DNA from: an uncultured SAR86 cluster bacterium
GTDB lineage: Bacteria; Pseudomonadota; Gammaproteobacteria; Magnimaribacterales; D2472
Reading direction: 5' to 3'
Assembly: GCA_902511575.1 (NCBI GenBank)
Contig: CABXFU010000001.1
Span: 124,001-188,000, forward strand
Length of the DNA stretch: 64,000 nucleotides
The translations under genes were made by a program, and so were the position numbers. Of the stretch, positions 1 to 64,000 are shown one piece after another. The notes beneath the pieces are model-generated. The model was not told the DNA's origin. It saw only the letters and a program-made list of their open reading frames with translations, and ran no database searches. Numbering within the stretch: position 1 is the first letter of the stretch; every line of letters begins with the position of its first letter.

Positions 1-1
1 T

Positions 2-109
2 ACAAAATTAATCAGAGATAGATGGCTTGCACATCAAAATGGAAGCGCTAACTGGGATTCATTTTTATGGAGTGTCCTTATGTTTGTGCAATGGATGGAT
101 AGCCAATAA
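2..109 (+). CDS. Asparagine synthase-type amidotransferase, C-terminal tail (5' cut by window edge)
   Basis: An open frame enters from the left edge and stops with TAA at 107-109, giving 35 residues. The tail carries HQNGSANWDSFLW and then VLMFVQWM. This resembles the His/Gly/Asn...Leu-Trp...Leu...Trp ending of glutamine-hydrolysing asparagine synthases found in exopolysaccharide clusters. The next gene starts on the base after the stop, so both probably belong to one operon. Only the tail is visible, so the family call is an inference from a short match plus the polysaccharide context. Catalytic parts lie outside the window. Confidence 0.45.
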   Translation, partial: TKLIRDRWLAHQNGSANWDSFLWSVLMFVQWMDSQ

Positions 110-1147
110 ATGATTTTTTATGCTTCAATCTTTCTTTTGCCGGCATTGATTGCTATGGCAAATATTCAGCCAAATTCAGCACTTGCAAAATCCTTTTTTT
201 ATTTATTCTGTTTTATTCTGATCATTATTGTTGGCCTGAGATTTGAAAATGGTGTTGATTGGTGGAATTATCTTGTATTTCAAAGTGGTTATGAAAACAT
301 AACATTTAGAGAAATATTTGATGACCAGGACCCTGGATATGGAGTGCTTAATTGGCTTAGCTATAAATTATTTGATGGAAGTATATTTTTTGTTAATTTT
401 GTCTCAGCAGCAATTTTTTTAATAGGTCTTGCAGTTTTCTGTAAAGCCATGCCATCTCCCTGGCTAGCATTGGCAATCTCAATATCTTTTCTAGTAATTG
501 TAATGGGCATGAATTATACCCGACAGAGTGCTTCCTTGGGTTTTGGTCTAATGGCTTTAGTGTCTCTCTTCAATAAAAAAAATATTAAGTTTTTTGTATC
601 CATGTTGCTAGCAATTAGCTTTCATAAAAGCGCTATTGTCTTGTTGCCACTTGCGTTATTGGGATTACAAAACAGGCTGATTGTTTTAGTAGCTTTGATA
701 TTTCTTGCACCGTTCTTTTATTATGTATTTGTTAGTACTTATATAGAAAATGCAATTGATTTGTATCTTGGTGCGGGCGGCATGGATTCTGACGGAGCCT
801 TTGTGAGGGTCGCATTAAACTTTATTGCATCAATTTTCTATTTATTATCTAGAAGACAAGTAAATCTTGCCCAAAATATCCAACTGATTTTTGATGCTAT
901 GGCCGTTATCAATTCTTTCCTTTTTTTGATGCTATTTATCTTTCCATCAACAACTGTAATTGATCGTTTTGCACTATTTTTTACTCCTATGCAAATATTT
1001 ATGTTTTCTGCTTTACCATACATCTTAAAACCATTTCCCCTGACAGCCCTAGTTATTTTAATCGTTTATGGGTTTCAATTATTTCTTTGGTTATCATTTT
1101 CAGTTTATGCGCCTCTGTGGATCCCATATAATTTTTGGATTTTTTAG
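110..1147 (+). CDS. EpsG-family polysaccharide polymerase (Wzy-like membrane protein)
   Basis: A 345-residue integral membrane protein with about ten hydrophobic segments. It carries the EpsG-type pattern GLRFENGVDWWNY (about residues 42-54), an Asn-Tyr-Thr-Arg-Gln stretch (135-139) and the His-containing loop SFHKSAIVLLP (170-180). EpsG proteins are thought to polymerise repeat units of exopolysaccharide or O-antigen at the periplasmic face of the inner membrane. The ATG directly follows the stop of the preceding amidotransferase-like gene. The next gene, a glycosyltransferase, begins inside or just after its 3' end. Polymerase sequences are poorly conserved, so the family assignment is firmer than the exact substrate, which cannot be told from sequence. 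Confidence 0.75.
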   Translation: MIFYASIFLLPALIAMANIQPNSALAKSFFYLFCFILIIIVGLRFENGVDWWNYLVFQSGYENITFREIFDDQDPGYGVLNWLSYKLFDGSIFFVNFVSAAIFLIGLAVFCKAMPSPWLALAISISFLVIVMGMNYTRQSASLGFGLMALVSLFNKKNIKFFVSMLLAISFHKSAIVLLPLALLGLQNRLIVLVALIFLAPFFYYVFVSTYIENAIDLYLGAGGMDSDGAFVRVALNFIASIFYLLSRRQVNLAQNIQLIFDAMAVINSFLFLMLFIFPSTTVIDRFALFFTPMQIFMFSALPYILKPFPLTALVILIVYGFQLFLWLSFSVYAPLWIPYNFWIF

Positions 1148-2271
1148 AAGTGGGCGCTAAGAAAAAAATTATCTTATCAATCAATACTGTATGGAATGTA
1201 GTAAATTTTAGGGCGCCGCTTATTAAATTTCTGCAGAAAAAAAATTTTGAAGTTATTGTATTGGCACAATCTGATGATTATCTTCAAGAGTTAGCTATGC
1301 TGAATATTAGATTTATTTCTATTCCAATTAATAGTCAAAAAATATCTGTATTGAATGATCTTAAGTTACTTATGTTATACATTTGGTATTTTTTTAAAAT
1401 TCAGCCAGATATTTATCTTGGCTATACGATTAAACCTAATTTATATGGGTCTATTGCCGCTAAAATTTTTCATATTCCAGTAGTGAATAATATCAATGGT
1501 CTTGGTAAAGCATTTAGCGAACAGGGTTTACTTTTTAGATTTGCTAGATACGCATATAAATTTGCTTTAAGCAAATCCAAAACTATCTTTTTTCAAAATA
1601 AAGAGGATAAAGATTTTTTTTTACAGCTTGGAATTACTGGTAATCATAATGCACGCTTGCTTCCAGGTTCTGGGGTCAACCTTGAAACTTTTAATGAAAA
1701 TCTTTTTTCACAACAAGCAGAACAACCTTTTGCATTTATTCTCATTGCTAGACTTTTAAAAGAGAAGGGCATTTTTGAATATATTCAAGCAGCTCGATTA
1801 ACTCTTGAAGATTTTCCTGATACGAATTTTTTTTTAATGGGCATAATTGATGAAAATAATCCTTCATCCCTTTCTAAAAATCAAATAAATGATTGGCATA
1901 ATGAGGGAGTTATAAATTTTTTAGGTGCTCAAGATGATGTTCGGCCATTTATTGCACGGTCAGATTGTGTTGTGCTGCCCTCATATTACAATGAGGGAAC
2001 ACCTAAGTGCCTACTAGAGGCAGCCTCAATGAGTAGGCCTATTATTACTACTGATTGGAAGGGTTGTAGAGATACAGTAGATCATGGAATTAATGGCTTC
2101 CTTTGCAAGCCTAAAGATGTGAAGAGTCTATACTTGTGTTTCAATCAGATGCTTAGTATGAATAAATTAGACATTCAAAAATTTAAATCTTCAAGTAGAA
2201 AAAAAGCTAAAATGTTTGATGAAAGAATTGTATTTGATAAATATTTGGTATCAATCGAGGCAAATTTATGA
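1135..2271 (+). CDS. Glycosyltransferase family 4 (polysaccharide biosynthesis)
   Basis: A GT-B fold glycosyltransferase of about 378 residues. The C-terminal nucleotide-sugar domain shows LIARLLKEKGIFEY (about 202-215), YYNEGTPKCLLEAASMSRP and a nearby acidic/Arg stretch typical of GT4. The N-terminal domain has IKPNLYGSIAA and NNINGLGKAF, as in CapM/PglA-like enzymes adding a sugar to an undecaprenyl-linked acceptor on the cytoplasmic face. No ATG is available near the start. The open frame allows TTG at 1135, overlapping the upstream gene, or GTG at 1150, just after the upstream stop. Either is a non-ATG start, and I cannot decide between them. The 3' end overlaps ugd by four bases, so translation is probably coupled. 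Confidence 0.85.
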   Translation: MDFLEVGAKKKIILSINTVWNVVNFRAPLIKFLQKKNFEVIVLAQSDDYLQELAMLNIRFISIPINSQKISVLNDLKLLMLYIWYFFKIQPDIYLGYTIKPNLYGSIAAKIFHIPVVNNINGLGKAFSEQGLLFRFARYAYKFALSKSKTIFFQNKEDKDFFLQLGITGNHNARLLPGSGVNLETFNENLFSQQAEQPFAFILIARLLKEKGIFEYIQAARLTLEDFPDTNFFLMGIIDENNPSSLSKNQINDWHNEGVINFLGAQDDVRPFIARSDCVVLPSYYNEGTPKCLLEAASMSRPIITTDWKGCRDTVDHGINGFLCKPKDVKSLYLCFNQMLSMNKLDIQKFKSSSRKKAKMFDERIVFDKYLVSIEANL

Positions 2272-3437
2272 TTTTTATATATGGTGCTGGCTACGTTGGA
2301 TATTCACTTGCACTTCTGCTGGCTCAAAAAAATCATGTAGTTATTTGCGATACTGATCCAGCAAAAGTTAAAAAGATTAATTCATGCGAATCACCCATTG
2401 AGACAGAACCAGAATTTGAGGGTTTGATATCATCCTGCGTCCACCCAATTATAGCATCTACTGATTTTTCTGAATATATTGATAAAGCTACCTTGGTAGT
2501 TATTGCAGTGCCTACAGACTTTAATACTAGCACTCAATATTTTGATACCAGCATAGTAGAATTATGCATTCAACAAACAATTTCAAACACAAATAATGTC
2601 CCAATTTTTATAAAATCTACTGTTCCAGTTGGTTTTACAAATAGCATGTTGGCCCTTTACAGCTCTGATCAAATTTTCTTTTCTCCTGAGTTTCTTAGAG
2701 AAGGAAAATCCATATTTGATCATATAAATCCTTCAAGAATAATCATTGGGGGCTCAAAGAATGACAGCTCTACTATTTTTTCAAATTATTTGCTTGATAT
2801 TGCAGAAAAAAATGATGTGCCTTTAATTTATACAAGCTCATCTGAGGCGGAGGCCATAAAATTATTTTCAAACACTTATCTTGCAATGAGGGTTGCATTT
2901 TTTAATGAGCTTGATTCATATGCAGATATTTTTTCGCTAAGTTCCAAAGAAATTATCAAGGGTGTTTGCGCTGATCCACGTATTGGAGAGGGTTACAATA
3001 ATCCATCATTTGGTTATGGGGGATATTGCTTGCCAAAAGACACTAAACAACTGCTCGCAAATTATAAATTAGTTCCACAAAATATTATCCAAGCAATAGT
3101 TGAGTCTAATACCACAAGAAAAGACCATATTGCCAATCAAATTATTAAACAAAATCCTAAAGTAGTTGGGATTTACAGACTTGTAATGAAAAAAAATTCT
3201 CAGAACTTCAGAGTTTCTAGTATTCAGGGAATTATGAAACGCCTCAAGGCGAAGGGAATAGAAGTTATTCTATTTGAACCGCTGTTACAAGAGCCAGAAT
3301 TCTTTAATTCTAAAGTGGTTGACGATTTTGATGAATTTGTAAAAAATTCCAATATTATTGTTGCAAACCGTATGAATAATGACCTTACCCCTTATCAAGA
3401 TAAGGTTTATACAAAAGATTTATTTGGTATAGATTAA
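2268..3437 (+). CDS. ugd: UDP-glucose 6-dehydrogenase
   Basis: Oxidises UDP-glucose to UDP-glucuronate with two NAD+, supplying uronic acid for surface polysaccharide. The Rossmann motif GAGYVG sits at residues 6-11. The central part has SPEFLREGKS (139-148) and EAIKLFSNTYLAMR (195-208). The active-site loop YGGYCLPKD places the catalytic Cys at 254. Length (389 aa) is on the shorter side but complete, and resembles E. coli-type Ugd. It starts with ATG overlapping the glycosyltransferase stop (ATGA). A UDP-mannuronate-type dehydrogenase is a less likely alternative, because the active-site spacing and length match Ugd best. Confidence 0.9.
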   Translation: MIFIYGAGYVGYSLALLLAQKNHVVICDTDPAKVKKINSCESPIETEPEFEGLISSCVHPIIASTDFSEYIDKATLVVIAVPTDFNTSTQYFDTSIVELCIQQTISNTNNVPIFIKSTVPVGFTNSMLALYSSDQIFFSPEFLREGKSIFDHINPSRIIIGGSKNDSSTIFSNYLLDIAEKNDVPLIYTSSSEAEAIKLFSNTYLAMRVAFFNELDSYADIFSLSSKEIIKGVCADPRIGEGYNNPSFGYGGYCLPKDTKQLLANYKLVPQNIIQAIVESNTTRKDHIANQIIKQNPKVVGIYRLVMKKNSQNFRVSSIQGIMKRLKAKGIEVILFEPLLQEPEFFNSKVVDDFDEFVKNSNIIVANRMNNDLTPYQDKVYTKDLFGID

Positions 3438-3535
3438 TATTAATTTTGTTGATCTAAAACCTAGAATTATTTAATTTTATATACCCCTGAACTTGCAAAA
3501 ATGGTAGAATTCAACATATTTTTCATCAATATCTT

Positions 3536-5389
3536 ATGCGTAAAATTTACCTTCTTTTATTAATTTCTGCAACGTCCTCACTGCCTGTTTTTTCTCAGGA
3601 TCTACCTGATGCAGATTTTTTAGCAAGTTTAAGCGAGGAGGTTGGAAGAGATTTAACTGCCGAAAATGCAAATCGTTTTCCAAAGGCTGGTGAAATTGCT
3701 AAACTTCATAAATTTGATATTTCTGTGGATGATAATAGGAAGGCTTTAGATCAACTGCAATTAAATATTGATGAACTTCGCAATAAGCTTTCTCAAGATG
3801 ATCTATCTTCTATTTCAGGTAATCAATTAAGGCGATTTGGAGATGTTATTTTTAGCTCTCTTCAATCCTCTTTTATGCCAATCAATCTTCCTAACCTTGA
3901 TCCAAATTATATTCTTGATTATGGAGACATTCTCAGAGTTCAGGTAACAGGTAAAACAGCATTAGACCTTAAGGTTGATGTCAATAGAGACGGATCTATT
4001 TCTCTAAAAAGTATCGGCAGGGTTTATGTGGCTGGGCTATCCTTAGATGCAGCATCTAAGGTGATTATTTCGAAAGTTCAGAGCCATATTCTTGGAACGG
4101 ATGCTGCTGTTTCCTTGGTAAATATTCGTGATGTTCAAGTGCTTTTACTAGGAGCTGTAAATTTTCCTGGTGCTTATACCGTATCTGGTAATTCAAATGT
4201 TCTTCATGTGCTTAATGCTGCTGGTGGAATTGCAGATCATGGCTCATTCAGAGATATCAAAATAACCAGAGATAATGATGTTATCAATAGTATTGATTTG
4301 TATGATATTTTTATTTATGGAAAAAACACTGCACTTCAGAGGCTGCGTTCAGGTGATGTAATTTTTGTGAATCCAAAAAAAGGGGAAGTTGCTATTTCAG
4401 GTGGAGTTAATAATCCTATGATCTATGAGATCATTGAGGAAGAAACTATTGCAGATGTAGTTGATTTTGCAGGTGGCTTTTCTAAGATTGATCAAAGTAA
4501 CCCGCGAATTATACTTACCAATAGAGCAAACAACTCAAATACAAATAGCTCTTATCAGAATCTTATCACTGACGACTTTGCTCAACGTGTTGCTAAAGAT
4601 AATGATAATATCTTCGTACCATTCTATAAACAGGATTTCATTCCAAGTAAGTCAGTCACAATTTCAGGTATGGTTAAATATCCTGGCACATACTACATTG
4701 AAGATGGCGATAGGCTTTCTAAGCTCATTGATTTAGCAGGAGGCCTCAAAGAGAATGCCTATACTTTTGCTGCTACCCTGTTAAGACAATCGGCTAAAGA
4801 CGTCCAAAGATCCTATTATAAAAAGACTTACCAAGATACTATAACTTTTTTAGCAGCAAACCTTGGAAACCAAACCACTGGAATATATAACTCCTCATCA
4901 GATGGAGCCTTAAAAATTATTTTAGAAGAATTGAGATCTCGAGAACCATCTGGCAGATTAATTGCTGAGTTTGATCCATATGTGCTAAAAAGTGAGCCAC
5001 TCAAAGACACACTGTTAGAGCATGGAGATGAAATATATATTCCTGCATTTACAGATCATATTTTTTTACTAGGAGATTTCAAAAGTCCTGGTGTGCATAA
5101 ATACAGTAGCTCTCTTTCAGTGTCTGATTATGTAGAGCAGGCAGGAGGGTTTTCTAAGTTTAGCGATAAATCTCTTTTGATTATTGATCCGAATGGTATT
5201 GCAAATGAAGTTAAACCTATGTTTCTTGGAAAGTATATCAGTGATCAAGAAATATATCCTGGCACGGTAATTCTGGCTACCAGAGAAGTTGGCAAGGTCA
5301 GAGGTCTTAACTATGCGACGACAATTGCTCCTGTAATCAGCAGTCTAGCCATTTCCCTAGCTTCACTCAATTCAATTGTAGATAGTTAG
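3536..5389 (+). CDS. Multi-SLBB polysaccharide export outer-membrane protein (Wza/GfcE family)
   Basis: A secreted protein of 617 residues with a cleavable signal peptide (about 1-20, ending VFSQ) and no lipobox cysteine, unlike E. coli Wza. The Poly_export domain starts near residue 120 (NYILDYGDILRVQVTGK). SLBB-type beta-grasp repeats follow, recognisable by recurring G.V..PG.Y and L..AGG: LGAVNFPGAYTV, VSGGVNNPMIYEI-like, ISGMVKYPGTYYI and LGDFKSPGVHKY. A hydrophobic stretch near the C terminus (TTIAPVISSLAISLASL) may form the membrane-spanning helix barrel. It would be the outer-membrane conduit for the polysaccharide made upstream. YjbH and YjbF genes follow, as in gfc/yjb operons. No Wzc kinase or Wzb phosphatase is in the window. 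Confidence 0.85.
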   Translation: MRKIYLLLLISATSSLPVFSQDLPDADFLASLSEEVGRDLTAENANRFPKAGEIAKLHKFDISVDDNRKALDQLQLNIDELRNKLSQDDLSSISGNQLRRFGDVIFSSLQSSFMPINLPNLDPNYILDYGDILRVQVTGKTALDLKVDVNRDGSISLKSIGRVYVAGLSLDAASKVIISKVQSHILGTDAAVSLVNIRDVQVLLLGAVNFPGAYTVSGNSNVLHVLNAAGGIADHGSFRDIKITRDNDVINSIDLYDIFIYGKNTALQRLRSGDVIFVNPKKGEVAISGGVNNPMIYEIIEEETIADVVDFAGGFSKIDQSNPRIILTNRANNSNTNSSYQNLITDDFAQRVAKDNDNIFVPFYKQDFIPSKSVTISGMVKYPGTYYIEDGDRLSKLIDLAGGLKENAYTFAATLLRQSAKDVQRSYYKKTYQDTITFLAANLGNQTTGIYNSSSDGALKIILEELRSREPSGRLIAEFDPYVLKSEPLKDTLLEHGDEIYIPAFTDHIFLLGDFKSPGVHKYSSSLSVSDYVEQAGGFSKFSDKSLLIIDPNGIANEVKPMFLGKYISDQEIYPGTVILATREVGKVRGLNYATTIAPVISSLAISLASLNSIVDS

Positions 5390-5404
5390 GACACATTATA
5401 TTTA

Positions 5405-7591
5405 GTGTTCAAATCGAGAATTATGCATCCTCAGCGTTTTTGCTTAATTTTAGTTTTCTTTCTTTCGTCTTATGAAGTCAAATCTGAGTTAAACGATTAT
5501 ATCTATCCTAATAGTAATCCAAGTTACTCTAACTATGGAACTATTGGTTTAATCCAAATGCCAAGTGCAAGATCTCTTCCTGAGGGGACAATTGCTTTTT
5601 CCTGGACAGATAATAAACCATATCAGCGGGGTTCTATTTTGGCATATCCTTTTAGTTGGCTTGAAGCCTCATACCAGTACACTGACATGGAAAATGCACT
5701 ATATAGTAATGTTCAAGCATTCAGTGGTGACCAAACATACAAAGATAAAAGTTTTGATGCTAAATTTATCATTTTAAGAGAAACTAGAAATTTACCTGCT
5801 GTTGCTGTTGGATTAAGGGACCTTGCAGGTTCTGGTTATTTTTCATCAGAATATATTGTTGCATCAAAGAAAATTAAGAATATCGATTATACATTTGGTC
5901 TAGGGTGGGGGTATCTAGGAGAGGATTATGGCAATCCATTTATCAGAATTGATGAAAGTTTTAGGGACAGAACTTTGGTAGATGATACTGCTGGTGGTGA
6001 ATTCAATCCGGGTACCTTTTTTAGCGGCCCGATGGGAGCTTTTGCTGGGATCGAATTCTTTGTTCCAAATGCTAAGGGATTGAGATTTAAGCTTGAATAC
6101 GATTCAACTAATTATGATAAAGAAGGTTTTTCAGACCCCTCAAATCCTTTCTATTTATATGATATAGACCCTCAAGAAAGTAAAGTGAACTTTGGTTTTA
6201 TCTTCCCTGTAAACAAAAGTTTTAATGTTAAATTGGGGTACACAAAAGGAAATACTGTAAGTCTTGGTTTCTCTCTTAAAGCAAATTTCGCAAAAAAAGA
6301 CTCCATTATCAAGATGGACGACCCTTATGTTCCTACTCCAAACGCTGATATGTGGAAAGAAGCAGCAGAAACAAAAAAATTATACGCTTACCGAATTGCA
6401 CTTGATAGATTGGGGAAGAAAAGATTTTTCTTACAAACTGCAAGTATGGATGAAAATGAAACAGAGCTAGAAATCGCATACACACAATCTAAATATTTGA
6501 GTGCTGGAAGGGCTACTGGAAGATTGCTAAGAACATTGGATGATGTTATGCCAGAGAGTATAAAGACTTTTAAACTTACAAATTTAAATGGAAATGTCGC
6601 TACTCACTCTATAGAAATTCCTAGAGCATCAATATCTCGATATGAATCAGGTAATAATACTGAGCTTTTAAAGAGACATGTCAAATTTACTGAAAAGAAA
6701 TACAAACGAGATCAGTACAAGTATCGACCTGATGATAGATTGCCAAAAAACCTTTCCAAAATAACACCAGCAATTCGATCACAGGTTGGGGGACCAGATG
6801 GTTTTTATTTTGGAGAGCTTGCTCTTGCTTATCATTCTGAGCTCATTCTTAAAAAAGGATTAAGTGTTTCGACTGTTGCTACTCTAGGATTGTATGATAC
6901 TTTTGGAGATTTAAAGCAGCCATCAGATAGCATTTTACCTCATGTCAGAACTGATATTGTTCAGTATTTAAAGTCTAGTAAAAAAGGTCACATTCGTCAT
7001 TCTAGCTTTAATTGGTTTTTCCAGCCAAGCAGAAATTTCTACTCTAAAATTTCAGGCGGCATTCTAGAGGAGATGTTCGCAGGTATTGGGGGAGAAATTT
7101 TATATAGAAAAACTTTTTCAAATTTTGCATTTGGTGCTGAAGTATGGGGTGTGCAGCAAAGAGATTATCGTATGCTTTTTGGTCTTCAGGATTATAAAAT
7201 TACAACTGGTCATATCAATCTATTTTATGAAGAGCCAAGATCTAAGTTAGTATTTGCATTAAAAGGTGGGAGATTTTTAGCAGGAGATTCAGGGATTAAT
7301 ATTGATGTGGCTAGAAAATGGCCCTCTGGTCTAAGAATGGGTATATTCGCGAGCAAAACTGATATTTCTAAACAAGAGTTTGGCGAAGGAAGTTTTGATA
7401 AAGGTTTTTATTTTAATATACCGATTGAGTCCCTTTTTGGTACTTTCCAAAGAGGCCTTACTCCATTTGGATTGCGACCAATTACTAGAGATGGAGCGGC
7501 GGTTCTTAATCATCAATTTAAATTGTGGGGTATGACTGATTGGAAATCTGCTCAGACTGTATTTGAAACTTGGGAAGATTTTTATGATTAA
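5405..7591 (+). CDS. yjbH: YjbH/GfcD-family exopolysaccharide outer-membrane protein
   Basis: A large (728 aa) secreted beta-rich protein. The family signature lies just after the signal peptide: NYGTIGLIQMPSARSLPEGT followed by a Trp/Tyr-rich strand. YjbH/GfcD proteins are outer-membrane components needed for export of yjb exopolysaccharide or group 4 capsule; the mechanism is not settled. The frame opens at GTG 5405. An in-frame ATG at 5423 gives MHPQRFCLILVFFLSSYEVKS, a better-looking signal peptide with a purine-rich GAGA just upstream, so 5423 may be the true start. It lies 15 bases after the SLBB gene and overlaps the YjbF start by 8 bases. The C terminus ends with Tyr/Trp/Phe-rich strands as expected for a barrel. 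Confidence 0.82.
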   Translation: MFKSRIMHPQRFCLILVFFLSSYEVKSELNDYIYPNSNPSYSNYGTIGLIQMPSARSLPEGTIAFSWTDNKPYQRGSILAYPFSWLEASYQYTDMENALYSNVQAFSGDQTYKDKSFDAKFIILRETRNLPAVAVGLRDLAGSGYFSSEYIVASKKIKNIDYTFGLGWGYLGEDYGNPFIRIDESFRDRTLVDDTAGGEFNPGTFFSGPMGAFAGIEFFVPNAKGLRFKLEYDSTNYDKEGFSDPSNPFYLYDIDPQESKVNFGFIFPVNKSFNVKLGYTKGNTVSLGFSLKANFAKKDSIIKMDDPYVPTPNADMWKEAAETKKLYAYRIALDRLGKKRFFLQTASMDENETELEIAYTQSKYLSAGRATGRLLRTLDDVMPESIKTFKLTNLNGNVATHSIEIPRASISRYESGNNTELLKRHVKFTEKKYKRDQYKYRPDDRLPKNLSKITPAIRSQVGGPDGFYFGELALAYHSELILKKGLSVSTVATLGLYDTFGDLKQPSDSILPHVRTDIVQYLKSSKKGHIRHSSFNWFFQPSRNFYSKISGGILEEMFAGIGGEILYRKTFSNFAFGAEVWGVQQRDYRMLFGLQDYKITTGHINLFYEEPRSKLVFALKGGRFLAGDSGINIDVARKWPSGLRMGIFASKTDISKQEFGEGSFDKGFYFNIPIESLFGTFQRGLTPFGLRPITRDGAAVLNHQFKLWGMTDWKSAQTVFETWEDFYD

Positions 7592-8207
7592 GTTTTTAGC
7601 TGTGTTAATTTTTACATTAATAATTTCTTCATGCTCAGGGATTTCATATCAACAAGTATATCCATTGCTGAAACAGGCTACTGTTGGCGCTCCAGACTTT
7701 ATTGTTACTCAAGAATTTATAAATAAAAAAAAATTCTCATTTATTAAAGCGCGTTTTGGAAAGGGTCGTCCAGTAATCATGGTTCTAGCAGGGGTAGATG
7801 ATTCAAATATATTTCAATGGATATCTGCGAAGGGAGAGATGCTATATACATTAAATGGAAAAGTCATAAGGTCTTATGGCCTTCCATTTAATATAAGTTA
7901 TTTAAGAAATGTGAGCCCAGTTTTTAACACACCAGGCCTTATTAAAACACCCTTAAAATTGATGAACCCAAATGCTTACGTAACAAATAATCTTCTAACT
8001 ACTAGTGAAGGAATTGAAACGCTAAATTTTATAAATCCAATTAAGGTCAAAAAATATATTATCAGGTCTACTATTAATGAATTAAATTGGTCTAAAGAGA
8101 ATATATATTACCTAGATCTAAATACTAATTATGTAATCAAGACTACTCAATACTTGCATCCCAATTTACCAAAACTCGAAATAGAGTTTTATTTTAAGTT
8201 CTCATAG
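7584..8207 (+). CDS. yjbF: YjbF/GfcB-family lipoprotein (exopolysaccharide)
   Basis: A small lipoprotein of 207 residues starting MIKFLAVLIFTLIISSCSG: basic start, hydrophobic core, lipobox ending at Cys17. The body has FGKGRPVIMVLAGV, IFQWISAKGEMLYTLNGKVI and SYGLPFNI, which match the YjbF/GfcB family. A TTG seven codons upstream (7563) is also in frame, but the ATG at 7584 has a GGGAAG Shine-Dalgarno-like stretch before it and gives a normal lipoprotein signal, so I chose it. It overlaps the yjbH stop by 8 bases, implying coupled translation. Its partner proteins in enteric gfc/yjb operons are GfcA/YjbE, GfcC/YjbG, GfcD/YjbH and GfcE/Wza. No separate GfcC gene is present here. Confidence 0.78.
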   Translation: MIKFLAVLIFTLIISSCSGISYQQVYPLLKQATVGAPDFIVTQEFINKKKFSFIKARFGKGRPVIMVLAGVDDSNIFQWISAKGEMLYTLNGKVIRSYGLPFNISYLRNVSPVFNTPGLIKTPLKLMNPNAYVTNNLLTTSEGIETLNFINPIKVKKYIIRSTINELNWSKENIYYLDLNTNYVIKTTQYLHPNLPKLEIEFYFKFS

Positions 8208-8360
8208 GTAATAGATAAAACATTACTATTCTGGAGATTCAGCAAGAGCAAACACAGTTTTATTGTATCTAATTAGCCATAAAGCTTAAAATCAATCCAA
8301 TAACCTTTGCTCCTTATGCCCATATTAAAAATAATATATATCTGAAAGATTTTTAAGTAC

Positions 8361-8388
8361 AAAAAAAAGGGATGCAATTGCATCCCTT
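8361..8388 (-). terminator. Intrinsic terminator for the Ala/Pro-Thr-rich protein gene
   Basis: A perfect 22-base palindrome (8367-8388, core GGGATGCAA/TTGCATCCC) lies 21 bases past the stop of the minus-strand gene. On the minus strand it is followed by an uninterrupted run of eight U (8361-8368 read in reverse, the last two overlapping the stem). This is a textbook Rho-independent terminator. Read on the plus strand the hairpin lacks an immediate T-run, so it mainly serves the minus gene, although it may also slow transcripts from yjbF. Confidence 0.85.
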
Positions 8389-8409
8389 AAAATTGGCTAA
8401 TTTTTTAAT

Positions 8410-9237
8410 TTATGGAGTTGCGCTTGTTGCAGTTGTTACAACATTAACACCGGTGTCAACATCGGCTTGGACGCCATCAACATCCATAACTTCATCTACC
8501 ATTGTCTCTACATCACCAATGGCAACACCTAATTCAGGTTGAAGAACGAGGTAGTCTCTATCACCAGTGACTTCAAAAGAGCCATCTTGGTCAGCTTGAG
8601 CCACTATATCCATATCCATTGAAATAAAGCCAGTATCATAATCACCATCCATATCTACTGTAAGACCGTCACCAAACACACTACCTGCTCCAGTATCAGT
8701 CGTGGTACTAGTAACAGTAGTGATAGGTCCATTTGTATTGGTATTAGCAACAGTAGTTGTATTTGTAGTAATGGCTTTATTAATATTAGTTTGTGTAGTG
8801 AACGTAGTATTAGTATTTGTATTTAGCGCCTGATTACGAACTGTTGAAGTTGTAGTCTGAGTAGTTGTATTAACATTTTGATTCTCAATAACAGTATCAT
8901 CCTGAGTTACTTCCACAATATAAGTAGGTGCGGGTGTTGGTGCAGGTGTAGGTGCAGGTGTAGGTGCAGGTGTAGGTGCAGGTGTAGGTGCAGGTGTTGG
9001 AACAGGTGCTGCTGATCCGCCGCCTCCTGAGTCTGCTGCCGCTGCTATTGCCGCTGCCGCTGCGACTGCTGCAGCAATTGCACCAGCGCTTAGTGAACCT
9101 TCAGCTTCTGCAGATGCTTCATCAGAAGATCCCGCAGTCTTAGGCTGATCAGCTTGGGCATATGCACTATTGCTGAATCCGAATATACCAGCTAAAAACG
9201 CTAGCGTCAGGTTAAGTTTTGATTTCAATTTAGCCAT
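8410..9237 (-). CDS. Secreted Ala-, (Pro-Thr-Pro-Ala)- and Thr/Asn-rich protein, YjbE/GfcA-like in architecture
   Basis: 275 residues. Order: signal peptide (1-27, ending SAYA); short Ser/Glu-rich stretch; hydrophobic Ala run SAGAIAAAVAAAAAIAAAA (about 50-68); DSGGGGS; about six Pro-Thr-Pro-Ala repeats; a Thr/Asn-rich segment; an acidic Asp-rich C-terminal third (MDGDYDTGFISMDMD). E. coli YjbE and GfcA have the same order in miniature (signal peptide, Ala/Val-rich hydrophobic run, Gly-rich turn, Thr-rich tail), and this gene sits next to yjbH/yjbF. I therefore infer a related role in exopolysaccharide, perhaps as surface or matrix protein; overall identity to YjbE is not claimed. A strong AGGAGA Shine-Dalgarno (complement of 9246-9251) and its own terminator suggest a well-expressed single-gene unit. 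Confidence 0.7.
   Translation of the reverse strand: MAKLKSKLNLTLAFLAGIFGFSNSAYAQADQPKTAGSSDEASAEAEGSLSAGAIAAAVAAAAAIAAAADSGGGGSAAPVPTPAPTPAPTPAPTPAPTPAPTPAPTYIVEVTQDDTVIENQNVNTTTQTTTSTVRNQALNTNTNTTFTTQTNINKAITTNTTTVANTNTNGPITTVTSTTTDTGAGSVFGDGLTVDMDGDYDTGFISMDMDIVAQADQDGSFEVTGDRDYLVLQPELGVAIGDVETMVDEVMDVDGVQADVDTGVNVVTTATSATP
8927..9010 (-). repeat. In-frame 12-base tandem repeat coding Pro-Thr-Pro-Ala
   Basis: Seven head-to-tail 12-base units. On the plus strand four central units read GGTGCAGGTGTA exactly (8939-8986), one differs at its last base (8987-8998), and the end units (8927-8938, 8999-9010) are degenerate. Each encodes Pro-Thr-Pro-Ala or a variant. Because the unit is a multiple of three, slippage changes linker length without breaking the frame. 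Confidence 0.95.
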
Positions 9238-9280
9238 TTTTTTAATCTCCTATAGTGGATTACACAATCTCTAAAAATTC

Positions 9281-9310
9281 ATTGTAATACAAAAAAACAA
9301 TGTAGTACAA
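9281..9310 (-). promoter_or_regulatory. Candidate promoter of the Ala/Pro-Thr-rich protein gene
   Basis: On the minus strand TTGTAC (complement of 9305-9310) and TACAAT (complement of 9281-9286) are 18 bases apart, about 45 bases before the ATG. The -10 matches the consensus in 5 of 6 positions; the -35 is weak. The AT-rich background makes chance matches common. Confidence 0.4.
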
Positions 9311-9440
9311 ACTCTTAATTCAATTAATATTAATTAAAATTCTATACGAAGATGCATTTTGACGTGTTTTATCAAAAAATCAAGTTATATTTTGTGTTTT
9401 TTTTAAACTGAAATTAAATATGGATGTAATATTAGTTTAT

Positions 9441-9517
9441 CGGGATGTAGCGCAGTCTGGTAGCGCACCTCGCTGGGGGTGAGGTGGTCGTCGGTTCAAA
9501 TCCGGCCATCCCGACCA
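9441..9517 (+). tRNA. tRNA-Pro (anticodon GGG)
   Basis: 77 bases including an encoded CCA. The acceptor arm CGGGATG pairs with CATCCCG. The D arm is GCGCAGTCTGGTAGCGC. The anticodon arm CCTCG-CTGGGGG-TGAGG puts GGG at 9475-9477, preceded by the usual T33. The T arm has GGTTCAAATCC. All arms fold by eye. It stands alone, preceded by an AT-rich leader with TAATAT at 9427-9432 as a possible -10. It ends three bases before the stop codon of the convergent monooxygenase gene. Confidence 0.96.
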
Positions 9518-9519
9518 TT

Positions 9520-10398
9520 TTAATTAGATTTATTAATTACTTCCTCAGCATACCAATTGATTTCAGTGATCATACCCTCAAGAGTTCTTTCATCTGGCCC
9601 ACCTTCATAAGTATTTCTAAAAGCAACTATGACTTCCGTTGCGCCCAGTTCTTCGAGTTGTTTTATTCCCTCTGGTGAATAAGCTGCTTCTCCCATCACT
9701 TGAAATTGATAGTTTGGATGATCCAATGTTCCAAATTCATCTCTGTAATCATTAATCTGATCAATAAGAGTTTTTGTTTCCTCTAAACTTAATCCTGCAC
9801 TTATCCAACCATCTCCAACTCTCGCAGCTCTTTTTAACGCAAGTTTTGAATGACCTCCAATTAATATAGGTACTGGTTTCGTAGGCACAGGACAAAGCTT
9901 TAGTTCAGGAATATCATAAAATTCACCTTTGTAAGAGAAGTATTCTCCGTCCATTAACCCTTTAAGAATATCAATTTGCTCGTCCATTCTCTTCCCTCTC
10001 TTTTCCCATCGCTCTCCTGTAGCTAGGAAATCCTCATACCAAGGGCTTACTCCAACTCCAAAATGGAATCTATTATTTGTCATAACACCTAGACTGGTAA
10101 CAAATTTAGCTGTCGTTACAGCTTGCCTGGGAGCAAGTTTGTAAACAGATGTTGAAAATTCTAGCTTTTCTGTGACAGCTGCAATGGCTGGAATGATTGA
10201 AAATGGTTCTAAGAATGGAACTCCATCAAGAAACTCTCTACTTCCATCATCATTGTATGGATATGTAGAATCACATTCTTTCGGATAGCAGATACTGTCC
10301 GGAAATGTAATTGCATCAAAACCTGCAGATTCAGCAGCTTTACCAAGCTCCAAATAAAATGATGGATCGCACATTGTTGGATGGTATGAAAAACGCAT
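9520..10398 (-). CDS. LLM-class (luciferase-like) flavin/F420-type oxidoreductase
   Basis: A 292-residue TIM-barrel oxidoreductase of the bacterial luciferase superfamily. Features: start MRFSYHPTM, AAESAGFDAITFPDS (about 18-32), then LEFSTSVYKLAPRQA and the typical NRFHFGVGVSPW, KRMDEQIDILKGLM and PVPILIGGHSKLALKRAARVGDGW. This layout is shared by FMN- and F420-dependent members; the substrate cannot be deduced. An AAAGG stretch before the ATG (near 10410) may be the ribosome site. It is a single gene between tRNA-Pro and the divergent aceE operon. No flavin reductase partner is next to it. Confidence 0.85.
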   Translation of the reverse strand: MRFSYHPTMCDPSFYLELGKAAESAGFDAITFPDSICYPKECDSTYPYNDDGSREFLDGVPFLEPFSIIPAIAAVTEKLEFSTSVYKLAPRQAVTTAKFVTSLGVMTNNRFHFGVGVSPWYEDFLATGERWEKRGKRMDEQIDILKGLMDGEYFSYKGEFYDIPELKLCPVPTKPVPILIGGHSKLALKRAARVGDGWISAGLSLEETKTLIDQINDYRDEFGTLDHPNYQFQVMGEAAYSPEGIKQLEELGATEVIVAFRNTYEGGPDERTLEGMITEINWYAEEVINKSN

Positions 10399-10462
10399 AA
10401 TTATTTACCTTTTGGTGAATTTTTGTAGAGGTAATATAATAACAATATAATAGTAATCTATA

Positions 10463-10468
10463 TATAAT
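10463..10468 (+). promoter_or_regulatory. Candidate -10 box of the aceEF operon
   Basis: A perfect TATAAT 26 bases before the aceE start, within an AT-rich run that holds several partial copies. No convincing -35 is visible. Confidence 0.4.
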
Positions 10469-10494
10469 GACAGCGTTGTCAAAATAAAAAAATT

Positions 10495-13146
10495 TTGAAA
10501 GATCAGTCTCAAAAAAATAACTCGATAAATGATCCCGAACTCAAGGAATGGTTAGACGCATTAGAAAATATTATTAATGAACATGGCAATGACAGAGCTT
10601 CATTTATTTTAGGCAAACTTGCATCAAAATTAACAGAATCAGGCACCATTCCTGACTTCAATCTAACTACCCCATTTAGAAATTCAATTCCAGTAAACGA
10701 AGAAGCCAAAATGCCCGGGGATCTTTTCATGGAACGCAAGATAAGATCTCTTATTAGATGGAATGCCTTGGTAATGGTATTGAGGGCAAATAAGTCATCG
10801 GATGATTTAGGTGGCCACATTTCAACTTTTTCCTCTTCAGCAACATTGTATGACATTGGATTTAATTATTTTTTTCAAGGGTCAAAAGATGGTCAAGAAG
10901 ATCTAATATATTTTCAAGGGCACTCTTCACCTGGAATTTATGCGAGAAGCTTTTTAGAGGGGCATCTATCAGAAGATGATTTAGATAACTTTAGAAGAGA
11001 AGTCGATAAGCCTGGAATCTCGTCTTATCCTCACCCATGGTTGATGCCTGATTATTGGCAATTTCCAACAGTCTCAATGGGTTTGGGACCAATCATGGGA
11101 ATCTATCAAGCAAATATTATGAGATATTTATCCGCAAGAGGTCTTGCTCCAAGGAATGATAGAAAGGTTTGGGTTTTTTGTGGTGATGGAGAAATGGACG
11201 AGCCAGAATCTAAAGGCGCTATTGGTTTGGCGGGTAGAGAAAAATTAGAGAATTTAATTTTTGTAATAAATTGTAATCTGCAAAGATTAGATGGGCCTGT
11301 TCGAGGAAACAATAAAATTATTCATGAATTAGAAAGAGAATTCAGAGGCTCTGGTTGGAATGTTATCAAGGTTATTTGGGGAAGACTATGGGATCCAATC
11401 TTTGCCAGGGATAAGGAAGGTAAGCTCCAAGAACTTATGGATGCAGTGGTAGATGGCGAACTTCAAAATTTTAAAGCAAAAGGCGGAGCCTACACCCGGG
11501 AAAAATTCTTCGGACAAGACCCTGATGTGCTGGAAATGGTTGATGATCTAACCGACGAAGACATCTATAAATTAAACCGAGGCGGGCATGATCCATACAA
11601 AGTGTATGCTGCGTATCATAAAGCAGTAAATTCTAAAGGAGCTCCAACAGTAATTCTTGCCTTGACTACAAAAGGTTATGGGACTGGATCAAGAGAAGCA
11701 GATAATACAACCCATCAAGTAAAAAAATTAACACTTGAAAATATCAAATCATTCAGAGATAAGTTTGATATTCCAGTGACAGATAAGGAGATTGAAAAAC
11801 TTCCATATGTTAAACCTCCAAAAGATTCACCTCAAATTCAATACCTTTTAAAAACAAGAGATGGCTTAGGAGGCCCGATACCGAGAAGGCGTGGCCATAC
11901 TCAAAAACTCTCCGAGCCATCAGATTCAATTTTTAAGAAATTTACTCAAGGGTTCAAAGATAAAGAAATTTCTTCCACTATGTCATTTGTAAGAATGATG
12001 ACAGATATTTTAAAAGATAAAAATATCGGAGAGCGTATTGTTCCAATTGTGCCTGATGAAGCTAGAACTTTTGGAATGGAGGGTTTGTTTAGACAAATTG
12101 GTATTTATTCTTCTGAGGGTCAAAAGTATAAACCTGAAGATGCTGATCAAGTGATGTGGTACAAGGAATCAAAAGACGGAGTCATGCTTGAAGAGGGTAT
12201 AAACGAAGCTGGAGCATTCTCAGCCTGGATTGCTCTCGCAACAGCATATTCAAACTACAACATACCAATGATTCCTATTTACTTATTCTATTCAATGTTT
12301 GGTTTTCAGCGTATCCATGACCTTGCTTGGGCTGCTGGTGACTCTCAAGCCAAGGGATTTTTAATTGGAGCTACATCAGGAAGGACTACTTTAAATGGAG
12401 AGGGGCTGCAGCACCAAGATGGGCACAGTCATATATTTTCTTCAACGATCCCTAATTGTCGGTCATATGATCCAGCATATGCATATGAATTAGCAGTTAT
12501 TTTCAAGGATGGAATAAAGAAAATGTTTGTAGATTTAGAAAATTACTACTACTACATTACTGTTACTAACGAAAACTATTTACAGCCTGCTCAACCAAAA
12601 AATTCTGATCAAGGAATTATTAAGGGCCTATATAAGCTTCATGATCATGAAAAACCTCAAGTCACTTTAGTTGGCTCAGGATCAATTTTGAATGAATCAA
12701 TTAAAGCTCAAAAAATACTAGATTCTTTTGGAATTGAATCTGATGTATGGAGTGCTACTAGCTTTAATATGCTAAGAAAAGATGGAATGGAGAAAGAGCG
12801 TTTTAATGAACTAAACCCAACATCAAAGCAAAAACAAACCTATGTAGAAGAGTGTTTTTCAAGCTCAGAAACTCCTGTTATTGCAGCGACTGACTATATG
12901 CGCGCTTATCCTGAACAAATTAGAGGTTTTATTAAAGCACCATACTATACACTTGGAACAGACGGATACGGAAGAAGCGACTCTCGACAAAAACTTCGAG
13001 AATTTTTTGAAGTAGATGCAACTAGCATTGCTAGAATTGCTATTTACTCTCTTTTTCGAAAAGGAGATCTCAATAAAAAACAAATTACAGCTTTTTACAA
13101 AAAATTAAAGGTTAATCCAAGCAAACCAAATCCTTGGGAAGTGTAA
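10495..13146 (+). CDS. aceE: Pyruvate dehydrogenase E1 component, homodimeric type
   Basis: Decarboxylates pyruvate with thiamine diphosphate and passes the acetyl group to lipoyl-E2. 883 residues, the usual AceE length. The N terminus matches AceE (PELKEWLDALENIINEHG). The ThDP/Mg site is GDGEMDEPE (about 230-238) with INCNLQRLDG (258-267). The conserved HSSPGIYARSFLEG (143-156), DEARTFGMEGLF and GLQHQDGHSH are present. The only sensible start in frame is TTG at 10495, since the first in-frame ATG is at about residue 73. No Shine-Dalgarno is seen, so initiation may be weak or the start mis-assigned (ATT at 10492 is another option). It is followed directly by aceF. Confidence 0.96.
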   Translation: MKDQSQKNNSINDPELKEWLDALENIINEHGNDRASFILGKLASKLTESGTIPDFNLTTPFRNSIPVNEEAKMPGDLFMERKIRSLIRWNALVMVLRANKSSDDLGGHISTFSSSATLYDIGFNYFFQGSKDGQEDLIYFQGHSSPGIYARSFLEGHLSEDDLDNFRREVDKPGISSYPHPWLMPDYWQFPTVSMGLGPIMGIYQANIMRYLSARGLAPRNDRKVWVFCGDGEMDEPESKGAIGLAGREKLENLIFVINCNLQRLDGPVRGNNKIIHELEREFRGSGWNVIKVIWGRLWDPIFARDKEGKLQELMDAVVDGELQNFKAKGGAYTREKFFGQDPDVLEMVDDLTDEDIYKLNRGGHDPYKVYAAYHKAVNSKGAPTVILALTTKGYGTGSREADNTTHQVKKLTLENIKSFRDKFDIPVTDKEIEKLPYVKPPKDSPQIQYLLKTRDGLGGPIPRRRGHTQKLSEPSDSIFKKFTQGFKDKEISSTMSFVRMMTDILKDKNIGERIVPIVPDEARTFGMEGLFRQIGIYSSEGQKYKPEDADQVMWYKESKDGVMLEEGINEAGAFSAWIALATAYSNYNIPMIPIYLFYSMFGFQRIHDLAWAAGDSQAKGFLIGATSGRTTLNGEGLQHQDGHSHIFSSTIPNCRSYDPAYAYELAVIFKDGIKKMFVDLENYYYYITVTNENYLQPAQPKNSDQGIIKGLYKLHDHEKPQVTLVGSGSILNESIKAQKILDSFGIESDVWSATSFNMLRKDGMEKERFNELNPTSKQKQTYVEECFSSSETPVIAATDYMRAYPEQIRGFIKAPYYTLGTDGYGRSDSRQKLREFFEVDATSIARIAIYSLFRKGDLNKKQITAFYKKLKVNPSKPNPWEV

Positions 13147-14429
13147 TGGCCAAAAAAACTATCAATATTCCAGACTTAGGCGAAGCTGAGGATGTTGAAG
13201 TGATCGAAATTTGCGCTAAAGTGGGTGATCAAGTTGACTCTGAGGATCCAATCATTGTTTTGGAATCTGATAAAGCTGCAATGGAAATTCCAGCTTCCGC
13301 AATTGGCAAAGTAATTTCTATTGAAGTTTCTGTTGGAGATACGGTAAATTCAGGCTTACCTTTTTTACAAATTGAAGTTTCTAATGATGCTGTGAAAAAG
13401 GATGAAAAAACCCCTTCAAACAAAACAGATAAAAAGCATCATACTAATAATGAAGAATCGGAAAATATTAAATCTGAACAATTAGCTAACCTTGAAAAAC
13501 CAAAAAATTCTCTTAATACTTCAAAAACAAATAATGCAAATATCTATGCAGGACCTGCGGTTAGGAAGCTCGCAAGAGAATTTGGAATTGAATTATCACA
13601 AGTTCAACCAACTGGCCCCAAGAATAGAATACAAAAAGAAGATTTACATTTATTTGTAAAATCTCGACTTTCTGCAACTCCGCAAAAAAATAGCTTTGAG
13701 TTTTCTCAGCCTGATATTGATTATTCAGAATGGGGACCAACTAATGAGCAAAAGCTTTCAAAGTTTCAAAAATCTTCTCTTGCTAACCTTCATACATCTT
13801 GGATCAATATCCCGCATGTTACACAACATGATGAATGTGATTTAACGATATTGCTTGAAACTAGAGCTCAATTATGTAAAAAACATAAAATAAAAATCTC
13901 ACCTTTAGCCTTCATAGCAAAAATTGTTTCCCAATTACTAGCTGATTTCCCATTACTTAATTGCTCTTTAGATCAAAACTTAGAAAACATTATTTTGAAA
14001 GATTATGTCAATCTGGGTATTGCCGTGGATACTCCTAAGGGGCTAATTGTGCCAAATATAAAAAATACTCAATTAAAATCGATTGTGGAAATTTCGTCAG
14101 AAATTAGCGAATTAGCTCAAGCCGCAAAAGAACGAAAGTTAAAAATTGCTGATTTAAAAGGTGCCTCCTTTAGCATCAGTTCCCTGGGAGCAATTGGTGG
14201 AAGATTTTTTACGCCTATAATCAACCCGCCTGAAGTGGGTATATTAGGAGTATCAAAAAGCTATGAAAAAGTTATTCCGTCAAATGCGGGCTTTGAAGGC
14301 CGAAGCTTTTTACCAATTTCATTGAGTTATGATCACCGCGCAATTAACGGGGTCTATGCAGTACAATTTACTAGTCAGCTGGGAGAAGCCTTGTCTGATA
14401 ATAAATTGATTGAGAAGAGTTTTAAATGA
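13146..14429 (+). CDS. aceF: Pyruvate dehydrogenase E2, dihydrolipoamide acetyltransferase
   Basis: 427 residues from the ATG at 13146, which shares its A with the aceE stop (TAATG) and has GGGAAG upstream. A longer TTG-initiated frame from 13134 is unlikely. Domains: one lipoyl domain (about 1-75) with the lipoylated Lys43 in ESDKAAMEIP; an Asn/Lys/Ser-rich linker; a peripheral subunit-binding domain (about 134-168, GPAVRKLAREFGI...TGPKNRI); the acetyltransferase core with catalytic His about 397 in SYDHRAINGVY. A single lipoyl domain contrasts with three in E. coli. The Asn in HRAING in place of Asp is normal for E2p of the Azotobacter/Pseudomonas type. A coupled SDR gene follows, not lpd. 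Confidence 0.95.
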   Translation: MAKKTINIPDLGEAEDVEVIEICAKVGDQVDSEDPIIVLESDKAAMEIPASAIGKVISIEVSVGDTVNSGLPFLQIEVSNDAVKKDEKTPSNKTDKKHHTNNEESENIKSEQLANLEKPKNSLNTSKTNNANIYAGPAVRKLAREFGIELSQVQPTGPKNRIQKEDLHLFVKSRLSATPQKNSFEFSQPDIDYSEWGPTNEQKLSKFQKSSLANLHTSWINIPHVTQHDECDLTILLETRAQLCKKHKIKISPLAFIAKIVSQLLADFPLLNCSLDQNLENIILKDYVNLGIAVDTPKGLIVPNIKNTQLKSIVEISSEISELAQAAKERKLKIADLKGASFSISSLGAIGGRFFTPIINPPEVGILGVSKSYEKVIPSNAGFEGRSFLPISLSYDHRAINGVYAVQFTSQLGEALSDNKLIEKSFK

Positions 14430-15193
14430 CAGATTCAAATTTTAAAGAAGGTTGTGTTTTGATTGTCGGAGGAAGCGGGGGTATCGGATCATTATGTGCC
14501 CAAGAATTTGCTAATTCCGATGCCAAGGTGGCAATCACATATTATAAAAATGAGCAAGCTGCGATTGATATAGCAAGTGAAATTAATGCTGATGTAAATA
14601 TATATCAATTGAATAATAGCGATTCAAAATCTGTAGAAGATACTTTTAAGAATGTAATAAAAGACTATGGCTCCATTAATACTCTTGTTAATGCCGCTGG
14701 ATTTGATATACCGCAAAAATTTATTAATGAAATAGATATTGATTTATGGAAAGGAGTTATTGATGCAGACATCAATGGTTTTTTTAATTTAATAAAATAT
14801 GGATTGCCTTATTTGCGTGAGTCTAAAGGCTCTATAGTGTTCATAAGTTCAGCAGGTCTTTTCAAGTATCCTCCTGGTGATATTTTATCTGTTGCTCCTA
14901 AAGCAACAATCGAGCACGTTTTAAAGGGCATAGCAAAAGAAGAAGGAAAAAATGGTATAAGAGCTAACTCAATTGCTCTTGGTGTAATAGATACCGGAAT
15001 TTTTCATAGATTAAGAGAGGAAAATAATACTTTTTTTGATGATGCCTGGCATGAAGCTGTTATGAATACTTTGGCCATTAAAAGATTTGGATTTCCTAAA
15101 GAAGTTGCTGACACAGCAGTATTTTTAGCCTCAAGCAAAGGAGGCTACATTACTGGTCATTGTGTTCCAGTTGATGGCGGTTACCACCTTTAA
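14426..15193 (+). CDS. SDR-family protein with catalytic Tyr replaced by Ser
   Basis: A 255-residue short-chain dehydrogenase/reductase-like protein. The NAD(P)-binding GGSGGIGS is at 15-22, NAAG at 89-92, Asn in ADING (117), the active-site Ser in FISSAG (141-142) and the C-terminal VPVDGGYHL. In classical SDRs the Tyr of YxxxK lies 13 residues after the Ser. Here that position is Ser155 in SVAPK, with Lys159 kept. Loss of the Tyr suggests a changed reaction or a non-catalytic role. It overlaps aceF by four bases and is the last gene of the operon, where lpd often sits. A link to pyruvate metabolism is only inferred from position. Confidence 0.85.
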   Translation: MTDSNFKEGCVLIVGGSGGIGSLCAQEFANSDAKVAITYYKNEQAAIDIASEINADVNIYQLNNSDSKSVEDTFKNVIKDYGSINTLVNAAGFDIPQKFINEIDIDLWKGVIDADINGFFNLIKYGLPYLRESKGSIVFISSAGLFKYPPGDILSVAPKATIEHVLKGIAKEEGKNGIRANSIALGVIDTGIFHRLREENNTFFDDAWHEAVMNTLAIKRFGFPKEVADTAVFLASSKGGYITGHCVPVDGGYHL

Positions 15194-15196
15194 GGT

Positions 15197-16399
15197 TTAT
15201 ACAAAATAATCCGTATTCTCTACTCCAAGCTGCATAGCCCCATAATTTCTTGAAAAACTAACAGGATTATTTGCAACATGCGCTCTGGATGTATGCACAT
15301 CTAAAAATATTTTTTGTATATCGCTGCCAGCAAATACTGCACCACCACCCGCATTTGAGAAAAGAGTATCGACTACTTCTAGACACTTCTCTATAACCAA
15401 AGATGCATCATATCTAAACTTTACTCTGTCAATCATAGGGATACCACCTTGGTTACCAGCCTGATCAACCATGACATCATAATTTCTAAACATCACAGTT
15501 TCTATGGCATCAAGTTTTGCTGATGCTTCAGCTACAATTGATTGAGTGTGAGTATCACCAGCCAATTTTGAAGGATCACTAGAAGCTTTGTTATTGGCTC
15601 CATCTATAAATAGTTCTAACATTTTCTTTGTAGCACCGATCGCCGGGGTAGAAACAGCTCTTACAAATAATTGACCCCAAGGTATTTTATATAAATCGTT
15701 TTTGTTTACTTCATATCCCGGATTGGTTAAGTTAAAGCCGTCAGACTGTTTATGTGTGCGATATTCTGGAACAAAAACATCATTGACATGGATATCTTGA
15801 CTGCCAGTTGCCTTTAAACCCATTGAGTACCAAGTGTCTTTTATTTCGTAGTCACTTTTAGGAATCAGAAAAGTCCTATATTCAGGAGCGCCTCCTTCAG
15901 GCGGGAAAATCAAACCACCAAGCAACGCCCAATCGCAATGCTCTGAGCCACTTGACCATTGCCAATGACCTGAAAATTTAAATCCTCCTTCCACAGGAGT
16001 GACCTGCCCCATAGGAGCATAAGAAGATGAAACAAGAGTATTATCATCTTCACCCCAAACCTCTTGTTGAGCCTTATCATCATAAAGAGCAAGTTGAAAG
16101 GGATGAATGCCAACAACACCTAAAACCCATGCGGTAGACATGCAGCCCTGTGCAATTCTTAATTGGACTTCTGAAAAAGTGTGCGGATCTAATTCATGCC
16201 CACCGTATTGCTTAGGTTGTAAAATTTTAAAAAATCCAGCATCTTTCATGTCTTGAATAGTTTCTTTTGGAATTCTTCGATTAATGTTTGCAGATTCAGA
16301 TCTTTTTTTGAGAACAGGAATAAGATCTTCAGCCTTTTTGATCATTTCGTTGTGAAGGTCAAGATTTGCTCTTTCTTTAATAGTTGCTGCCAATGCCAT
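15197..16399 (-). CDS. HsaA-like flavin-dependent monooxygenase (acyl-CoA dehydrogenase fold)
   Basis: A 400-residue protein of the acyl-CoA dehydrogenase-fold group D hydroxylases. Closest recalled family is HsaA, the oxygenase that hydroxylates 3-HSA in steroid ring degradation. Shared features: FFKILQPKQYGGHELDP (about 55-71), CMSTAWVLGVVGIHPFQLALYD, VSSSYAPMGQVTPVEGG, GHWQWSSGSEHCDWALLGG, and a C-terminal RAHVANNPVSFSRNYG. An AGAGGT Shine-Dalgarno precedes the ATG. No HsaB-type flavin reductase or other steroid gene is nearby, so the substrate may be another phenolic or ring compound. It is divergent from the esterase operon; the shared 184-base region holds a 13-base palindrome. Confidence 0.8.
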   Translation of the reverse strand: MALAATIKERANLDLHNEMIKKAEDLIPVLKKRSESANINRRIPKETIQDMKDAGFFKILQPKQYGGHELDPHTFSEVQLRIAQGCMSTAWVLGVVGIHPFQLALYDDKAQQEVWGEDDNTLVSSSYAPMGQVTPVEGGFKFSGHWQWSSGSEHCDWALLGGLIFPPEGGAPEYRTFLIPKSDYEIKDTWYSMGLKATGSQDIHVNDVFVPEYRTHKQSDGFNLTNPGYEVNKNDLYKIPWGQLFVRAVSTPAIGATKKMLELFIDGANNKASSDPSKLAGDTHTQSIVAEASAKLDAIETVMFRNYDVMVDQAGNQGGIPMIDRVKFRYDASLVIEKCLEVVDTLFSNAGGGAVFAGSDIQKIFLDVHTSRAHVANNPVSFSRNYGAMQLGVENTDYFV

Positions 16400-16445
16400 T
16401 TTTTACCTCTTTTTTGTATTGATGCTAATGATTCCATTAATACTT

Positions 16446-16458
16446 TGTTGATTCAACA
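16446..16458. promoter_or_regulatory. 13-base palindrome, candidate operator
   Basis: TGTTGATTCAACA is a perfect inverted repeat of 6-base arms around one base. It lies 47 bases upstream of the HsaA-like start in the divergent intergenic region. Its GC-containing arms stand out from the surrounding A/T runs. The binding protein is unknown. Confidence 0.4.
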
Positions 16459-16571
16459 TAATAATTCATATTTTTTATTATTATTTTTACGATTAATATT
16501 ATAATTATTAATTTTTATGAGCACATTTGTGTTCAATTTTGTACATTCAGAAATTTTTTACTATATGCATC

Positions 16572-16577
16572 TATAAT
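16572..16577 (+). promoter_or_regulatory. -10 box abutting the esterase start (possible leaderless mRNA)
   Basis: A perfect TATAAT ends six bases before the ATG at 16584. Transcription normally starts about seven bases past the -10, so the mRNA would begin at or next to the ATG. No Shine-Dalgarno is present, which fits leaderless translation. Confidence 0.45.
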
Positions 16578-16583
16578 TGTTCG

Positions 16584-18080
16584 ATGTCATATATTAGTGT
16601 TCACTGTAGTGCAGGAAAATTTACTGGTGTAAATGATGATGATATAAATTTTTTTTATGGCATTCCTTTCGCAAAACCCTTAACCAACAAAACGCAGTGG
16701 CAGGCACCTGAAAAAATTGATTCTCAAATATCTCATGATGCAACCAAAAGAGGGCTTAGTGCACCTCAAACAATTTATCGAGATTCTTTTTTAACTGATC
16801 CAAACATGCCAGATGAATCAGTGGACTGTTTGTCTCTTAACATTGCCTCGCAAAATATAAATGGCAATATGCCAGTGATGATTTGGATTCATGGAGGAGC
16901 ATATATTACCGGCTCATCTAATTCAGTTATCTATGACCTTGATTCTCTTCCTCGTCATGAAATTGTATTAGTTACAATTAACTATCGCCTAGGACCATTT
17001 GGATTCTTAAAGCTTGATGAAGTCTCAAATGGAGCAATTAAATCTACAGGTAATGAAGGTTTAATGGATCAAAAGTTAGCAATAGAGTGGGTAAAAGAAA
17101 ACATTGCTGAGTTTGGAGGGGATCCTGAAAATATTACTATTTTTGGAGAATCTGCTGGAGCTTGGAGTGTTGCATTGCAATCTGCAATAAGCCCAGAAGG
17201 TGATTTATTTTCCAAAGCTATCTGTCAAAGCGGAGGAATGAATGCATATTTTGATAAAGAGAGAGGAAATCAATGGGGTGAGTTATTTCTCAAAACCGCA
17301 AATGATAATGGAATAAAAATTGATGATTTGCTGAAACTTGATCACAAACAGATAACCTCACTTGCATCCTCTATAAAACATACGATGATTGCAAGTGGAA
17401 AGTGGCTATCACCAGAAATAGGATTTGCACCAATCGCAGATGGTAATTTCTTACCCTTAAATCCCATAAAAAATTTCCAAGATTCACCAATCAAATTAAT
17501 AGTTGGAACAACTGCAGATGAATACAGGCTTTGGTCAGAATTTGAACCATATTATCTAAATTTAAACAAAGATAGTTTTTATAAAAGATTAAATAAATTA
17601 TTCACAACAGAGGCTGTTGATAAAATTGCTAAAAATTATTTACCCAAAGGAAAATCAGATGATCAATATAAGCATGCGCTATCAAATATTATGACTGATT
17701 GGACATTTGGAATTCATGCATTGGAACTATTAGAGCAACATCAAGATAATGCTTACGGATATTTTTTTAATGAACCCAGCCCAGTACTAGATGGTAAATT
17801 GGGCGCATATCATGCAAGCGAGCTTCCATATGTCTTCGGGTCCGCATCTAAAAAAATTATTCAAGATTTTTGCTCAAATGAAGCTCAAAAAATTTCAAAT
17901 TTTTTTCAAGTGTCCTGGACTCAGTTTGCAAAAACCGGTTCTCCATCTTCAGATTTGATAAGTTGGAATACTTATAATATTAATGAATCCATTGCGTTTA
18001 TAAATTCAACTCCTAAAATAAAATCTATGCCCAACAAAGTAAGGATAAAATTGCTGCATGAATCAAAAAATAATTTATAA
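16584..18080 (+). CDS. Type-B carboxylesterase/lipase family protein
   Basis: A 498-residue alpha/beta hydrolase of the carboxylesterase-B (COesterase) family. Oxyanion region PVMIWIHGGAYITGSS. Nucleophile elbow FGESAGAWSV (Ser about 193). Acid residue likely in GTTADEYRLWSEF, and His in GAYHASELPYVFGS. The frame extends 57 bases upstream, but the translated start SYISVHCSAGKFTG matches the family start at the ATG 16584, so I used that. No signal peptide is visible, so it is probably cytoplasmic, unlike its downstream paralogue. It overlaps the next esterase gene by 23 bases, implying one operon. The ester substrate is unknown. Confidence 0.87.
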   Translation: MSYISVHCSAGKFTGVNDDDINFFYGIPFAKPLTNKTQWQAPEKIDSQISHDATKRGLSAPQTIYRDSFLTDPNMPDESVDCLSLNIASQNINGNMPVMIWIHGGAYITGSSNSVIYDLDSLPRHEIVLVTINYRLGPFGFLKLDEVSNGAIKSTGNEGLMDQKLAIEWVKENIAEFGGDPENITIFGESAGAWSVALQSAISPEGDLFSKAICQSGGMNAYFDKERGNQWGELFLKTANDNGIKIDDLLKLDHKQITSLASSIKHTMIASGKWLSPEIGFAPIADGNFLPLNPIKNFQDSPIKLIVGTTADEYRLWSEFEPYYLNLNKDSFYKRLNKLFTTEAVDKIAKNYLPKGKSDDQYKHALSNIMTDWTFGIHALELLEQHQDNAYGYFFNEPSPVLDGKLGAYHASELPYVFGSASKKIIQDFCSNEAQKISNFFQVSWTQFAKTGSPSSDLISWNTYNINESIAFINSTPKIKSMPNKVRIKLLHESKNNL

Positions 18081-19902
18081 AAATTTTTTAATAACCTCAT
18101 TATGCCTATTTGCCTTAGGATCCTGCATGAATCCTATTCAACATGGAAATATGTTAACAATTACTACTTCATCTGGAGTATCTCAGGGAACGTTAAATAA
18201 AAATGTTGTTACATGGGAGGACATCCCTTACGCCATTCCTCCTGAAGGAGATCTTCGCTGGAAGGCTCCTAGAGCTTTAATATCTCCTGAATCAAACATT
18301 CAACCTCAAGAAGGCAATGGATGCCTGCAAGAAGCGAGTATTTATGCAGGAATACAGGGTGAGGGAATCGTCGGACAAGAGGATTGCTTGTACTTAGATA
18401 TAAAAGCTCCTGTAAATAATTTAAATCAAAGTCTTCCCGTAATGTTTTGGATACATGGTGGCGGTAATACATCTGGAGTAAAAGACTACTATGATTTTTC
18501 AGAACTTATTCGTGAACATGAGGTTCTCGTTGTAACAATTAATTATCGTTTAGGTCCCATGGGTTGGTTCACTCATCCTGCTATACAGGGACTACAAAAT
18601 GGAATTGATAAAACTTCTAATTTCGGAACCCTCGATATTATGGAAGCGCTTAAATGGGTGCGAACTAACATACAAAATTTTGGCGGAGATCCAAACAACA
18701 TCACAATTTTTGGAGAGTCAGCCGGAGGAAATAATGTACTGTCTTTGCTTGCTTCTCCTATGGGAAATGGGCTCTTTCATAAGGCAATCTCTCAATCAGG
18801 CTATACAACTAGTTTTACACAGGAAGAGGCAATTGGCATAAACCAAAAAGGCATAACATTTAATCGATTAGGTTCTGATCCAGTGCTTTCCAGTTATGAC
18901 TTATCTGGATATGGAAGTATAAAAAATCTTTTTAACAATGATCCCAAGAAATACGCAGAAGAATATCAGCGTTATTTGAGATCCATTGATGGAAAAGCTC
19001 TTTTAGAGATCTATGAAAAACTTTCAAAAGATACTTATGATCGATTGCCGCTTCTAACTAGAGATGGAATAGTAACTCATATTGATGGAGTGAGTGCTGG
19101 GTTAGCCGCTTCAGCAGAAAAAAATAATATTCCAGTTATAGCAGGATCCAATAAAGACGAGCTCTCTCTTTGGTTAGGATCAAATAGATATTTTGTAAAT
19201 GCATCTTATCCATTAACAAAACTTATACCTATTCCTAAGATTGAATTTAAAAGAGAGGATTTATACAAACTTTGGGTTAATACTCGTTCTCTGGGCTGGA
19301 AGTTAAGGGGTGTTGATGAGCCATTAATGGAGTTGGAAAAAGCTGGCTATACTTCTTTGTATGCATACAGATTTGATTGGGACGATCAAGTCTCGTCATA
19401 CTTTGCAGATTTTCCTAGTTTGATAGGAGCAGCTCATGGATTCGAAATCTCTTTTATTACTGGTGACTTTAAGTTTGGTCCAATTGGACGATTTGTTTAT
19501 CCCAAGGGAGAATTAAGAGATCAAATGAAAGAAACCATGATGCAAGCTTGGACATCATTTGCAAAAACTGGAATTCCAAACACTGGCAAAAGTCAGGAAT
19601 GGAAAAAATTTAACTCTGTGGATAGATCTTTTATGAAGCTAGACTCTGATGAATATTTATCCATAGATAAAGAGATATTGTCTCTCGAATTTATCACCGA
19701 AAATGTTCGACTTTCGCCAGCGGGAACATTATTAGAAAAATGTTTATTAGTTCAAGAAACGTTTTTTAATATTGGAGATTACCTAGAGGATGAATTTATG
19801 AAATGGGATGAGGGTGCTTGCAAACAATTTGATATGGATTTCGAACGTAAAAAAATTGAATCTGATTTAATTCAAGAATACGGTTCAGCGACTGTTTACT
19901 AA
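18058..19902 (+). CDS. Type-B carboxylesterase lipoprotein
   Basis: 614 residues with a lipoprotein signal (FLITSLCLFALGSC, Cys about 23), so it acts in the periplasm or at a membrane face. COesterase features: EDIPYAIPPEGDLRWKAP, EDCLYLDIKAP, PVMFWIHGGGNTSG, nucleophile elbow FGESAGGNNV, acid region GSNKDELSLWLGS and His in GAAHGFEISFITG. It is longer than the upstream paralogue because of insertions and a C-terminal tail (LVQETFFNIGDYLEDEF, then a charged end). Its start lies inside the previous gene and its stop overlaps the next ATG by one base (TAATG). Two esterases in different compartments beside a DUF3604 lipoprotein suggest stepwise breakdown of one external substrate; this is inference. 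Confidence 0.87.
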   Translation: MNQKIIYKNFLITSLCLFALGSCMNPIQHGNMLTITTSSGVSQGTLNKNVVTWEDIPYAIPPEGDLRWKAPRALISPESNIQPQEGNGCLQEASIYAGIQGEGIVGQEDCLYLDIKAPVNNLNQSLPVMFWIHGGGNTSGVKDYYDFSELIREHEVLVVTINYRLGPMGWFTHPAIQGLQNGIDKTSNFGTLDIMEALKWVRTNIQNFGGDPNNITIFGESAGGNNVLSLLASPMGNGLFHKAISQSGYTTSFTQEEAIGINQKGITFNRLGSDPVLSSYDLSGYGSIKNLFNNDPKKYAEEYQRYLRSIDGKALLEIYEKLSKDTYDRLPLLTRDGIVTHIDGVSAGLAASAEKNNIPVIAGSNKDELSLWLGSNRYFVNASYPLTKLIPIPKIEFKREDLYKLWVNTRSLGWKLRGVDEPLMELEKAGYTSLYAYRFDWDDQVSSYFADFPSLIGAAHGFEISFITGDFKFGPIGRFVYPKGELRDQMKETMMQAWTSFAKTGIPNTGKSQEWKKFNSVDRSFMKLDSDEYLSIDKEILSLEFITENVRLSPAGTLLEKCLLVQETFFNIGDYLEDEFMKWDEGACKQFDMDFERKKIESDLIQEYGSATVY

Positions 19903-22061
19903 TGATCCCAATTCAAAAGAAATTTCTCTTTTCATTCATTGCAATAATTTTCTTATCTAGTTGTGGATCTGACGTTGATCCCGGAACAATTGAAGGATCT
20001 CCTCGCTCTTCAGAGGCAATTTTTAAACAAGATTTAAAGTTTTTTCAGACAAAAGAAAGATTATTAGAAGATTACTCGGGAGATAAAGCTCAAATTCTTT
20101 TTGGAGATTTGCATGTCCATACAACCTACTCCATTGATGCCTTTACACTTGAGTTGCCAATGATGGGCCTTCAAGGCGCTCATGATAGCTCTATGGCCTG
20201 CGATTTTGCTAGGTATTGTGCAAATTTAGATTTTTTTAGTTTCAATGATCATGCTGAAGGTTTAACTCCAGATCATTGGCGTGAGCAAAAAAAGATTATC
20301 CAACAATGCAATATTTCAAACAGCGACCCAGCAACCAATGATTTGGTTGTATTTCCTGGTTGGGAGTGGACTCAAATTGGCACTACTAAAGAAAATCATT
20401 GGGGCCATAGAAATGTAATCTTTAAAGACATTCACAATCTTCCTGCTAGGCCAATTGGCGCCAGAACTCCAGATTCAGGATTGGGAGTCTTTGACACAAC
20501 TGAGCAAGCTGTAGGCGCAAGATGGCTAGATATATTTAATTTTAAGCGCTACTCAGATTTAAAATGGCTTCTAAAGGAGGTAAGAAACCTACCTTATTGT
20601 GAGGACGATGTTGCTTCTCCAGATCTTCCACTTGATTGTTATGAATATGCAAAAACTCCGAGAGACCTATTTTCTAAGTTGGATGAATGGAATCTAGACA
20701 GCATTGTAATTCCCCATGGTCAATCATGGGGTTTCCATGTCCCATTAGGAACTTCTTGGGATAATCGCCTTAATTTTGAAGGCCATGACCCAAACAAACA
20801 AATTCTCTTAGAAATTATGTCTGGTCACGGGAACAGTGAAGAGTATAGAGATATTGCATCTGCAAATTTTCTTCAGACTGGTGAAATGAATTGCCCTGAG
20901 CCAACTGAAGATTTTTTACCCTGTTGTTGGCAAGCTGGCGAAATGCAAAAAAAACGTTGCGATGGACTCACAAAAGATGAGTGCGATGCAAGGGTGGAAC
21001 TTGCCAAAAAATATACTTTAGCTGGAGGCCCATATACCAATATGGTATTTCCTGAGGCCAAGCCTGAAGAATGGTTGAATTGTGATCAATGTTCAGATTG
21101 TTTCAAGCCAGCATTTAACTACAGACCCAAACAATCTGCTCAATATGCTTTAGCTATTTCAAATTTTGAAAAATCTTCCGAATTTCCTCAAAGATATAAC
21201 TTTGGGTTTATAGCCTCAACAGACGATCATACTGCAAGACCAGGAACGGGTTACAAGCAATATGAAAGACGTAAAATGACTTTTGCTACAGGAGTTAAAT
21301 CAAAGATGTGGGAATATCAATATGAGGCCGATGATCCCAGTTTTCCTGAAATTCCTAAAATTACTCCAGGGGAAAGTCAGCCTGATAGTGAGAGAGTCTC
21401 TAGTTTTGTATATCCTGGCGGCATCTTAGCTGTGCATGCAAAGGGAAGAGGTAAAGATGAGATTTGGACGGCTTTAAAAAATAAAAATGTTTATGGAACC
21501 AGCGGTCCCAAAATATTGCTATGGTTCGATTTAATGAACGCTCCTGAAGGAAAAGTCCCAATGGGTTCTGAGGTTACAATGAGTCAAAATCCTCGATTCA
21601 TCGTTAGAGCTGCTGGAAGTTTCAAACAAAATGAAGGTTGTTCAGATGAATCTATAGATTCACTTTCTTCAGAAAGACTGGAATATTTATGTGCCGGGGA
21701 ATGTTATAACCCAAGCAATGAAAGAGAGATCATCGAGAAAATAGAAATTATCAAGATTACTCCTCAAGAGTATGCTGGCGAAGCTATCAGTCCGCTGATA
21801 CAAGACCCATGGAAGACAATTCCATGTCAGGGAACAGGCGAGTGCATTATTGAATTTGAAGATCAAAATTTTTCTAGAGACAGTGTTTATTATGTAAGAG
21901 TAATTCAGAGTCTTACACCTGCAATAAATGGCTCACCTCTATCTCAGAGAGATGATTTTGAGCTTTGCAAGGGAAGCTTTAGAACTGATCTTAAAGATAA
22001 TTGCTTGAGCATGACCAATGAAAGAGCATGGTCATCTCCAATTTATGTATCTAAGCCTTAG
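19902..22061 (+). CDS. DUF3604 lipoprotein (PHP-like putative metal-dependent hydrolase)
   Basis: 719 residues. Lipoprotein signal (FIAIIFLSSCGSD, Cys about 21). The PHP-like metal-binding pattern runs through the protein: GDLHVHTTYSIDAF (about 69-82), FSFNDHAEGL, FPGWEWTQIG, GHRNVIFK, IPHGQSWGFH, EIMSGHGNSE and ASTDDHTARPGTGY. This matches DUF3604 proteins, whose activity is not established. An inserted Cys-rich section (about 327-405; CC, then paired Cys including NCDQCSDCF) probably forms disulfides after export. The ATG overlaps the stop of the lipoprotein esterase. Its 3' end overlaps the convergent TerB-like gene by 11 bases. Confidence 0.85.
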   Translation: MIPIQKKFLFSFIAIIFLSSCGSDVDPGTIEGSPRSSEAIFKQDLKFFQTKERLLEDYSGDKAQILFGDLHVHTTYSIDAFTLELPMMGLQGAHDSSMACDFARYCANLDFFSFNDHAEGLTPDHWREQKKIIQQCNISNSDPATNDLVVFPGWEWTQIGTTKENHWGHRNVIFKDIHNLPARPIGARTPDSGLGVFDTTEQAVGARWLDIFNFKRYSDLKWLLKEVRNLPYCEDDVASPDLPLDCYEYAKTPRDLFSKLDEWNLDSIVIPHGQSWGFHVPLGTSWDNRLNFEGHDPNKQILLEIMSGHGNSEEYRDIASANFLQTGEMNCPEPTEDFLPCCWQAGEMQKKRCDGLTKDECDARVELAKKYTLAGGPYTNMVFPEAKPEEWLNCDQCSDCFKPAFNYRPKQSAQYALAISNFEKSSEFPQRYNFGFIASTDDHTARPGTGYKQYERRKMTFATGVKSKMWEYQYEADDPSFPEIPKITPGESQPDSERVSSFVYPGGILAVHAKGRGKDEIWTALKNKNVYGTSGPKILLWFDLMNAPEGKVPMGSEVTMSQNPRFIVRAAGSFKQNEGCSDESIDSLSSERLEYLCAGECYNPSNEREIIEKIEIIKITPQEYAGEAISPLIQDPWKTIPCQGTGECIIEFEDQNFSRDSVYYVRVIQSLTPAINGSPLSQRDDFELCKGSFRTDLKDNCLSMTNERAWSSPIYVSKP

Positions 22062-22476
22062 CAGATTTCTGCTTGATTTGGTTTGCAGTTGAGCGCTTGA
22101 TTTTAATTAATCCGGCAATTTTGAAATATAAATTTTCTTCAAAAGCATCAACTTTTGAATCAGCTTTTACTAATTCCCATAAAATAGATAACAACTCAAT
22201 CTTTTCTTCATATGCATAAGTATCATTAATTTTTTTAACAGATGGGTATAAGGAAACTGAATTTTCTGTTTCATCAATAATTTTTTTAATTATAGTTGAA
22301 GCTTTTTTATCTTCTGAGCTAATCTTATTTGCTCGATCTTTAATCATTCTTAATTCATTTTTATCTAGGCTGCCATCACTTATAGCTATCTCGAACATTA
22401 AGCGCAAAACAACATCAACCTCTTTATCATTTACGATATCTAAAGAAGGTTTTTGCTTAAAAAGGTTTTTTAACAT
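22051..22476 (-). CDS. TerB-family protein
   Basis: A 141-residue helical protein of the TerB/TerB-like (DjlA N-terminal) fold. It has two equivalent halves with the acidic motif pattern: MFEIAISDGSLDKNE and LWELVKADSKVDAFEE. TerB domains bind metal ions and are often linked to stress responses or chaperones; the family name does not imply tellurite resistance. No transmembrane segment. It lies seven bases after the sugar transferase gene on the same strand, so they may be co-transcribed, and it is convergent with the DUF3604 gene. Role here unknown. Confidence 0.75.
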   Translation of the reverse strand: MLKNLFKQKPSLDIVNDKEVDVVLRLMFEIAISDGSLDKNELRMIKDRANKISSEDKKASTIIKKIIDETENSVSLYPSVKKINDTYAYEEKIELLSILWELVKADSKVDAFEENLYFKIAGLIKIKRSTANQIKQKSAKA

Positions 22477-22483
22477 TTCATTC

Positions 22484-23080
22484 CTACATCATGGGAACAT
22501 TCAGTTGGGTAGATAAATATTTCCTAGGAAATTTTACAAAAGTACCTAGTAAAATCAGTAAATCGATTTTCAAGGAGCGATTTGTCATATATATTTTATC
22601 AACTTCAGCAAGTTTGTCTGGATTGCTCATATCATATCCAAGTATTTGAGCAAGTCCAGTAATGCCAGGCTTGATATTAAAAATGCCATGTAAAGACCTA
22701 GCCTGCTCTAGCTCTATTTGAGTCTTAAGACCTGGTCTAGGGCCAACCAAATTAATCTCACCTTTTAAAACATTGATAAGCTGAGGAAATTCATCAATTT
22801 TAAGTTTCCTGGCCATTACACCAGCCGATAACTTGTAAGCATTTTCAATTTCGTGAGTTCCAAGCTCAGGAGTATTTTTTTTCATAGTCCTAATTTTATA
22901 TATCGTAAAAGTTTTTTTTCTAAGGCCTAGTCTATTTTGCTTAAAGAATACTGGAAGACCATCTTCTAGTAGAATTATAATCGCCATAAAAAATAAAAAC
23001 GGAGCAATAAAAATCAATCCAGTTATGCAAATTATATTTCTTAGGGTTACTTCGATCATGATATTAGAGTTAAAATACAT
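22484..23080 (-). CDS. Initiating sugar phosphotransferase (bacterial sugar transferase, PglC/WcaJ core type)
   Basis: A 198-residue monotopic phosphoglycosyl transferase that would attach the first sugar-phosphate to undecaprenyl phosphate. It has an N-terminal re-entrant hydrophobic helix (about 12-38), PVFFKQNRLGLRKKTF, YKIRTM, the catalytic Asp-Glu pair in KIDEFPQLINVLKGE (DE 96-97), NLVGPRPG (111-117) and IKPGITGLAQI. This is the short form without the WcaJ membrane domain. An internal Met at residue 8 (start 23059) is an alternative start. It is divergent from an epimerase gene 16 bases away. It could start synthesis of the polysaccharide exported by the 3.5-8.2 kb locus. Confidence 0.9.
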   Translation of the reverse strand: MYFNSNIMIEVTLRNIICITGLIFIAPFLFFMAIIILLEDGLPVFFKQNRLGLRKKTFTIYKIRTMKKNTPELGTHEIENAYKLSAGVMARKLKIDEFPQLINVLKGEINLVGPRPGLKTQIELEQARSLHGIFNIKPGITGLAQILGYDMSNPDKLAEVDKIYMTNRSLKIDLLILLGTFVKFPRKYLSTQLNVPMM

Positions 23081-23096
23081 ATTTTAAAACATTAAT

Positions 23097-23984
23097 ATGA
23101 TAATTGCTGTAACCGGAGCAACTGGCTCAATTGGACGTGAGCTTGTACCATATTTTAAAAGTTTAGGGCATACCGTATTAATAATCTCCACATCTTTACC
23201 TAGCGATGGCCATCAAAATTTTTCATACAGCAATCTTGCTAAGAATGAGATTCCTTATAATGTAGATATATTTATTCACCTTGCATCTATTAACTCAAAC
23301 TTGGAAAAAGATCATGTTGATAGTGAGGTAAGCATTACAAGGGAAATTTTATTGTCTCTATCGAACCTAGGGTGTAAAAAATTAATATTTTTTAGTACAA
23401 GCAAGGTTTATGGAGATAATAGCTTTTCTTTAAACTGCTTTAATGAGACTTCAAATACTAACCCTCAATGTTTCTACGGAAAAGCAAAAAAACTTTGTGA
23501 AGAATTAATTAATGATCTTGCACCTACATTAGATATCAATGCAGTAATTTTTAGACTTCCCCCTGTCCTTAATCAATCTCATTCTTCTAATTTAGGGAGG
23601 CTAATTCAGATATCTAAAAGCGGAATTCCATTTTTTTCAATAGCCCAAGGAGACTCTAATCAAAGAAGTTTTATTTCTTTTAATAATATAAAAACTGTTT
23701 TTGATCATCTGTTTAACAACTTGCATTTGCATAAAGGGATCCATATTCTTAACCTAGCAGATGATGGCTTTATATCACTTAATAAATTAATTAGAATTGC
23801 TGGTAAAAATTCAGTCTATTCTATGCCAGCATTTTTAGGAGAATGTTGCAAAAAACTTCCGATTCTAAGTTCAATATTGTTAAAACTATATGGTAATTTT
23901 GTCCTTGATAATTCTCAACTTAAAGAAAAGATGAATGTTAAACTTAAGACCACTGCAGAATCATTGCCTATAATATATAAATGA
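23097..23984 (+). CDS. NAD-dependent nucleotide-sugar epimerase/dehydratase
   Basis: A 295-residue extended-SDR protein. NAD-binding VTGATGSIGRELV (about 5-17), FFSTSKVYGD with the active-site Ser/Thr, and YxxxK in CFYGKAKKLCEEL (about 142-154). VIFRLPPVLN and QRSFISF are typical of UDP-hexose epimerases of the WbpV/GalE-like group found next to initiating transferases. It overlaps the CapD-like gene by four bases. It probably makes a 4-epimer or 4-keto sugar used by the neighbouring initiating transferase; the exact sugar is not deducible. Confidence 0.85.
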   Translation: MIIAVTGATGSIGRELVPYFKSLGHTVLIISTSLPSDGHQNFSYSNLAKNEIPYNVDIFIHLASINSNLEKDHVDSEVSITREILLSLSNLGCKKLIFFSTSKVYGDNSFSLNCFNETSNTNPQCFYGKAKKLCEELINDLAPTLDINAVIFRLPPVLNQSHSSNLGRLIQISKSGIPFFSIAQGDSNQRSFISFNNIKTVFDHLFNNLHLHKGIHILNLADDGFISLNKLIRIAGKNSVYSMPAFLGECCKKLPILSSILLKLYGNFVLDNSQLKEKMNVKLKTTAESLPIIYK

Positions 23985-25876
23985 ATTCATTTACAAGCTA
24001 TATCAAAAATCTTGAAAGAGAATATAAGCTGCTAATTGTTATTGCTAATGATCTTATGCTAGCTTTAGTATGTTGGCTGGTATTTGGACCCCCAATGGCA
24101 ACTTATATTGCCTCTGAGTTTTCAACTGGAATTTTCCAAATTTTTTTGGCTGAGTGGGCGTCAATTATTATCCCTGCCTCTATTGCTATTTTATATTTAT
24201 ATACGTTTGGTTTTTATAAATCACTAATCAAATTTTTTGATTCAAAAGATTCAATATTACTTTGTTTGAGTGGCTCATTGATATTTGGATTATCTTGGTC
24301 CTTTATACATATTTATCAATTTGAAAATGTTACTACTAAATATTTGTCAATTGCTTTTTTGCAGGGCTTTCTTTTATCTGCCATCTTTTATGCTTTTATT
24401 AACATTTCAAGGGACATTGCAAATTATATTTTATATCCAGATAACACATATGTTGATGCAAGAAAAATTGTTATATATGGAGCTGGTAATTCTGGAAATG
24501 AATTATTTCAGTCTATTATGCACGATCCATCAAAAAAGCTATTAGCTTTTTTTGATGATGCAAAAAATTTAAAAGGTTTGCAGATAAATAATATTCCAAT
24601 TCTAAGTTCATTTACTGAATTAGAGAGACTTAAAAAACAATACTTTGATTTAGAAGTGCTTCTTGCCATCCCAAGTATTGAAACAGATAAGAGGCGTGAA
24701 ATAATTTCTAGGCTTGAAAAAATTAAAGTTGCAGTAAGGACAGTTCCCTCATTTAGTGAAATTATTTCAGATCAAAAGCAGCTTACAGACCTTCAAAACC
24801 TGTCTTTAGATGACTTGCTGCCAAGAGCGAGAGTGTCTAAAGATATTTTAAAGGATGCAAAAGAAAAGACACTACTGATTTCAGGTGCAGGGGGGTCTAT
24901 TGGTTCTGAAATTGTTAGGCAATTACTAGATAGCAATCCTAAATCTATCATACTTCTCGATCTTTCAGAATTTAATCTGTTTAATATTGAAAGAGAATGC
25001 CAAGCAATTAAAAGCTCAAAGGGACTTAATGTACAAATAATTCCAATCTTAGGAGACATAAGAGATAAAAAGAGCATAGAGTTTATTTTTAGAAAATACA
25101 CTATTGATTGTGTATATCATGCAGCTGCATACAAACATGTTCCACTTGTCGAGGATGTCAATAACATAGTTAAAGCATGTGAAAACAATGTTGTTGGAAC
25201 TTATAATTTGGCCTCTGTGTCTATTGAGCAAGAAGTTAAAACATTTGTGATGATTTCTACTGATAAAGCTGTTAGACCATCTAATGTGATGGGTGCATCA
25301 AAAAGAATGGCAGAAATGATTATTCAATCTTTAAATTTACACTCCTCAAAAACTAACTTTTCAATGGTTAGATTTGGCAACGTAATAAATTCTTCTGGCT
25401 CAGTAATTCCTCTATTTTTAGATCAGATCGCTAAAGGTGGTCCAGTCACAGTTACAGATAAGAATGTTACAAGGTACTTTATGACTATACCTGAAGCATC
25501 TAATTTAGTTTTACAAGCTGCAGAAATGTCAAATGGAGGCGAGGTATTTATTTTAGATATGGGCCAACAATTAAAGATTTTCGATCTTGCAAAAAAATTA
25601 ATTCATTTATCAGGAAGTAATATAGCTTCAGATTCTGATAGTAAAGGCATTCAAATTATTGAAGTTGGATTAAGGCCTGGGGAAAAAATGTATGAAGAAT
25701 TATTAATTTCAGGAGAGCAATCACCAACTTCTCATCCAAAGATTTTTAAATCTATGGAAAAATTTCCTTCATTTAATATCATGGATTCAATCTTGAAGGA
25801 AATTGAGCACTCAATAAAAAACTTCGATCATGATCGATTAATACGGATTTTGAAACAAAATGTAGAGGGTTATTAG
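23981..25876 (+). CDS. Long-type nucleoside-diphosphate-sugar 4,6-dehydratase (CapD/WbpM/PglF family)
   Basis: 631 residues. Four membrane helices in about the first 140, a CoA-binding-like Rossmann domain (VIYGAGNSGNELFQ, about 166-179), then the catalytic SDR domain with SGAGGSIGSE (about 300-309) and STDKAVRPSNVMGASKRMAE. As is normal for this membrane-bound class, Met stands where classical SDRs have Tyr (NVMGASK). Family members convert UDP-GlcNAc to the 4-keto-6-deoxy sugar, the first step to QuiNAc, FucNAc or bacillosamine. It overlaps the epimerase by four bases and is followed one base later by the PQQ-type dehydrogenase gene. Confidence 0.92.
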   Translation: MNSFTSYIKNLEREYKLLIVIANDLMLALVCWLVFGPPMATYIASEFSTGIFQIFLAEWASIIIPASIAILYLYTFGFYKSLIKFFDSKDSILLCLSGSLIFGLSWSFIHIYQFENVTTKYLSIAFLQGFLLSAIFYAFINISRDIANYILYPDNTYVDARKIVIYGAGNSGNELFQSIMHDPSKKLLAFFDDAKNLKGLQINNIPILSSFTELERLKKQYFDLEVLLAIPSIETDKRREIISRLEKIKVAVRTVPSFSEIISDQKQLTDLQNLSLDDLLPRARVSKDILKDAKEKTLLISGAGGSIGSEIVRQLLDSNPKSIILLDLSEFNLFNIERECQAIKSSKGLNVQIIPILGDIRDKKSIEFIFRKYTIDCVYHAAAYKHVPLVEDVNNIVKACENNVVGTYNLASVSIEQEVKTFVMISTDKAVRPSNVMGASKRMAEMIIQSLNLHSSKTNFSMVRFGNVINSSGSVIPLFLDQIAKGGPVTVTDKNVTRYFMTIPEASNLVLQAAEMSNGGEVFILDMGQQLKIFDLAKKLIHLSGSNIASDSDSKGIQIIEVGLRPGEKMYEELLISGEQSPTSHPKIFKSMEKFPSFNIMDSILKEIEHSIKNFDHDRLIRILKQNVEGY

Positions 25877-25877
25877 C

Positions 25878-26990
25878 ATGAGAGGATTTAAATTAATAGC
25901 TTTTGGAATATGTTTTTTATTAATAAATTATAAGTTACTTGCTGAAAATTTAGATTCTTTGATTATTGAGCCTGGATTTGAATTATCTATTTTTGCGACA
26001 GACTTAGACTCTCCCAGGCAAATGGCTGAAGGTAAAAATGGAACAATATTTGTAGCTGAGAGAGGAGGTCAGATTTTAGGTTTAATAGATTCTGATAATA
26101 ATGGACAAGCAGATTCAAAGATTATTATTGCTGATAATCTTTCCTATTCAACCGGAATAAGCCTTTTTGAGGGCGATTTATATTTTTCTGAAATTAGCAA
26201 AATTTGGAAAATTGAAAATATAGAGGAATTTTTAAGCAAACAATCTTCGCGACAGGAAATGCCAAAAAAAATTCTTGTGGTCGACAACTTACCTGACGAC
26301 ACTTGGCATGGATGGAAGTGGTTAAAGCATGATCAGGATGGAAGCTTGTATTTTAATATTGGTGCCCCCTGCAATATATGTTTATCAGAAAACCCTCAAT
26401 ATGCTTCAATTTTAAAGTTTAAAGATGGCGACCTTAGTTATGTTGCAAAAGGAGTAAGAAATAGTGTTGGATTTGATTTTCATCCAATTACAAAAAAACT
26501 CTTTTTTACAGATAATGGAAGAGACTGGCTTGGTGATGATTCTCCATCATGTGAACTAAATAGAGTTGATTCAGATGGTCAATTCTTTGGTTATCCCTAT
26601 AAGCATGCTACTAATGTTTATGACCCAGAGTATGGAAATATAAAATCTGGATATGATTTTATTGATCCGATTTTAGAACTAGGAGCGCATGTAGCACCTA
26701 CTGGCATAAGTTTTTATGAGGGCAATATGTTCCCCAAAGAGATGACTAATAATTTATTTATTGTTTTGCACGGATCTTGGAATCGATCAGAAAAAGTAGG
26801 TTATAAAGTTTTAAGAGTTGAATTAGATGAAAATGAAAATGTAATTTCATCAAGTGACTTTATTTCTGGGTGGCTAAAGAATGGAAAGGTCAGTGGACGC
26901 CCATCAGCTCCTTTGGTTATAAGTGATGGGAGTTTTCTTTTATCCGATGATAAAGCTAATGTAATTTATCGCATTACATACTCATCATAA
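25878..26990 (+). CDS. PQQ-dependent sugar dehydrogenase-family protein (sorbosone dehydrogenase-like), exported
   Basis: 370 residues with a signal peptide (1-22, ending LLA) and a six-bladed beta-propeller of the sGDH/sorbosone dehydrogenase type. Visible: IEPGFELSIFATDLDSPRQMAEGKNGTIFVAERG split across the N terminus, WHGWKWLKHDQDGSLYFNIG, VRNSVGFDFHP, FTDNGRDWLGDDSP, HVAPTGISFYEGNMFP and HGSWNRSEKVGYKV. The family oxidises sugars in the periplasm with PQQ, although many members have no tested activity. No pqq genes are in the window. It is linked tightly to the upstream dehydratase and the downstream phosphatase-family gene, so it may only be co-transcribed. Confidence 0.82.
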   Translation: MRGFKLIAFGICFLLINYKLLAENLDSLIIEPGFELSIFATDLDSPRQMAEGKNGTIFVAERGGQILGLIDSDNNGQADSKIIIADNLSYSTGISLFEGDLYFSEISKIWKIENIEEFLSKQSSRQEMPKKILVVDNLPDDTWHGWKWLKHDQDGSLYFNIGAPCNICLSENPQYASILKFKDGDLSYVAKGVRNSVGFDFHPITKKLFFTDNGRDWLGDDSPSCELNRVDSDGQFFGYPYKHATNVYDPEYGNIKSGYDFIDPILELGAHVAPTGISFYEGNMFPKEMTNNLFIVLHGSWNRSEKVGYKVLRVELDENENVISSSDFISGWLKNGKVSGRPSAPLVISDGSFLLSDDKANVIYRITYSS

Positions 26991-27728
26991 ATGCTGCAAA
27001 TAGATTCTTATATAGACATAGCTAAATCAGCTGCATTGCTTGCAGGTGCATATATTAAGGATCAACAAAATAAAGATTTAGAAATTCTCTTGAATGAAGG
27101 GAGAGATATTAAACTAAAAGTCGATGTTGATGCTGAAAAGATCATTAAGGAACATCTAATTGCTGAAAGCTCGTTTCCAATACTAGCTGAGGAATCAGGC
27201 GCAAGTAATAAGATTAATGAGTATTACTGGGTAGTTGACCCTCTAGATGGAACTTCAAATTTTTTAAGAAATATTCCAATTTCTTGTGTTTCGATTGCTT
27301 TAATGAAAGACATTGAGCCTATTTTAGGTGTGATTTTTGATTTTAATAATGATGATCTATATTTTGGCCATCATAAATCAAAGGCATATTTGAATGATTC
27401 TAAGCTTTCAGTCTCTTCAACCGCTCTTAAAGGTGATGCCACCCTGGTTACAGGGATTCCAGCAAAAAAAAATTATTCAGATGAAGAATTTAAAAATATG
27501 ATTTCTGATTTCCAGAGTTGGAAGAAAATTAGAATGATTGGATCAGCTGCAATGGCTTCGGTATATGTTGCTTCTGGAAAAGCAGATGCTTATTCAGAAA
27601 ATGGAATTTTTTTGTGGGACGTAGCTGCTGGTGCAGCAATCGTAAAAGCCGCTGGAGGTCAAGTTAGTTTAAAAAATCTTACTCCTGACTACAGGGTTGA
27701 TGCGACATTTACTAACAAAAATTTTTAA
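26991..27728 (+). CDS. Inositol monophosphatase/CysQ-family phosphatase
   Basis: A 245-residue Mg-dependent sugar-phosphatase-fold enzyme. Metal ligands appear in PILAEESGA (Glu about 65) and WVVDPLDGTSNFLRN (about 80-94), and the second Asp site in FLWDVAAGAAIVKAAGG (about 204-220). The phrase NFLRNIPISCVSIAL resembles inositol monophosphatases more than CysQ, but 3'(2'),5'-bisphosphate nucleotidase activity cannot be excluded. The ATG begins on the base right after the dehydrogenase stop, so co-transcription is likely. No inositol pathway is nearby. Confidence 0.85.
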   Translation: MLQIDSYIDIAKSAALLAGAYIKDQQNKDLEILLNEGRDIKLKVDVDAEKIIKEHLIAESSFPILAEESGASNKINEYYWVVDPLDGTSNFLRNIPISCVSIALMKDIEPILGVIFDFNNDDLYFGHHKSKAYLNDSKLSVSSTALKGDATLVTGIPAKKNYSDEEFKNMISDFQSWKKIRMIGSAAMASVYVASGKADAYSENGIFLWDVAAGAAIVKAAGGQVSLKNLTPDYRVDATFTNKNF

Positions 27729-27754
27729 AAGTAATATTTATAAATTAATTAATT

Positions 27755-29179
27755 ATGAAAGGTATAGTTTGGTTTAGGTCAGATCTTAGAATTGATGATA
27801 ATCCTGCGCTGAATGCTGCATTGAGCAATTGCGATGAAGTCTTAGCTATTTATATTTTTTCTCAATCACAGTGGGAAATTCATAATGAATCGAATATTAA
27901 GCAGGAGTTCTTATTTAAAAATTTAACTGAATTGAAGGGATCACTTGAAGACTTAAATATTCCGTTAATAGCAATTAATGCTGATTCATATAAAACTTTG
28001 CCTCAAGATTTATCTTCATTTGCAGTTGAGCAGAAAATAGAGCACGTATTTTGCAATAATGAATTCGGATTTAATGAGGCAGTTAGAGATCAAAACTCAA
28101 AAGAGCTCTTGAAGAAAAATAACATTCAGTTTTCATCATTCAATGATCAGGTCATTTATGATCCAGGCTTTCTCAAGACAGGACAAGGTAAGCCTTTCTC
28201 AGTTTTTACTCCCTTCAAAAGAAGATGGGTTGAACACTTTGAAATAAATTTTTTGGAATTTGAGTCGCCATCCAAAAAGTTAAAGAACAATTCTACAATT
28301 CAAAGTAATTTATCTGCATTAAAATTTGTTAAAACACACTCAGCAAACATTGATCTTTGGCCTGCAGGAGAAAGTGCTGCTCAAGAAAAGCTTAAAAATT
28401 TTCTTCAATCAAAAGCTCAGTTTTATAACGAATCAAGAAATTCTCCAATCTTAGATGGAACAAGCAGAATTTCACCATACCTAGCCCTTGGTATCCTTTC
28501 TCCAAAAAGATGTATCTTGGAAGGCTTAAAACTCAATAATTTTGAGTTTACATCAGGCAATAAAGGAATATGTAAGTGGATTGATGAAATTGTATGGCGT
28601 GAATTTTACAGAAACATAATGCATTCTTTTGCCAAGGTTAGCAAAAACCAACCTTTTCAAGACTATACAAACTCTATTCAGTGGCGATTTTCTAGCGAGG
28701 AGCTTGAAGCATTTCATGCCGGCAAAACTGGATTTCCTATTGTCGATGCAGGGATCAGGCAAATGCTTGCTGAGGGTTGGATGCACAATCGATTAAGAAT
28801 GGTTGTCGCAATGTTTTTTACAAAAAATATGCTCCATGATTGGAGACTTGGAGAAAAGTTTTTTATGCAACACCTAATAGATGGAGATTTTTCCTCAAAT
28901 AATGGGGGCTGGCAGTGGAGTTCCTCAACTGGAACAGATTCTGCGCCTTACTTTAGGATCTTCAATCCTATTACTCAGTCCCAAAATTTTGACCCTAATG
29001 GAGAATTTATCAAAAAATTTATTCCTGAGCTCAAAGATGTTCCTGTTGCGCAAATTCATCAACCAAAAGATGATCTTTTTTCATCTGCAGATTATCCATC
29101 GCCTATTCTTGATTTAAAAGAATCTCGTCTTAGAGCTATTCAAGCATTCAAAGATGCCCGAGAGGTAAGTGGTATTTAA
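27755..29179 (+). CDS. phrB: Deoxyribodipyrimidine photolyase (CPD class I)
   Basis: Repairs UV-induced cyclobutane pyrimidine dimers with blue light and FAD. 474 residues, full length. The N-terminal antenna domain starts IVWFRSDLRIDDNPAL. The FAD-binding half has SRISPYLALGILSP, WIDEIVWREFYRN, GFPIVDAGIRQML, GWMHNRLRMVVAMFFTKN and GGWQWSSSTGTDSAPYFRIFNP, the hallmark of CPD photolyases over plant-type cryptochromes. A TATAAA (about 27739-27744) lies upstream. It is a separate unit 26 bases after the phosphatase gene. Its presence fits life in sunlit surface water. Confidence 0.96.
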   Translation: MKGIVWFRSDLRIDDNPALNAALSNCDEVLAIYIFSQSQWEIHNESNIKQEFLFKNLTELKGSLEDLNIPLIAINADSYKTLPQDLSSFAVEQKIEHVFCNNEFGFNEAVRDQNSKELLKKNNIQFSSFNDQVIYDPGFLKTGQGKPFSVFTPFKRRWVEHFEINFLEFESPSKKLKNNSTIQSNLSALKFVKTHSANIDLWPAGESAAQEKLKNFLQSKAQFYNESRNSPILDGTSRISPYLALGILSPKRCILEGLKLNNFEFTSGNKGICKWIDEIVWREFYRNIMHSFAKVSKNQPFQDYTNSIQWRFSSEELEAFHAGKTGFPIVDAGIRQMLAEGWMHNRLRMVVAMFFTKNMLHDWRLGEKFFMQHLIDGDFSSNNGGWQWSSSTGTDSAPYFRIFNPITQSQNFDPNGEFIKKFIPELKDVPVAQIHQPKDDLFSSADYPSPILDLKESRLRAIQAFKDAREVSGI

Positions 29180-29191
29180 ATTCTTGAGTTA

Positions 29192-29233
29192 GATAATCAA
29201 TACTGGCGATTATCAAAAAACATCCGTTATAAT
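29192..29233 (+). promoter_or_regulatory. Inverted repeat plus -10 box upstream of aldehyde dehydrogenase
   Basis: GATAATC (29192-29198) and GATTATC (29208-29214) form a perfect 7-base inverted repeat with a 9-base spacer. TATAAT follows at 29228-29233, so the right arm overlaps the expected -35 position. This layout suits a repressor or activator site. The gene's GAGGAA ribosome site is at 29252-29257. Confidence 0.45.
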
Positions 29234-29262
29234 TAAACTCAATTTTTTAGTGAGGAATAAGT

Positions 29263-30684
29263 ATGTCTGATCATCTTAAATTTTATATAAATGGGCAATG
29301 GGTTGATCCATTGGGCTCAGAAACTATAGAAGTTATTAATCCATCTGACGAGACTATCATTGGTTCTATATCAGCTGGAACCAAGGAAGATATAGATCTA
29401 GCTGTTGCATCAGCTAAAGAAGCTTTCAAAACTTTTGGTTTTTCTTCTAAAGAAGAAAGAATTGTATTGCTCGAAAATATTATTTTTGAATATGAAAAAC
29501 GCTCAGAGGAATTAGCAAAAACAATTTCAGATGAAATGGGCGCCCCATTGTGGTTATCCAATGTTGCTCAAGTAACATCGGGCTTATCCCATTTCAAAGA
29601 TACCTTAGAGGTATTAAAAACTTTTGAATTTGAGGGCACTGAAAATAATTACTTAATTAGGAAAGAGCCAATAGGTGTAATTGGAATGATTACCCCATGG
29701 AACTGGCCAATGAATCAAATGTGCACAAAGGTTGCATCTGCAATCGCATCTGGATGCACCATGGTGCTAAAACCCAGTGAAATAACTCCATTTTGCGGAA
29801 TAATATTTGCTGAAATATTAGATGCTGCAAAAGTTCCAGCTGGAGTTTTCAATCTTGTAAATGGCATGGGTCCGATAGTAGGCGCTGCTCTCTCTGAGCA
29901 TCAAGATATAGATATGATGCACTTTACTGGCTCAACGAGAGCTGGAGTTGCTGTAGCTATTGCTTCCGCTCCGACTGTCAAGAGAGTTGCTCAAGAGCTT
30001 GGCGGTAAATCAGCAAATATTATTCTGGATGATGCTGATATCAAGAAAGCTGCAAGCGCAGGAGCAAATCATTGCTTTATGAATACTGGTCAGTCATGTA
30101 ATGCGCCAACAAGAATGTTGGTTTCTGCTAAAAATTACGAAGAAGCAATAGAAGCTGCTGCTGAAGTTGCAAATTCAACAATCGTCGGCGCTCCTGAGGA
30201 TGAGGGAGTTAAAATAGGACCAATTTCTAATAAAGCGCAGTATGAAAAAGTTCAAAGATTGATACAGATAGGTATTGATGAGGGAGCAAGACTAGTAGCT
30301 GGAGGATTGGGAAGGCCTGATGGATTGTCAGAGGGATATTTTGTAAAACCCACAGTTTTTGCTGATGTTACCAATGATATGACTATTGCAAGAGAGGAAA
30401 TATTTGGTCCTGTGTTGAGTATATTAAAGTATGAATCTGAGGATGAGGCTATAGAAATTGCCAATGATACTGAGTATGGATTAGCTGGTTATGTTCAATC
30501 TGCAGATGAAGATCATGCAAAACAGGTTGCTAGAAGAATCAGAGCTGGTCAAATTAGTATTAATGGAGGCACAAGAGGCCCAGCAGCTCCTTTTGGTGGG
30601 TTCAAGACATCCGGCAATGGAAGAGAGCATGGCATGTCTGGTTTGATCGAATGCCTTGAGACTAAGGCTATTATTGGTAATTAG
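29263..30684 (+). CDS. NAD(P)-dependent aldehyde dehydrogenase
   Basis: 473 residues of the ALDH superfamily, oxidising an aldehyde to a carboxylic acid. Start FYINGQWVDP, cofactor/oxyanion segment ITPWNWPMNQ (Asn), NPLG-type loop replaced by HFTGSTRAG, general base Glu in QELGGKSANIIL, catalytic Cys in NTGQSCNAPTRML, and EEIFGPVLSI. The final third has GGFKTSGNGREHGMSGL, as in betaine-aldehyde or phenylacetaldehyde-type ALDHs. It has a good GAGGAA Shine-Dalgarno and an inverted repeat over its promoter. Its stop abuts the convergent class II aldolase gene with no spacer. Substrate unknown. Confidence 0.9.
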   Translation: MSDHLKFYINGQWVDPLGSETIEVINPSDETIIGSISAGTKEDIDLAVASAKEAFKTFGFSSKEERIVLLENIIFEYEKRSEELAKTISDEMGAPLWLSNVAQVTSGLSHFKDTLEVLKTFEFEGTENNYLIRKEPIGVIGMITPWNWPMNQMCTKVASAIASGCTMVLKPSEITPFCGIIFAEILDAAKVPAGVFNLVNGMGPIVGAALSEHQDIDMMHFTGSTRAGVAVAIASAPTVKRVAQELGGKSANIILDDADIKKAASAGANHCFMNTGQSCNAPTRMLVSAKNYEEAIEAAAEVANSTIVGAPEDEGVKIGPISNKAQYEKVQRLIQIGIDEGARLVAGGLGRPDGLSEGYFVKPTVFADVTNDMTIAREEIFGPVLSILKYESEDEAIEIANDTEYGLAGYVQSADEDHAKQVARRIRAGQISINGGTRGPAAPFGGFKTSGNGREHGMSGLIECLETKAIIGN

Positions 30685-31494
30685 CTAATCTAATAGATCA
30701 GGCTCTTGCTTTATGATCATATCCAGCAGGGGCTGAAAACTTGCCCAAGCTGCTAAATCATTAGCTATAAATTCTCTTGTTTTGATAGCAGTGTCATGAG
30801 GTATTTTGGTAGTTTCCCCTGCAGCATCAGCCATAAGTTGGGAGTGACAACATCTTTCCATTGAAAAGTAATACCAAAGTGCAATATCAATAGATGGGCC
30901 TGTAGTCAAAATACCGTGATTTTGCAAAAATAGAACTGTTTTATCGCCAAGAGCATTTGCAATTCTGTCACCTTCCTCTGTTTCTTCCACAACTCCAGAA
31001 AAATGATTGTGTATTGCTTGTCTCTCATAAAAAGCACATGAGTCTTGAGAAATGGGATCAAGTAATTTCCCAAAAGTAGAAAAAGTTCTTCCATACAGTG
31101 AATGTGAGTGAGCCGCAGCATTTACGTCTGGTCTGGCTTTATGCAGTCTCGAATGGATTGCAAATGCAGCAACATTAACAGGCCGCTCTCCTTGAACAAC
31201 TTCACCATCATGATTAACAAGGAGCAAGTCAGACACTTTGATTTGACTAAAGTGGACACCCAATGGATTTACCCAGAAATGATCGCTAAACTCAGGATCT
31301 CTAAGTGTAATATGCCCAGCTACTCCCTCATCGAAACCAAAATAAGAAAATAATCTAAACCCAGCAGTTAGCCTTTGTAGCTGATCTCTTCTGGTTTCTT
31401 CAATTGTTTTGCATTCCACCATTTCAATGCCTTTAGGCTTATTTGGTAGTTTGCCTTTACTAATATCGATGCTAATTGGTACAACTTTTGCCAT
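30685..31494 (-). CDS. Class II aldolase/adducin-family protein
   Basis: A 269-residue zinc-dependent aldolase-fold protein. The metal-binding His pair is in NAAAHSHSLYG and the third His in LQNHGILTTG. Other marks: GHITLRDPEFSDHFWVNPLG and WYYFSMERCCHSQL. This subgroup (adducin-like, often annotated without known function) differs from fuculose-phosphate aldolase. It may act on small alpha-hydroxy or decarboxylation substrates. An AAGGGA Shine-Dalgarno precedes the ATG. It is convergent with the aldehyde dehydrogenase and divergent from fumC, whose start is 48 bases away. Confidence 0.85.
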   Translation of the reverse strand: MAKVVPISIDISKGKLPNKPKGIEMVECKTIEETRRDQLQRLTAGFRLFSYFGFDEGVAGHITLRDPEFSDHFWVNPLGVHFSQIKVSDLLLVNHDGEVVQGERPVNVAAFAIHSRLHKARPDVNAAAHSHSLYGRTFSTFGKLLDPISQDSCAFYERQAIHNHFSGVVEETEEGDRIANALGDKTVLFLQNHGILTTGPSIDIALWYYFSMERCCHSQLMADAAGETTKIPHDTAIKTREFIANDLAAWASFQPLLDMIIKQEPDLLD

Positions 31495-31542
31495 AATGAA
31501 TCCCTTAAAGTGTAAAATAGTTTACCCAATAACGGAGCGAAT

Positions 31543-32928
31543 ATGAAATATAGAGTCGAAAAAGATACGATGGGAGAGGTAAATGTTCCTCAAGATGCGC
31601 TTTGGGGCGCTCAAACTCAACGTGCTCTAGAAAACTTTAAAATAAGTGGTATTAAATTTGCTTTTCCTTTTGGTAGAAGTTTTATTGAAGCTCTAGGCGT
31701 AATTAAGCATGCAGCAGCCACCTCAAATCAAAAGCTCAAGTTGCTTGATTCACGAAAAGCAAAGGTAATTAAAATTGCATCAAAAGAAGTGCTATCAGGA
31801 AATCATGATAGCCAATTTCCGCTAGATGTTTTTCAAACTGGCTCTGGAACAAGCACCAATATGAATGCAAATGAGGTGATTGCAAATTTAGCTTCAAAAA
31901 AAGCTCGTATTAAAATTAATGCAAATGATCATGTAAATATGAGTCAAAGTAGCAATGATGTTATTCCAACAGCAATTTGTATTTCTGCTTTATTAGACAC
32001 ACAGAGACTTTTGCTGCCATCTTTAGAAGGTCTGATTAAAGTTATTGATAAGAAAGCATCGTTGCTAAAGGGTCAAATTAAAACTGGAAGAACTCACTTA
32101 ATGGATGCAATGCCAATAGATTTTTCACAAGAATTATCAGGATGGAGTGCTCAATTAAAGGGCGTGAAGAAGTCTATTATTTCAGCTTCGAAAGAAATGG
32201 CACAGTTACCTCAGGGGGGAACAGCCATTGGAACAGGAGTTAATGCACATAGAGATTTTGGAAAAGTGTTTGCGTCTGAGGTTTCAAAATTAACGAAACT
32301 CAATGTAAAAACCTCAACAAATTACTTCAAATCTTTAAGTGCTCAAGACTCTGCTGCTCAATTATCTTCTAGTGTTAAGAATCTTAGCTTGGTATTGACT
32401 AAAATATCTAATGATTTGAGGTGGATGAATAGCGGCCCGCTTACTGGGCTGGGAGAAATCGAACTTGAGGCTTTGCAACCAGGAAGCAGTATAATGCCTG
32501 GTAAAGTCAATCCGGTGATACCGGAAGCAGTTGCTATGGCTTGTGCTGATGTAATTGGAAACGATGTAACAGTATCCATAGGAAGTCAGTCAGGAAATTT
32601 TCAGTTAAATGTAATGCTTCCAGTAATTGCATACAACTTACTTAAAAGTATTAGTCTCATGTCTAATTCAATGCCGCTTTTGGCAAATAAAGCAATCAAA
32701 ACCTTTAAAGTTAATAAAAAGAATATTGCAGAATCACTTGGCATGAATCCAATATTGGTAACAGCATTGAATAGAGAAATTGGTTACGAGAGGGCTGCGC
32801 ATATTGCTAAAAAAGCATACAAAGAACAAAGACCTATTATTGACGTGGCTCATGAAGAAACTGGATTGCCATTCAAGAAGTTAAAGACTTTACTAAACCC
32901 CGCAAAACTTACAAAGGGGGGAGTGTGA
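31543..32928 (+). CDS. fumC: Fumarate hydratase, class II
   Basis: Interconverts fumarate and malate in the TCA cycle. 461 residues, start RVEKDTMGEVNVPQDALWGAQTQRA in two parts, substrate region FQTGSGTSTNMNANEV, MSQSSNDVIPTA, and the superfamily signature GSSIMPGKVNPV. The oxygen-stable, iron-free class II type suits an aerobe. GGAG (31534-31537) lies six bases before the ATG, and TAAAAT (about 31513) could be the -10. The next gene starts with GTG overlapping the fumC TGA. The chain ends Gly-Gly-Val after TLLNPAKLTK, as in FumC. Confidence 0.95.
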   Translation: MKYRVEKDTMGEVNVPQDALWGAQTQRALENFKISGIKFAFPFGRSFIEALGVIKHAAATSNQKLKLLDSRKAKVIKIASKEVLSGNHDSQFPLDVFQTGSGTSTNMNANEVIANLASKKARIKINANDHVNMSQSSNDVIPTAICISALLDTQRLLLPSLEGLIKVIDKKASLLKGQIKTGRTHLMDAMPIDFSQELSGWSAQLKGVKKSIISASKEMAQLPQGGTAIGTGVNAHRDFGKVFASEVSKLTKLNVKTSTNYFKSLSAQDSAAQLSSSVKNLSLVLTKISNDLRWMNSGPLTGLGEIELEALQPGSSIMPGKVNPVIPEAVAMACADVIGNDVTVSIGSQSGNFQLNVMLPVIAYNLLKSISLMSNSMPLLANKAIKTFKVNKKNIAESLGMNPILVTALNREIGYERAAHIAKKAYKEQRPIIDVAHEETGLPFKKLKTLLNPAKLTKGGV

Positions 32929-33266
32929 CAGAACTTTCAAAGAAAACTTGTAGCGCATGTGAAATAGGCGCTCCATTAGTGCCCCATGATCAACAAACAG
33001 ATCTCCTAAAAGACCTGGATGGCTGGATAATTGATGATTCAGATATCTCAAAACTAATAAAAGAATTTAAATTCAAAAATTATGAGCAATCTATTAGCTT
33101 TGCTAATCTAATTGCTGAATTAGCTGAGGCACAAGATCATCACCCAAAAATTACTCTCGAATGGGGAAGGGTAACCTTAGAGTGGTGGTCACATAAGATT
33201 AAAGGTTTGCACATGAATGATTTCATTTGTGCTGCAAAATCTGATGAAACTTTTCATGCATTGTAG
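32925..33266 (+). CDS. phhB: Pterin-4a-carbinolamine dehydratase
   Basis: 113 residues; recycles the pterin cofactor after aromatic amino acid hydroxylation. The family motif is clear: AEAQDHHPKITLEWGRVTLE..SHKIKGLHMNDF (given here in parts), with the His pair at about 71-72. The start is GTG (GTGA overlap with the fumC stop), preceded by a G-rich AAGGGGGG ribosome site at 32914-32921, which supports this non-ATG start. No phenylalanine hydroxylase (phhA) is in the window, so the partner enzyme is elsewhere or the protein has another role. Confidence 0.9.
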   Translation: MTELSKKTCSACEIGAPLVPHDQQTDLLKDLDGWIIDDSDISKLIKEFKFKNYEQSISFANLIAELAEAQDHHPKITLEWGRVTLEWWSHKIKGLHMNDFICAAKSDETFHAL

Positions 33267-33333
33267 TGCTCTTGTTATATAGTTAACTTAATAGCTTCAT
33301 AGCGCTAATCTTTTTTTTAATAAAGGCTTACGC

Positions 33334-33339
33334 TATAAT
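33334..33339 (+). promoter_or_regulatory. -10 box abutting guaB start (possible leaderless mRNA)
   Basis: A perfect TATAAT ends five bases before the guaB ATG at 33345, so transcription should start at about the ATG. No Shine-Dalgarno is present. The same spacing occurs at 16572 and 44088. Confidence 0.5.
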
Positions 33340-33344
33340 CCGTT

Positions 33345-34808
33345 ATGGAAAAGATCAAACACAAAGCCTTAACCTTTGATGACGTACTGCTTTTGCCTAG
33401 ATATACGGATTTCCTCCCTGCTGAAGCACAATTAGAAACAAAGGTTTCAAGAAATATCTCTTTAAAAATTCCTCTGGTATCTGCTGCAATGGATACAGTA
33501 ACTGAAGCTGCCATGGCTATTGCGCTTGCTGAAAATGGTGGAATTGGAATTCTTCATAAGAATAACTCAATTGAGGACCAGGCCGCAGAGGTCAGAGCTG
33601 TAAAAAAATATGAAAGTGGCGTTGTCAGAGATCCATCAACCATCCAATCAACCAAAACAATCAATGAGCTCATGCAATTAACAAATGAACTAAGTATTTC
33701 TGGCATGCCAGTTGTTGATAATGGGAAATTAATGGGAATTGTTACAAGAAGAGACTTTAGATATGCAGATAATTTGTCTGAATTAGTGTCTTCGATCATG
33801 ACGCCATATGAGAAATTAATAACAGTAAAAGAAGGCTTTGATCAAGAAGAAGTCAAAAAATTAATGTACAACAATAGAATTGAAAAAATTCTAGTCATAA
33901 ATGAGGAAAACTCTTTAACTGGATTGGTTACCATGAAAGATATTGATAAATCTGCTGAACATCCCCTTGCTACAAAGGATTCTAGAGGTCAGTTACAAGT
34001 TGGTGCTGCTCTTGGAACTGGAGAAGAGACTCTAGATAGGGCCAAGGCTTTATCCGAGGCTGGAGTTGATTTATTTGTTATAGATAGTGCTCATGGTCAT
34101 TCTCAGAATGTAATCGATACTATAAAGCTCATTAAAAAGGAATTTGCAGATATTGATGTTATGGGTGGCAATGTTGCAACTCCAGAGGGGGCTCAAGCAT
34201 TGATAGATGCAGGTGTTGATTCAATCAAGATTGGAATGGGTCCAGGATCAATCTGTACAACTAGAATTATCGCAGGAATTGGAGTTCCCCAGATCACTGC
34301 TATTCTCTCAATAAAAGAAAAGCTTTCCACTGATAGTGTTCCACTAATCGCTGATGGAGGCATTAGGTTTTCAGGTGATATTTCTAAAGCACTTGCTGCT
34401 GGTGCAGATGCAGTAATGTTAGGAGGCATTTTTGCTGGGACAGAAGAAGCTCCTGGAGAATTAGAACTATTTCAAGGTAGAAGTTTTAAAACTTATAGGG
34501 GAATGGGTTCTATCGGAGCAATGAGTGAAAGAAATGATACAAACAGATACTCTCAAGACGGCATAAGCAATGAAAAGATGGTTCCCGAGGGAGTTGAGGG
34601 AAGAGTTCCATTTAAAGGCTGGGTTGTAAATGTTATTGATCAATTGATCGGAGGAATTCGACAAAGTATGGGGTACGTGGGATGTAAATCAATTGAGCAA
34701 ATGCATAAAGACACTCAATTTGTTGAGATCACAAATGCTGGAATTACAGAAAGTCATGTTCATGATGTGATGATTACCAAAGAAGCTCCAAATTACCAAA
34801 GAAGCTAA
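33345..34808 (+). CDS. guaB: IMP dehydrogenase
   Basis: Oxidises IMP to XMP, the committed step to guanine nucleotides. 487 residues. Start KALTFDDVLLLPRYTDFLP; tandem CBS domains at about 95-200 (VVRDPSTIQ...NGKLMGIVTRRDF and EENSLTGLVTMKDI); DSAHGHS; GNVATPEGAQALIDAG; catalytic Cys loop GPGSICTTR (about 298-306); flap GMGSIGAMSER. Unlike in E. coli, guaB and guaA are separated by a permease, a TonB receptor and a phosphoribosyltransferase. The promoter -10 touches the start codon. Its 3' end faces the permease gene nine bases away. Confidence 0.97.
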   Translation: MEKIKHKALTFDDVLLLPRYTDFLPAEAQLETKVSRNISLKIPLVSAAMDTVTEAAMAIALAENGGIGILHKNNSIEDQAAEVRAVKKYESGVVRDPSTIQSTKTINELMQLTNELSISGMPVVDNGKLMGIVTRRDFRYADNLSELVSSIMTPYEKLITVKEGFDQEEVKKLMYNNRIEKILVINEENSLTGLVTMKDIDKSAEHPLATKDSRGQLQVGAALGTGEETLDRAKALSEAGVDLFVIDSAHGHSQNVIDTIKLIKKEFADIDVMGGNVATPEGAQALIDAGVDSIKIGMGPGSICTTRIIAGIGVPQITAILSIKEKLSTDSVPLIADGGIRFSGDISKALAAGADAVMLGGIFAGTEEAPGELELFQGRSFKTYRGMGSIGAMSERNDTNRYSQDGISNEKMVPEGVEGRVPFKGWVVNVIDQLIGGIRQSMGYVGCKSIEQMHKDTQFVEITNAGITESHVHDVMITKEAPNYQRS

Positions 34809-34817
34809 CTTACTCTT

Positions 34818-36116
34818 TTAAAGAAAAATAAATTTTGATAAAAATACTAAAGTCAGAAACCAAGCTCCAGCTGATATAAGAGCCACCTTGCCTGATCCAA
34901 TTTTCAACACAACATAAGATATAAAACCTAGAGCAATTCCATTTGCAATAGAAAAAGTTAATGGAATCATTACAATTATTATTAGCGCTGGAAGAAGTTC
35001 TGATGTATCTGACCAGTTAAGCTTTTCCATTCCACCCAACATCAATATTGCTACGTATATAAGTGCACCTGAAGTGGCATGAGCAGGGATAATACTTGCC
35101 AATGGTGAAAAGAAGATCGCAATTAAAAATAAAAAACCTACAGTTACTGCAGTTAACCCAGTTCTTCCTCCAGTTTCAACTCCCGCAGAACTTTCAACAT
35201 AGCTTGTTACAGGAGCACATCCTAAAAATGCTCCAACAGCGCTGGAAGAGCTATCAGCTTTTAGTGCCTTATCAAGATTACTAACATTGCCCGATTCATC
35301 AACCAATTTTGCTTGATTGGCAACCCCTAAAAGTGTTCCTGCAGTGTCAAATAAGTTTACAAAGAGAAAAGACATGATGACGCTGATCATAGCTAAATCT
35401 AGCGCTCCTAAAATATCTAATTTCATAAATACTGGCATGAAAGCAGGGGGATATGAGATCAATCCTTCAAATTGGATAAGGTCGAAAAAAATTGAAGTAA
35501 CTGTAACCATCATTACGCCAATAAGAATAGCGCCAGGAACTTTTCGGACTGCAAGTACTGCTATTAAGAGGAATCCAAGCATTGAAAGAATGGTCTCAAT
35601 TTTTAGTAAATCTCCCATGCTGATAAGAGTTACTTCATTTGAGACTATGATCCCACCATTTTTTAAGCCAATAAGCCCAATGAAAAGACCGACGCCAGAA
35701 CCCATTGCAATCCTCAGATTCATGGGAATGCTTTCTAACATCCATTGTCGAATTGGAGTAATGCTCATTATCCAAAATAAAATACCAGCGATGAATACTG
35801 AGCCAAGAGCAATTTCCCATGTATAACCCATCTCACCTACAACTGTGAAGGTAAAAAATGCATTAAGTCCCATTCCAGGAGCTAATCCAATTGGCCAGTT
35901 AGCATAAATGCCCATTAAAATGCATGCTATTGCTGCTGCTAAACAGGTTCCTACAAAGCTAGCCCCTTGATCCATGCCAGTAGATGACATCATTTGTGGA
36001 TTAACAAAAATAATATAGGCCATTGTTATAAATGTAGTAAAACCTGCAATTAACTCAGTTTTTACTGATGTGTTGTTTTCTTTTAATTTGAAAATTTTTT
36101 CTAGCATTAAATTCAA
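34818..36116 (-). CDS. NCS2-family purine permease (AzgA/GhxP type)
   Basis: 432 residues with about 12-13 membrane helices. Family marks: ELIAGFTTFITMAYIIFVNP (about 19-38), GLAPGMGLNAFFTF, IAMGSGVGLFIGLIG, LFVNLFDTAGTLLGVA and CAPVTSYVESSAGVETGGRTG. This is the proton-coupled adenine or guanine/hypoxanthine transporter group, not the uracil/xanthine group. Sitting between guaB and a phosphoribosyltransferase-guaA pair, it probably imports hypoxanthine, guanine or adenine for salvage. It is divergent from the TonB receptor; the 227-base region between them carries an inverted repeat. Confidence 0.92.
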   Translation of the reverse strand: MNLMLEKIFKLKENNTSVKTELIAGFTTFITMAYIIFVNPQMMSSTGMDQGASFVGTCLAAAIACILMGIYANWPIGLAPGMGLNAFFTFTVVGEMGYTWEIALGSVFIAGILFWIMSITPIRQWMLESIPMNLRIAMGSGVGLFIGLIGLKNGGIIVSNEVTLISMGDLLKIETILSMLGFLLIAVLAVRKVPGAILIGVMMVTVTSIFFDLIQFEGLISYPPAFMPVFMKLDILGALDLAMISVIMSFLFVNLFDTAGTLLGVANQAKLVDESGNVSNLDKALKADSSSSAVGAFLGCAPVTSYVESSAGVETGGRTGLTAVTVGFLFLIAIFFSPLASIIPAHATSGALIYVAILMLGGMEKLNWSDTSELLPALIIIVMIPLTFSIANGIALGFISYVVLKIGSGKVALISAGAWFLTLVFLSKFIFL

Positions 36117-36142
36117 TATTTATATTTAAAAATTAAGTTTAC

Positions 36143-36170
36143 AACTTATAATATTAGATTGTTATAAGTT
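36143..36170. promoter_or_regulatory. Inverted repeat between purine permease and TonB receptor, candidate operator
   Basis: AACTTATAA (36143-36151) and TTATAAGTT (36162-36170) form a perfect 9-base inverted repeat with a 10-base spacer, 27 bases upstream of the permease start. Related TATAACTT/TATAAGTT half-sites occur at about 36175, 36286 and 36297, toward the TonB receptor. One regulator could control both genes. It does not match the purine riboswitch layout or the E. coli PurR box. Confidence 0.5.
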
Positions 36171-36343
36171 CAAATATAACTTAAGGCAAATATAGATTGA
36201 TTCAATAATGCATAGCTTTTTAGGCTGAAAATTTAATTTATATTTATTTTCAATCTTTTGGCATTAATATTGCATCAATTCGAATATATAAGTTTCTTAT
36301 ATAACTTTTTAAAAAATTAATATCAAAACCTTGGGGTATTTAA

Positions 36344-38731
36344 ATGAACTACATCTCCTTTCATAAAAATTTTTTATTCACTATTTCTTTATTCTTTTTT
36401 GGGTCTTCATTGCTTGCTCAAGATAATGTCATTGAAGAAGTATTTGTTACTGCCGAAAAGCGAAGTGAAAGCCTGCAAGATATCTCTCAAGCAGTTACAG
36501 CAATAAGCGATCAAGATATTGAGTCTAAGAATATTGAATCAATGGTTGATCTTAGTGCGATAGTTCCTGGAGTTACTGTTGCAAAGAATGAAGGCTATAA
36601 AACTGTTATTTCTATTAGAGGAGTTGGTAATGAGACAAATCAAAATGCCATTGCAGCGCCTTCAGTAGCATTTCACATGGATGGAATCTTTATTGCTTCT
36701 CCATTTGCACTCCAAACCGATTTTATTGATGTAGATAGAATTGAAGTTATTAGAGGGCCTCAAGGCACCTTGTTTGGTCAAAACTCAACTGGTGGAGCCA
36801 TTAATGTTATTAGTAAAAAACCATCAATGGAAGAATATTTAGGTAAATCAGATATTACTTTTGGTAACTATGGCCTTACTAAATTCCGTTCATCAAATAA
36901 TATTCCTCTTGCAGATAATGTTGCTAGCAGGATCTCTTTTGCTATCACTGAAAGAGATGGTTTTAGTGATAATGTTTTTACTGGGCAAGATTTAGATGAC
37001 GCAAGCAGTGTTAGTTTACGTGGCGATTTTCTTCTTGATCTAGACGAAAACTCAAGCTTAAGATTTTTTGGACAGTTTTTTGAGATCGATAGAAATGGTT
37101 CTGCTATGCGAGGAATCGATGATCCAACTCCAAGCATCAGAAAATTATCTCAAGATACTATCTCAAAACACGAGTTAACTTCTTCAATCTTTGCAGTAAT
37201 TTATGAATCTGATTTAGGTTTTGCATCTCTCAGAGCAATGGCTAGCATTCAAGAGGATGATATTTTGGTCGTTAGAGATAATGATAGACATAATTACGGC
37301 GACTTTGTTAAATCTATCCCAGGTTTGCCTCCAGTCGCAGAAGTTTGCATAGAAATTTTTCCTCAGCCTGACGAATGTAAATATGCACGTTATCAAAGGG
37401 CTGAATTTAACCCTGAAACTTCTGTGGTAGATACAACTACGTTTGAAATTAATTTAATTTCTAATGAGCCAATTTTAAATGGAAAGCTTGATTGGACAAT
37501 TGGCGCTTTCTATATGGAGCATGAAATAGAAAATACTATACGGGGCTATAGAGATAATGACCTAACTGGTCAATTAAGATATTTATGTGGAGAATCATTT
37601 GCGAATTCAGCATATTGTTATACACATGATTATGGAATTCCAGGAAGATTTGATGTTTTTGGAGCCGATTGGGATTTTGTTACTGATGCACTTCCTACAA
37701 GAGAATCATATTCATTTTATGGGCAAGGAACATACAGCGTAAGTGATGACTTTCGTCTAGTTGCTGGTATGAGATATTCAGAAGATACATTTGAAACAAA
37801 TGTGACCAACTTTTTTAATGTAGAGACTTTTACGGAAAAGGGCACATCAGATGAAACTACTGGAAAGATAACCGGTGAATTAGACTTATCTGATTCAGCA
37901 ATGGCTTACCTATCCTTTGCAAGAGGTTTCAAGCCTGGTGGCAGCAATTTAACTTTTGGTTTTACAGAGACTGAAGATGCTGCAGCCGGAAGACCAATAG
38001 CTCCAGCTCTAGTTTTTCCTACTTTTGAAGCTGAGACGGTCGACTCAATTGAGTTTGGTCTAAAAACTGACTTAATGGATGGAAGGGCGCGTGCAAATAT
38101 TGCAGTTTTCTCTTATACATATGAAAATCTTCAATTTCAGGCTACCGACCCAGATCCATACAGAGGTGGGGTAGCAAATATTCCTGAATCAGAAATGTCA
38201 GGGCTTGAGGTTGAGTTTAAAGGACTGTTAACTGATTCATTGGTCCTAGATATGAATTTATCATTCCTTGATTCTGAGGTTACTTCAGACTATATGGTTT
38301 TAGATAATGTTGATGCATATCAGTATTTCTTTGGTCAAGAGGATCTTCGATATGGTTTAAGAGAAAATGTTAAGGGTAACGAGTTAGCAAAAAGTCCAGA
38401 GTTTTCAGCTGACATTAGTCTCACTTATGAAACTGCCCTTGCTTCAGGGAGTTTATTTACTGGGATAATGCAGTATATTCGCAGAGGAGACTTTCAGCAA
38501 AGAGTCTCTAATAACTCTATTGTTGATGCTATTGATTCGTATGATTTATTGAATCTTACTGCAAGCATTGATTTTGTAGGAGATAAATGGGGACTGGACT
38601 TTAAAATCCTTAATGCAACAGATGAAGATGGCGTTAACTCAAGCATGACAGATGTCTTTGGTGTGGCTGCAACTGGATTAGAGCTTATTCCACCTCGTCA
38701 ATTCATGGTTCGATTAAGTATGAGCTATTAA
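36344..38731 (+). CDS. TonB-dependent outer-membrane receptor
   Basis: 795 residues. Signal peptide (about 1-25, ending LLAQ), a TonB box-like VIEEVFVTAEKR (about 29-40), plug domain with VPGVTVAKNEG, ISIRGVG, and the signature VIRGPQGTLFGQNSTGGAINVISK, then a 22-strand barrel ending RQFMVRLSMSY with a C-terminal aromatic. This is the sphingomonad/SAR86-like TonB receptor type with varied ligands. The phosphoribosyltransferase gene starts 18 bases after the stop and guaA follows, so a purine or nucleoside ligand is an attractive inference; siderophore, vitamin or glycan uptake remains possible. GGGG lies 8 bases before the ATG. Confidence 0.95.
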   Translation: MNYISFHKNFLFTISLFFFGSSLLAQDNVIEEVFVTAEKRSESLQDISQAVTAISDQDIESKNIESMVDLSAIVPGVTVAKNEGYKTVISIRGVGNETNQNAIAAPSVAFHMDGIFIASPFALQTDFIDVDRIEVIRGPQGTLFGQNSTGGAINVISKKPSMEEYLGKSDITFGNYGLTKFRSSNNIPLADNVASRISFAITERDGFSDNVFTGQDLDDASSVSLRGDFLLDLDENSSLRFFGQFFEIDRNGSAMRGIDDPTPSIRKLSQDTISKHELTSSIFAVIYESDLGFASLRAMASIQEDDILVVRDNDRHNYGDFVKSIPGLPPVAEVCIEIFPQPDECKYARYQRAEFNPETSVVDTTTFEINLISNEPILNGKLDWTIGAFYMEHEIENTIRGYRDNDLTGQLRYLCGESFANSAYCYTHDYGIPGRFDVFGADWDFVTDALPTRESYSFYGQGTYSVSDDFRLVAGMRYSEDTFETNVTNFFNVETFTEKGTSDETTGKITGELDLSDSAMAYLSFARGFKPGGSNLTFGFTETEDAAAGRPIAPALVFPTFEAETVDSIEFGLKTDLMDGRARANIAVFSYTYENLQFQATDPDPYRGGVANIPESEMSGLEVEFKGLLTDSLVLDMNLSFLDSEVTSDYMVLDNVDAYQYFFGQEDLRYGLRENVKGNELAKSPEFSADISLTYETALASGSLFTGIMQYIRRGDFQQRVSNNSIVDAIDSYDLLNLTASIDFVGDKWGLDFKILNATDEDGVNSSMTDVFGVAATGLELIPPRQFMVRLSMSY

Positions 38732-38749
38732 TTTGGCAATTTATAAATA

Positions 38750-39316
38750 ATGGATAAATTATTTATTCAAGCTGATAAGCTATTAAGCGATTCATTTAAG
38801 CTTGCTTGGAAAGTTTATGAAAGTGGCTACCGCCCAAATTATATTATTGGCGTTTGGAGAGGCGGAGCTCCAATTGGTATAGCTGTTCAGGAGTTTTTAG
38901 ATGTCCTTGGCGTGCCCTCCGACCATATTGCAATTCGTACTTCTCACTACAAAGGAATAGATGAGAGAGATACTCAGGTTCAAGTTTATGGCCTGAACTA
39001 TATTATTAAACAGGTTGAATCAGAAGATTCCCTTTTAATTGTTGATGATGTGCATGATACGGGAATATCTATTCAAAAAATAATTTTAGATCTTCAAACT
39101 GCTTGTAAAAAAAATACACCTGAGATTAAAGTAGCCTCTCCATACTTTAAACCAAAGAAAAATAAAACAGATAGAAAACCTGACTTTTATATTCATGAAA
39201 CTGAGAAATGGCTCGTCTTTCCTCATGAGCTTGAGGGTTTATCTATGAATGAAATTATTGAGTTTAAGCCTGAGCTTTCTGACCTTGTTAAAAAAATTAA
39301 ACCTTTTATATCTTAA
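38750..39316 (+). CDS. Purine (hypoxanthine/xanthine-type) phosphoribosyltransferase
   Basis: 188 residues of the type I phosphoribosyltransferase fold. The PRPP-binding loop is LLIVDDVHDTGISI (about 95-108). The N-terminal IIGVWRGGAPIGIAVQEFL has the Arg-Gly-Gly hood contact, and WLVFPHELEGL is near the C terminus. It would convert hypoxanthine, xanthine or guanine with PRPP into the nucleotide. It lies 18 bases after the TonB receptor and 55 bases before guaA. With guaA and guaB near, IMP or XMP made here can go straight to GMP. Which base is preferred cannot be seen from sequence. Confidence 0.87.
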   Translation: MDKLFIQADKLLSDSFKLAWKVYESGYRPNYIIGVWRGGAPIGIAVQEFLDVLGVPSDHIAIRTSHYKGIDERDTQVQVYGLNYIIKQVESEDSLLIVDDVHDTGISIQKIILDLQTACKKNTPEIKVASPYFKPKKNKTDRKPDFYIHETEKWLVFPHELEGLSMNEIIEFKPELSDLVKKIKPFIS

Positions 39317-39339
39317 AAAAGATTTAATATAGTTTCCTT

Positions 39340-39345
39340 TATAAT
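39340..39345 (+). promoter_or_regulatory. Candidate -10 box of guaA
   Basis: A perfect TATAAT in the 55-base gap before guaA, 26 bases upstream of its ATG. No clear -35 is seen. guaA may also be read through from the TonB receptor operon. Confidence 0.4.
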
Positions 39346-39371
39346 ATAAATTCATTCATTCACTATTAAGT

Positions 39372-40955
39372 ATGAGCAACTCCAAAAATCTCTCTTTAGA
39401 TAAGAAAAATATTGATACTGTTTTGGTCTTGGACTTTGGCTCTCAATACACTCAACTTATTGCAAGAAGAATTAGAGAGTTGAATGTGTTTTCGGTTATT
39501 CTACCTTGGGATGTTTCAACTGAAAAAATTATATCCCTTAATCCTAGGGGAGTAATTTTATCTGGAGGTCCTGAATCAGTTACCGAATCTAATACTCCAA
39601 GAATACCTAAGATTATTTTTGAATTAGATGTGCCAGTCCTAGGTATTTGTTACGGGATGCAAACTCTTGCAGAGCAATTTGGAGGGCAAGTTTCTTCTTC
39701 AAAAAATAAAGAATTTGGCCATGCCCAAATTCTAGTAGAGAAATCATCCTTGCTTTTTGAAGGATTTGGCTCTGGATCTTCAATTGATGTTTGGATGAGT
39801 CACGGAGATCATGTATCAACTTTGCCAGAAGGTTTTCATTTAATAGCCTCAACTTCATCAGCTCCAATAGCTGCCATGGAGCATGACAGCAAGCCTATTT
39901 TTGCATTGCAGTTCCATCCTGAGGTTACTCACACCAAACAAGGTAATACTGTATTGGAAAATTTTACATTAAAGATCTGCAATTGCTCGGCTCAATGGAA
40001 AATGGAAAATCTTATTGAACAAAGAATAGCTGAGATTGAAGAAAAAGTAGGAGATCAAAAGGTATTGCTTGGTTTATCAGGCGGAGTAGATTCTTCTGTT
40101 ACAGCTATGCTTTTGGATCAAGCGATTGGAAAAAATTTAATTTGTGTTTTTGTTGATAATGGATTGCTTAGAAAAAATGAAGCCGAAGAGGTAGAAAATT
40201 TATTTAAAGATAAGATGGAGTTAAATCTATTAGTTGTTGATGCAAAGAAAGTTTTTTATAGACATCTTAAAGGCATCTCAGATCCAGAGCAGAAAAGAAA
40301 AATTATTGGCAGAACTTTTATTGATATTTTTGATAATGAGGCTGCAAAATTAAAAGATGAGATTAATTTTCTAGCACAGGGCACTATTTATCCTGACGTA
40401 ATTGAATCTTCAGAGTCAGAATCGAAAGAGGCTAGGGTGATTAAATCTCACCACAATGTTGGAGGCCTTCCTGATGATATGAAGATGGAATTAGTGGAGC
40501 CTTTGCGTGATTTATTTAAAGATGAGGTTAGAAACATGGGATCTGAGCTTGGGCTGCCATTGGAGATGTTAAATCGGCATCCATTCCCAGGCCCAGGATT
40601 AGGAGTCAGAATTCTTGGTGAGATTTCCCAAGAAAAAGTTTTAATTCTTCAAAATGCTGATGCAATTTTCATTGAGGAATTAATTAAAGCAGGCTTATAC
40701 GACCATGTAAGCCAAGCATTTTGTGCATTTCTTCCAATTAAATCAGTTGGAGTTGTTGGTGATGAAAGGAGATATGCGGATGTGATAGCGATTAGAGCAG
40801 TTGAGACAGTAGATTTTATGACTGCCACCTGGGCTAGGCTTCCTTATGATTTCTTAGCACATGTCTCAAATCGTATCGTGAATGAATTGGAGGGAGTGAG
40901 CAGGGTGGTTTATGATATTTCTAGTAAACCACCAGCAACTATTGAGTGGGAATAA
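39372..40955 (+). CDS. guaA: GMP synthase (glutamine-hydrolysing)
   Basis: Aminates XMP to GMP. 527 residues, full length. Glutaminase domain: [18 protein letters not shown], nucleophile Cys in [15 protein letters not shown] (about 95), and His/Glu in [13 protein letters not shown] pyrophosphatase P-loop [14 protein letters not shown] at about 232-245. Dimerisation domain: [17 protein letters not shown] and the conserved end [10 protein letters not shown]. The last 77 bases (40881-40957) recur, decayed, at 42867-42943. The guaA 3' end is a known insertion target for genomic islands in bacteria. Normal gammaproteobacterial neighbours such as tadA appear only at 48313. Confidence 0.97.
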
Positions 40956-40956
40956 A

Positions 40957-40981
40957 GGGTTGCTCTGAAACCCCTATTTTT
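40957..40981 (+). terminator. Possible guaA terminator
   Basis: GGGTT (40957-40961) and AACCC (40969-40973) can form a five-pair hairpin two bases after the guaA stop, followed by CTATTTTT. The stem is short, so strength is uncertain. Confidence 0.45.
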
Positions 40982-41100
40982 GCTGGCTTTTGTTACTTGT
41001 AAATTCAGACCATTCCTCTGTTTTGTAACAGCATTCCTTCGTTGTCTTTTTCTATGTAACAATTACACTCTCTTATAAAATTTCATAGTGGTTTTAAGAA

Positions 41101-41928
41101 ATGAAGAATTTCAAAATATTTAATACATTGAATAAAATGGATGTTGAAGATGTTTCTCTTTGGATCGCAGAAGCAGAATTTGGACTAACTCATGTGAAGT
41201 CTCAGATTTCAATACTAGATGAAGAATCTAATATTTTAGAAGTTGGTTGCGGAAGTGGTATTTTACTAGCAATGCTTAGTGAGGAATTCCCAAAACTAAA
41301 ATTTAATGGTATTGAGCCTTATGGAAAAGGTTTCTCTAAACTTAAGAGTTTAAATGAAGCTGTTCAGAAAGAAGGGGTAAATATTAAGATAGAGAGTTAT
41401 GACCAGCATTTACCAAATATAAAATATGACTTTATTTATTGTATTAATGTTTTTGAGCATGTTGATGATTGGAAAGAATTTTTATTATGGGCATCTAAAA
41501 ATCTTAAAAAAAATGGTAAATTTTTTGTTTTGTGTCCTAATTATGGTTTTCCATATGAATCGCACTTTAAAATTCCTATAATTCTTAATAAAAAGGTCAC
41601 TTATAATTTGTTCAAAAATTATATAAATAAATATGAGTTAAGTAATAATTGTTTGGGATTATGGGGCTCACTAAATTTTGTTAAAAAGAGTCAACTTAAA
41701 AAGTATTGTTGTATTAATTTTTCGATGATTGGTTTTACTATAATTGATGATAAGTCTATTATGGATGAAATGGTTGCAAGGATTTCTTATGATTCTGAAT
41801 TTAAAAAGAGACAATCCTTCGTTGGTAAGATTGCTGTGATATTAAAAAGAGTTGGACTTTTCAACTTCGTGAAATTTTTTCCTAATTTCCTACCTTATAT
41901 GAAATTAGTCTTTGTTAAAGATGTTTAG
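41101..41928 (+). CDS. Class I SAM-dependent methyltransferase
   Basis: 275 residues. Motif I is ILEVGCGSGILLAML (about 45-59), with the acidic ribose contact in FNGIEPYG and motif II/post-II in YDFIYCINVFEHVDDW, followed by KNGKFFVLCPNYGFPYESHF. The long C-terminal part (about 150-275) is Lys/Phe/Asn-rich. This type is common in glycan-modification clusters, where it methylates sugars or lipid-linked intermediates; no substrate can be named. The 145-base gap before it holds only the possible guaA terminator and TATAAA near 41075. It lies inside the repeat-bounded islet and reads as more AT-rich than guaA. Confidence 0.8.
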   Translation: MKNFKIFNTLNKMDVEDVSLWIAEAEFGLTHVKSQISILDEESNILEVGCGSGILLAMLSEEFPKLKFNGIEPYGKGFSKLKSLNEAVQKEGVNIKIESYDQHLPNIKYDFIYCINVFEHVDDWKEFLLWASKNLKKNGKFFVLCPNYGFPYESHFKIPIILNKKVTYNLFKNYINKYELSNNCLGLWGSLNFVKKSQLKKYCCINFSMIGFTIIDDKSIMDEMVARISYDSEFKKRQSFVGKIAVILKRVGLFNFVKFFPNFLPYMKLVFVKDV

Positions 41929-42026
41929 TTTTACAAACTTTGTGAGTATTAATTTTCGAAAGTAGTGAAGGGCTCAGCTGAGTTAAAGAAATACACTTTT
42001 AGATAGAACATGGTAAGTTATTGATA

Positions 42027-42851
42027 ATGATTGATGGTAGCAATAGAAATAAAATTGAGAGCAAAGCCAACCGCCTATGGGGGAATGATCTGCACAAAAG
42101 TAATTGCGCACCCGCCCATTGCCCACAACTAGAAAGTGTTTTTAAAGAAAAATGGAGAGATTCTTTAAAAGGTAATTTGCTGGAAATTGGATGTGGAGGT
42201 GGCGCTGATTTAGAAATTTTTTCTAAGATTAAAGAAATAAAAGAAATAACAGCTATTGATCTTGGAGAAAATATAGAAAAACTTGTTGAAAGGTATGAGA
42301 AAAGAAAAGATATTAAAATTAGAAGAGGCAATGCATTATCTCTTGATTTTGATGACAAAAAATTTGATGTCATATATTCGTATGGTGTTTTTCATCATAC
42401 ATCTGATCCAATTAAGTGCATTTCTGAGGCTCAAAGAGTTTTAAAAAATGGAGGAACACTCTTTTTGTATTTGTACAGCTCACATGAAGATATGTTATTA
42501 AAAAGGGTGGGAATTTTCTTAGAAAAAATAATTATGAAATTTTTTGGGTATATCCCTTATAGTCTTCAAAATCTAATATCCATTTTGCTTAGCCCAATTT
42601 GTTGGGTGATTTTCTCTATTCCATCGAATCTCCTAAAGCTTTTTGGATTTAAAACTTTATCTAAAAAAATACCTTTCTATTTTGGTACTCATCCCTTTTC
42701 ATTGATTGGAGATCTTAAAGATAGATTAATGTCACCAATTAATTATAGATTTTCAAAACATGAAATGAAAAAGATATTAGAATCAATAAACTTTAGTTTG
42801 ATTGAGGTGGTCAAAACTTCCGCAGGTTTATATATATATGCAAAAAAATAA
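42027..42851 (+). CDS. Class I SAM-dependent methyltransferase (UbiE/Methyltransf_11-like) with membrane-associated C-terminal part
   Basis: 274 residues from ATG 42027; a TTG two codons earlier is also in frame. Motif I is LLEIGCGGGADLEIF (about 51-65), then ITAIDLGENIEKL, FDVIYSYGVFHHTSDP and AQRVLKNGGTLFLYLYS. Hydrophobic stretches follow (SLQNLISILLSPICWVIFSI), suggesting membrane association, as in some methyltransferases acting on lipid-linked saccharides. The N terminus has RLWGNDLHKSNCAPAHC, a Cys-containing pattern also seen in polysaccharide-cluster methyltransferases. Its stop is directly followed by the guaA 3'-end remnant. Substrate unknown. Confidence 0.8.
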   Translation: MIDGSNRNKIESKANRLWGNDLHKSNCAPAHCPQLESVFKEKWRDSLKGNLLEIGCGGGADLEIFSKIKEIKEITAIDLGENIEKLVERYEKRKDIKIRRGNALSLDFDDKKFDVIYSYGVFHHTSDPIKCISEAQRVLKNGGTLFLYLYSSHEDMLLKRVGIFLEKIIMKFFGYIPYSLQNLISILLSPICWVIFSIPSNLLKLFGFKTLSKKIPFYFGTHPFSLIGDLKDRLMSPINYRFSKHEMKKILESINFSLIEVVKTSAGLYIYAKK

Positions 42852-42854
42852 CGC

Positions 42855-42943
42855 AATAGAATGATTAATGAATTGGAGTTAGTGACCAGGGTGATTAATG
42901 ATATTTCGAGTAAATCACCAGCTACCGTTGAGTGAGAATAAAG
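42855..42943 (+). pseudogene. Decayed guaA 3'-end fragment
   Basis: Read in frame, these bases give NRMINELELVTRVIND and then ISSKSPATVE before a TGA replaces the Trp codon of the normal ending. Against the intact guaA C terminus 18 of 26 residues agree by hand count, and the last 77 bases agree at 66 positions. Differences include many third-position changes, so the fragment looks like an old or foreign guaA copy, not a recent duplication. There is no rest of guaA upstream; the methyltransferase stop precedes it directly. A short CCCC/GGG hairpin lies at about 42969-42982. Confidence 0.85.
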
Positions 42944-43043
42944 TAATCTATTTGAGCTATACAAAAAACCCCAAATTATGGGCTTCTTCTTTCCATTGAT
43001 TCATTTCATGGCATAATTAGCGTGAAAATCCAGTATATGAAAA

Positions 43044-43991
43044 ATGTACATATCCAAATTTAAATATATTCTCAATAATCAAGGTGTGCTTGGTTTGTTC
43101 AGAATTATTATGATGCGTTTATCAAGATTATCAGATTACAAAAATTTAAAAGAAAATGACTATGCCTTAGACTTCATTTTTGAGGGAAATATCAAAATTA
43201 AATTACCTAGAGTTTTTATTAGGGAATTTTTCCCTGGAAGGCAGGCAATGATTCGAATGAAAAATAATTCAGATTACACGACGAGACCTACAGCAGAAGC
43301 TTTATTTCGTAAAAGCATATTTGAAATTTATCAGAGTGGCTATATATGTTCAGATTCTTCAATTATAGATATTGGAAGTTGGATCGGAGACAATAGTTTA
43401 GTTTGGTCAAAATATCTATCAAAAAATGGAAAAGTCCTTGCAATAGATCCTTCGTATAGAAATATCTCATATGGGAAGCTTATTGCTGAGGTGAACAAAA
43501 TAGATAATATTCGTTGGATTGAGGCTGTTTGTGCTGAAAGGTCTGCAATTAAATTAGATTTCAATGGATCAATTGACCATGCCAGTTTTAAAAAAACAAC
43601 TTCAGATAATTATGTTCTGTCTACTACTATTGATGATATTGTGAAATCCGAAGATGTTGTTATAGGCTTTCTTCATGTTGATGTAGAGGGTTTTGAGCTT
43701 TCAGTTTTGAGGGGTTCTGAAGAAGTAATATTGAAAGACAGACCAGTTATTGCTTTTGAGCAACATATTTCCAAAGAAAACTTTAATGAAATATCTGAAT
43801 TTCTTAAATCCTTTAAGTATAAAATTTTTATGGTGAATGAGGTTTTGCCTGATTGTGCTTTGGACTGCAGAAATTTTCTAGCATTCCCTGCTGAAAAGGG
43901 CATTCCTGAGTTGTCTGAATTTGATCATTCTGATGAAAGAGACATTCATATACATCCAGCGACATTGGGCTCAGCTATAATTGAAGTCTAA
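43044..43991 (+). CDS. FkbM-family methyltransferase
   Basis: 315 residues. The SAM-binding start is IIDIGSWIGDNSLVW (about 107-121), with VLAIDPSYRN, a C-terminal TTIDDIV and the family hallmark FLHVDVEGFELSVLRGSEEVI (given within the 20-residue limit as HVDVEGFELSVLRG, about 212-225). FkbM-type enzymes O-methylate sugars or polyketides; in polysaccharide clusters they decorate glycans. It follows the guaA remnant and is the first gene of the second part of the accessory region. CATAAT (43011-43016) may be a -10. No Shine-Dalgarno is clear. Substrate not deducible. Confidence 0.85.
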   Translation: MYISKFKYILNNQGVLGLFRIIMMRLSRLSDYKNLKENDYALDFIFEGNIKIKLPRVFIREFFPGRQAMIRMKNNSDYTTRPTAEALFRKSIFEIYQSGYICSDSSIIDIGSWIGDNSLVWSKYLSKNGKVLAIDPSYRNISYGKLIAEVNKIDNIRWIEAVCAERSAIKLDFNGSIDHASFKKTTSDNYVLSTTIDDIVKSEDVVIGFLHVDVEGFELSVLRGSEEVILKDRPVIAFEQHISKENFNEISEFLKSFKYKIFMVNEVLPDCALDCRNFLAFPAEKGIPELSEFDHSDERDIHIHPATLGSAIIEV

Positions 43992-44087
43992 TTCATAAAT
44001 AATTTCAGTTTTACGCCTAGCATCAATTCAAAGCATATTGTTGTTGCAATCTAATTTTTATCTGTAAAACCTTAACATAATAAGAGC

Positions 44088-44188
44088 TATAATCATTTAT
44101 GCAAAGAGAATTTATACAAGAGGATAGTCTGAAAGTTTAACTAAAAGTTATGCAAACACATTATGAAAAAAATATTTTTGAAGAGTAA
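44088..44188 (+). other. Promoter-like box followed by two very short ORFs in a 217-base gap
   Basis: TATAAT (44088-44093) lies five bases before an ATG opening a 13-codon ORF (44099-44140, MQREFIQEDSLKV). A second 12-codon ORF (44150-44188, MQTHYEKNIFEE) follows, in another frame. The second peptide looks like the start of a methyltransferase, so this could be debris of a lost gene. A leader peptide or non-coding 5' leader of the downstream glycosyltransferase is an alternative. The rest of 43992-44208 shows nothing recognisable. Confidence 0.3.
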
Positions 44189-44208
44189 GTAAGTAAAGAA
44201 ATAATCAA

Positions 44209-45222
44209 ATGAAAATAGAATCGCCAAAAGTATTTCATATCATTCCATCTGATTCACTTGGTGGCGTTGAAACTGCAGCAATCCGCGCAGAGGCTGATCT
44301 AAAGTTACTGATGAATTTTGACTTGATTGTTATCAGTCCTGAGTCTTGCGGTTGGTTTAAAACTCTAATTCATCTCTTTCAAAAGATCTTGCTAGTTTTC
44401 AGAGAGCACAATCCTACAATAGTTACATCACTATGGAAGAGTCATGTATTGGGTTTTTGTTTATCAGTTGTCAAGAGTGATCTTCGTTGGATTCCCTTTT
44501 ATCACTCTTCAACGCATTTTGGAAAAATGGATACATTTTTTAGTAAATTATCATTGAGATGTTGCAATAACGCATTTGTTGATTCACGTCAGACAGGTCT
44601 TTTTATTAGATCTTTTGCACCTAAATTAAATTTACATGTAATACCATATGTTTTTGATGTCGAGGCTTATGATCAAACGCTGAATAAGACAATAGACTTT
44701 ATTTGGGTTGGAAGGGATGATCAAAATAAAAATTTATTAGGTTTTGTAAAGTTTTGCGAGTACATGCAAAGCATAAACGCCAAAGTTAATATAGTAGTAG
44801 TCTCATCAAATAACATAGACCCCGGTCTTTTGGAAAGTCTTTCAAATATTGATTCTCTTGCTATTTATACGCATTTAACATGGGAGGAAACTCAAAAACA
44901 CATATTAAATGCAAAATTAATGGTTTGTACTTCATTTAAAGAAGGGTTTTCGATGGTATCTCATGAGGCCCTTGGTCTCGGTTGTTTGCCTTGCGGGAAT
45001 TTAGTATCTGAAGTACATAAAATTATAGCGGGAAAAGTGCCACAGCTTAATAGTTTTTCTAGTAATGACTTTAAAAAATTTTATCTCGAGGCGATAACTT
45101 TGCTAGAAAATTCAAATATTAGAAATGATAATGTAAGGATTTGTTGTGACTTGATTAAAAATGAATATCCAGAAAATTATATTGGATCATTTTTCCAAAA
45201 TATCAAATCACTTCAGCTATAA
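44209..45222 (+). CDS. Glycosyltransferase family 4
   Basis: 337 residues of GT-B fold. The N-terminal FHIIPSDSLGGVETAAIRA (about 6-24) carries the Gly-Gly loop of GT4 enzymes. The C-terminal domain has FIWVGRDDQNKNLLGF (about 164-179) and FKEGFSMVSHEALGLGCLPC with the Glu-x7-Glu pattern. It would transfer a sugar from a nucleotide donor in the accessory glycan pathway after guaA. It reads as a separate unit 217 bases after the FkbM gene, with a promoter-like box at 44088. No Shine-Dalgarno is visible. Acceptor and sugar unknown. Confidence 0.82.
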   Translation: MKIESPKVFHIIPSDSLGGVETAAIRAEADLKLLMNFDLIVISPESCGWFKTLIHLFQKILLVFREHNPTIVTSLWKSHVLGFCLSVVKSDLRWIPFYHSSTHFGKMDTFFSKLSLRCCNNAFVDSRQTGLFIRSFAPKLNLHVIPYVFDVEAYDQTLNKTIDFIWVGRDDQNKNLLGFVKFCEYMQSINAKVNIVVVSSNNIDPGLLESLSNIDSLAIYTHLTWEETQKHILNAKLMVCTSFKEGFSMVSHEALGLGCLPCGNLVSEVHKIIAGKVPQLNSFSSNDFKKFYLEAITLLENSNIRNDNVRICCDLIKNEYPENYIGSFFQNIKSLQL

Positions 45223-45300
45223 TCCTTTTCGCCATGCCATTCATTTTAAACACGAACCAGTTACTATATTTTGATAATTCAATTCACAATTCAATTTTAG

Positions 45301-46539
45301 ATGAGTAGCAAATCAAAAAAAACTTTAATTTGTTTCGATTCTGCATATTCTCTTTCTGCATATGAGGCTGGATCATTGCAAATATTTCAAGAAGGTAAAT
45401 TATTAGATGGATACTTTGACAAGCTGTACGTAGTTAATATTGCATCTAATATAAATAATCCTGACTCAGTTGGTAGAAGTAAATTAATTAAGCTCTCAGA
45501 ACGTATTGAATACTTAGATGTACCTTTGGGGAGATTCAGATCTCTTAAATCGTTCATGAAAATTAACTTCTTATTTTCTATTTTTTCTACAGTTTTTTTA
45601 GCAGTGCGGTTATGTAAAAAAAATGATGTATCTTTTATTAGAGGAGAGAACCCTCAAGTGAACGGCCTGCTGGCATTGCTAGTTTCAAAGTTAACACGTA
45701 TTCCATTATTTATTGGGGTTTGGGGTAATCCTGCTGAATTAAGGGATGACATGGGCTCCCCAATGTATCCAAATCTATTGAAATTTATCGCTATTGAGGT
45801 ATTTATTGAAAAACTTGTTCTAAAATCTGCAGACAGAGTCTTAGTTCAAAATAAGAATAACAAAAATTTTGTGATGAACTATTTAAAATCAGATAAAAAT
45901 ATTAGATTATTTAGAGTGTCAAATCAGATTGATGATATCCATTATATTGATCCAAAACTTCGAGAAAAACCTGATAATTTTTTTAATGAATTTGAGCTAT
46001 TAGGTCAAAGTAAGATGCTGATAATTTCAAGACTTGAAGAACAAAAAAGAGTCCTTGATGCAATAAAAGTTATTTCTTATTTAGTAAATGTTCAATCAAT
46101 GTATGTGGATCTATTTATTTGTGGAGTGGGTCCTGAAGAAGAATATTTAAAGAAATATGCAATTGAGAATGGCGTTATTGATAATATTCATTTTTGTGGA
46201 ATGCGAGATCAATTATGGCTGTCAACAGCTATTCCTTTGATGGATCTATGTATTTCTCCAATTACTGGGAGAGCGTTGGTTGAGGTTGCGCTGGGAGCGA
46301 TCCCAGTTGTTGGCTATGATAGAGATTGGCAGACTGAGCTTATTGAGCATGACATTACGGGCTACATCTGTGATTTTAATGATGTTAAAGCATTATCTTA
46401 TTTTTCATATGTTGCATTACAGAATCGAGAAAAAGCAATAAATATGGGGCATGAACTTCGTCATCGGGCATTAAATATTTTTAACAAAGATCTTGCATTG
46501 GAAACTGAAAAGAGTTGTTATGATGAGTTCTTAAATTAA
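45301..46539 (+). CDS. Glycosyltransferase family 4
   Basis: 412 residues, GT-B fold. N-terminal domain with FIRGENPQVNGLLALLVSKL and PLFIGVWGNPAELRDD. C-terminal domain with MLIISRLEEQKRVLDAI, FICGVGPEEEYLKKYAIENG and FCGMRDQLWLSTAIPLMDL, then ISPITGRALVEVALGAIPVVGYD with the catalytic Glu region. It lies 78 bases after the previous glycosyltransferase and 13 bases before the GT2 gene, likely one operon with the latter. It probably acts on a lipid-linked oligosaccharide. No preference can be read for donor sugar. Confidence 0.83.
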   Translation: MSSKSKKTLICFDSAYSLSAYEAGSLQIFQEGKLLDGYFDKLYVVNIASNINNPDSVGRSKLIKLSERIEYLDVPLGRFRSLKSFMKINFLFSIFSTVFLAVRLCKKNDVSFIRGENPQVNGLLALLVSKLTRIPLFIGVWGNPAELRDDMGSPMYPNLLKFIAIEVFIEKLVLKSADRVLVQNKNNKNFVMNYLKSDKNIRLFRVSNQIDDIHYIDPKLREKPDNFFNEFELLGQSKMLIISRLEEQKRVLDAIKVISYLVNVQSMYVDLFICGVGPEEEYLKKYAIENGVIDNIHFCGMRDQLWLSTAIPLMDLCISPITGRALVEVALGAIPVVGYDRDWQTELIEHDITGYICDFNDVKALSYFSYVALQNREKAINMGHELRHRALNIFNKDLALETEKSCYDEFLN

Positions 46540-46552
46540 AGATTAAGGTTGT

Positions 46553-47584
46553 ATGAGCAAAGAAAATAACACAGCTGTTTCAGACCTAAGTATTATTATT
46601 CCATCAAGAAATGATAGAGTTTTTCTCTTAGAGCTGCTAAAACAATTATGCATTCTGCCACTTAAGTGTTCTGAAATAATTATCGTAGATTCATCTGATA
46701 TCAAAAAATCCTTAACTGATGAAATAAAGTCTTTATTTCAGAATAAATCTTATGAGGTAAGACACATTTTTTCTAATGCAACTTCCCCTGGTGAATCAAG
46801 GAATGAGGGCGTTGCTATAGCCAATGGAAATTGGCTAGGTTTTCTTGATACAAAAACAATACCTAATAACAGTTGGGTTGAATCCTGCGAAAATGCAATC
46901 CTAACCAAAGGCTGCCATGGGTTGTGGGGCAAAACATCATATTATGGAAATGGGTTATATGAAAATATCATTATTGCCTCAACCTACGGATTTAAAGATC
47001 TCATTACTGTTCCAGGTATGATTATAAAAAAAGAAAAATTTCTTCATGTTGGAAATTTTCTTCATTTATCAGCAGGTGAAGATACTGACTGGATGCTTAG
47101 ATTAAAACAACATTGTATTTCATTGAGTACCCCTAATAATAAAACTATTAATTATTTTGGAATTACTGAACTTAATTTAATTAGGATAATAAAAAAATGG
47201 TACAAAAATTATAGGGCATGTCGCTCCATCCATCATTTAAAAGATCACCGTATCATTTACCTAGCATTTTTTAATATTTTTATACTACTGTTAGTTTTTA
47301 ACTGGAATGCTGTATTTGCTAACTGGGATATTGATAGCGCATTTTTTATTCCAAATATCTCAAAGATTACCGCAGCAATTATTTTTGCTGTTTATTTTTT
47401 ATTTAGAGCAATCTTACTGCCCTTATTAAGAGGTTGTTCATTTAAATTTCTATTACCAGGAAATTTTATTCTTATCTTTGGTTTAGGTGTAATCATTGAT
47501 TGTATTAAATTTATAGCTTTTTTTCCTTCATTCAAATCTTTAAAAGTTTCATTCCAAAGAATTTTACATAGAGCTCAAATTTAA
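46553..47584 (+). CDS. Glycosyltransferase family 2 with C-terminal membrane segments
   Basis: 343 residues. GT-A start LSIIIPSRNDRVFLLELL (about 12-29), SEIIIVDSSD (first Asp), ATSPGESRNEGVAIANGNWLGFLDTKT split here as GESRNEGVAIANG and FLDTKT (the DxD-equivalent), and GEDTDWMLRLKQH. Several membrane helices follow from about residue 230 (LAFFNIFILLLVFNWNAVF and on). This is typical of inner-membrane GT2 enzymes transferring sugars in polysaccharide assembly. It is the last glycan gene before the core region resumes with the nitroreductase at 47644, so it marks the likely right end of the accessory block. Confidence 0.83.
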   Translation: MSKENNTAVSDLSIIIPSRNDRVFLLELLKQLCILPLKCSEIIIVDSSDIKKSLTDEIKSLFQNKSYEVRHIFSNATSPGESRNEGVAIANGNWLGFLDTKTIPNNSWVESCENAILTKGCHGLWGKTSYYGNGLYENIIIASTYGFKDLITVPGMIIKKEKFLHVGNFLHLSAGEDTDWMLRLKQHCISLSTPNNKTINYFGITELNLIRIIKKWYKNYRACRSIHHLKDHRIIYLAFFNIFILLLVFNWNAVFANWDIDSAFFIPNISKITAAIIFAVYFLFRAILLPLLRGCSFKFLLPGNFILIFGLGVIIDCIKFIAFFPSFKSLKVSFQRILHRAQI

Positions 47585-47643
47585 TAAAACTTACCCATCA
47601 TAAATGAATCATTAAACTTAGATATAAGTTATACTTTTTAGTC

Positions 47644-48297
47644 ATGAATGTATCTGATGCCATATTCTCAAGATCTTCAGTAAGAGCGTTTACCAAAAAA
47701 CCAGTTGATAATTTATTAATTAAAAGTTTATTAGAGAAGTCTTCAAGATCGCCCTCCGGTGGAAACCTTCAGCCGTGGAAAATCTACGTTCTAAATAATC
47801 AATCTATGATAGATTTTCTTTCTCATCAGGATAATTGGGATAAGCCGGAAACACCTTCTTATGAAATTTATCCCCCTAAATTAAAAGAGCCATATAGAAC
47901 TTCAAGATATGAATTGGGAGAACAAATGTATTCAATTCTTGGTATTGAAAAGCAAGATAAAGATGCCCGAATTAATCAAGTAATGAAAAACTTTAGATTC
48001 TTTGGTGCTCCATCAGCTTTTTTTTGCTTTGTTGATCGCCAAATGGGTTATCCCCAATGGTCAGATCTTGGAATGTTTCTCCAAACATTTATGCTCTTGG
48101 CTAAGGAGGCTGGTTTAGATACATGTGCGCAAGAAGCATGGTCTATAAAGCATGATAGTGTTTCTGAGTTTGTTAAGGCCGATGAGGATGATATGCTGTT
48201 TTGCGGTATGTGCATAGGTTTTCGTGATGATAAAGATCCCATAAATACTCTTCAATCTCAGCGTAGACCTATTGAAGATTGGGCCAAATTTATATAA
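47644..48297 (+). CDS. Nitroreductase-family FMN oxidoreductase
   Basis: 217 residues, NAD(P)H:FMN nitroreductase fold. The FMN contacts RSSVRAFTKKPVDN (about 9-22) and SSRSPSGGNLQPWKIYVL (about 34-51) are clear. LGMFLQTFMLLAKEAGLDTCAQEAW is present in parts, and the C-terminal LFCGMCIGFRDDKDPINTLQSQR is cut here to FCGMCIGFRDD. Such enzymes reduce nitro compounds, quinones or enones; the natural substrate is unknown. TATACT (47630-47635) lies eight bases before the ATG, leaving almost no leader. It precedes tadA by 15 bases. Confidence 0.88.
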   Translation: MNVSDAIFSRSSVRAFTKKPVDNLLIKSLLEKSSRSPSGGNLQPWKIYVLNNQSMIDFLSHQDNWDKPETPSYEIYPPKLKEPYRTSRYELGEQMYSILGIEKQDKDARINQVMKNFRFFGAPSAFFCFVDRQMGYPQWSDLGMFLQTFMLLAKEAGLDTCAQEAWSIKHDSVSEFVKADEDDMLFCGMCIGFRDDKDPINTLQSQRRPIEDWAKFI

Positions 48298-48312
48298 TTT
48301 TCAAAATTTAAA

Positions 48313-48765
48313 ATGTATTTAGATGACCATATGAGCTTGGCAATTAGCATGGCTGAAATCGCATATGAAAAAGATGAGGTTCCAGTAGGGGCGGTTGTTG
48401 TAAAAAATGGAGAAGTAATTGGAAAGGGCTTTAATAATGTAATTTCTAAGAATTCTGTTACAGCACATGCTGAAATTATTGCCATTAATAATGCAAGCCG
48501 ATCAATTAATAATTACAGACTCAAAAATTGTGAAATATATGTCACTCTTGAGCCATGCCATATGTGTGCAAAAGCGATTGTGGATGCAAGACTAGATTAT
48601 TTATATTTTGGAGCTAACGAGCCAAAAACTGGCGCAATAGAGTCCATTGACCAATTCCTAAGCAATAATAATTTAAATCATAAGGTCACATTTAGCGGTG
48701 GCCATATGAAAAAAGAATCTTCTGAGATACTTAAAAAGTTCTTTCGATCAAAGAGAGGCCTATAA
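48313..48765 (+). CDS. tadA: tRNA adenosine(34) deaminase
   Basis: Deaminates A34 to inosine in tRNA-Arg(ACG). 150 residues. Zinc and catalytic residues are in TAHAEIIAI (His52, Glu54) and LEPCHMCAKAIV (Cys82, Cys85). The family end region FGANEPKTGAIES is present. In several gammaproteobacteria tadA lies close to guaA; here about 7.3 kb of methyltransferase and glycosyltransferase genes plus a nitroreductase intervene, supporting an insertion after guaA. TATAAT (48293-48298) could be its own -10. Confidence 0.93.
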   Translation: MYLDDHMSLAISMAEIAYEKDEVPVGAVVVKNGEVIGKGFNNVISKNSVTAHAEIIAINNASRSINNYRLKNCEIYVTLEPCHMCAKAIVDARLDYLYFGANEPKTGAIESIDQFLSNNNLNHKVTFSGGHMKKESSEILKKFFRSKRGL

Positions 48766-48770
48766 AGATT

Positions 48771-49580
48771 TTATTTTAATTCTAGCCATACAGGACAATG
48801 ATCTGAAGGTTTCTCCATTGCTCTAGCAGAATAGTCTATCCCTGTATTTTTTATATAACTTTCTAAATTATTTGAAAGTAGTATATGATCAATTCTTAGT
48901 CCTCTTTTAGGTTTCTGGTCAAACATTCTAGAGCGGTAATCAAACCATGAATATATTGATTTTTCTTCAGGATTTTGTTTTCTCCATGAATCTACAAAAC
49001 CCAAATCTTTAATTTTATTCCACATTTCTATTTCTTCCGGAAGAAATGCTGTTTTTCCATCGCGCAGCCATCTCTTTGCATTTTGTTCTCCTATCCCAAT
49101 ATCTAATTCTGTAGGAGCAACATTAAAATCTCCCATTACAATCAAATTCTCTTCAACTTTTTTAAGCTTTTTGATGTGATTTTCTAAATCATCATAAAAT
49201 TTAATTTTTTTTGGAAATTTGGTTTGATGCGACCTGTTTTCTCCCTGAGGAAAATACCCATTCATGATAGTAATTTTTTTTCTTTTCCATTTAAAAGTAG
49301 CTTGTATAAACCTTTTTTGGTCATCCTCTGAATCATCCACAAAACCTTTTTGTACATTTTCAGGCTTTTTTTTACTTAGAATTGCCACCCCATAGTGACC
49401 TTTTTGCCCCCAAAATTCAGGGTGATACCCAATTTTTTTAATTTCATCAATCGGAAACTCAGGATCATTTACTTTAGTTTCCTGTATTCCAATTATATCT
49501 GGATCGATGGTATCTCTAAGATGAATAAGTTGGTGGGGGCGAGCTCTTATGCTATTGATATTAAAAGATACAATTTTCAT
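48771..49580 (-). CDS. xthA: Exodeoxyribonuclease III
   Basis: 269 residues, Mg-dependent AP endonuclease/3'-exonuclease of the EEP fold for base excision repair. Motifs: FNINSIRARPHQL (start), IGIQETKV (Glu35), GHYGVAILSKKKP, MGDFNVAPTELDIG (Asp/Asn), RIDHILLS and the final SDHCPVWLEL. Size and motif order match XthA. It is convergent with tadA (five bases apart) and starts two bases after the stop of prc, so it is probably read with prc from the same strand. Confidence 0.94.
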   Translation of the reverse strand: MKIVSFNINSIRARPHQLIHLRDTIDPDIIGIQETKVNDPEFPIDEIKKIGYHPEFWGQKGHYGVAILSKKKPENVQKGFVDDSEDDQKRFIQATFKWKRKKITIMNGYFPQGENRSHQTKFPKKIKFYDDLENHIKKLKKVEENLIVMGDFNVAPTELDIGIGEQNAKRWLRDGKTAFLPEEIEMWNKIKDLGFVDSWRKQNPEEKSIYSWFDYRSRMFDQKPKRGLRIDHILLSNNLESYIKNTGIDYSARAMEKPSDHCPVWLELK

Positions 49581-49582
49581 TT

Positions 49583-51700
49583 CTATGCGGCTTTAGATAG
49601 GTGGATGTTTTGATTGAATATTGCATAGTCTGAAAGTATTTCCATTCCTTCGTTTAAAAGATAGTCATTATCAACGTCTATCCTAGAATCCCTATCATCG
49701 TCTTCAGTTTCCTTAGCATCATTGAAATCCTTCATAGCTTTATATGAGTAAAAAGTTTTTAAATTAAGAGAGGCACGTCTTTTGTTCTCTACATCTAAAG
49801 CCCATGACTGCCTTTTTTCTTTTTCAATTCTTCTATTAGTTAAGTTTAAAGAGATCACTTCCTTGTTTTTTTGGGTCTCATACCTTTTTCTTATATCAAG
49901 GATGTATTGTAAGTTAGGACTTTGGTCAACTCTTGTTAAATGCTCGTCCTTTAATTGAGAAATCAAAGTTGGTCTCATAGAAAATTTCTTGAAACGCACT
50001 GGTTTAATTTCATCCCATGGAAGAGCCGTATCGAATGAACTTTCACCAATTTCTTCAATATCCCATGTGCTTGGTAATGTAATATCAGGATGTATGCCTT
50101 TGCTTTGCATCCCAGCCCCAGTAATTCTATAAAACTTCGATTCAGTAATCTTGATTTGCCCTGAGCTTAAATTATCTAATTTTTGAACAGTCCCTTTGCC
50201 AAATGTTTTTTGTCCTATGATTATCCCTCTTTGATAATCTTGAATAGCCCCTGCAAAAATTTCTGATGCAGATGCAGAATATCTATCTACCATAACTAAT
50301 ATTGGTTTTTTCCAAATTTGCTTAGCTCTGGCATCTCCCCAGGGTCTTACGCTGCCATTGCTCTCCTTGACTTGCAATGTTGGTCCAGAGGAAACAAATA
50401 ATCCAGTTAATTTATTTGCCTCAAAAAGCGAGCCACCGGAATTACCTCGGAGATCAATCAAGACCGCATCAACTCTTTGATCAATAAATTTTCTTAGTAT
50501 GGTTTCAACATCTTTTGAGCTGCTTCTATAATCAAGATTTCTATTTTGCCATGCTTTGAAATCTATATAAAAAGTGGGTAAATCTATTATGCCAAGTTTT
50601 ATTGTTTGTAAATTTCTTTGGATTTCAACTATCCTTGATTTTGCTGCTTGTTCCTCCAGTTTCACCTCTTCTCTTGTAATTGTTACAAATTTCCTTTCAC
50701 TAAAATCTTCTGTTTTTCCTGGGATAAGCTCTAACTTGACCTTTGTACCTGCTTTACCGCGAATTAATTGGACCACTTCATCTATTCTCCATCCCACCAC
50801 ATCAGTTGGATTTGAATTGGATTCTTCAACTTGAGATATCTTTACTATTTTGTCATCTGGGCTAATTTTTCCTGTTTTTTCTGCTGGACCTCCAGGCACA
50901 ACACTTACTATAGTTGGGTAGTCATCCTCTGTTGTAAGCAGAGCTCCAATTCCCTCAAGCTTAAGACTCATTGTCATTTCAAAATCCTCAGCTGATTTAG
51001 GAGAGAAATATGAAGAATGTGGATCAAAATAAGACGTCAAATTATTCATAGAAATTGAAAAGATATCTTCCTCATTTCTTTGAGATATTCTGCGGAGTCT
51101 ATTTTTATATCTTTTCTCAATAGTTTCTGTTGCTTCGTCTAATTCTTTTTCGGCTAGCATGGATGTTAAAACGTCATTTTTTGCTAGCCCTCTCCATGCT
51201 TTCTTAAGTTCAAATTTGGTCTTCTGCCATTTTTTTTGATCATAATCAATTAAGATAATTTCTTCTTTTGTAAAATCAAAATTCTTTTTAGAAACTTCTT
51301 TGAGTTGATAGTTAGTTGCCTCAATTAACCGGTTAAAGTACAAATTTAAAAATGCAAACTTAGACTTTAAGTCTATTGAGCAAAGAGAGGATTTTGAGTA
51401 TTTTTTTTGATAGCTAGTTGGATCATCAAATCGAGAAAATTTCTTTTTAAATGAGGCCATTTCATTTTCTGTGAAGTATATTTTCTGCGAATCCAACTGG
51501 TCCACTAATGCATTAAACATCTCAGAATTAATAGAGGTCAAGTCCCTATCATTAAAAAAATGTTCATTGATCATCTTTTTATAAATTTCCTGACAGAGCA
51601 ATTGTCTTTCCACGGATGCAGATATATTTATTTTTGCCCCAACACCAATGCTAAACAACAGTATTGCTATTAAGCTCAAAGCTTTTTTCTGTTTAAACAA
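49583..51700 (-). CDS. prc: Tail-specific (carboxy-terminal processing) periplasmic protease
   Basis: 705 residues, S41A protease. Signal peptide (about 1-22), N-terminal helical domain, PDZ domain (about 240-335, with GIGALLTTEDDYPTIVSVVPGGPAE in parts), then the catalytic region: VDAVLIDLRGNSGGSLFEA, Ser in RYSASASEIFAGA and Lys in GQKTFGKGTVQ. The C-terminal DUF3340-like part ends with an acidic stretch. Prc trims lipoproteins and peptidoglycan enzymes in the periplasm. The start is TTG (51700) because no ATG exists near the signal peptide. It is divergent from the isomerase-family gene, whose ATG is 25 bases away. Confidence 0.93.
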   Translation of the reverse strand: MFKQKKALSLIAILLFSIGVGAKINISASVERQLLCQEIYKKMINEHFFNDRDLTSINSEMFNALVDQLDSQKIYFTENEMASFKKKFSRFDDPTSYQKKYSKSSLCSIDLKSKFAFLNLYFNRLIEATNYQLKEVSKKNFDFTKEEIILIDYDQKKWQKTKFELKKAWRGLAKNDVLTSMLAEKELDEATETIEKRYKNRLRRISQRNEEDIFSISMNNLTSYFDPHSSYFSPKSAEDFEMTMSLKLEGIGALLTTEDDYPTIVSVVPGGPAEKTGKISPDDKIVKISQVEESNSNPTDVVGWRIDEVVQLIRGKAGTKVKLELIPGKTEDFSERKFVTITREEVKLEEQAAKSRIVEIQRNLQTIKLGIIDLPTFYIDFKAWQNRNLDYRSSSKDVETILRKFIDQRVDAVLIDLRGNSGGSLFEANKLTGLFVSSGPTLQVKESNGSVRPWGDARAKQIWKKPILVMVDRYSASASEIFAGAIQDYQRGIIIGQKTFGKGTVQKLDNLSSGQIKITESKFYRITGAGMQSKGIHPDITLPSTWDIEEIGESSFDTALPWDEIKPVRFKKFSMRPTLISQLKDEHLTRVDQSPNLQYILDIRKRYETQKNKEVISLNLTNRRIEKEKRQSWALDVENKRRASLNLKTFYSYKAMKDFNDAKETEDDDRDSRIDVDNDYLLNEGMEILSDYAIFNQNIHLSKAA

Positions 51701-51725
51701 GATAATTAATTTACAATATTTATTA

Positions 51726-52340
51726 ATGATGAAAGCTAACTATATAGAATTTTACTTTGACTGTTCAAGTCCCTGGACATATTTAGCATTTGCCGAAATT
51801 GTATCATTATCACAAAGACATGAGCTAGATATAGAATGGAAGCCAGTACTGGTTGGAGGAGTTTTCAATACTGTTAATCAAGATGTATATGAGTTTAGAA
51901 AAAAGCCAAATCCTTTAAAGCTCAGTTACTCAAATAATGACTTGCATTTATGGGCAAAGGTTAGGGGAATTAGAATAAGCTTTCCAGAAGTATTTCCAGT
52001 TAATTCCGTCAAGGCAATGCGAGGTTGTTTATTTGCTGACAATAAAAATCAATTAGCTGAGTTTGCGGATAACGTATTTCAAGCTTATTGGAGTGAAGGT
52101 AAAGATATCAGCAAAGAAGACCTATTAGTCGACATTGCTAAGAATTCAAACTTAGATACTGAAGAATTTAAAAAATTTATAGCTTCGCAAGAAGCTAAAG
52201 ATCTATTGATCAAAAATACTGACGAACTAATTGAGCGCGGAGGTTTTGGTTCGCCGACCTTTTTTTATAAAGAAAAAATGTTTTTTGGCAATGACCGCCT
52301 ACATCTTTTAGAAGAAGTAATTTTAAAAAATTTAATTTAA
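51726..52340 (+). CDS. 2-hydroxychromene-2-carboxylate isomerase-family protein (DsbA/GST-kappa fold)
   Basis: 204 residues from ATG 51726 (a second ATG follows directly at 51729). The open frame runs 78 bases further up but into the divergent prc start, so the longer form is unlikely. The thioredoxin-like start is IEFYFDCSSPWTYLAFAEI, with the Ser that contacts glutathione in this family. It also has WKPVLVGGVFN, FPVNSVKAMRGCLFA and FGSPTFFYKEKMFFGNDRL. The family includes the NahD isomerase of naphthalene degradation, but most members are uncharacterised glutathione-linked proteins. It is convergent with the acyl-CoA dehydrogenase gene (4-base overlap). Confidence 0.85.
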   Translation: MMKANYIEFYFDCSSPWTYLAFAEIVSLSQRHELDIEWKPVLVGGVFNTVNQDVYEFRKKPNPLKLSYSNNDLHLWAKVRGIRISFPEVFPVNSVKAMRGCLFADNKNQLAEFADNVFQAYWSEGKDISKEDLLVDIAKNSNLDTEEFKKFIASQEAKDLLIKNTDELIERGGFGSPTFFYKEKMFFGNDRLHLLEEVILKNLI

Positions 52341-53422
52341 ATCTGCGTTTTATATGCTTCTTCGCGAACAAGTTCTGGACTACCAAGAATTTGACGATTT
52401 AATCCAATTCGTTTGAACCAATAATGCAAACCAAGCAGGTCTGTAAAACCCATGCCACCATGAACTTCTGTAGCTTTCTTCGCTATACCTTTGCTCATTT
52501 CGGAGACATGTGCTTTTGCATGACAAGCCATTAACCTCGCCTCATCAGGAGAATGGTCGTGGCAATGCGCAGCGTGCCAAACCAGTGCATAGCATGGCTC
52601 TAGATCGGCAGCCATCTCTGCACACATATGCTTTACAGCTTGAAATGATCCTATGACTCTGCCAAACTGCTTTCGCTCCTTAGCATAATCAACTGCCTTG
52701 TTTATCATGGTTTGTGAAGCGCCAAGAGAATCTGCAGCAAGAATAATCCTACCAGCGTCGATTGCTTCGTTGATTGGATTTGTTGAATTAGAAGAATTTT
52801 CTAGTAGTTCTGCTTCTAAGTTCTTACAAATTACTTCTGAATATTGCCTAGTTTTATCAACTGTGGTTAGTTTGACTATTTCTATGTTTGCAGATTTTGC
52901 ATCCAAAACAAATATCTGACCTTTTTCATCTGCAAGCAATAAATGCGTTGCATCATTTGCATCGAGCACAAACATTGCTCTTCCGTTTAATGTATTGTCT
53001 GAAAAAGTTATTCCAGCATCATTTCTTTTGCTAATGAATTCACTAAACCCAACTCCAAAACGATATTCATTAGTGACGATTTTAGAAAGATAATTTTCTT
53101 GCTGAGTTTTACTGCCTGCATGCTTAATAGCTGTTGGTGCCATAACATAGGGTGCAATAAATGGAGTAGGGCCTACACCACCTCCCAAAGCTTCTGAAAC
53201 AACAGCTGCAAAGAGCAAATCCAGACCTAGACCACCAAATTCTTCTGGAATTAATAGCCCATTTATACCTAGATTAAGAAGGCCTTGATGAATTTCTGCA
53301 GAAAGATTTTTTTCATCACCGCTAGTAATATGTTTAATATTATCTATGGTGGCATGTTCTTCTAGAAACTTTTTTACATTGTCCTGAAAAAAGGATTGTT
53401 CTTCTGATAAACCAAAATACAT
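52337..53422 (-). CDS. Acyl-CoA dehydrogenase (shorter paralogue)
   Basis: 361 residues, FAD-dependent. Start YFGLSEEQSFFQDNVKKFL, GLLIPEEFGGLGLD (about 55-68), a diverged middle domain (VGFSEFISKRNDAGITF), and a well-kept C-terminal helical domain RKQFGRVIGSFQAVKHMCAEM in parts and EVHGGMGFTDLLGLHYWFKR. The middle domain, where canonical enzymes carry the flavin-binding WITS-type motif, is unusual, as in FadE-type subunits that work as hetero-oligomers with a second dehydrogenase. The other acyl-CoA dehydrogenase lies one base upstream, so an alpha-beta pair is plausible. Last gene of the operon from 61399. Confidence 0.88.
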   Translation of the reverse strand: MYFGLSEEQSFFQDNVKKFLEEHATIDNIKHITSGDEKNLSAEIHQGLLNLGINGLLIPEEFGGLGLDLLFAAVVSEALGGGVGPTPFIAPYVMAPTAIKHAGSKTQQENYLSKIVTNEYRFGVGFSEFISKRNDAGITFSDNTLNGRAMFVLDANDATHLLLADEKGQIFVLDAKSANIEIVKLTTVDKTRQYSEVICKNLEAELLENSSNSTNPINEAIDAGRIILAADSLGASQTMINKAVDYAKERKQFGRVIGSFQAVKHMCAEMAADLEPCYALVWHAAHCHDHSPDEARLMACHAKAHVSEMSKGIAKKATEVHGGMGFTDLLGLHYWFKRIGLNRQILGSPELVREEAYKTQI

Positions 53423-53423
53423 T

Positions 53424-54647
53424 TTATGCTCCTTCTACTTTTGGTTCTTTAGGCATGCCTAGACCGCGTTCGGCAATGATATTTTTTTGAATTTGACTGG
53501 TTCCTCCACCGATAATGAGACCGAGAAAATACATGTATATAAATTGCCATGTACCGTCATTTTTAAGATGCGGGCTATCTTCATACAAGGTTCCTATCTC
53601 ACCCATCACATCAATGGCAAGGCCCTCTAATTCATGCCTTAACTCAGTTCCAGTAAGCTTTTGAATCATTTTGCCTATCTTGATATCAGCTCCTGGATTT
53701 AACTTAGCTGATAATAGTCTTAAGGCGTGAGATTGTTGAGCTAAAACTTTGCCTTGAATTTGCATTAATCGATCTCGGTAAATTGGATGCTCAATTAATG
53801 GCTTTCCATCTAACGTCTCTTCTTTCATTAGATGCATCAGCATATTTACTCTATTCATGGTTGCATCAGGTGGAGCCAAGGAACCTCTTTCATGCCCTAA
53901 AGTTGCATTTGCAACGGCCCAGCCTTCACCTCTTTTGCCTACAATATTGCCTGCAGGAATTTTCACATCTGTAAAAAAGACTTCATTAAATCCAGCCTTC
54001 AAAGTCATATCAACAAGTGGTCTAATTTCAATACCCGGGTTATCCATTGGGATCAATAAGTAGCTTATTCCAGCATGTTTTGGTGCATCTGGTTCAGTTC
54101 TTACAAGGCAAAAACACATTTGTGAGTATTGAGCAGTACTGGTCCATATTTTTTGACCATTAATTATCCATTCATCTCCAACTAACTCTCCCTTAGTTTG
54201 TAAACTTGCCAGATCACTTCCCGCATTTGGCTCAGAGTAACCTTGACACCAAATCATTTCTCCATGGAGTGTAGGTTTGATATAGGCATGTTTTTGTTCT
54301 TCAGTACCCATCTCCAATAGAGTGGGGACCAGCATATCAATCCCTTGACCACCCATCGCTCCTGGAGTGTTAGATTTTGAAAACTCTGCAGCAATAATTC
54401 TGCTTTTTAGAATATCTGCTTCGCCGCCATATCCTCCATATTCTTTTGGCACTGAGCGAGCAAAATAGCCATTTTCAATTAAGGTTTTTTGCCATTCAGA
54501 CCTAGACATTTGGGGGCCACCAGAACCTCCTGAACTTCCCAATGGATTATTAGAACCATCCATAAAAGACAATCCTCTATATTTTTCACAAAAGCTTTCA
54601 ACCTCTTTTGTGAAGTCTTGATATTCAGGTCCGTATTCTAAATCCAT
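53424..54647 (-). CDS. Acyl-CoA dehydrogenase (canonical paralogue)
   Basis: 407 residues. Marks: WCQGYSEPNAGSDLASLQTK (substrate/FAD loop), WIINGQKIWTSTAQYS (flavin-binding), MDNPGIEIRPL, FFTDVKIPAGNIVGKRGEGW and C-terminal FIYMYFLGLIIGGGTSQIQ followed by IIAERGLGMP. A Gly/Ser-rich loop NPLGSSGGSGG sits near residue 40. In the Pseudomonas atu pathway AtuD dehydrogenates citronellyl-CoA; this gene holds the comparable place in the operon. Substrate could equally be another branched or cyclic acyl-CoA. It lies 13 bases after the hydratase gene. Confidence 0.92.
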   Translation of the reverse strand: MDLEYGPEYQDFTKEVESFCEKYRGLSFMDGSNNPLGSSGGSGGPQMSRSEWQKTLIENGYFARSVPKEYGGYGGEADILKSRIIAAEFSKSNTPGAMGGQGIDMLVPTLLEMGTEEQKHAYIKPTLHGEMIWCQGYSEPNAGSDLASLQTKGELVGDEWIINGQKIWTSTAQYSQMCFCLVRTEPDAPKHAGISYLLIPMDNPGIEIRPLVDMTLKAGFNEVFFTDVKIPAGNIVGKRGEGWAVANATLGHERGSLAPPDATMNRVNMLMHLMKEETLDGKPLIEHPIYRDRLMQIQGKVLAQQSHALRLLSAKLNPGADIKIGKMIQKLTGTELRHELEGLAIDVMGEIGTLYEDSPHLKNDGTWQFIYMYFLGLIIGGGTSQIQKNIIAERGLGMPKEPKVEGA

Positions 54648-54660
54648 AATTCTTCCTTAT

Positions 54661-55452
54661 CTATCTCCAATTAGGTTTTCTTTTTTCTAAAAATGCAGCA
54701 ATACCTTCCTTAGCATCATCACCTTCAAAACATTTAGTAATTTGTTTTTGCAGATAAGGCAGAGCCTCATCAAATTCTAAAGCGTCTTGTTTCTCATATG
54801 CCTCTAGACCAAATTGCATAGTTCCTGGCGCCAGACTAGCTAGTTCATTAGCCAGCTCGCAAACTCTTTTGTCCAATTCATCAGCCGCTACAGATTCATT
54901 AATCAACCCCCATCTTTCAGCTTTATTGGCATTGATGGGCTGACCTCGCATAATAAAATCAAGCCCAGCTCTTTTAGGCATCACTCTGAACAACCCAGCC
55001 ATGACCATAAAAGGCCACAAGCCCCTGTGTATCTCAGGTGCTGAAAACTTTGCAGTATCGACTGCTATGGCATGTGTTGCATTGGTTAAAATCAATAAGG
55101 CTCCGGCTAAAACAGAGCCTTGAATTTTGCATATAGCTGGTTTGTGCAGTCTTCTAAGAGAGAAACTGATGTCATCTGCGCCCTCTATTTTTGGGATATT
55201 AGAATCTTCTTTAGCAAGCCTTAGATCAGCTCCGGCGCAAAAAATATCTCCTTCTGCATCAATAACAACAACCCTGATTTCTCTCTCTTGCTTCGCGTAA
55301 GCTAAAGCATAATTCAGCTCATTCATCATCACATTATTCAATGCGTTTTTTTTCTCAGGTCGATTTAATGTAATAGTTAAAATATTATTTTTAATACTTA
55401 CTTTCGTTGCTTGAAAATTCAAACCTTCTAAAGATAATTTATTTATGCTCAT
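54661..55452 (-). CDS. Enoyl-CoA hydratase/isomerase (crotonase) family
   Basis: 263 residues. Crotonase features: LTITLNRPEKKNALNNVMMNEL in part (NRPEKKNALN), the oxyanion-hole FCAGADLRLA (about 71-80), and KIQGSVLAGALLILT. It has FSAPEIHRGLWPFMVMAGLF in part (PEIHRGLWPF), then GQPINANKAERWGLINE. In atu operons this place is filled by AtuE, isohexenylglutaconyl-CoA hydratase. It overlaps the AtuA gene by four bases. The specific substrate is inferred only from the operon. Confidence 0.9.
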   Translation of the reverse strand: MSINKLSLEGLNFQATKVSIKNNILTITLNRPEKKNALNNVMMNELNYALAYAKQEREIRVVVIDAEGDIFCAGADLRLAKEDSNIPKIEGADDISFSLRRLHKPAICKIQGSVLAGALLILTNATHAIAVDTAKFSAPEIHRGLWPFMVMAGLFRVMPKRAGLDFIMRGQPINANKAERWGLINESVAADELDKRVCELANELASLAPGTMQFGLEAYEKQDALEFDEALPYLQKQITKCFEGDDAKEGIAAFLEKRKPNWR

Positions 55453-57224
55453 ATGTTTTCCTCAAACAGTGATTTAGGAATATCTGCATACTTAGCCCTT
55501 AAGTATTCCCCGAGAGATTTAGCTTGGCCATCTTTCCTAGTATTAGAAGAAACTCCATCTTCTAATATGTCATGGATGTAAAAATTTAGTGAAAGTATGT
55601 TTGGTAGCTCATACCTATCTATTTCGAATTCACTTATGTCAGGCATTAATTCTTTGATTTTCTTGACTGTAAGAAAATTATTTAAAAAAGAGAATGCATT
55701 TTCACTTTTTGCCCATACACCGATATTCGCACAGCCACCTTTATCACCAGATCTGGCACCAAAAAGCTCTCCTAGGGGCTTGTTGAGAGTTTCACCTGAT
55801 GGAGGAGGAGGTATTTCAATTGGTTGTTTTTGATAATAGGTTTCTTCTAAATCGAGTTGATTGGTTGGCTTTACATTAATTTCTTTGCCACCAATGTGGA
55901 CAGTTTCTTTAATGTGTTTGCTATCTATTAAAGCAGGCCAATACACTAAGACTGGTCCGCCAGATCTTACTCCACCACCTGTAAAAAATCCTGGATAATT
56001 GGCTAAAGCCAGTTCTATCATTTTTGCTGTAAACATTCTGCCAACCAAATCAGGATCTTTTGATTTGACTGAGATTCTCAGAGAGGCCATTGCTTCCTCG
56101 TTGGAATTTGGATCTTTTTTGTCAGTCCTATCTAATAAAATTGAAACCTCATCAAATTGCTCTTTGCCTCCAACAGAGTTAAAGAGTGCATCAGTAATAA
56201 TTTGAGCTTTTGCTTCAATGTCTATACCTGTGAGAATGAACTCCATTCCATTTCTATAACCACCAGCAAGATTAATGCAGACTTTGTGAGTATTGGTTGG
56301 CGAGCTTCCTCTGCAACCTGATACATAAACTCTGTCTTTGGAGACTTCCTCAATATTCAAGGTATCAAAATGAGCTATAACATCTGGATTCAAGTATGCA
56401 GGAGTGTTAATTTCATATAAAAGCTGTGCAGTTACCGTTCCAGTAGACACCAAACCACCAGTGCCTGGATGTTTGGTAATGTAAAAACTTCCATCGTTTT
56501 TGATTTCAGCTATTGGATAGCCCACATTATCAAAGCTGGACACCTCTTTAAAAAAAGAATAGTTCCCACCGGTTGCCTGGCAACCACACTCAATGATATG
56601 ACCTGCTGCTAAGGCGCCAGCCAATGCATCATAATCATCTCTCTTCCAATTAAATTTCCATGCTGCTGGACCAATGACTACTGCAGCATCCGTCACCCTT
56701 GGGCATACAACAATATCAGCGCCTTCATCTAATGCCTCTTTAATGCCCCATGCTCCTAGATAAGCGTTTGCTGTAAGTGTTTGGCATCCTGAATTATCAA
56801 TGGGGATATTTTTATCAATGTTTAAAAATGCTTCTCCTTCATCTTTAAGGGAATCCATTCTTAGCATCAAATCATCGCCAGTTATATATGCTACCTTAAG
56901 AGAAATATTGAGCTCTTCTAAGATTTTTTCTATTTCATTAGCCATAGAAGAGGGGTTTAAGCCGCCGGCATTTGTAACAATTTTAATATTTTTCTCTTTG
57001 CATGACTTAGCTACTGCTTTAACTTGTTTTAGGAAGGTGCCCACGTATCCCTTATCCTCTCCACGCTGCATCTTTTGATTAAAAAGAATTGTCATGGTGA
57101 GTTCTGCTAAGTAGTCTCCAGTCAGCACATCTATAGGTCCTCCATCTACCATTTCTTTAGCAGCAGATAATTTATCTCCGTAATAGCCACTACAATTTGC
57201 AATTCTTATAATTTCTTCGCTCAA
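55449..57224 (-). CDS. atuA: AtuA family protein (acyclic terpene utilisation, DUF1446)
   Basis: 591 residues. Start IRIANCSGYYGDKLSAAKEM, then DVLTGDYLAELTM, IVTNAGGLNPSSMA and CPRVTDAAVVIGPAAWKF (about 167-184). GHIIECGCQATGGNYSFF follows (about 204-221), then KHPGTGGLVSTGTVTAQLLYE in part (GTGGLVSTGTVTAQ). A C-terminal AtuA-like domain starts with GARSGDKGGCANIGVW (about 490-505). AtuA is needed for growth on citronellol and geraniol in Pseudomonas, but its reaction is unknown. Overlaps by four bases with both neighbours show tight coupling. Confidence 0.9.
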   Translation of the reverse strand: MSEEIIRIANCSGYYGDKLSAAKEMVDGGPIDVLTGDYLAELTMTILFNQKMQRGEDKGYVGTFLKQVKAVAKSCKEKNIKIVTNAGGLNPSSMANEIEKILEELNISLKVAYITGDDLMLRMDSLKDEGEAFLNIDKNIPIDNSGCQTLTANAYLGAWGIKEALDEGADIVVCPRVTDAAVVIGPAAWKFNWKRDDYDALAGALAAGHIIECGCQATGGNYSFFKEVSSFDNVGYPIAEIKNDGSFYITKHPGTGGLVSTGTVTAQLLYEINTPAYLNPDVIAHFDTLNIEEVSKDRVYVSGCRGSSPTNTHKVCINLAGGYRNGMEFILTGIDIEAKAQIITDALFNSVGGKEQFDEVSILLDRTDKKDPNSNEEAMASLRISVKSKDPDLVGRMFTAKMIELALANYPGFFTGGGVRSGGPVLVYWPALIDSKHIKETVHIGGKEINVKPTNQLDLEETYYQKQPIEIPPPPSGETLNKPLGELFGARSGDKGGCANIGVWAKSENAFSFLNNFLTVKKIKELMPDISEFEIDRYELPNILSLNFYIHDILEDGVSSNTRKDGQAKSLGEYLRAKYADIPKSLFEENI

Positions 57225-57823
57225 GATTTCTCCATTTTTATGCCATCAATAATGATTTTTGTTAAAAAGTTACTAGTTTTTTCAGGAGTTTGATGTAAAT
57301 CTTTTAAGAGTTTCTTAGATTGAAAATATCTACCAAGGCCTCCTAATAGTAATGCAGTTGCCTGAGTATCAATTTCCTTAATCTCATTTTTAATTCTTGC
57401 TTCATCTAAAAGATTTTTTATTAGGTCAGTTATGTATTGCTCATGATAGTCCACCATCGGCTTAGACGAATTTAAACTACTAAGAGATAGTGTGAATCTC
57501 TCAAATCTTGGCCCGACTGCTTGATTGGCAACAGTTAAAAAACTTTCTAATTTTTTAATTGGAGAAGAATGAGTGTTCATTGCATCCATAGCAATCTTAC
57601 CGTGTTTTTTTAACACTCTATCAACTGTTGTCACTATAAGCTCTTCTTTGCTTGGTGCAATTTCGTATAGAGTTCTTAATGAAATTTTCAATTTTTTTGC
57701 AAGATCAGACATTGTTGAAAATGACTTTCCTTGATCAAGCATACTTTCTAGCTCATCCATCACTTCAAGATGGCGCTTTCCAATTTGAGGTGACTTGCTT
57801 GAAAGGATGGCTTGAGATTTCAT
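57221..57823 (-). CDS. TetR/AcrR-family transcriptional regulator
   Basis: About 200 residues from the ATG at 57823, one base past the stop of the upstream carboxylase alpha gene. The open frame would allow a start at 57871, inside that gene, but this adds a non-homologous MIKLTTELPFSFLKNS. The helix-turn-helix is SDLAKKLKISLRTLYEIAPSK with Tyr in the recognition helix. The C-terminal ligand domain includes FERFTLSLSSLNSSKPM. It is embedded in the operon and so would be self-regulated if it controls the promoter at 61429. AtuR is the TetR-type repressor of the Pseudomonas atu genes; this is the likely functional counterpart. Confidence 0.87.
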   Translation of the reverse strand: MKSQAILSSKSPQIGKRHLEVMDELESMLDQGKSFSTMSDLAKKLKISLRTLYEIAPSKEELIVTTVDRVLKKHGKIAMDAMNTHSSPIKKLESFLTVANQAVGPRFERFTLSLSSLNSSKPMVDYHEQYITDLIKNLLDEARIKNEIKEIDTQATALLLGGLGRYFQSKKLLKDLHQTPEKTSNFLTKIIIDGIKMEKS

Positions 57824-57824
57824 G

Positions 57825-59744
57825 CTATTTTTCAAGAACGAGAAGGGTAGCTCCGTTGTCAACTTGATCATTAAGTTTAATCCTCACTTTAGCTATCTTG
57901 CCTGTCTCAGTTGCTTTAATTGCATGTTCCATTTTCATTGCCTCAATAACTACTAAAGTATCCCCAGCTTTTACTTTACTGCCTTTTTTAACCTTTACAT
58001 CAATAACTTTTCCAGGCATTGGAGCGATCAAACCTCCCTCAGGGACATCATTACCCGGTTCTATGAACCTGGGTAGAACAGATGCATTTACGTCTCCAAA
58101 CGGCATGTTAATAGTGATTTCACTGCCTGCCCCACTTACACGAGCATAAAATCTGTGAGAGTCTATCTCCACATCAATGCCGGCAATATCACAATGGTAA
58201 ATTTCACAAATGGAGCCCATAACCTCATATAAATTATTTTTATTTAATTTATATTGCACTTCTATCTCATCTTTTATAAAAAGCAACTTAATTCTTTGCA
58301 GCGGCATTCTTCCATTGGTCCAGTTTGCAGGCATAAAACCTGTAACAGGGTCAGAGACTCTATTTTGTTGTGCTAGCCATAAAGCAACTGCTGTTGAAGC
58401 TTGATGAAGTTCATTTACGGAAAGATTCTTTTTAGTTTCTAATGCTTCGCGCTCAATAAAGTCTGTTGTTGTATTTCCGCTTATAAAGCTTTCATTTCTT
58501 AAGCAAGAAATTAAAAATTGACGATTTGTTACTATACCTCCCATGTGAGCTCTTTCAAGTCCACGTGCCAATTTATTTGCAGCATCAATTCTATTAGGTG
58601 CCCAAGAAATAACTTTAGATAGCATGGGATCAAAATCTGTTCCAATGACGCTACCTTCTTCCACCCCTGAATCCCATCTTACCTCTGAAGCTAGACTAGT
58701 ATCATATGCGTGCAATGTTCCTATTTCAGGTAAAAAGTTATTTCCAGGATCCTCAGCATATAATCTTGCTTCAATTGCATGTCCATGCCAATCAATATCA
58801 TCTTGAGCAAATTCAAGTTCATCTCCTCTCGCTATCTTGATTTGCTCAGCAACTAAATCTATTCCTGTAACTTCTTCTGTAACTGGGTGCTCAACTTGCA
58901 GTCTAGTATTAACCTCTAAAAACCAGAATTCGTCTGTTTTATCATCAAATAAAAATTCAACAGTTCCTGCAGAGCAGTATTTAATTTTTTTAGCTAATTT
59001 AACAGCCGCTTGACCCATCTCCTCTCGTAAAAATGGATCAATTCTTGGAGAAGGCGACTCCTCAATAATTTTTTGATGTCTTCTTTGTATGGAGCATTCA
59101 CGCTCTCCTAAATGTACGATATTACCGTGCTCATCACCTAAGATTTGTATTTCAATATGACGCGATTTTTCTACATATCTTTCTATAAAAATTCTGCCAT
59201 CACCAAAACCTGAGAGGGCTTCTCTTTTGGCGCTTACGATTGAATCTTTTAATTCACTTTCTTTTTTGACAATTCGCATTCCTTTGCCACCACCTCCAGC
59301 GGCAGCTTTGATCAAGATCGGGTAGCCAATACTTTTTACATCTTTGGTATTTGAGGTCATTGGCAGAGTTGGAACCCCAGATTTTTCAGCTAGTTCTTTA
59401 GCTTTTAATTTATCACCCATTACTTTGATTACATGAGGTGATGGACCAATCCAAATTAACTTATTGCCTTTAACTTTTCTTGCAAAGGCTGCATTTTCTG
59501 ATAAAAATCCATATCCTGGATGAATTGCTTCTGCTCCAGATTGTATAGCAGCATCAATGATGGCAGAACCATCCATGTAGCCAGAAGATAATTTGATGGC
59601 TTCATCAGCCATCTTTACAAATGGAGCGTCCTTATCAGCATCAACAAAAACAGCTACACATTTAATACCCATAAATTGAGCGGTTTGCATGATTCGATAT
59701 GCAATTTCTCCGCGATTAGCAACAAGAATTGAATTAAACCTCAT
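57825..59744 (-). CDS. Acyl-CoA carboxylase alpha subunit (biotin carboxylase plus biotin carrier)
   Basis: 639 residues, of the MCC/PCC/geranyl-CoA carboxylase alpha class. N-terminal biotin carboxylase: ILVANRGEIAYRI, AIHPGYGFLSENAAFA, the ATP-grasp loop AAAGGGGKGMRIV (about 153-165), GERECSIQRRHQKIIEE and EVNTRLQVEHPVTE. A variable linker (about 450-560), then the biotin carrier domain with the biotinylated Lys in VVIEAMKMEHAIKATE (about 605) and a final VDNGATLLVLEK. It overlaps the beta subunit gene by four bases. Methylcrotonyl-, geranyl- and propionyl-CoA are possible substrates; operon company favours the atu (geranyl) or a related branched route. Confidence 0.92.
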   Translation of the reverse strand: MRFNSILVANRGEIAYRIMQTAQFMGIKCVAVFVDADKDAPFVKMADEAIKLSSGYMDGSAIIDAAIQSGAEAIHPGYGFLSENAAFARKVKGNKLIWIGPSPHVIKVMGDKLKAKELAEKSGVPTLPMTSNTKDVKSIGYPILIKAAAGGGGKGMRIVKKESELKDSIVSAKREALSGFGDGRIFIERYVEKSRHIEIQILGDEHGNIVHLGERECSIQRRHQKIIEESPSPRIDPFLREEMGQAAVKLAKKIKYCSAGTVEFLFDDKTDEFWFLEVNTRLQVEHPVTEEVTGIDLVAEQIKIARGDELEFAQDDIDWHGHAIEARLYAEDPGNNFLPEIGTLHAYDTSLASEVRWDSGVEEGSVIGTDFDPMLSKVISWAPNRIDAANKLARGLERAHMGGIVTNRQFLISCLRNESFISGNTTTDFIEREALETKKNLSVNELHQASTAVALWLAQQNRVSDPVTGFMPANWTNGRMPLQRIKLLFIKDEIEVQYKLNKNNLYEVMGSICEIYHCDIAGIDVEIDSHRFYARVSGAGSEITINMPFGDVNASVLPRFIEPGNDVPEGGLIAPMPGKVIDVKVKKGSKVKAGDTLVVIEAMKMEHAIKATETGKIAKVRIKLNDQVDNGATLLVLEK

Positions 59745-61399
59745 AATCTGAATACCCCATACTCTTTAGCACCATCTATTGAAGAGTTAGAAACTATAGA
59801 TAGACAAAATCCAATAACGCTTCTAGTATCTCTTGGATCAATAATGCCATCATCTGTAACCATGCTGCTTGCAACAAGACCCTCTGACATTTGATCTGAC
59901 ATTTGCTCAACTGTCTCTACGATTTGAGCATCAAGTTTTTCATCAAATTTTTCACCTTTTCTTGCTGCTTGACCTCTTCGAACAATCGACATTACTCCAG
60001 CAATCTGCTTCGAACCCATAACGGCAATTTTTGCTGTGGGCCAGAGAAAGGTGAATTTATTGTTATATGCTCTGCCTGACATAGCGTATGTACCTGCGCC
60101 AAATGAAGCACCAATAATAATTGTGATATGAGGCACATTAGAGTTAGACACTGCATTAATAAGCTGAGAGCCTTTTTTAATAATAGCTTGTCTCTCAAAA
60201 TCTTTTCCTACTAAAAACCCCGTGACATTTTGAAGAAAAATTAATGGTATGTTTCGTTTATTGCATAGTTGGATAAAGGTTGCAGCTTTTTCAGCACTCT
60301 CCGGATAGATGGGACCATTATTTCCCAATATGCCAACAGGATATCCGTGAAGCATCGACCACCCGCAAATCATAGTTTTACCATAAAGAGGTTTGAACTC
60401 TTCAAATCTTGACCCGTCAACAATTCGACCAATCACTTCCCTAATATCAAGAGGGCTTTTGAGTTCCTCATCAATAAGACCTAATAATTCTTCCTCAGAT
60501 AAATTTGGACTATCAGCATCTGGAATAGGTGAGGGACCCTCTTTAATCCAATGTAAATGTGAGACTACATTCCTGCATAATCTTAAAGCATCCATCTCAT
60601 CTTCAGCCAGAAAATCTGATAGACCTGAAATTTCTGAATGCATTTTTGCACCACCTAAGGTCTCATCATCTGATATTTCACCAGTAGCCATTTTGACTAG
60701 AGGAGGTCCTGCAAGAAAAACTTTAGCTTGATCTTTAATAAAGATATTGTAATCAGACATACCCGGTTGATAAGCACCACCGGCAGTTGAAGAACCAAAA
60801 ACAATTGATATTACTGGAATGCGCATTTTAGAAAGCTCTGTAAGATCATAAAAATATCTTCCAGTTGCTGCAAAATGAGTATGACCTATGGTGGGTGCGA
60901 TGGGGGGTTGATCTCCTTTCTTACCGGTACCCATTCGAAGATCTCCTCCTGCAGATTCCACAAAATTAATATAGGGCAAGCGGTTATCTCGAGCGATTTC
61001 CATTGCCCTGTTCCATTTTTCTCCAACATAAACCGTCATGGCACCAGCTAAAACCGAAGGATCATTAGCAAAGATTACACATTCAGTACCGGCAACAATT
61101 CCAATTCCAGCAACACATCCGCCACCCACTGTGAAGTCTGTTCCATAAGCAGCAAATGGAGCAATCTCCAGGAAGGGTGTATCAGGATCTATCAAATTAA
61201 AAACCCTTTCTCTTACAGGCATCTTGCCTCGTTTTGCTAATCTTTCGTGGTGATAAGCCCCGCCTCCTAATTCAGCTTTGTCTAAAAGCTCATCAAGGAA
61301 ATTTATTTTCTTTAACATTACATTTTTGTTATGAATAAATTGATCAGAATTGATATCAATATTTGTTTTAATTTCGGGAGCAATATTTTTTCTTAGCAT
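59741..61399 (-). CDS. Acyl-CoA carboxylase beta subunit (carboxyltransferase)
   Basis: 552 residues, first gene of the operon. GGGAYHHERLAKRGKMPVRERV in part (HERLAKRGKMPVRERV), NDPSVLAGAMTVYVGEK, FVESAGGDLRMGTGKKGDQP, FGSSTAGGAYQPGMSDY, FLAGPPLVKMATGE, ETLGGAKMHSEISGLSDF, FLQNVTGFLVGKDFE, GASFGAGTYAMSGRAY and WPTAKIAVMG. This is the carboxyltransferase fold with both acyl-CoA and carboxybiotin oxyanion loops. The stretch after FVESAGGDLR differs from typical methylcrotonyl-CoA carboxylase (no DEVFPD-like segment), so substrate may differ. No Shine-Dalgarno is visible. The promoter/operator lies 21-48 bases upstream. Confidence 0.92.
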   Translation of the reverse strand: MLRKNIAPEIKTNIDINSDQFIHNKNVMLKKINFLDELLDKAELGGGAYHHERLAKRGKMPVRERVFNLIDPDTPFLEIAPFAAYGTDFTVGGGCVAGIGIVAGTECVIFANDPSVLAGAMTVYVGEKWNRAMEIARDNRLPYINFVESAGGDLRMGTGKKGDQPPIAPTIGHTHFAATGRYFYDLTELSKMRIPVISIVFGSSTAGGAYQPGMSDYNIFIKDQAKVFLAGPPLVKMATGEISDDETLGGAKMHSEISGLSDFLAEDEMDALRLCRNVVSHLHWIKEGPSPIPDADSPNLSEEELLGLIDEELKSPLDIREVIGRIVDGSRFEEFKPLYGKTMICGWSMLHGYPVGILGNNGPIYPESAEKAATFIQLCNKRNIPLIFLQNVTGFLVGKDFERQAIIKKGSQLINAVSNSNVPHITIIIGASFGAGTYAMSGRAYNNKFTFLWPTAKIAVMGSKQIAGVMSIVRRGQAARKGEKFDEKLDAQIVETVEQMSDQMSEGLVASSMVTDDGIIDPRDTRSVIGFCLSIVSNSSIDGAKEYGVFRL

Positions 61400-61419
61400 T
61401 TTTATTTAATAAAATTGAG

Positions 61420-61447
61420 TGGTAATATATTATACAAATAATTACCA
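61420..61447. promoter_or_regulatory. Candidate operator and -10 box of the carboxylase/AtuA operon
   Basis: TGGTAAT (61420-61426) and ATTACCA (61441-61447) form a perfect 7-base inverted repeat with a 14-base spacer. On the minus strand a perfect TATAAT (complement of 61429-61434) lies inside the spacer, about 30 bases before the ATG at 61399. A repressor bound here would cover the -10, so this is a good site for the TetR regulator in the operon. It could also affect the divergent glutathione transferase gene. Confidence 0.6.
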
Positions 61448-61500
61448 TTTTTGAAATTAATTATAAAAATTACAGCTTTTCCATTTTTTAGGAGAAAATA

Positions 61501-62121
61501 ATGAGCATCAAAATTTATAGCTGCAATGATTCCAGAGGTTTAAGGCCAATGTGGACTGCAGAGGAGATGGGATTAAGTTATGAATCTGAAATGATGCCAT
61601 TTCCTCCAAGGTTTTTGCATAAAGAATATATGGATGTAAATATTCTTGGCACCATCCCATACCTCATTGATGGGGATGTGGAAATGACAGAATCAGTTGC
61701 CATGTGCCAGTATCTAGTTGAGAAATATGGTCTAACAGACTTGCGTGTTAGCAGCGATGAGGCTGATTATCATCATTATTTGAATTGGCTTGCCCACTCA
61801 GACGCTACTTTAACTTTTCCTCAAACCGTTGTCCTAAGATATACGCTCCAAGAGATAGGTGTTGCTGATAAGGCAGCAGAAGGGTATAGAAGATGGTTTG
61901 TAGCAAGATTAAAGTTACTAGAAAAAACTTTGGGGTCAAGAGAATATCTATGTTCAGGGAGATTTACCATTGCTGACATATGCGTTAGTTATGCAATATA
62001 CTTAGCAAAAACTCTTGGAATAGATGAAGCATTCAAACCTAATATCAAACGTTGGAGTGACATGCTTTTTGAAAGAGATGGATTTAAAAGAGCTGTCTCT
62101 AAGAGATATATTGCCCCTTAA
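61501..62121 (+). CDS. Glutathione S-transferase family protein
   Basis: 206 residues. N-terminal thioredoxin-like domain starting [20 protein letters not shown], with the glutathione-contacting [20 protein letters not shown] in part ([10 protein letters not shown] and ETSVA-type [11 protein letters not shown]). The C-terminal helical domain has the conserved N-capping [12 protein letters not shown]. Strong AGGAGA Shine-Dalgarno before the ATG. It is divergent from the carboxylase operon and shares its 101-base upstream region with the inverted repeat. Function may be detoxification or isomerisation; the divergent layout hints at co-regulation with that catabolic operon. Confidence 0.9.
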
Positions 62122-62147
62122 ATCAATTAGTATTAGGTGCTTTTAGT

Positions 62148-63191
62148 ATGAGCTGTTTTCTTGTGACAGGTGGTTCCGGTTTCATAGGATCGGCTTATAT
62201 TAGATTTCTAATGAACTCAACAAACCATCAAGTCATCAATATAGACAAACTAACATATGCCAGCAATCTCGAGTCTTTAGAGATGATGGAAAAAAATCCT
62301 CGCTATCATTTTGTACGGGGAGATATTTTAGATGAAAAGCTTCTAGGAGGATTATTTAAAGAATTTCATCCTGACTACGTAGTACATTTGGCAGCAGAGT
62401 CTCATGTAGATCGATCGATTCAAAATTCTAGAAATTTTATTGAAACAAACATTTTTGGCACATATAACTTATTAGAAATTTCTAGAAAATATTGGTTATC
62501 ATTAAACTCAAAAAAGAAACTGAAATTCAAATTTCATCATATCTCGACAGATGAGGTTTTTGGCAGTCTTTCTTCAATGGGGCTGTTTAACGAGGAAAGC
62601 CCTTATGATCCAAGCTCCCCATATTCAGCATCTAAAGCTGGATCAGACCACCTAGTAAGGTCTTGGCACAAAACATATGGCTTGCCTACCTTGATCTCAA
62701 ATTGTTCAAATAATTATGGACCGTATCAGTTTCCAGAAAAGCTAATTCCTTTAACAATTATGAATGCTATGGAGGACAAGCCAATAACAATCTATGGTGA
62801 TGGGATGAATGTTAGAGACTGGATTTTTGTTGAAGATCATGTTGAGGCCATGTATGCAGTTATCTTAAAGGGCGAGGTAGGCAACTCTTATTGTATTGGT
62901 GGAGATAATCAAAAAACGAATGTAGAGGTCGTTCATGAATTATGTAATATTTTAGATGCTATTTTACCCAGGAATACGAGCCCTCAATCTAGTTACCATG
63001 ATTTAATAACTTTTATTAATGACAGACCAGGCCATGATTTTAGATATGCAATTGAAAGTAGTAAAATTCATAAAAACCTTCAATGGAAACCTGCAGAAAC
63101 ATTTCAATCTGGATTAGAGAAAACAATACAGTGGTATATTAAAAATAGATCTTGGTTAGAAAATACCAAAAGTTCAACAAAAACATTATGA
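62148..63191 (+). CDS. rfbB: dTDP-glucose 4,6-dehydratase
   Basis: 347 residues; converts dTDP-glucose to dTDP-4-keto-6-deoxyglucose, the second step to dTDP-rhamnose or related sugars. NAD-binding [15 protein letters not shown] (about 6-20), [11 protein letters not shown] (about 81-91), [11 protein letters not shown] with the Asp-Glu catalytic pair, YxxxK in [16 protein letters not shown] and [18 protein letters not shown]. It lies 26 bases after the transferase gene and 29 bases before rfbA, which follows on the same strand. The remaining rfb genes are presumably past the window edge. Confidence 0.95.
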
Positions 63192-63220
63192 AGAAAATTG
63201 ATTTTTTATACAATCTAATA

Positions 63221-64000
63221 TGAAGGGAATTATTTTAGCTGGGGGTCTAGGCACTCGACTTCATCCCATAACCCTTTCAACATCTAAGCAGTTAATGCCA
63301 ATTTATGATAAGCCAATGATTTACTACTCGTTGAGCACGTTGATGCATGCAGGGATTAGAGAAATTTTATTAATTTCTTCACCAAAAGATATCGCTAGCT
63401 TTGAAGCGCTATTAGGTAATGGATCACATTTGGGAATTGAAATTAATTATACAATTCAGCATGAACCAGAAGGTTTGGCTCAAGCTTTTATAATTGGCGA
63501 AGATTTTATAGGCAACGATTCCTGCGGATTGATTTTAGGTGACAATTTATTTTTTGGTAATCAGCTTCAGGAAATCTTAAGGAATTCAGTTTCAAGAATT
63601 GAAGGAGCAAAAGTTTTTGCATACCCTGTAAATGATCCTGAGAGGTACGGAGTAATTGAGTTTGATTCCTCCAATTCTGCAATTTCAATCGAAGAAAAGC
63701 CCAGTAAGCCAAAATCCAACTATGCCATCACAGGCCTATATTTTTATGACAATGCAGTTATCGATATAGCTAAATCAATTACCCCATCTGAGAGAGGCCA
63801 ATTAGAAATCACTTCTATTAATCAAATTTATCTTTCTCAAGGCCTTCTAGATGTGCAAACTTTTGGCCGAGGAATGGCATGGCTTGATACAGGGACGCAT
63901 GAAGCATTGATTGAGGCCAGTCAATTTGTTCGCACTATTCAAAAAAGACAGGGCTTGATGATAAGCGCTGTGGAGGAAATTGCTTGGAAGAATGGATGGA
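63221..64000 (+). CDS. rfbA: Glucose-1-phosphate thymidylyltransferase (3' end beyond window)
   Basis: 260 codons are visible without a stop. RfbA is usually about 290 residues, so about 30 are missing. It couples dTTP and glucose-1-phosphate to dTDP-glucose, the substrate of RfbB. Start [16 protein letters not shown] with the nucleotide-binding Gly/Arg loop, then [28 protein letters not shown] (metal Asp), [28 protein letters not shown] in parts and [16 protein letters not shown]. It starts 29 bases after the rfbB stop. Order rfbB-rfbA is standard. Confidence 0.95.

Follow-up and report, generated by a model that had tools for sequence, protein, structure and literature searches.

Small integrase-less cassettes occur as tandem arrays just downstream of guaA in SAR86 bacteria, and each of them ends in the last bases of guaA itself (core GAGTGGGA). 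The window, which is the whole stretch of 64,000 nucleotides analysed here, comes from an uncultured SAR86 cluster bacterium (contig CABXFU010000001.1, positions 124,001 to 188,000), and the two methyltransferase genes that it carries directly behind guaA appear to be an old derivative of such a cassette. The best overall explanation, and one that we consider probable, is that cassettes insert at the 3′ end of guaA with an integrase supplied in trans, and that the window unit (40956-42943) descends from one of them. This reading would account for the accessory methyltransferases exactly behind guaA and for the nature of the guaA remnant that follows them. It also touches on the open question of how ocean bacteria that are streamlined, largely uncultured and poor in mobile elements still exchange single genes over great phylogenetic distance. 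With a landing site in an essential gene and an 18-nt signature, this exchange can be counted in single-cell and metagenome data and allows a defined biochemical test.

The genome of the window comprises 1.39 Mb in 25 contigs and is 83% complete. The features of the region, all of them on the forward strand, are the following:

39372..40955, +, guaA (GMP synthase), intact, with the landing site at its 3′ end
40938..40955, +, attachment core ACTATTGAGTGGGAATAA, with GAGTGGGA at 40944-40951; sole exact copy in the window genome
40952..41100, +, canonical cassette left end, CTGAAACCCCTA... leader, with in-register matches to the left ends of other cassettes
41101..41928, +, MT1, class I methyltransferase (Pfam Methyltransf_23)
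42021..42851, +, MT2, class I methyltransferase (Pfam Methyltransf_11)
42855..42943, +, decayed guaA 3′ tail that closes the first unit on the right; its core is mutated to GAGTGAGA (42930-42937)
43044..43991, +, FkbM-family methyltransferase (Pfam Methyltransf_21)
44209..45222, +, GT4-type glycosyltransferase (weak match, just under the Pfam cut-off)
45301..46539, +, second GT4-type glycosyltransferase (Pfam)
46553..47584, +, GT2-type glycosyltransferase (Pfam), with hydrophobic segments at the C-terminus
47644..48765, +, nitroreductase (47644-48297) and tadA (48313-48765); right border of the variable interval, conserved in many relatives

The gene content given by the first-pass annotation (two class I methyltransferases, one FkbM, two GT4 and one GT2 enzyme between guaA and nitroreductase/tadA) agrees with the open reading frames and the Pfam matches, and the wide gaps that it pointed out are present (145 nt between guaA and MT1, 192 nt between MT2 and FkbM, 217 nt between FkbM and the first GT4). 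The guaA remnant that it placed in the middle of the block is also genuine: positions 42855-42943 match 40869-40957 at 82% over 89 nt (85% over 75 nt, E 5e-18, when the remnant is compared with the guaA end by BLAST), and a search of the whole window genome revealed no further strong copy of the guaA end. Base composition gives a divided answer, with a GC content of 0.27-0.33 in the genes of the block versus 0.35-0.37 in guaA, nitroreductase and tadA, and 0.32 in the flanking xth; since the latter is as low as the block, composition by itself is weak proof of foreign origin.

Downstream of guaA, SAR86 loci contain many exact 18-21-nt copies of the guaA end. A total of 28 extra core sites were found in 20 of 41 guaA loci, all within 4.4 kb, where a Markov model predicts 0, and the opposite strand of the same 41 loci has none. 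Genome-wide, the core sites lie mostly downstream of guaA, and a reversed control pattern gave two matches in 100 genomes. Two or more sites matching a strict pattern are present in 26 of the 70 site-bearing SAR86 genomes versus 3 of 78 elsewhere in the class (p 2e-7). This pattern misses arrays of the Halieaceae that have slightly different flanks (L199-L203), and the true spread is therefore wider than SAR86; in SAR11 relatives, sites are clustered in 9 of 27 site-bearing genomes. The Halieaceae arrays, which belong to relatives of Halioglobus, have two to five sites each and CTGGCACTGGC repeats after the core that resemble the end of GIsul2; BLAST and motif searches of their open reading frames revealed no obvious integrase.

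The units delimited by these sites measure mostly 0.4-3 kb and usually contain one or two genes. The largest open reading frame runs in the direction of guaA in 43 of 53 units, and in about 15 it starts within 16 nt of the core. Their cargo includes GMP reductase, amine oxidase, enoyl-CoA hydratase, a MATE transporter, dioxygenases, FkbM, polysaccharide deacetylase, a NucS-type nuclease and many unknowns, so that at guaA elsewhere all kinds of genes are carried and glycan genes are not the main part. GMP reductase is also found downstream of guaA in loci that have no sites, and it may therefore be a native neighbour. With insertions that recur at a single site and leave copies of a host gene's end as their marks, the arrays have the form of additive flexible genomic islands.

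Two side observations concern these arrays. Four loci of the window's genus (L108, L110, L111 and L114) have a second landing site, a mimic of the guaA end of approximately 20 codons that ends in ACTATTGAGTGGGA and adjoins a gene that, read by eye, resembles a D-2-hydroxyacid dehydrogenase; in L108 the mimic is followed at a distance of 6.3 kb by a cassette-type right end. One cassette (L049:3061-3516) encodes a protein of 152 aa whose N-terminus is DUF6538-like (below the cut-off) and whose C-terminus is hydrophobic; a plain integrase remnant is a doubtful reading of it, since it belongs to a small family present in 23 of 100 SAR86 genomes.

The right ends of the cassettes have a structure of their own, a pair of 7-12-nt direct repeats with an 11-nt period located some 65-85 nt upstream of the core. 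Repeats of this period at a fixed place before the core are found in 49 of 61 units, compared with 7.4% of interior windows, and their sequences vary (GTTACACG, CTTGTAAACT, TGACAAACT, TGACACA and others) around TTACAAACT. Such pairs presumably resemble the arms of the attP site of lambda-type integrases, and by this analogy they may be arm-type integrase sites. Cassettes that have a left leader also tend to contain their own repeat in it, with the repeat present in the own left end in 9 of 35 cases, versus 3.5 expected (p 0.0016), a value to be taken with caution, given that it comes from a second, narrower test limited to the repeats themselves, the first and broader test of left/right repeat matching having been not significant (p 0.087).

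The tandem arrangement of promoterless single-gene units with diverse cargo and one 3′ recombination site each brings to mind true integrons with attC sites. In such arrays a folded site is expected, and no conserved hairpin is supported in the right end of the cassettes: there is no covariation, and stems of at least 6 occur in 7 of 32 right ends versus 14% of interior windows. Moreover, the core is GAGTGGGA rather than that of integrons, the landing site is guaA, and no integron integrase is linked to the arrays. With the attC-type folded site, the integron core and the linked integrase all absent, the notion of an integron cassette array is largely refuted, and we regard it as highly improbable.

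Viral sequences were also searched for the repeat pairs, and four chance matches were obtained, none of them with a core. Separately, two viral contigs of 108 and 203 kb (L099 and L104, IMG/VR 3300033273) have approximately 207 nt in common, at 99% identity and in different surroundings. This common stretch looks like the right end of a cassette (a repeat pair GTTAGAAACTTGTTAGAAA, followed by ACTATTGAGTGGGA), and in L104 it is immediately preceded by a putative DNA methyltransferase.

Evidence of mobility comes from cassettes that are shared by distant hosts. One of 571 nt is identical at 571 of 571 positions in genomes of two SAR86 families (G021 of f1 and G090 of f2) whose guaA proteins share 59%, and another of 1308 nt is 99.8% identical between two species. 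The protein of the 571-nt cassette, which has no Pfam match, was used to search genome records, and the carriers thus located belong to SAR86, the PS1 clade and Pelagibacteraceae, together with the isolate Halioglobus pacificus KCTC 23430. Over the first 456 nt, identity is complete (100%) in the alphaproteobacterium PS1 and reaches 99.6% in Halioglobus pacificus and 96% in Pelagibacteraceae (SAR11); past this point the sequence varies between carriers, right end included. In most carriers the cassette lies immediately after the host's own guaA (it is a later member of the array in L143 and L147), and the switch from host to cassette sequence falls inside TGGGA. In Halioglobus the flanks have a GC content of 0.57 and the cassette one of 0.38, and the cassette is absent from all 18 relatives with a readable guaA end. 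The phage, plasmid and viral collections searched contain no copy of it. The same cassette gene is also found with right ends of different families (L145 and L150 versus L139), the sequence changing just past the gene, as if right ends had been exchanged between cassettes.

These shared cassettes bear on the idea that the units are the debris of ordinary islands or prophages targeted to guaA, that is, cis-mobilisable remnants minus their integrase, and that a distinct class of minimal cassettes does not exist. Islands and prophages that bear an integrase do use guaA (L094, L096 and L100), and the core of the window unit is decayed. However, the units are short, mostly of one gene, repeatedly complete and near-identical in distant hosts, and of 58 cassette proteins none could be assigned, among the matches listed, to the machinery of phages or of conjugation. 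An origin as debris seems doubtful to us on these grounds, though it is the alternative to which we give the most weight.

The unit of the window is probably an altered member of this group. The 149 nt that follow the guaA core share in-register runs of 16, 15, 13, 12 and 11 nt with the left ends of other cassettes, while the third-best run never exceeded 9 nt in 500 controls; its left end is thus in the common register. At its right end, in place of repeats with an 11-nt period and an intact core, there is a guaA tail with the mutated core GAGTGAGA, which starts 3 nt after the MT2 stop. The tail is nearest to the guaA of the window genome itself (81.6%), and given that the guaA ends of the nearest species are 89.7% identical to that gene, it must be either old or fast-decaying. 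Judged from its sequence, 40956-42943 is supported as an old derivative of a guaA-site cassette whose right end was replaced by a guaA tail, an assignment based on the left end and the tail, the canonical right end being lacking; because of this replacement, the unit is probably no longer mobile. The tail could derive either from the integration of a circle with a captured guaA tail or from the joining of a donor fragment broken in guaA. The existence of the cassette system is better supported than the membership of this unit, and both are better supported than the phage-escape role that the first-pass annotation gave to the surface-glycan genes of the block.

Tails of other lengths are found elsewhere (240 nt in L045 and 403 nt in L058). 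In the second of these loci (G049:C2:288652-290609) the tail is a partial second copy of guaA (96%) directly after the gene, with a join inside the core (ATTGA, then TTAGG) that is either a real rearrangement or an assembly fault. A fixed crossover point would not yield tails of such different lengths, and they speak for homologous recombination alone, in which the glycan interval between guaA and tadA is swapped through its conserved flanks and the remnant marks the place where a donor fragment with a break in guaA was joined after MT2. The conserved borders with wholly different content point the same way, replacement islands are known in aquatic bacteria (PMC4033161), and a swap of this kind probably accounts for 42944-47584. 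What it leaves unexplained is why the 18-nt core recurs exactly and with a strand bias, why the window has a cassette left end, and why one cassette is present at the same base behind the guaA of different classes. As the sole process, homologous exchange is in our judgement unlikely.

The glycan interval itself was compared by means of guaA and up to 20 kb downstream of it in 40 relatives, each species being represented by a single and in many cases incomplete genome. Across SAR86 the interval between guaA and (nitroreductase)-tadA varies in size and content, nearly every relative being different; in many of them tadA ends it at about 1 to 18 kb from guaA, and in the window's genus nitroreductase is usually beside tadA. 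The three relatives whose guaA is most similar (94-95%) lack MT1, FkbM and both GT4 in the compared stretch, and they show no more than distant similarities to GT2 or MT2. A close homologue of MT2 exists in one of 59 relatives (G025, 65%, 10.7 kb downstream of guaA), FkbM has none in the 59, and distant relatives of the window's GT2 recur in the interval of other SAR86. The same genes in the same order are thus not found in all close relatives, and the hot spot proposed between guaA and tadA stands, the interval being hypervariable throughout the window's family.

The proposal of two successive insertions holds in its first half only. Positions 40956-42943 are classifiable as derived from a guaA-site cassette, whereas 42944-47640 has neither an att-like site at its right end nor a cassette left end from 42944, and it is not supported as a discrete insertion. 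Its genes (42944-47584) are best seen as ordinary glycan-island turnover, part of an interval that is exchanged whole: the flanks are conserved and the content is unrelated but similar in function, as in replacement flexible genomic islands.

Taken together, these observations suggest how the arrays could be built. The last codons of guaA (ACTATTGAGTGGGA) would be the attachment site, and small integrase-less cassettes, for which we infer a circular form, would enter by site-specific recombination within TGGGA. Each cassette would supply guaA with a new last-codon end and stop, plus its cargo, and its right end, in which a pair of arm-type repeats and a spacer come before a fresh core, would permit further insertions to stack as a tandem array behind an intact guaA. 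Many cargo genes, which start at most about 16 nt from the core and point in the direction of guaA, are probably read from the guaA promoter. In the window, MT1 and MT2 would be the old derivative, and the glycosyltransferases beyond them would belong to the generally variable glycan interval.

No integrase was found in the arrays or beside guaA in the SAR86, PS1, SAR11 and Halioglobus genomes examined. The recombinase would most likely act in trans: a phage or integrative element that is present only transiently would encode a tyrosine integrase that, like the one of GIsul2, is specific for guaA. The integrase of GIsul2, the closest precedent with experimental tests, uses the core GAGTGGGA at guaA and is still specific for TGGG after removal of att sites; in a RecA-deficient strain it also mobilises the integrase-less CR2-sul2 unit into guaA (PMC9376610). 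We lean slightly towards a broader picture, in which SAR86, SAR11, PS1 and Halieaceae would share a pool of minimal cassettes (cargo plus an attP-like end) that enter the guaA 3′ end when a visiting element brings an integrase, an integron-like system that has no resident integrase and is expressed from the guaA promoter. No description of guaA cassettes in SAR86 or SAR11 was found in the open-access literature, and their novelty is provisional.

Several known systems resemble parts of this one. Integron arrays also consist of small, promoterless, tandem cassettes with a 3′ recombination site and diverse cargo, but the cassettes described here have another core, another landing site, arm-type repeats in double-stranded form instead of a folded attC, and no resident integron integrase. 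Tycheposons, as in Methylophilaceae, likewise bring cargo to the end of a host gene in streamlined ocean bacteria and are linked to tyrosine recombinases; they differ in their tRNA target, their size of 4-200 kb and the recombinase gene that they contain (PMC10872708). Replacement flexible genomic islands are glycan intervals between conserved genes that are exchanged whole, which fits 42944-47584, but they have no site-specific cores and leave the cassettes unexplained (PMC4033161, PMC11898729). GIsul2 and CR2-sul2 share with the cassettes the guaA 3′ end, the core GAGTGGGA (mutated to GAGTGAGA at the right of the window unit), the stacked att sites and an integrase-less unit moved by an integrase located elsewhere in the element (PMC9376610). 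GIsul2, however, measures about 15 kb and has its own integrase, while the cassettes are made of cargo and ends only, often several in a row, with different arm sequences and with no integrase of their own adjoining guaA. Finally, the additive flexible genomic islands of Ca. Methylopumilus, a streamlined bacterium of aquatic habitats, are also built of stacked insertions, and each insertion carries the 3′ end of a host gene as its mark, in their case a repeat that corresponds to the last 20 bp of tRNA-Lys (PMC10872708). Those islands, studied in one lineage, have a tRNA target and units of 330 bp to 42 kb, whereas the cassettes at guaA have a protein gene as target, small units and identical copies in different classes.
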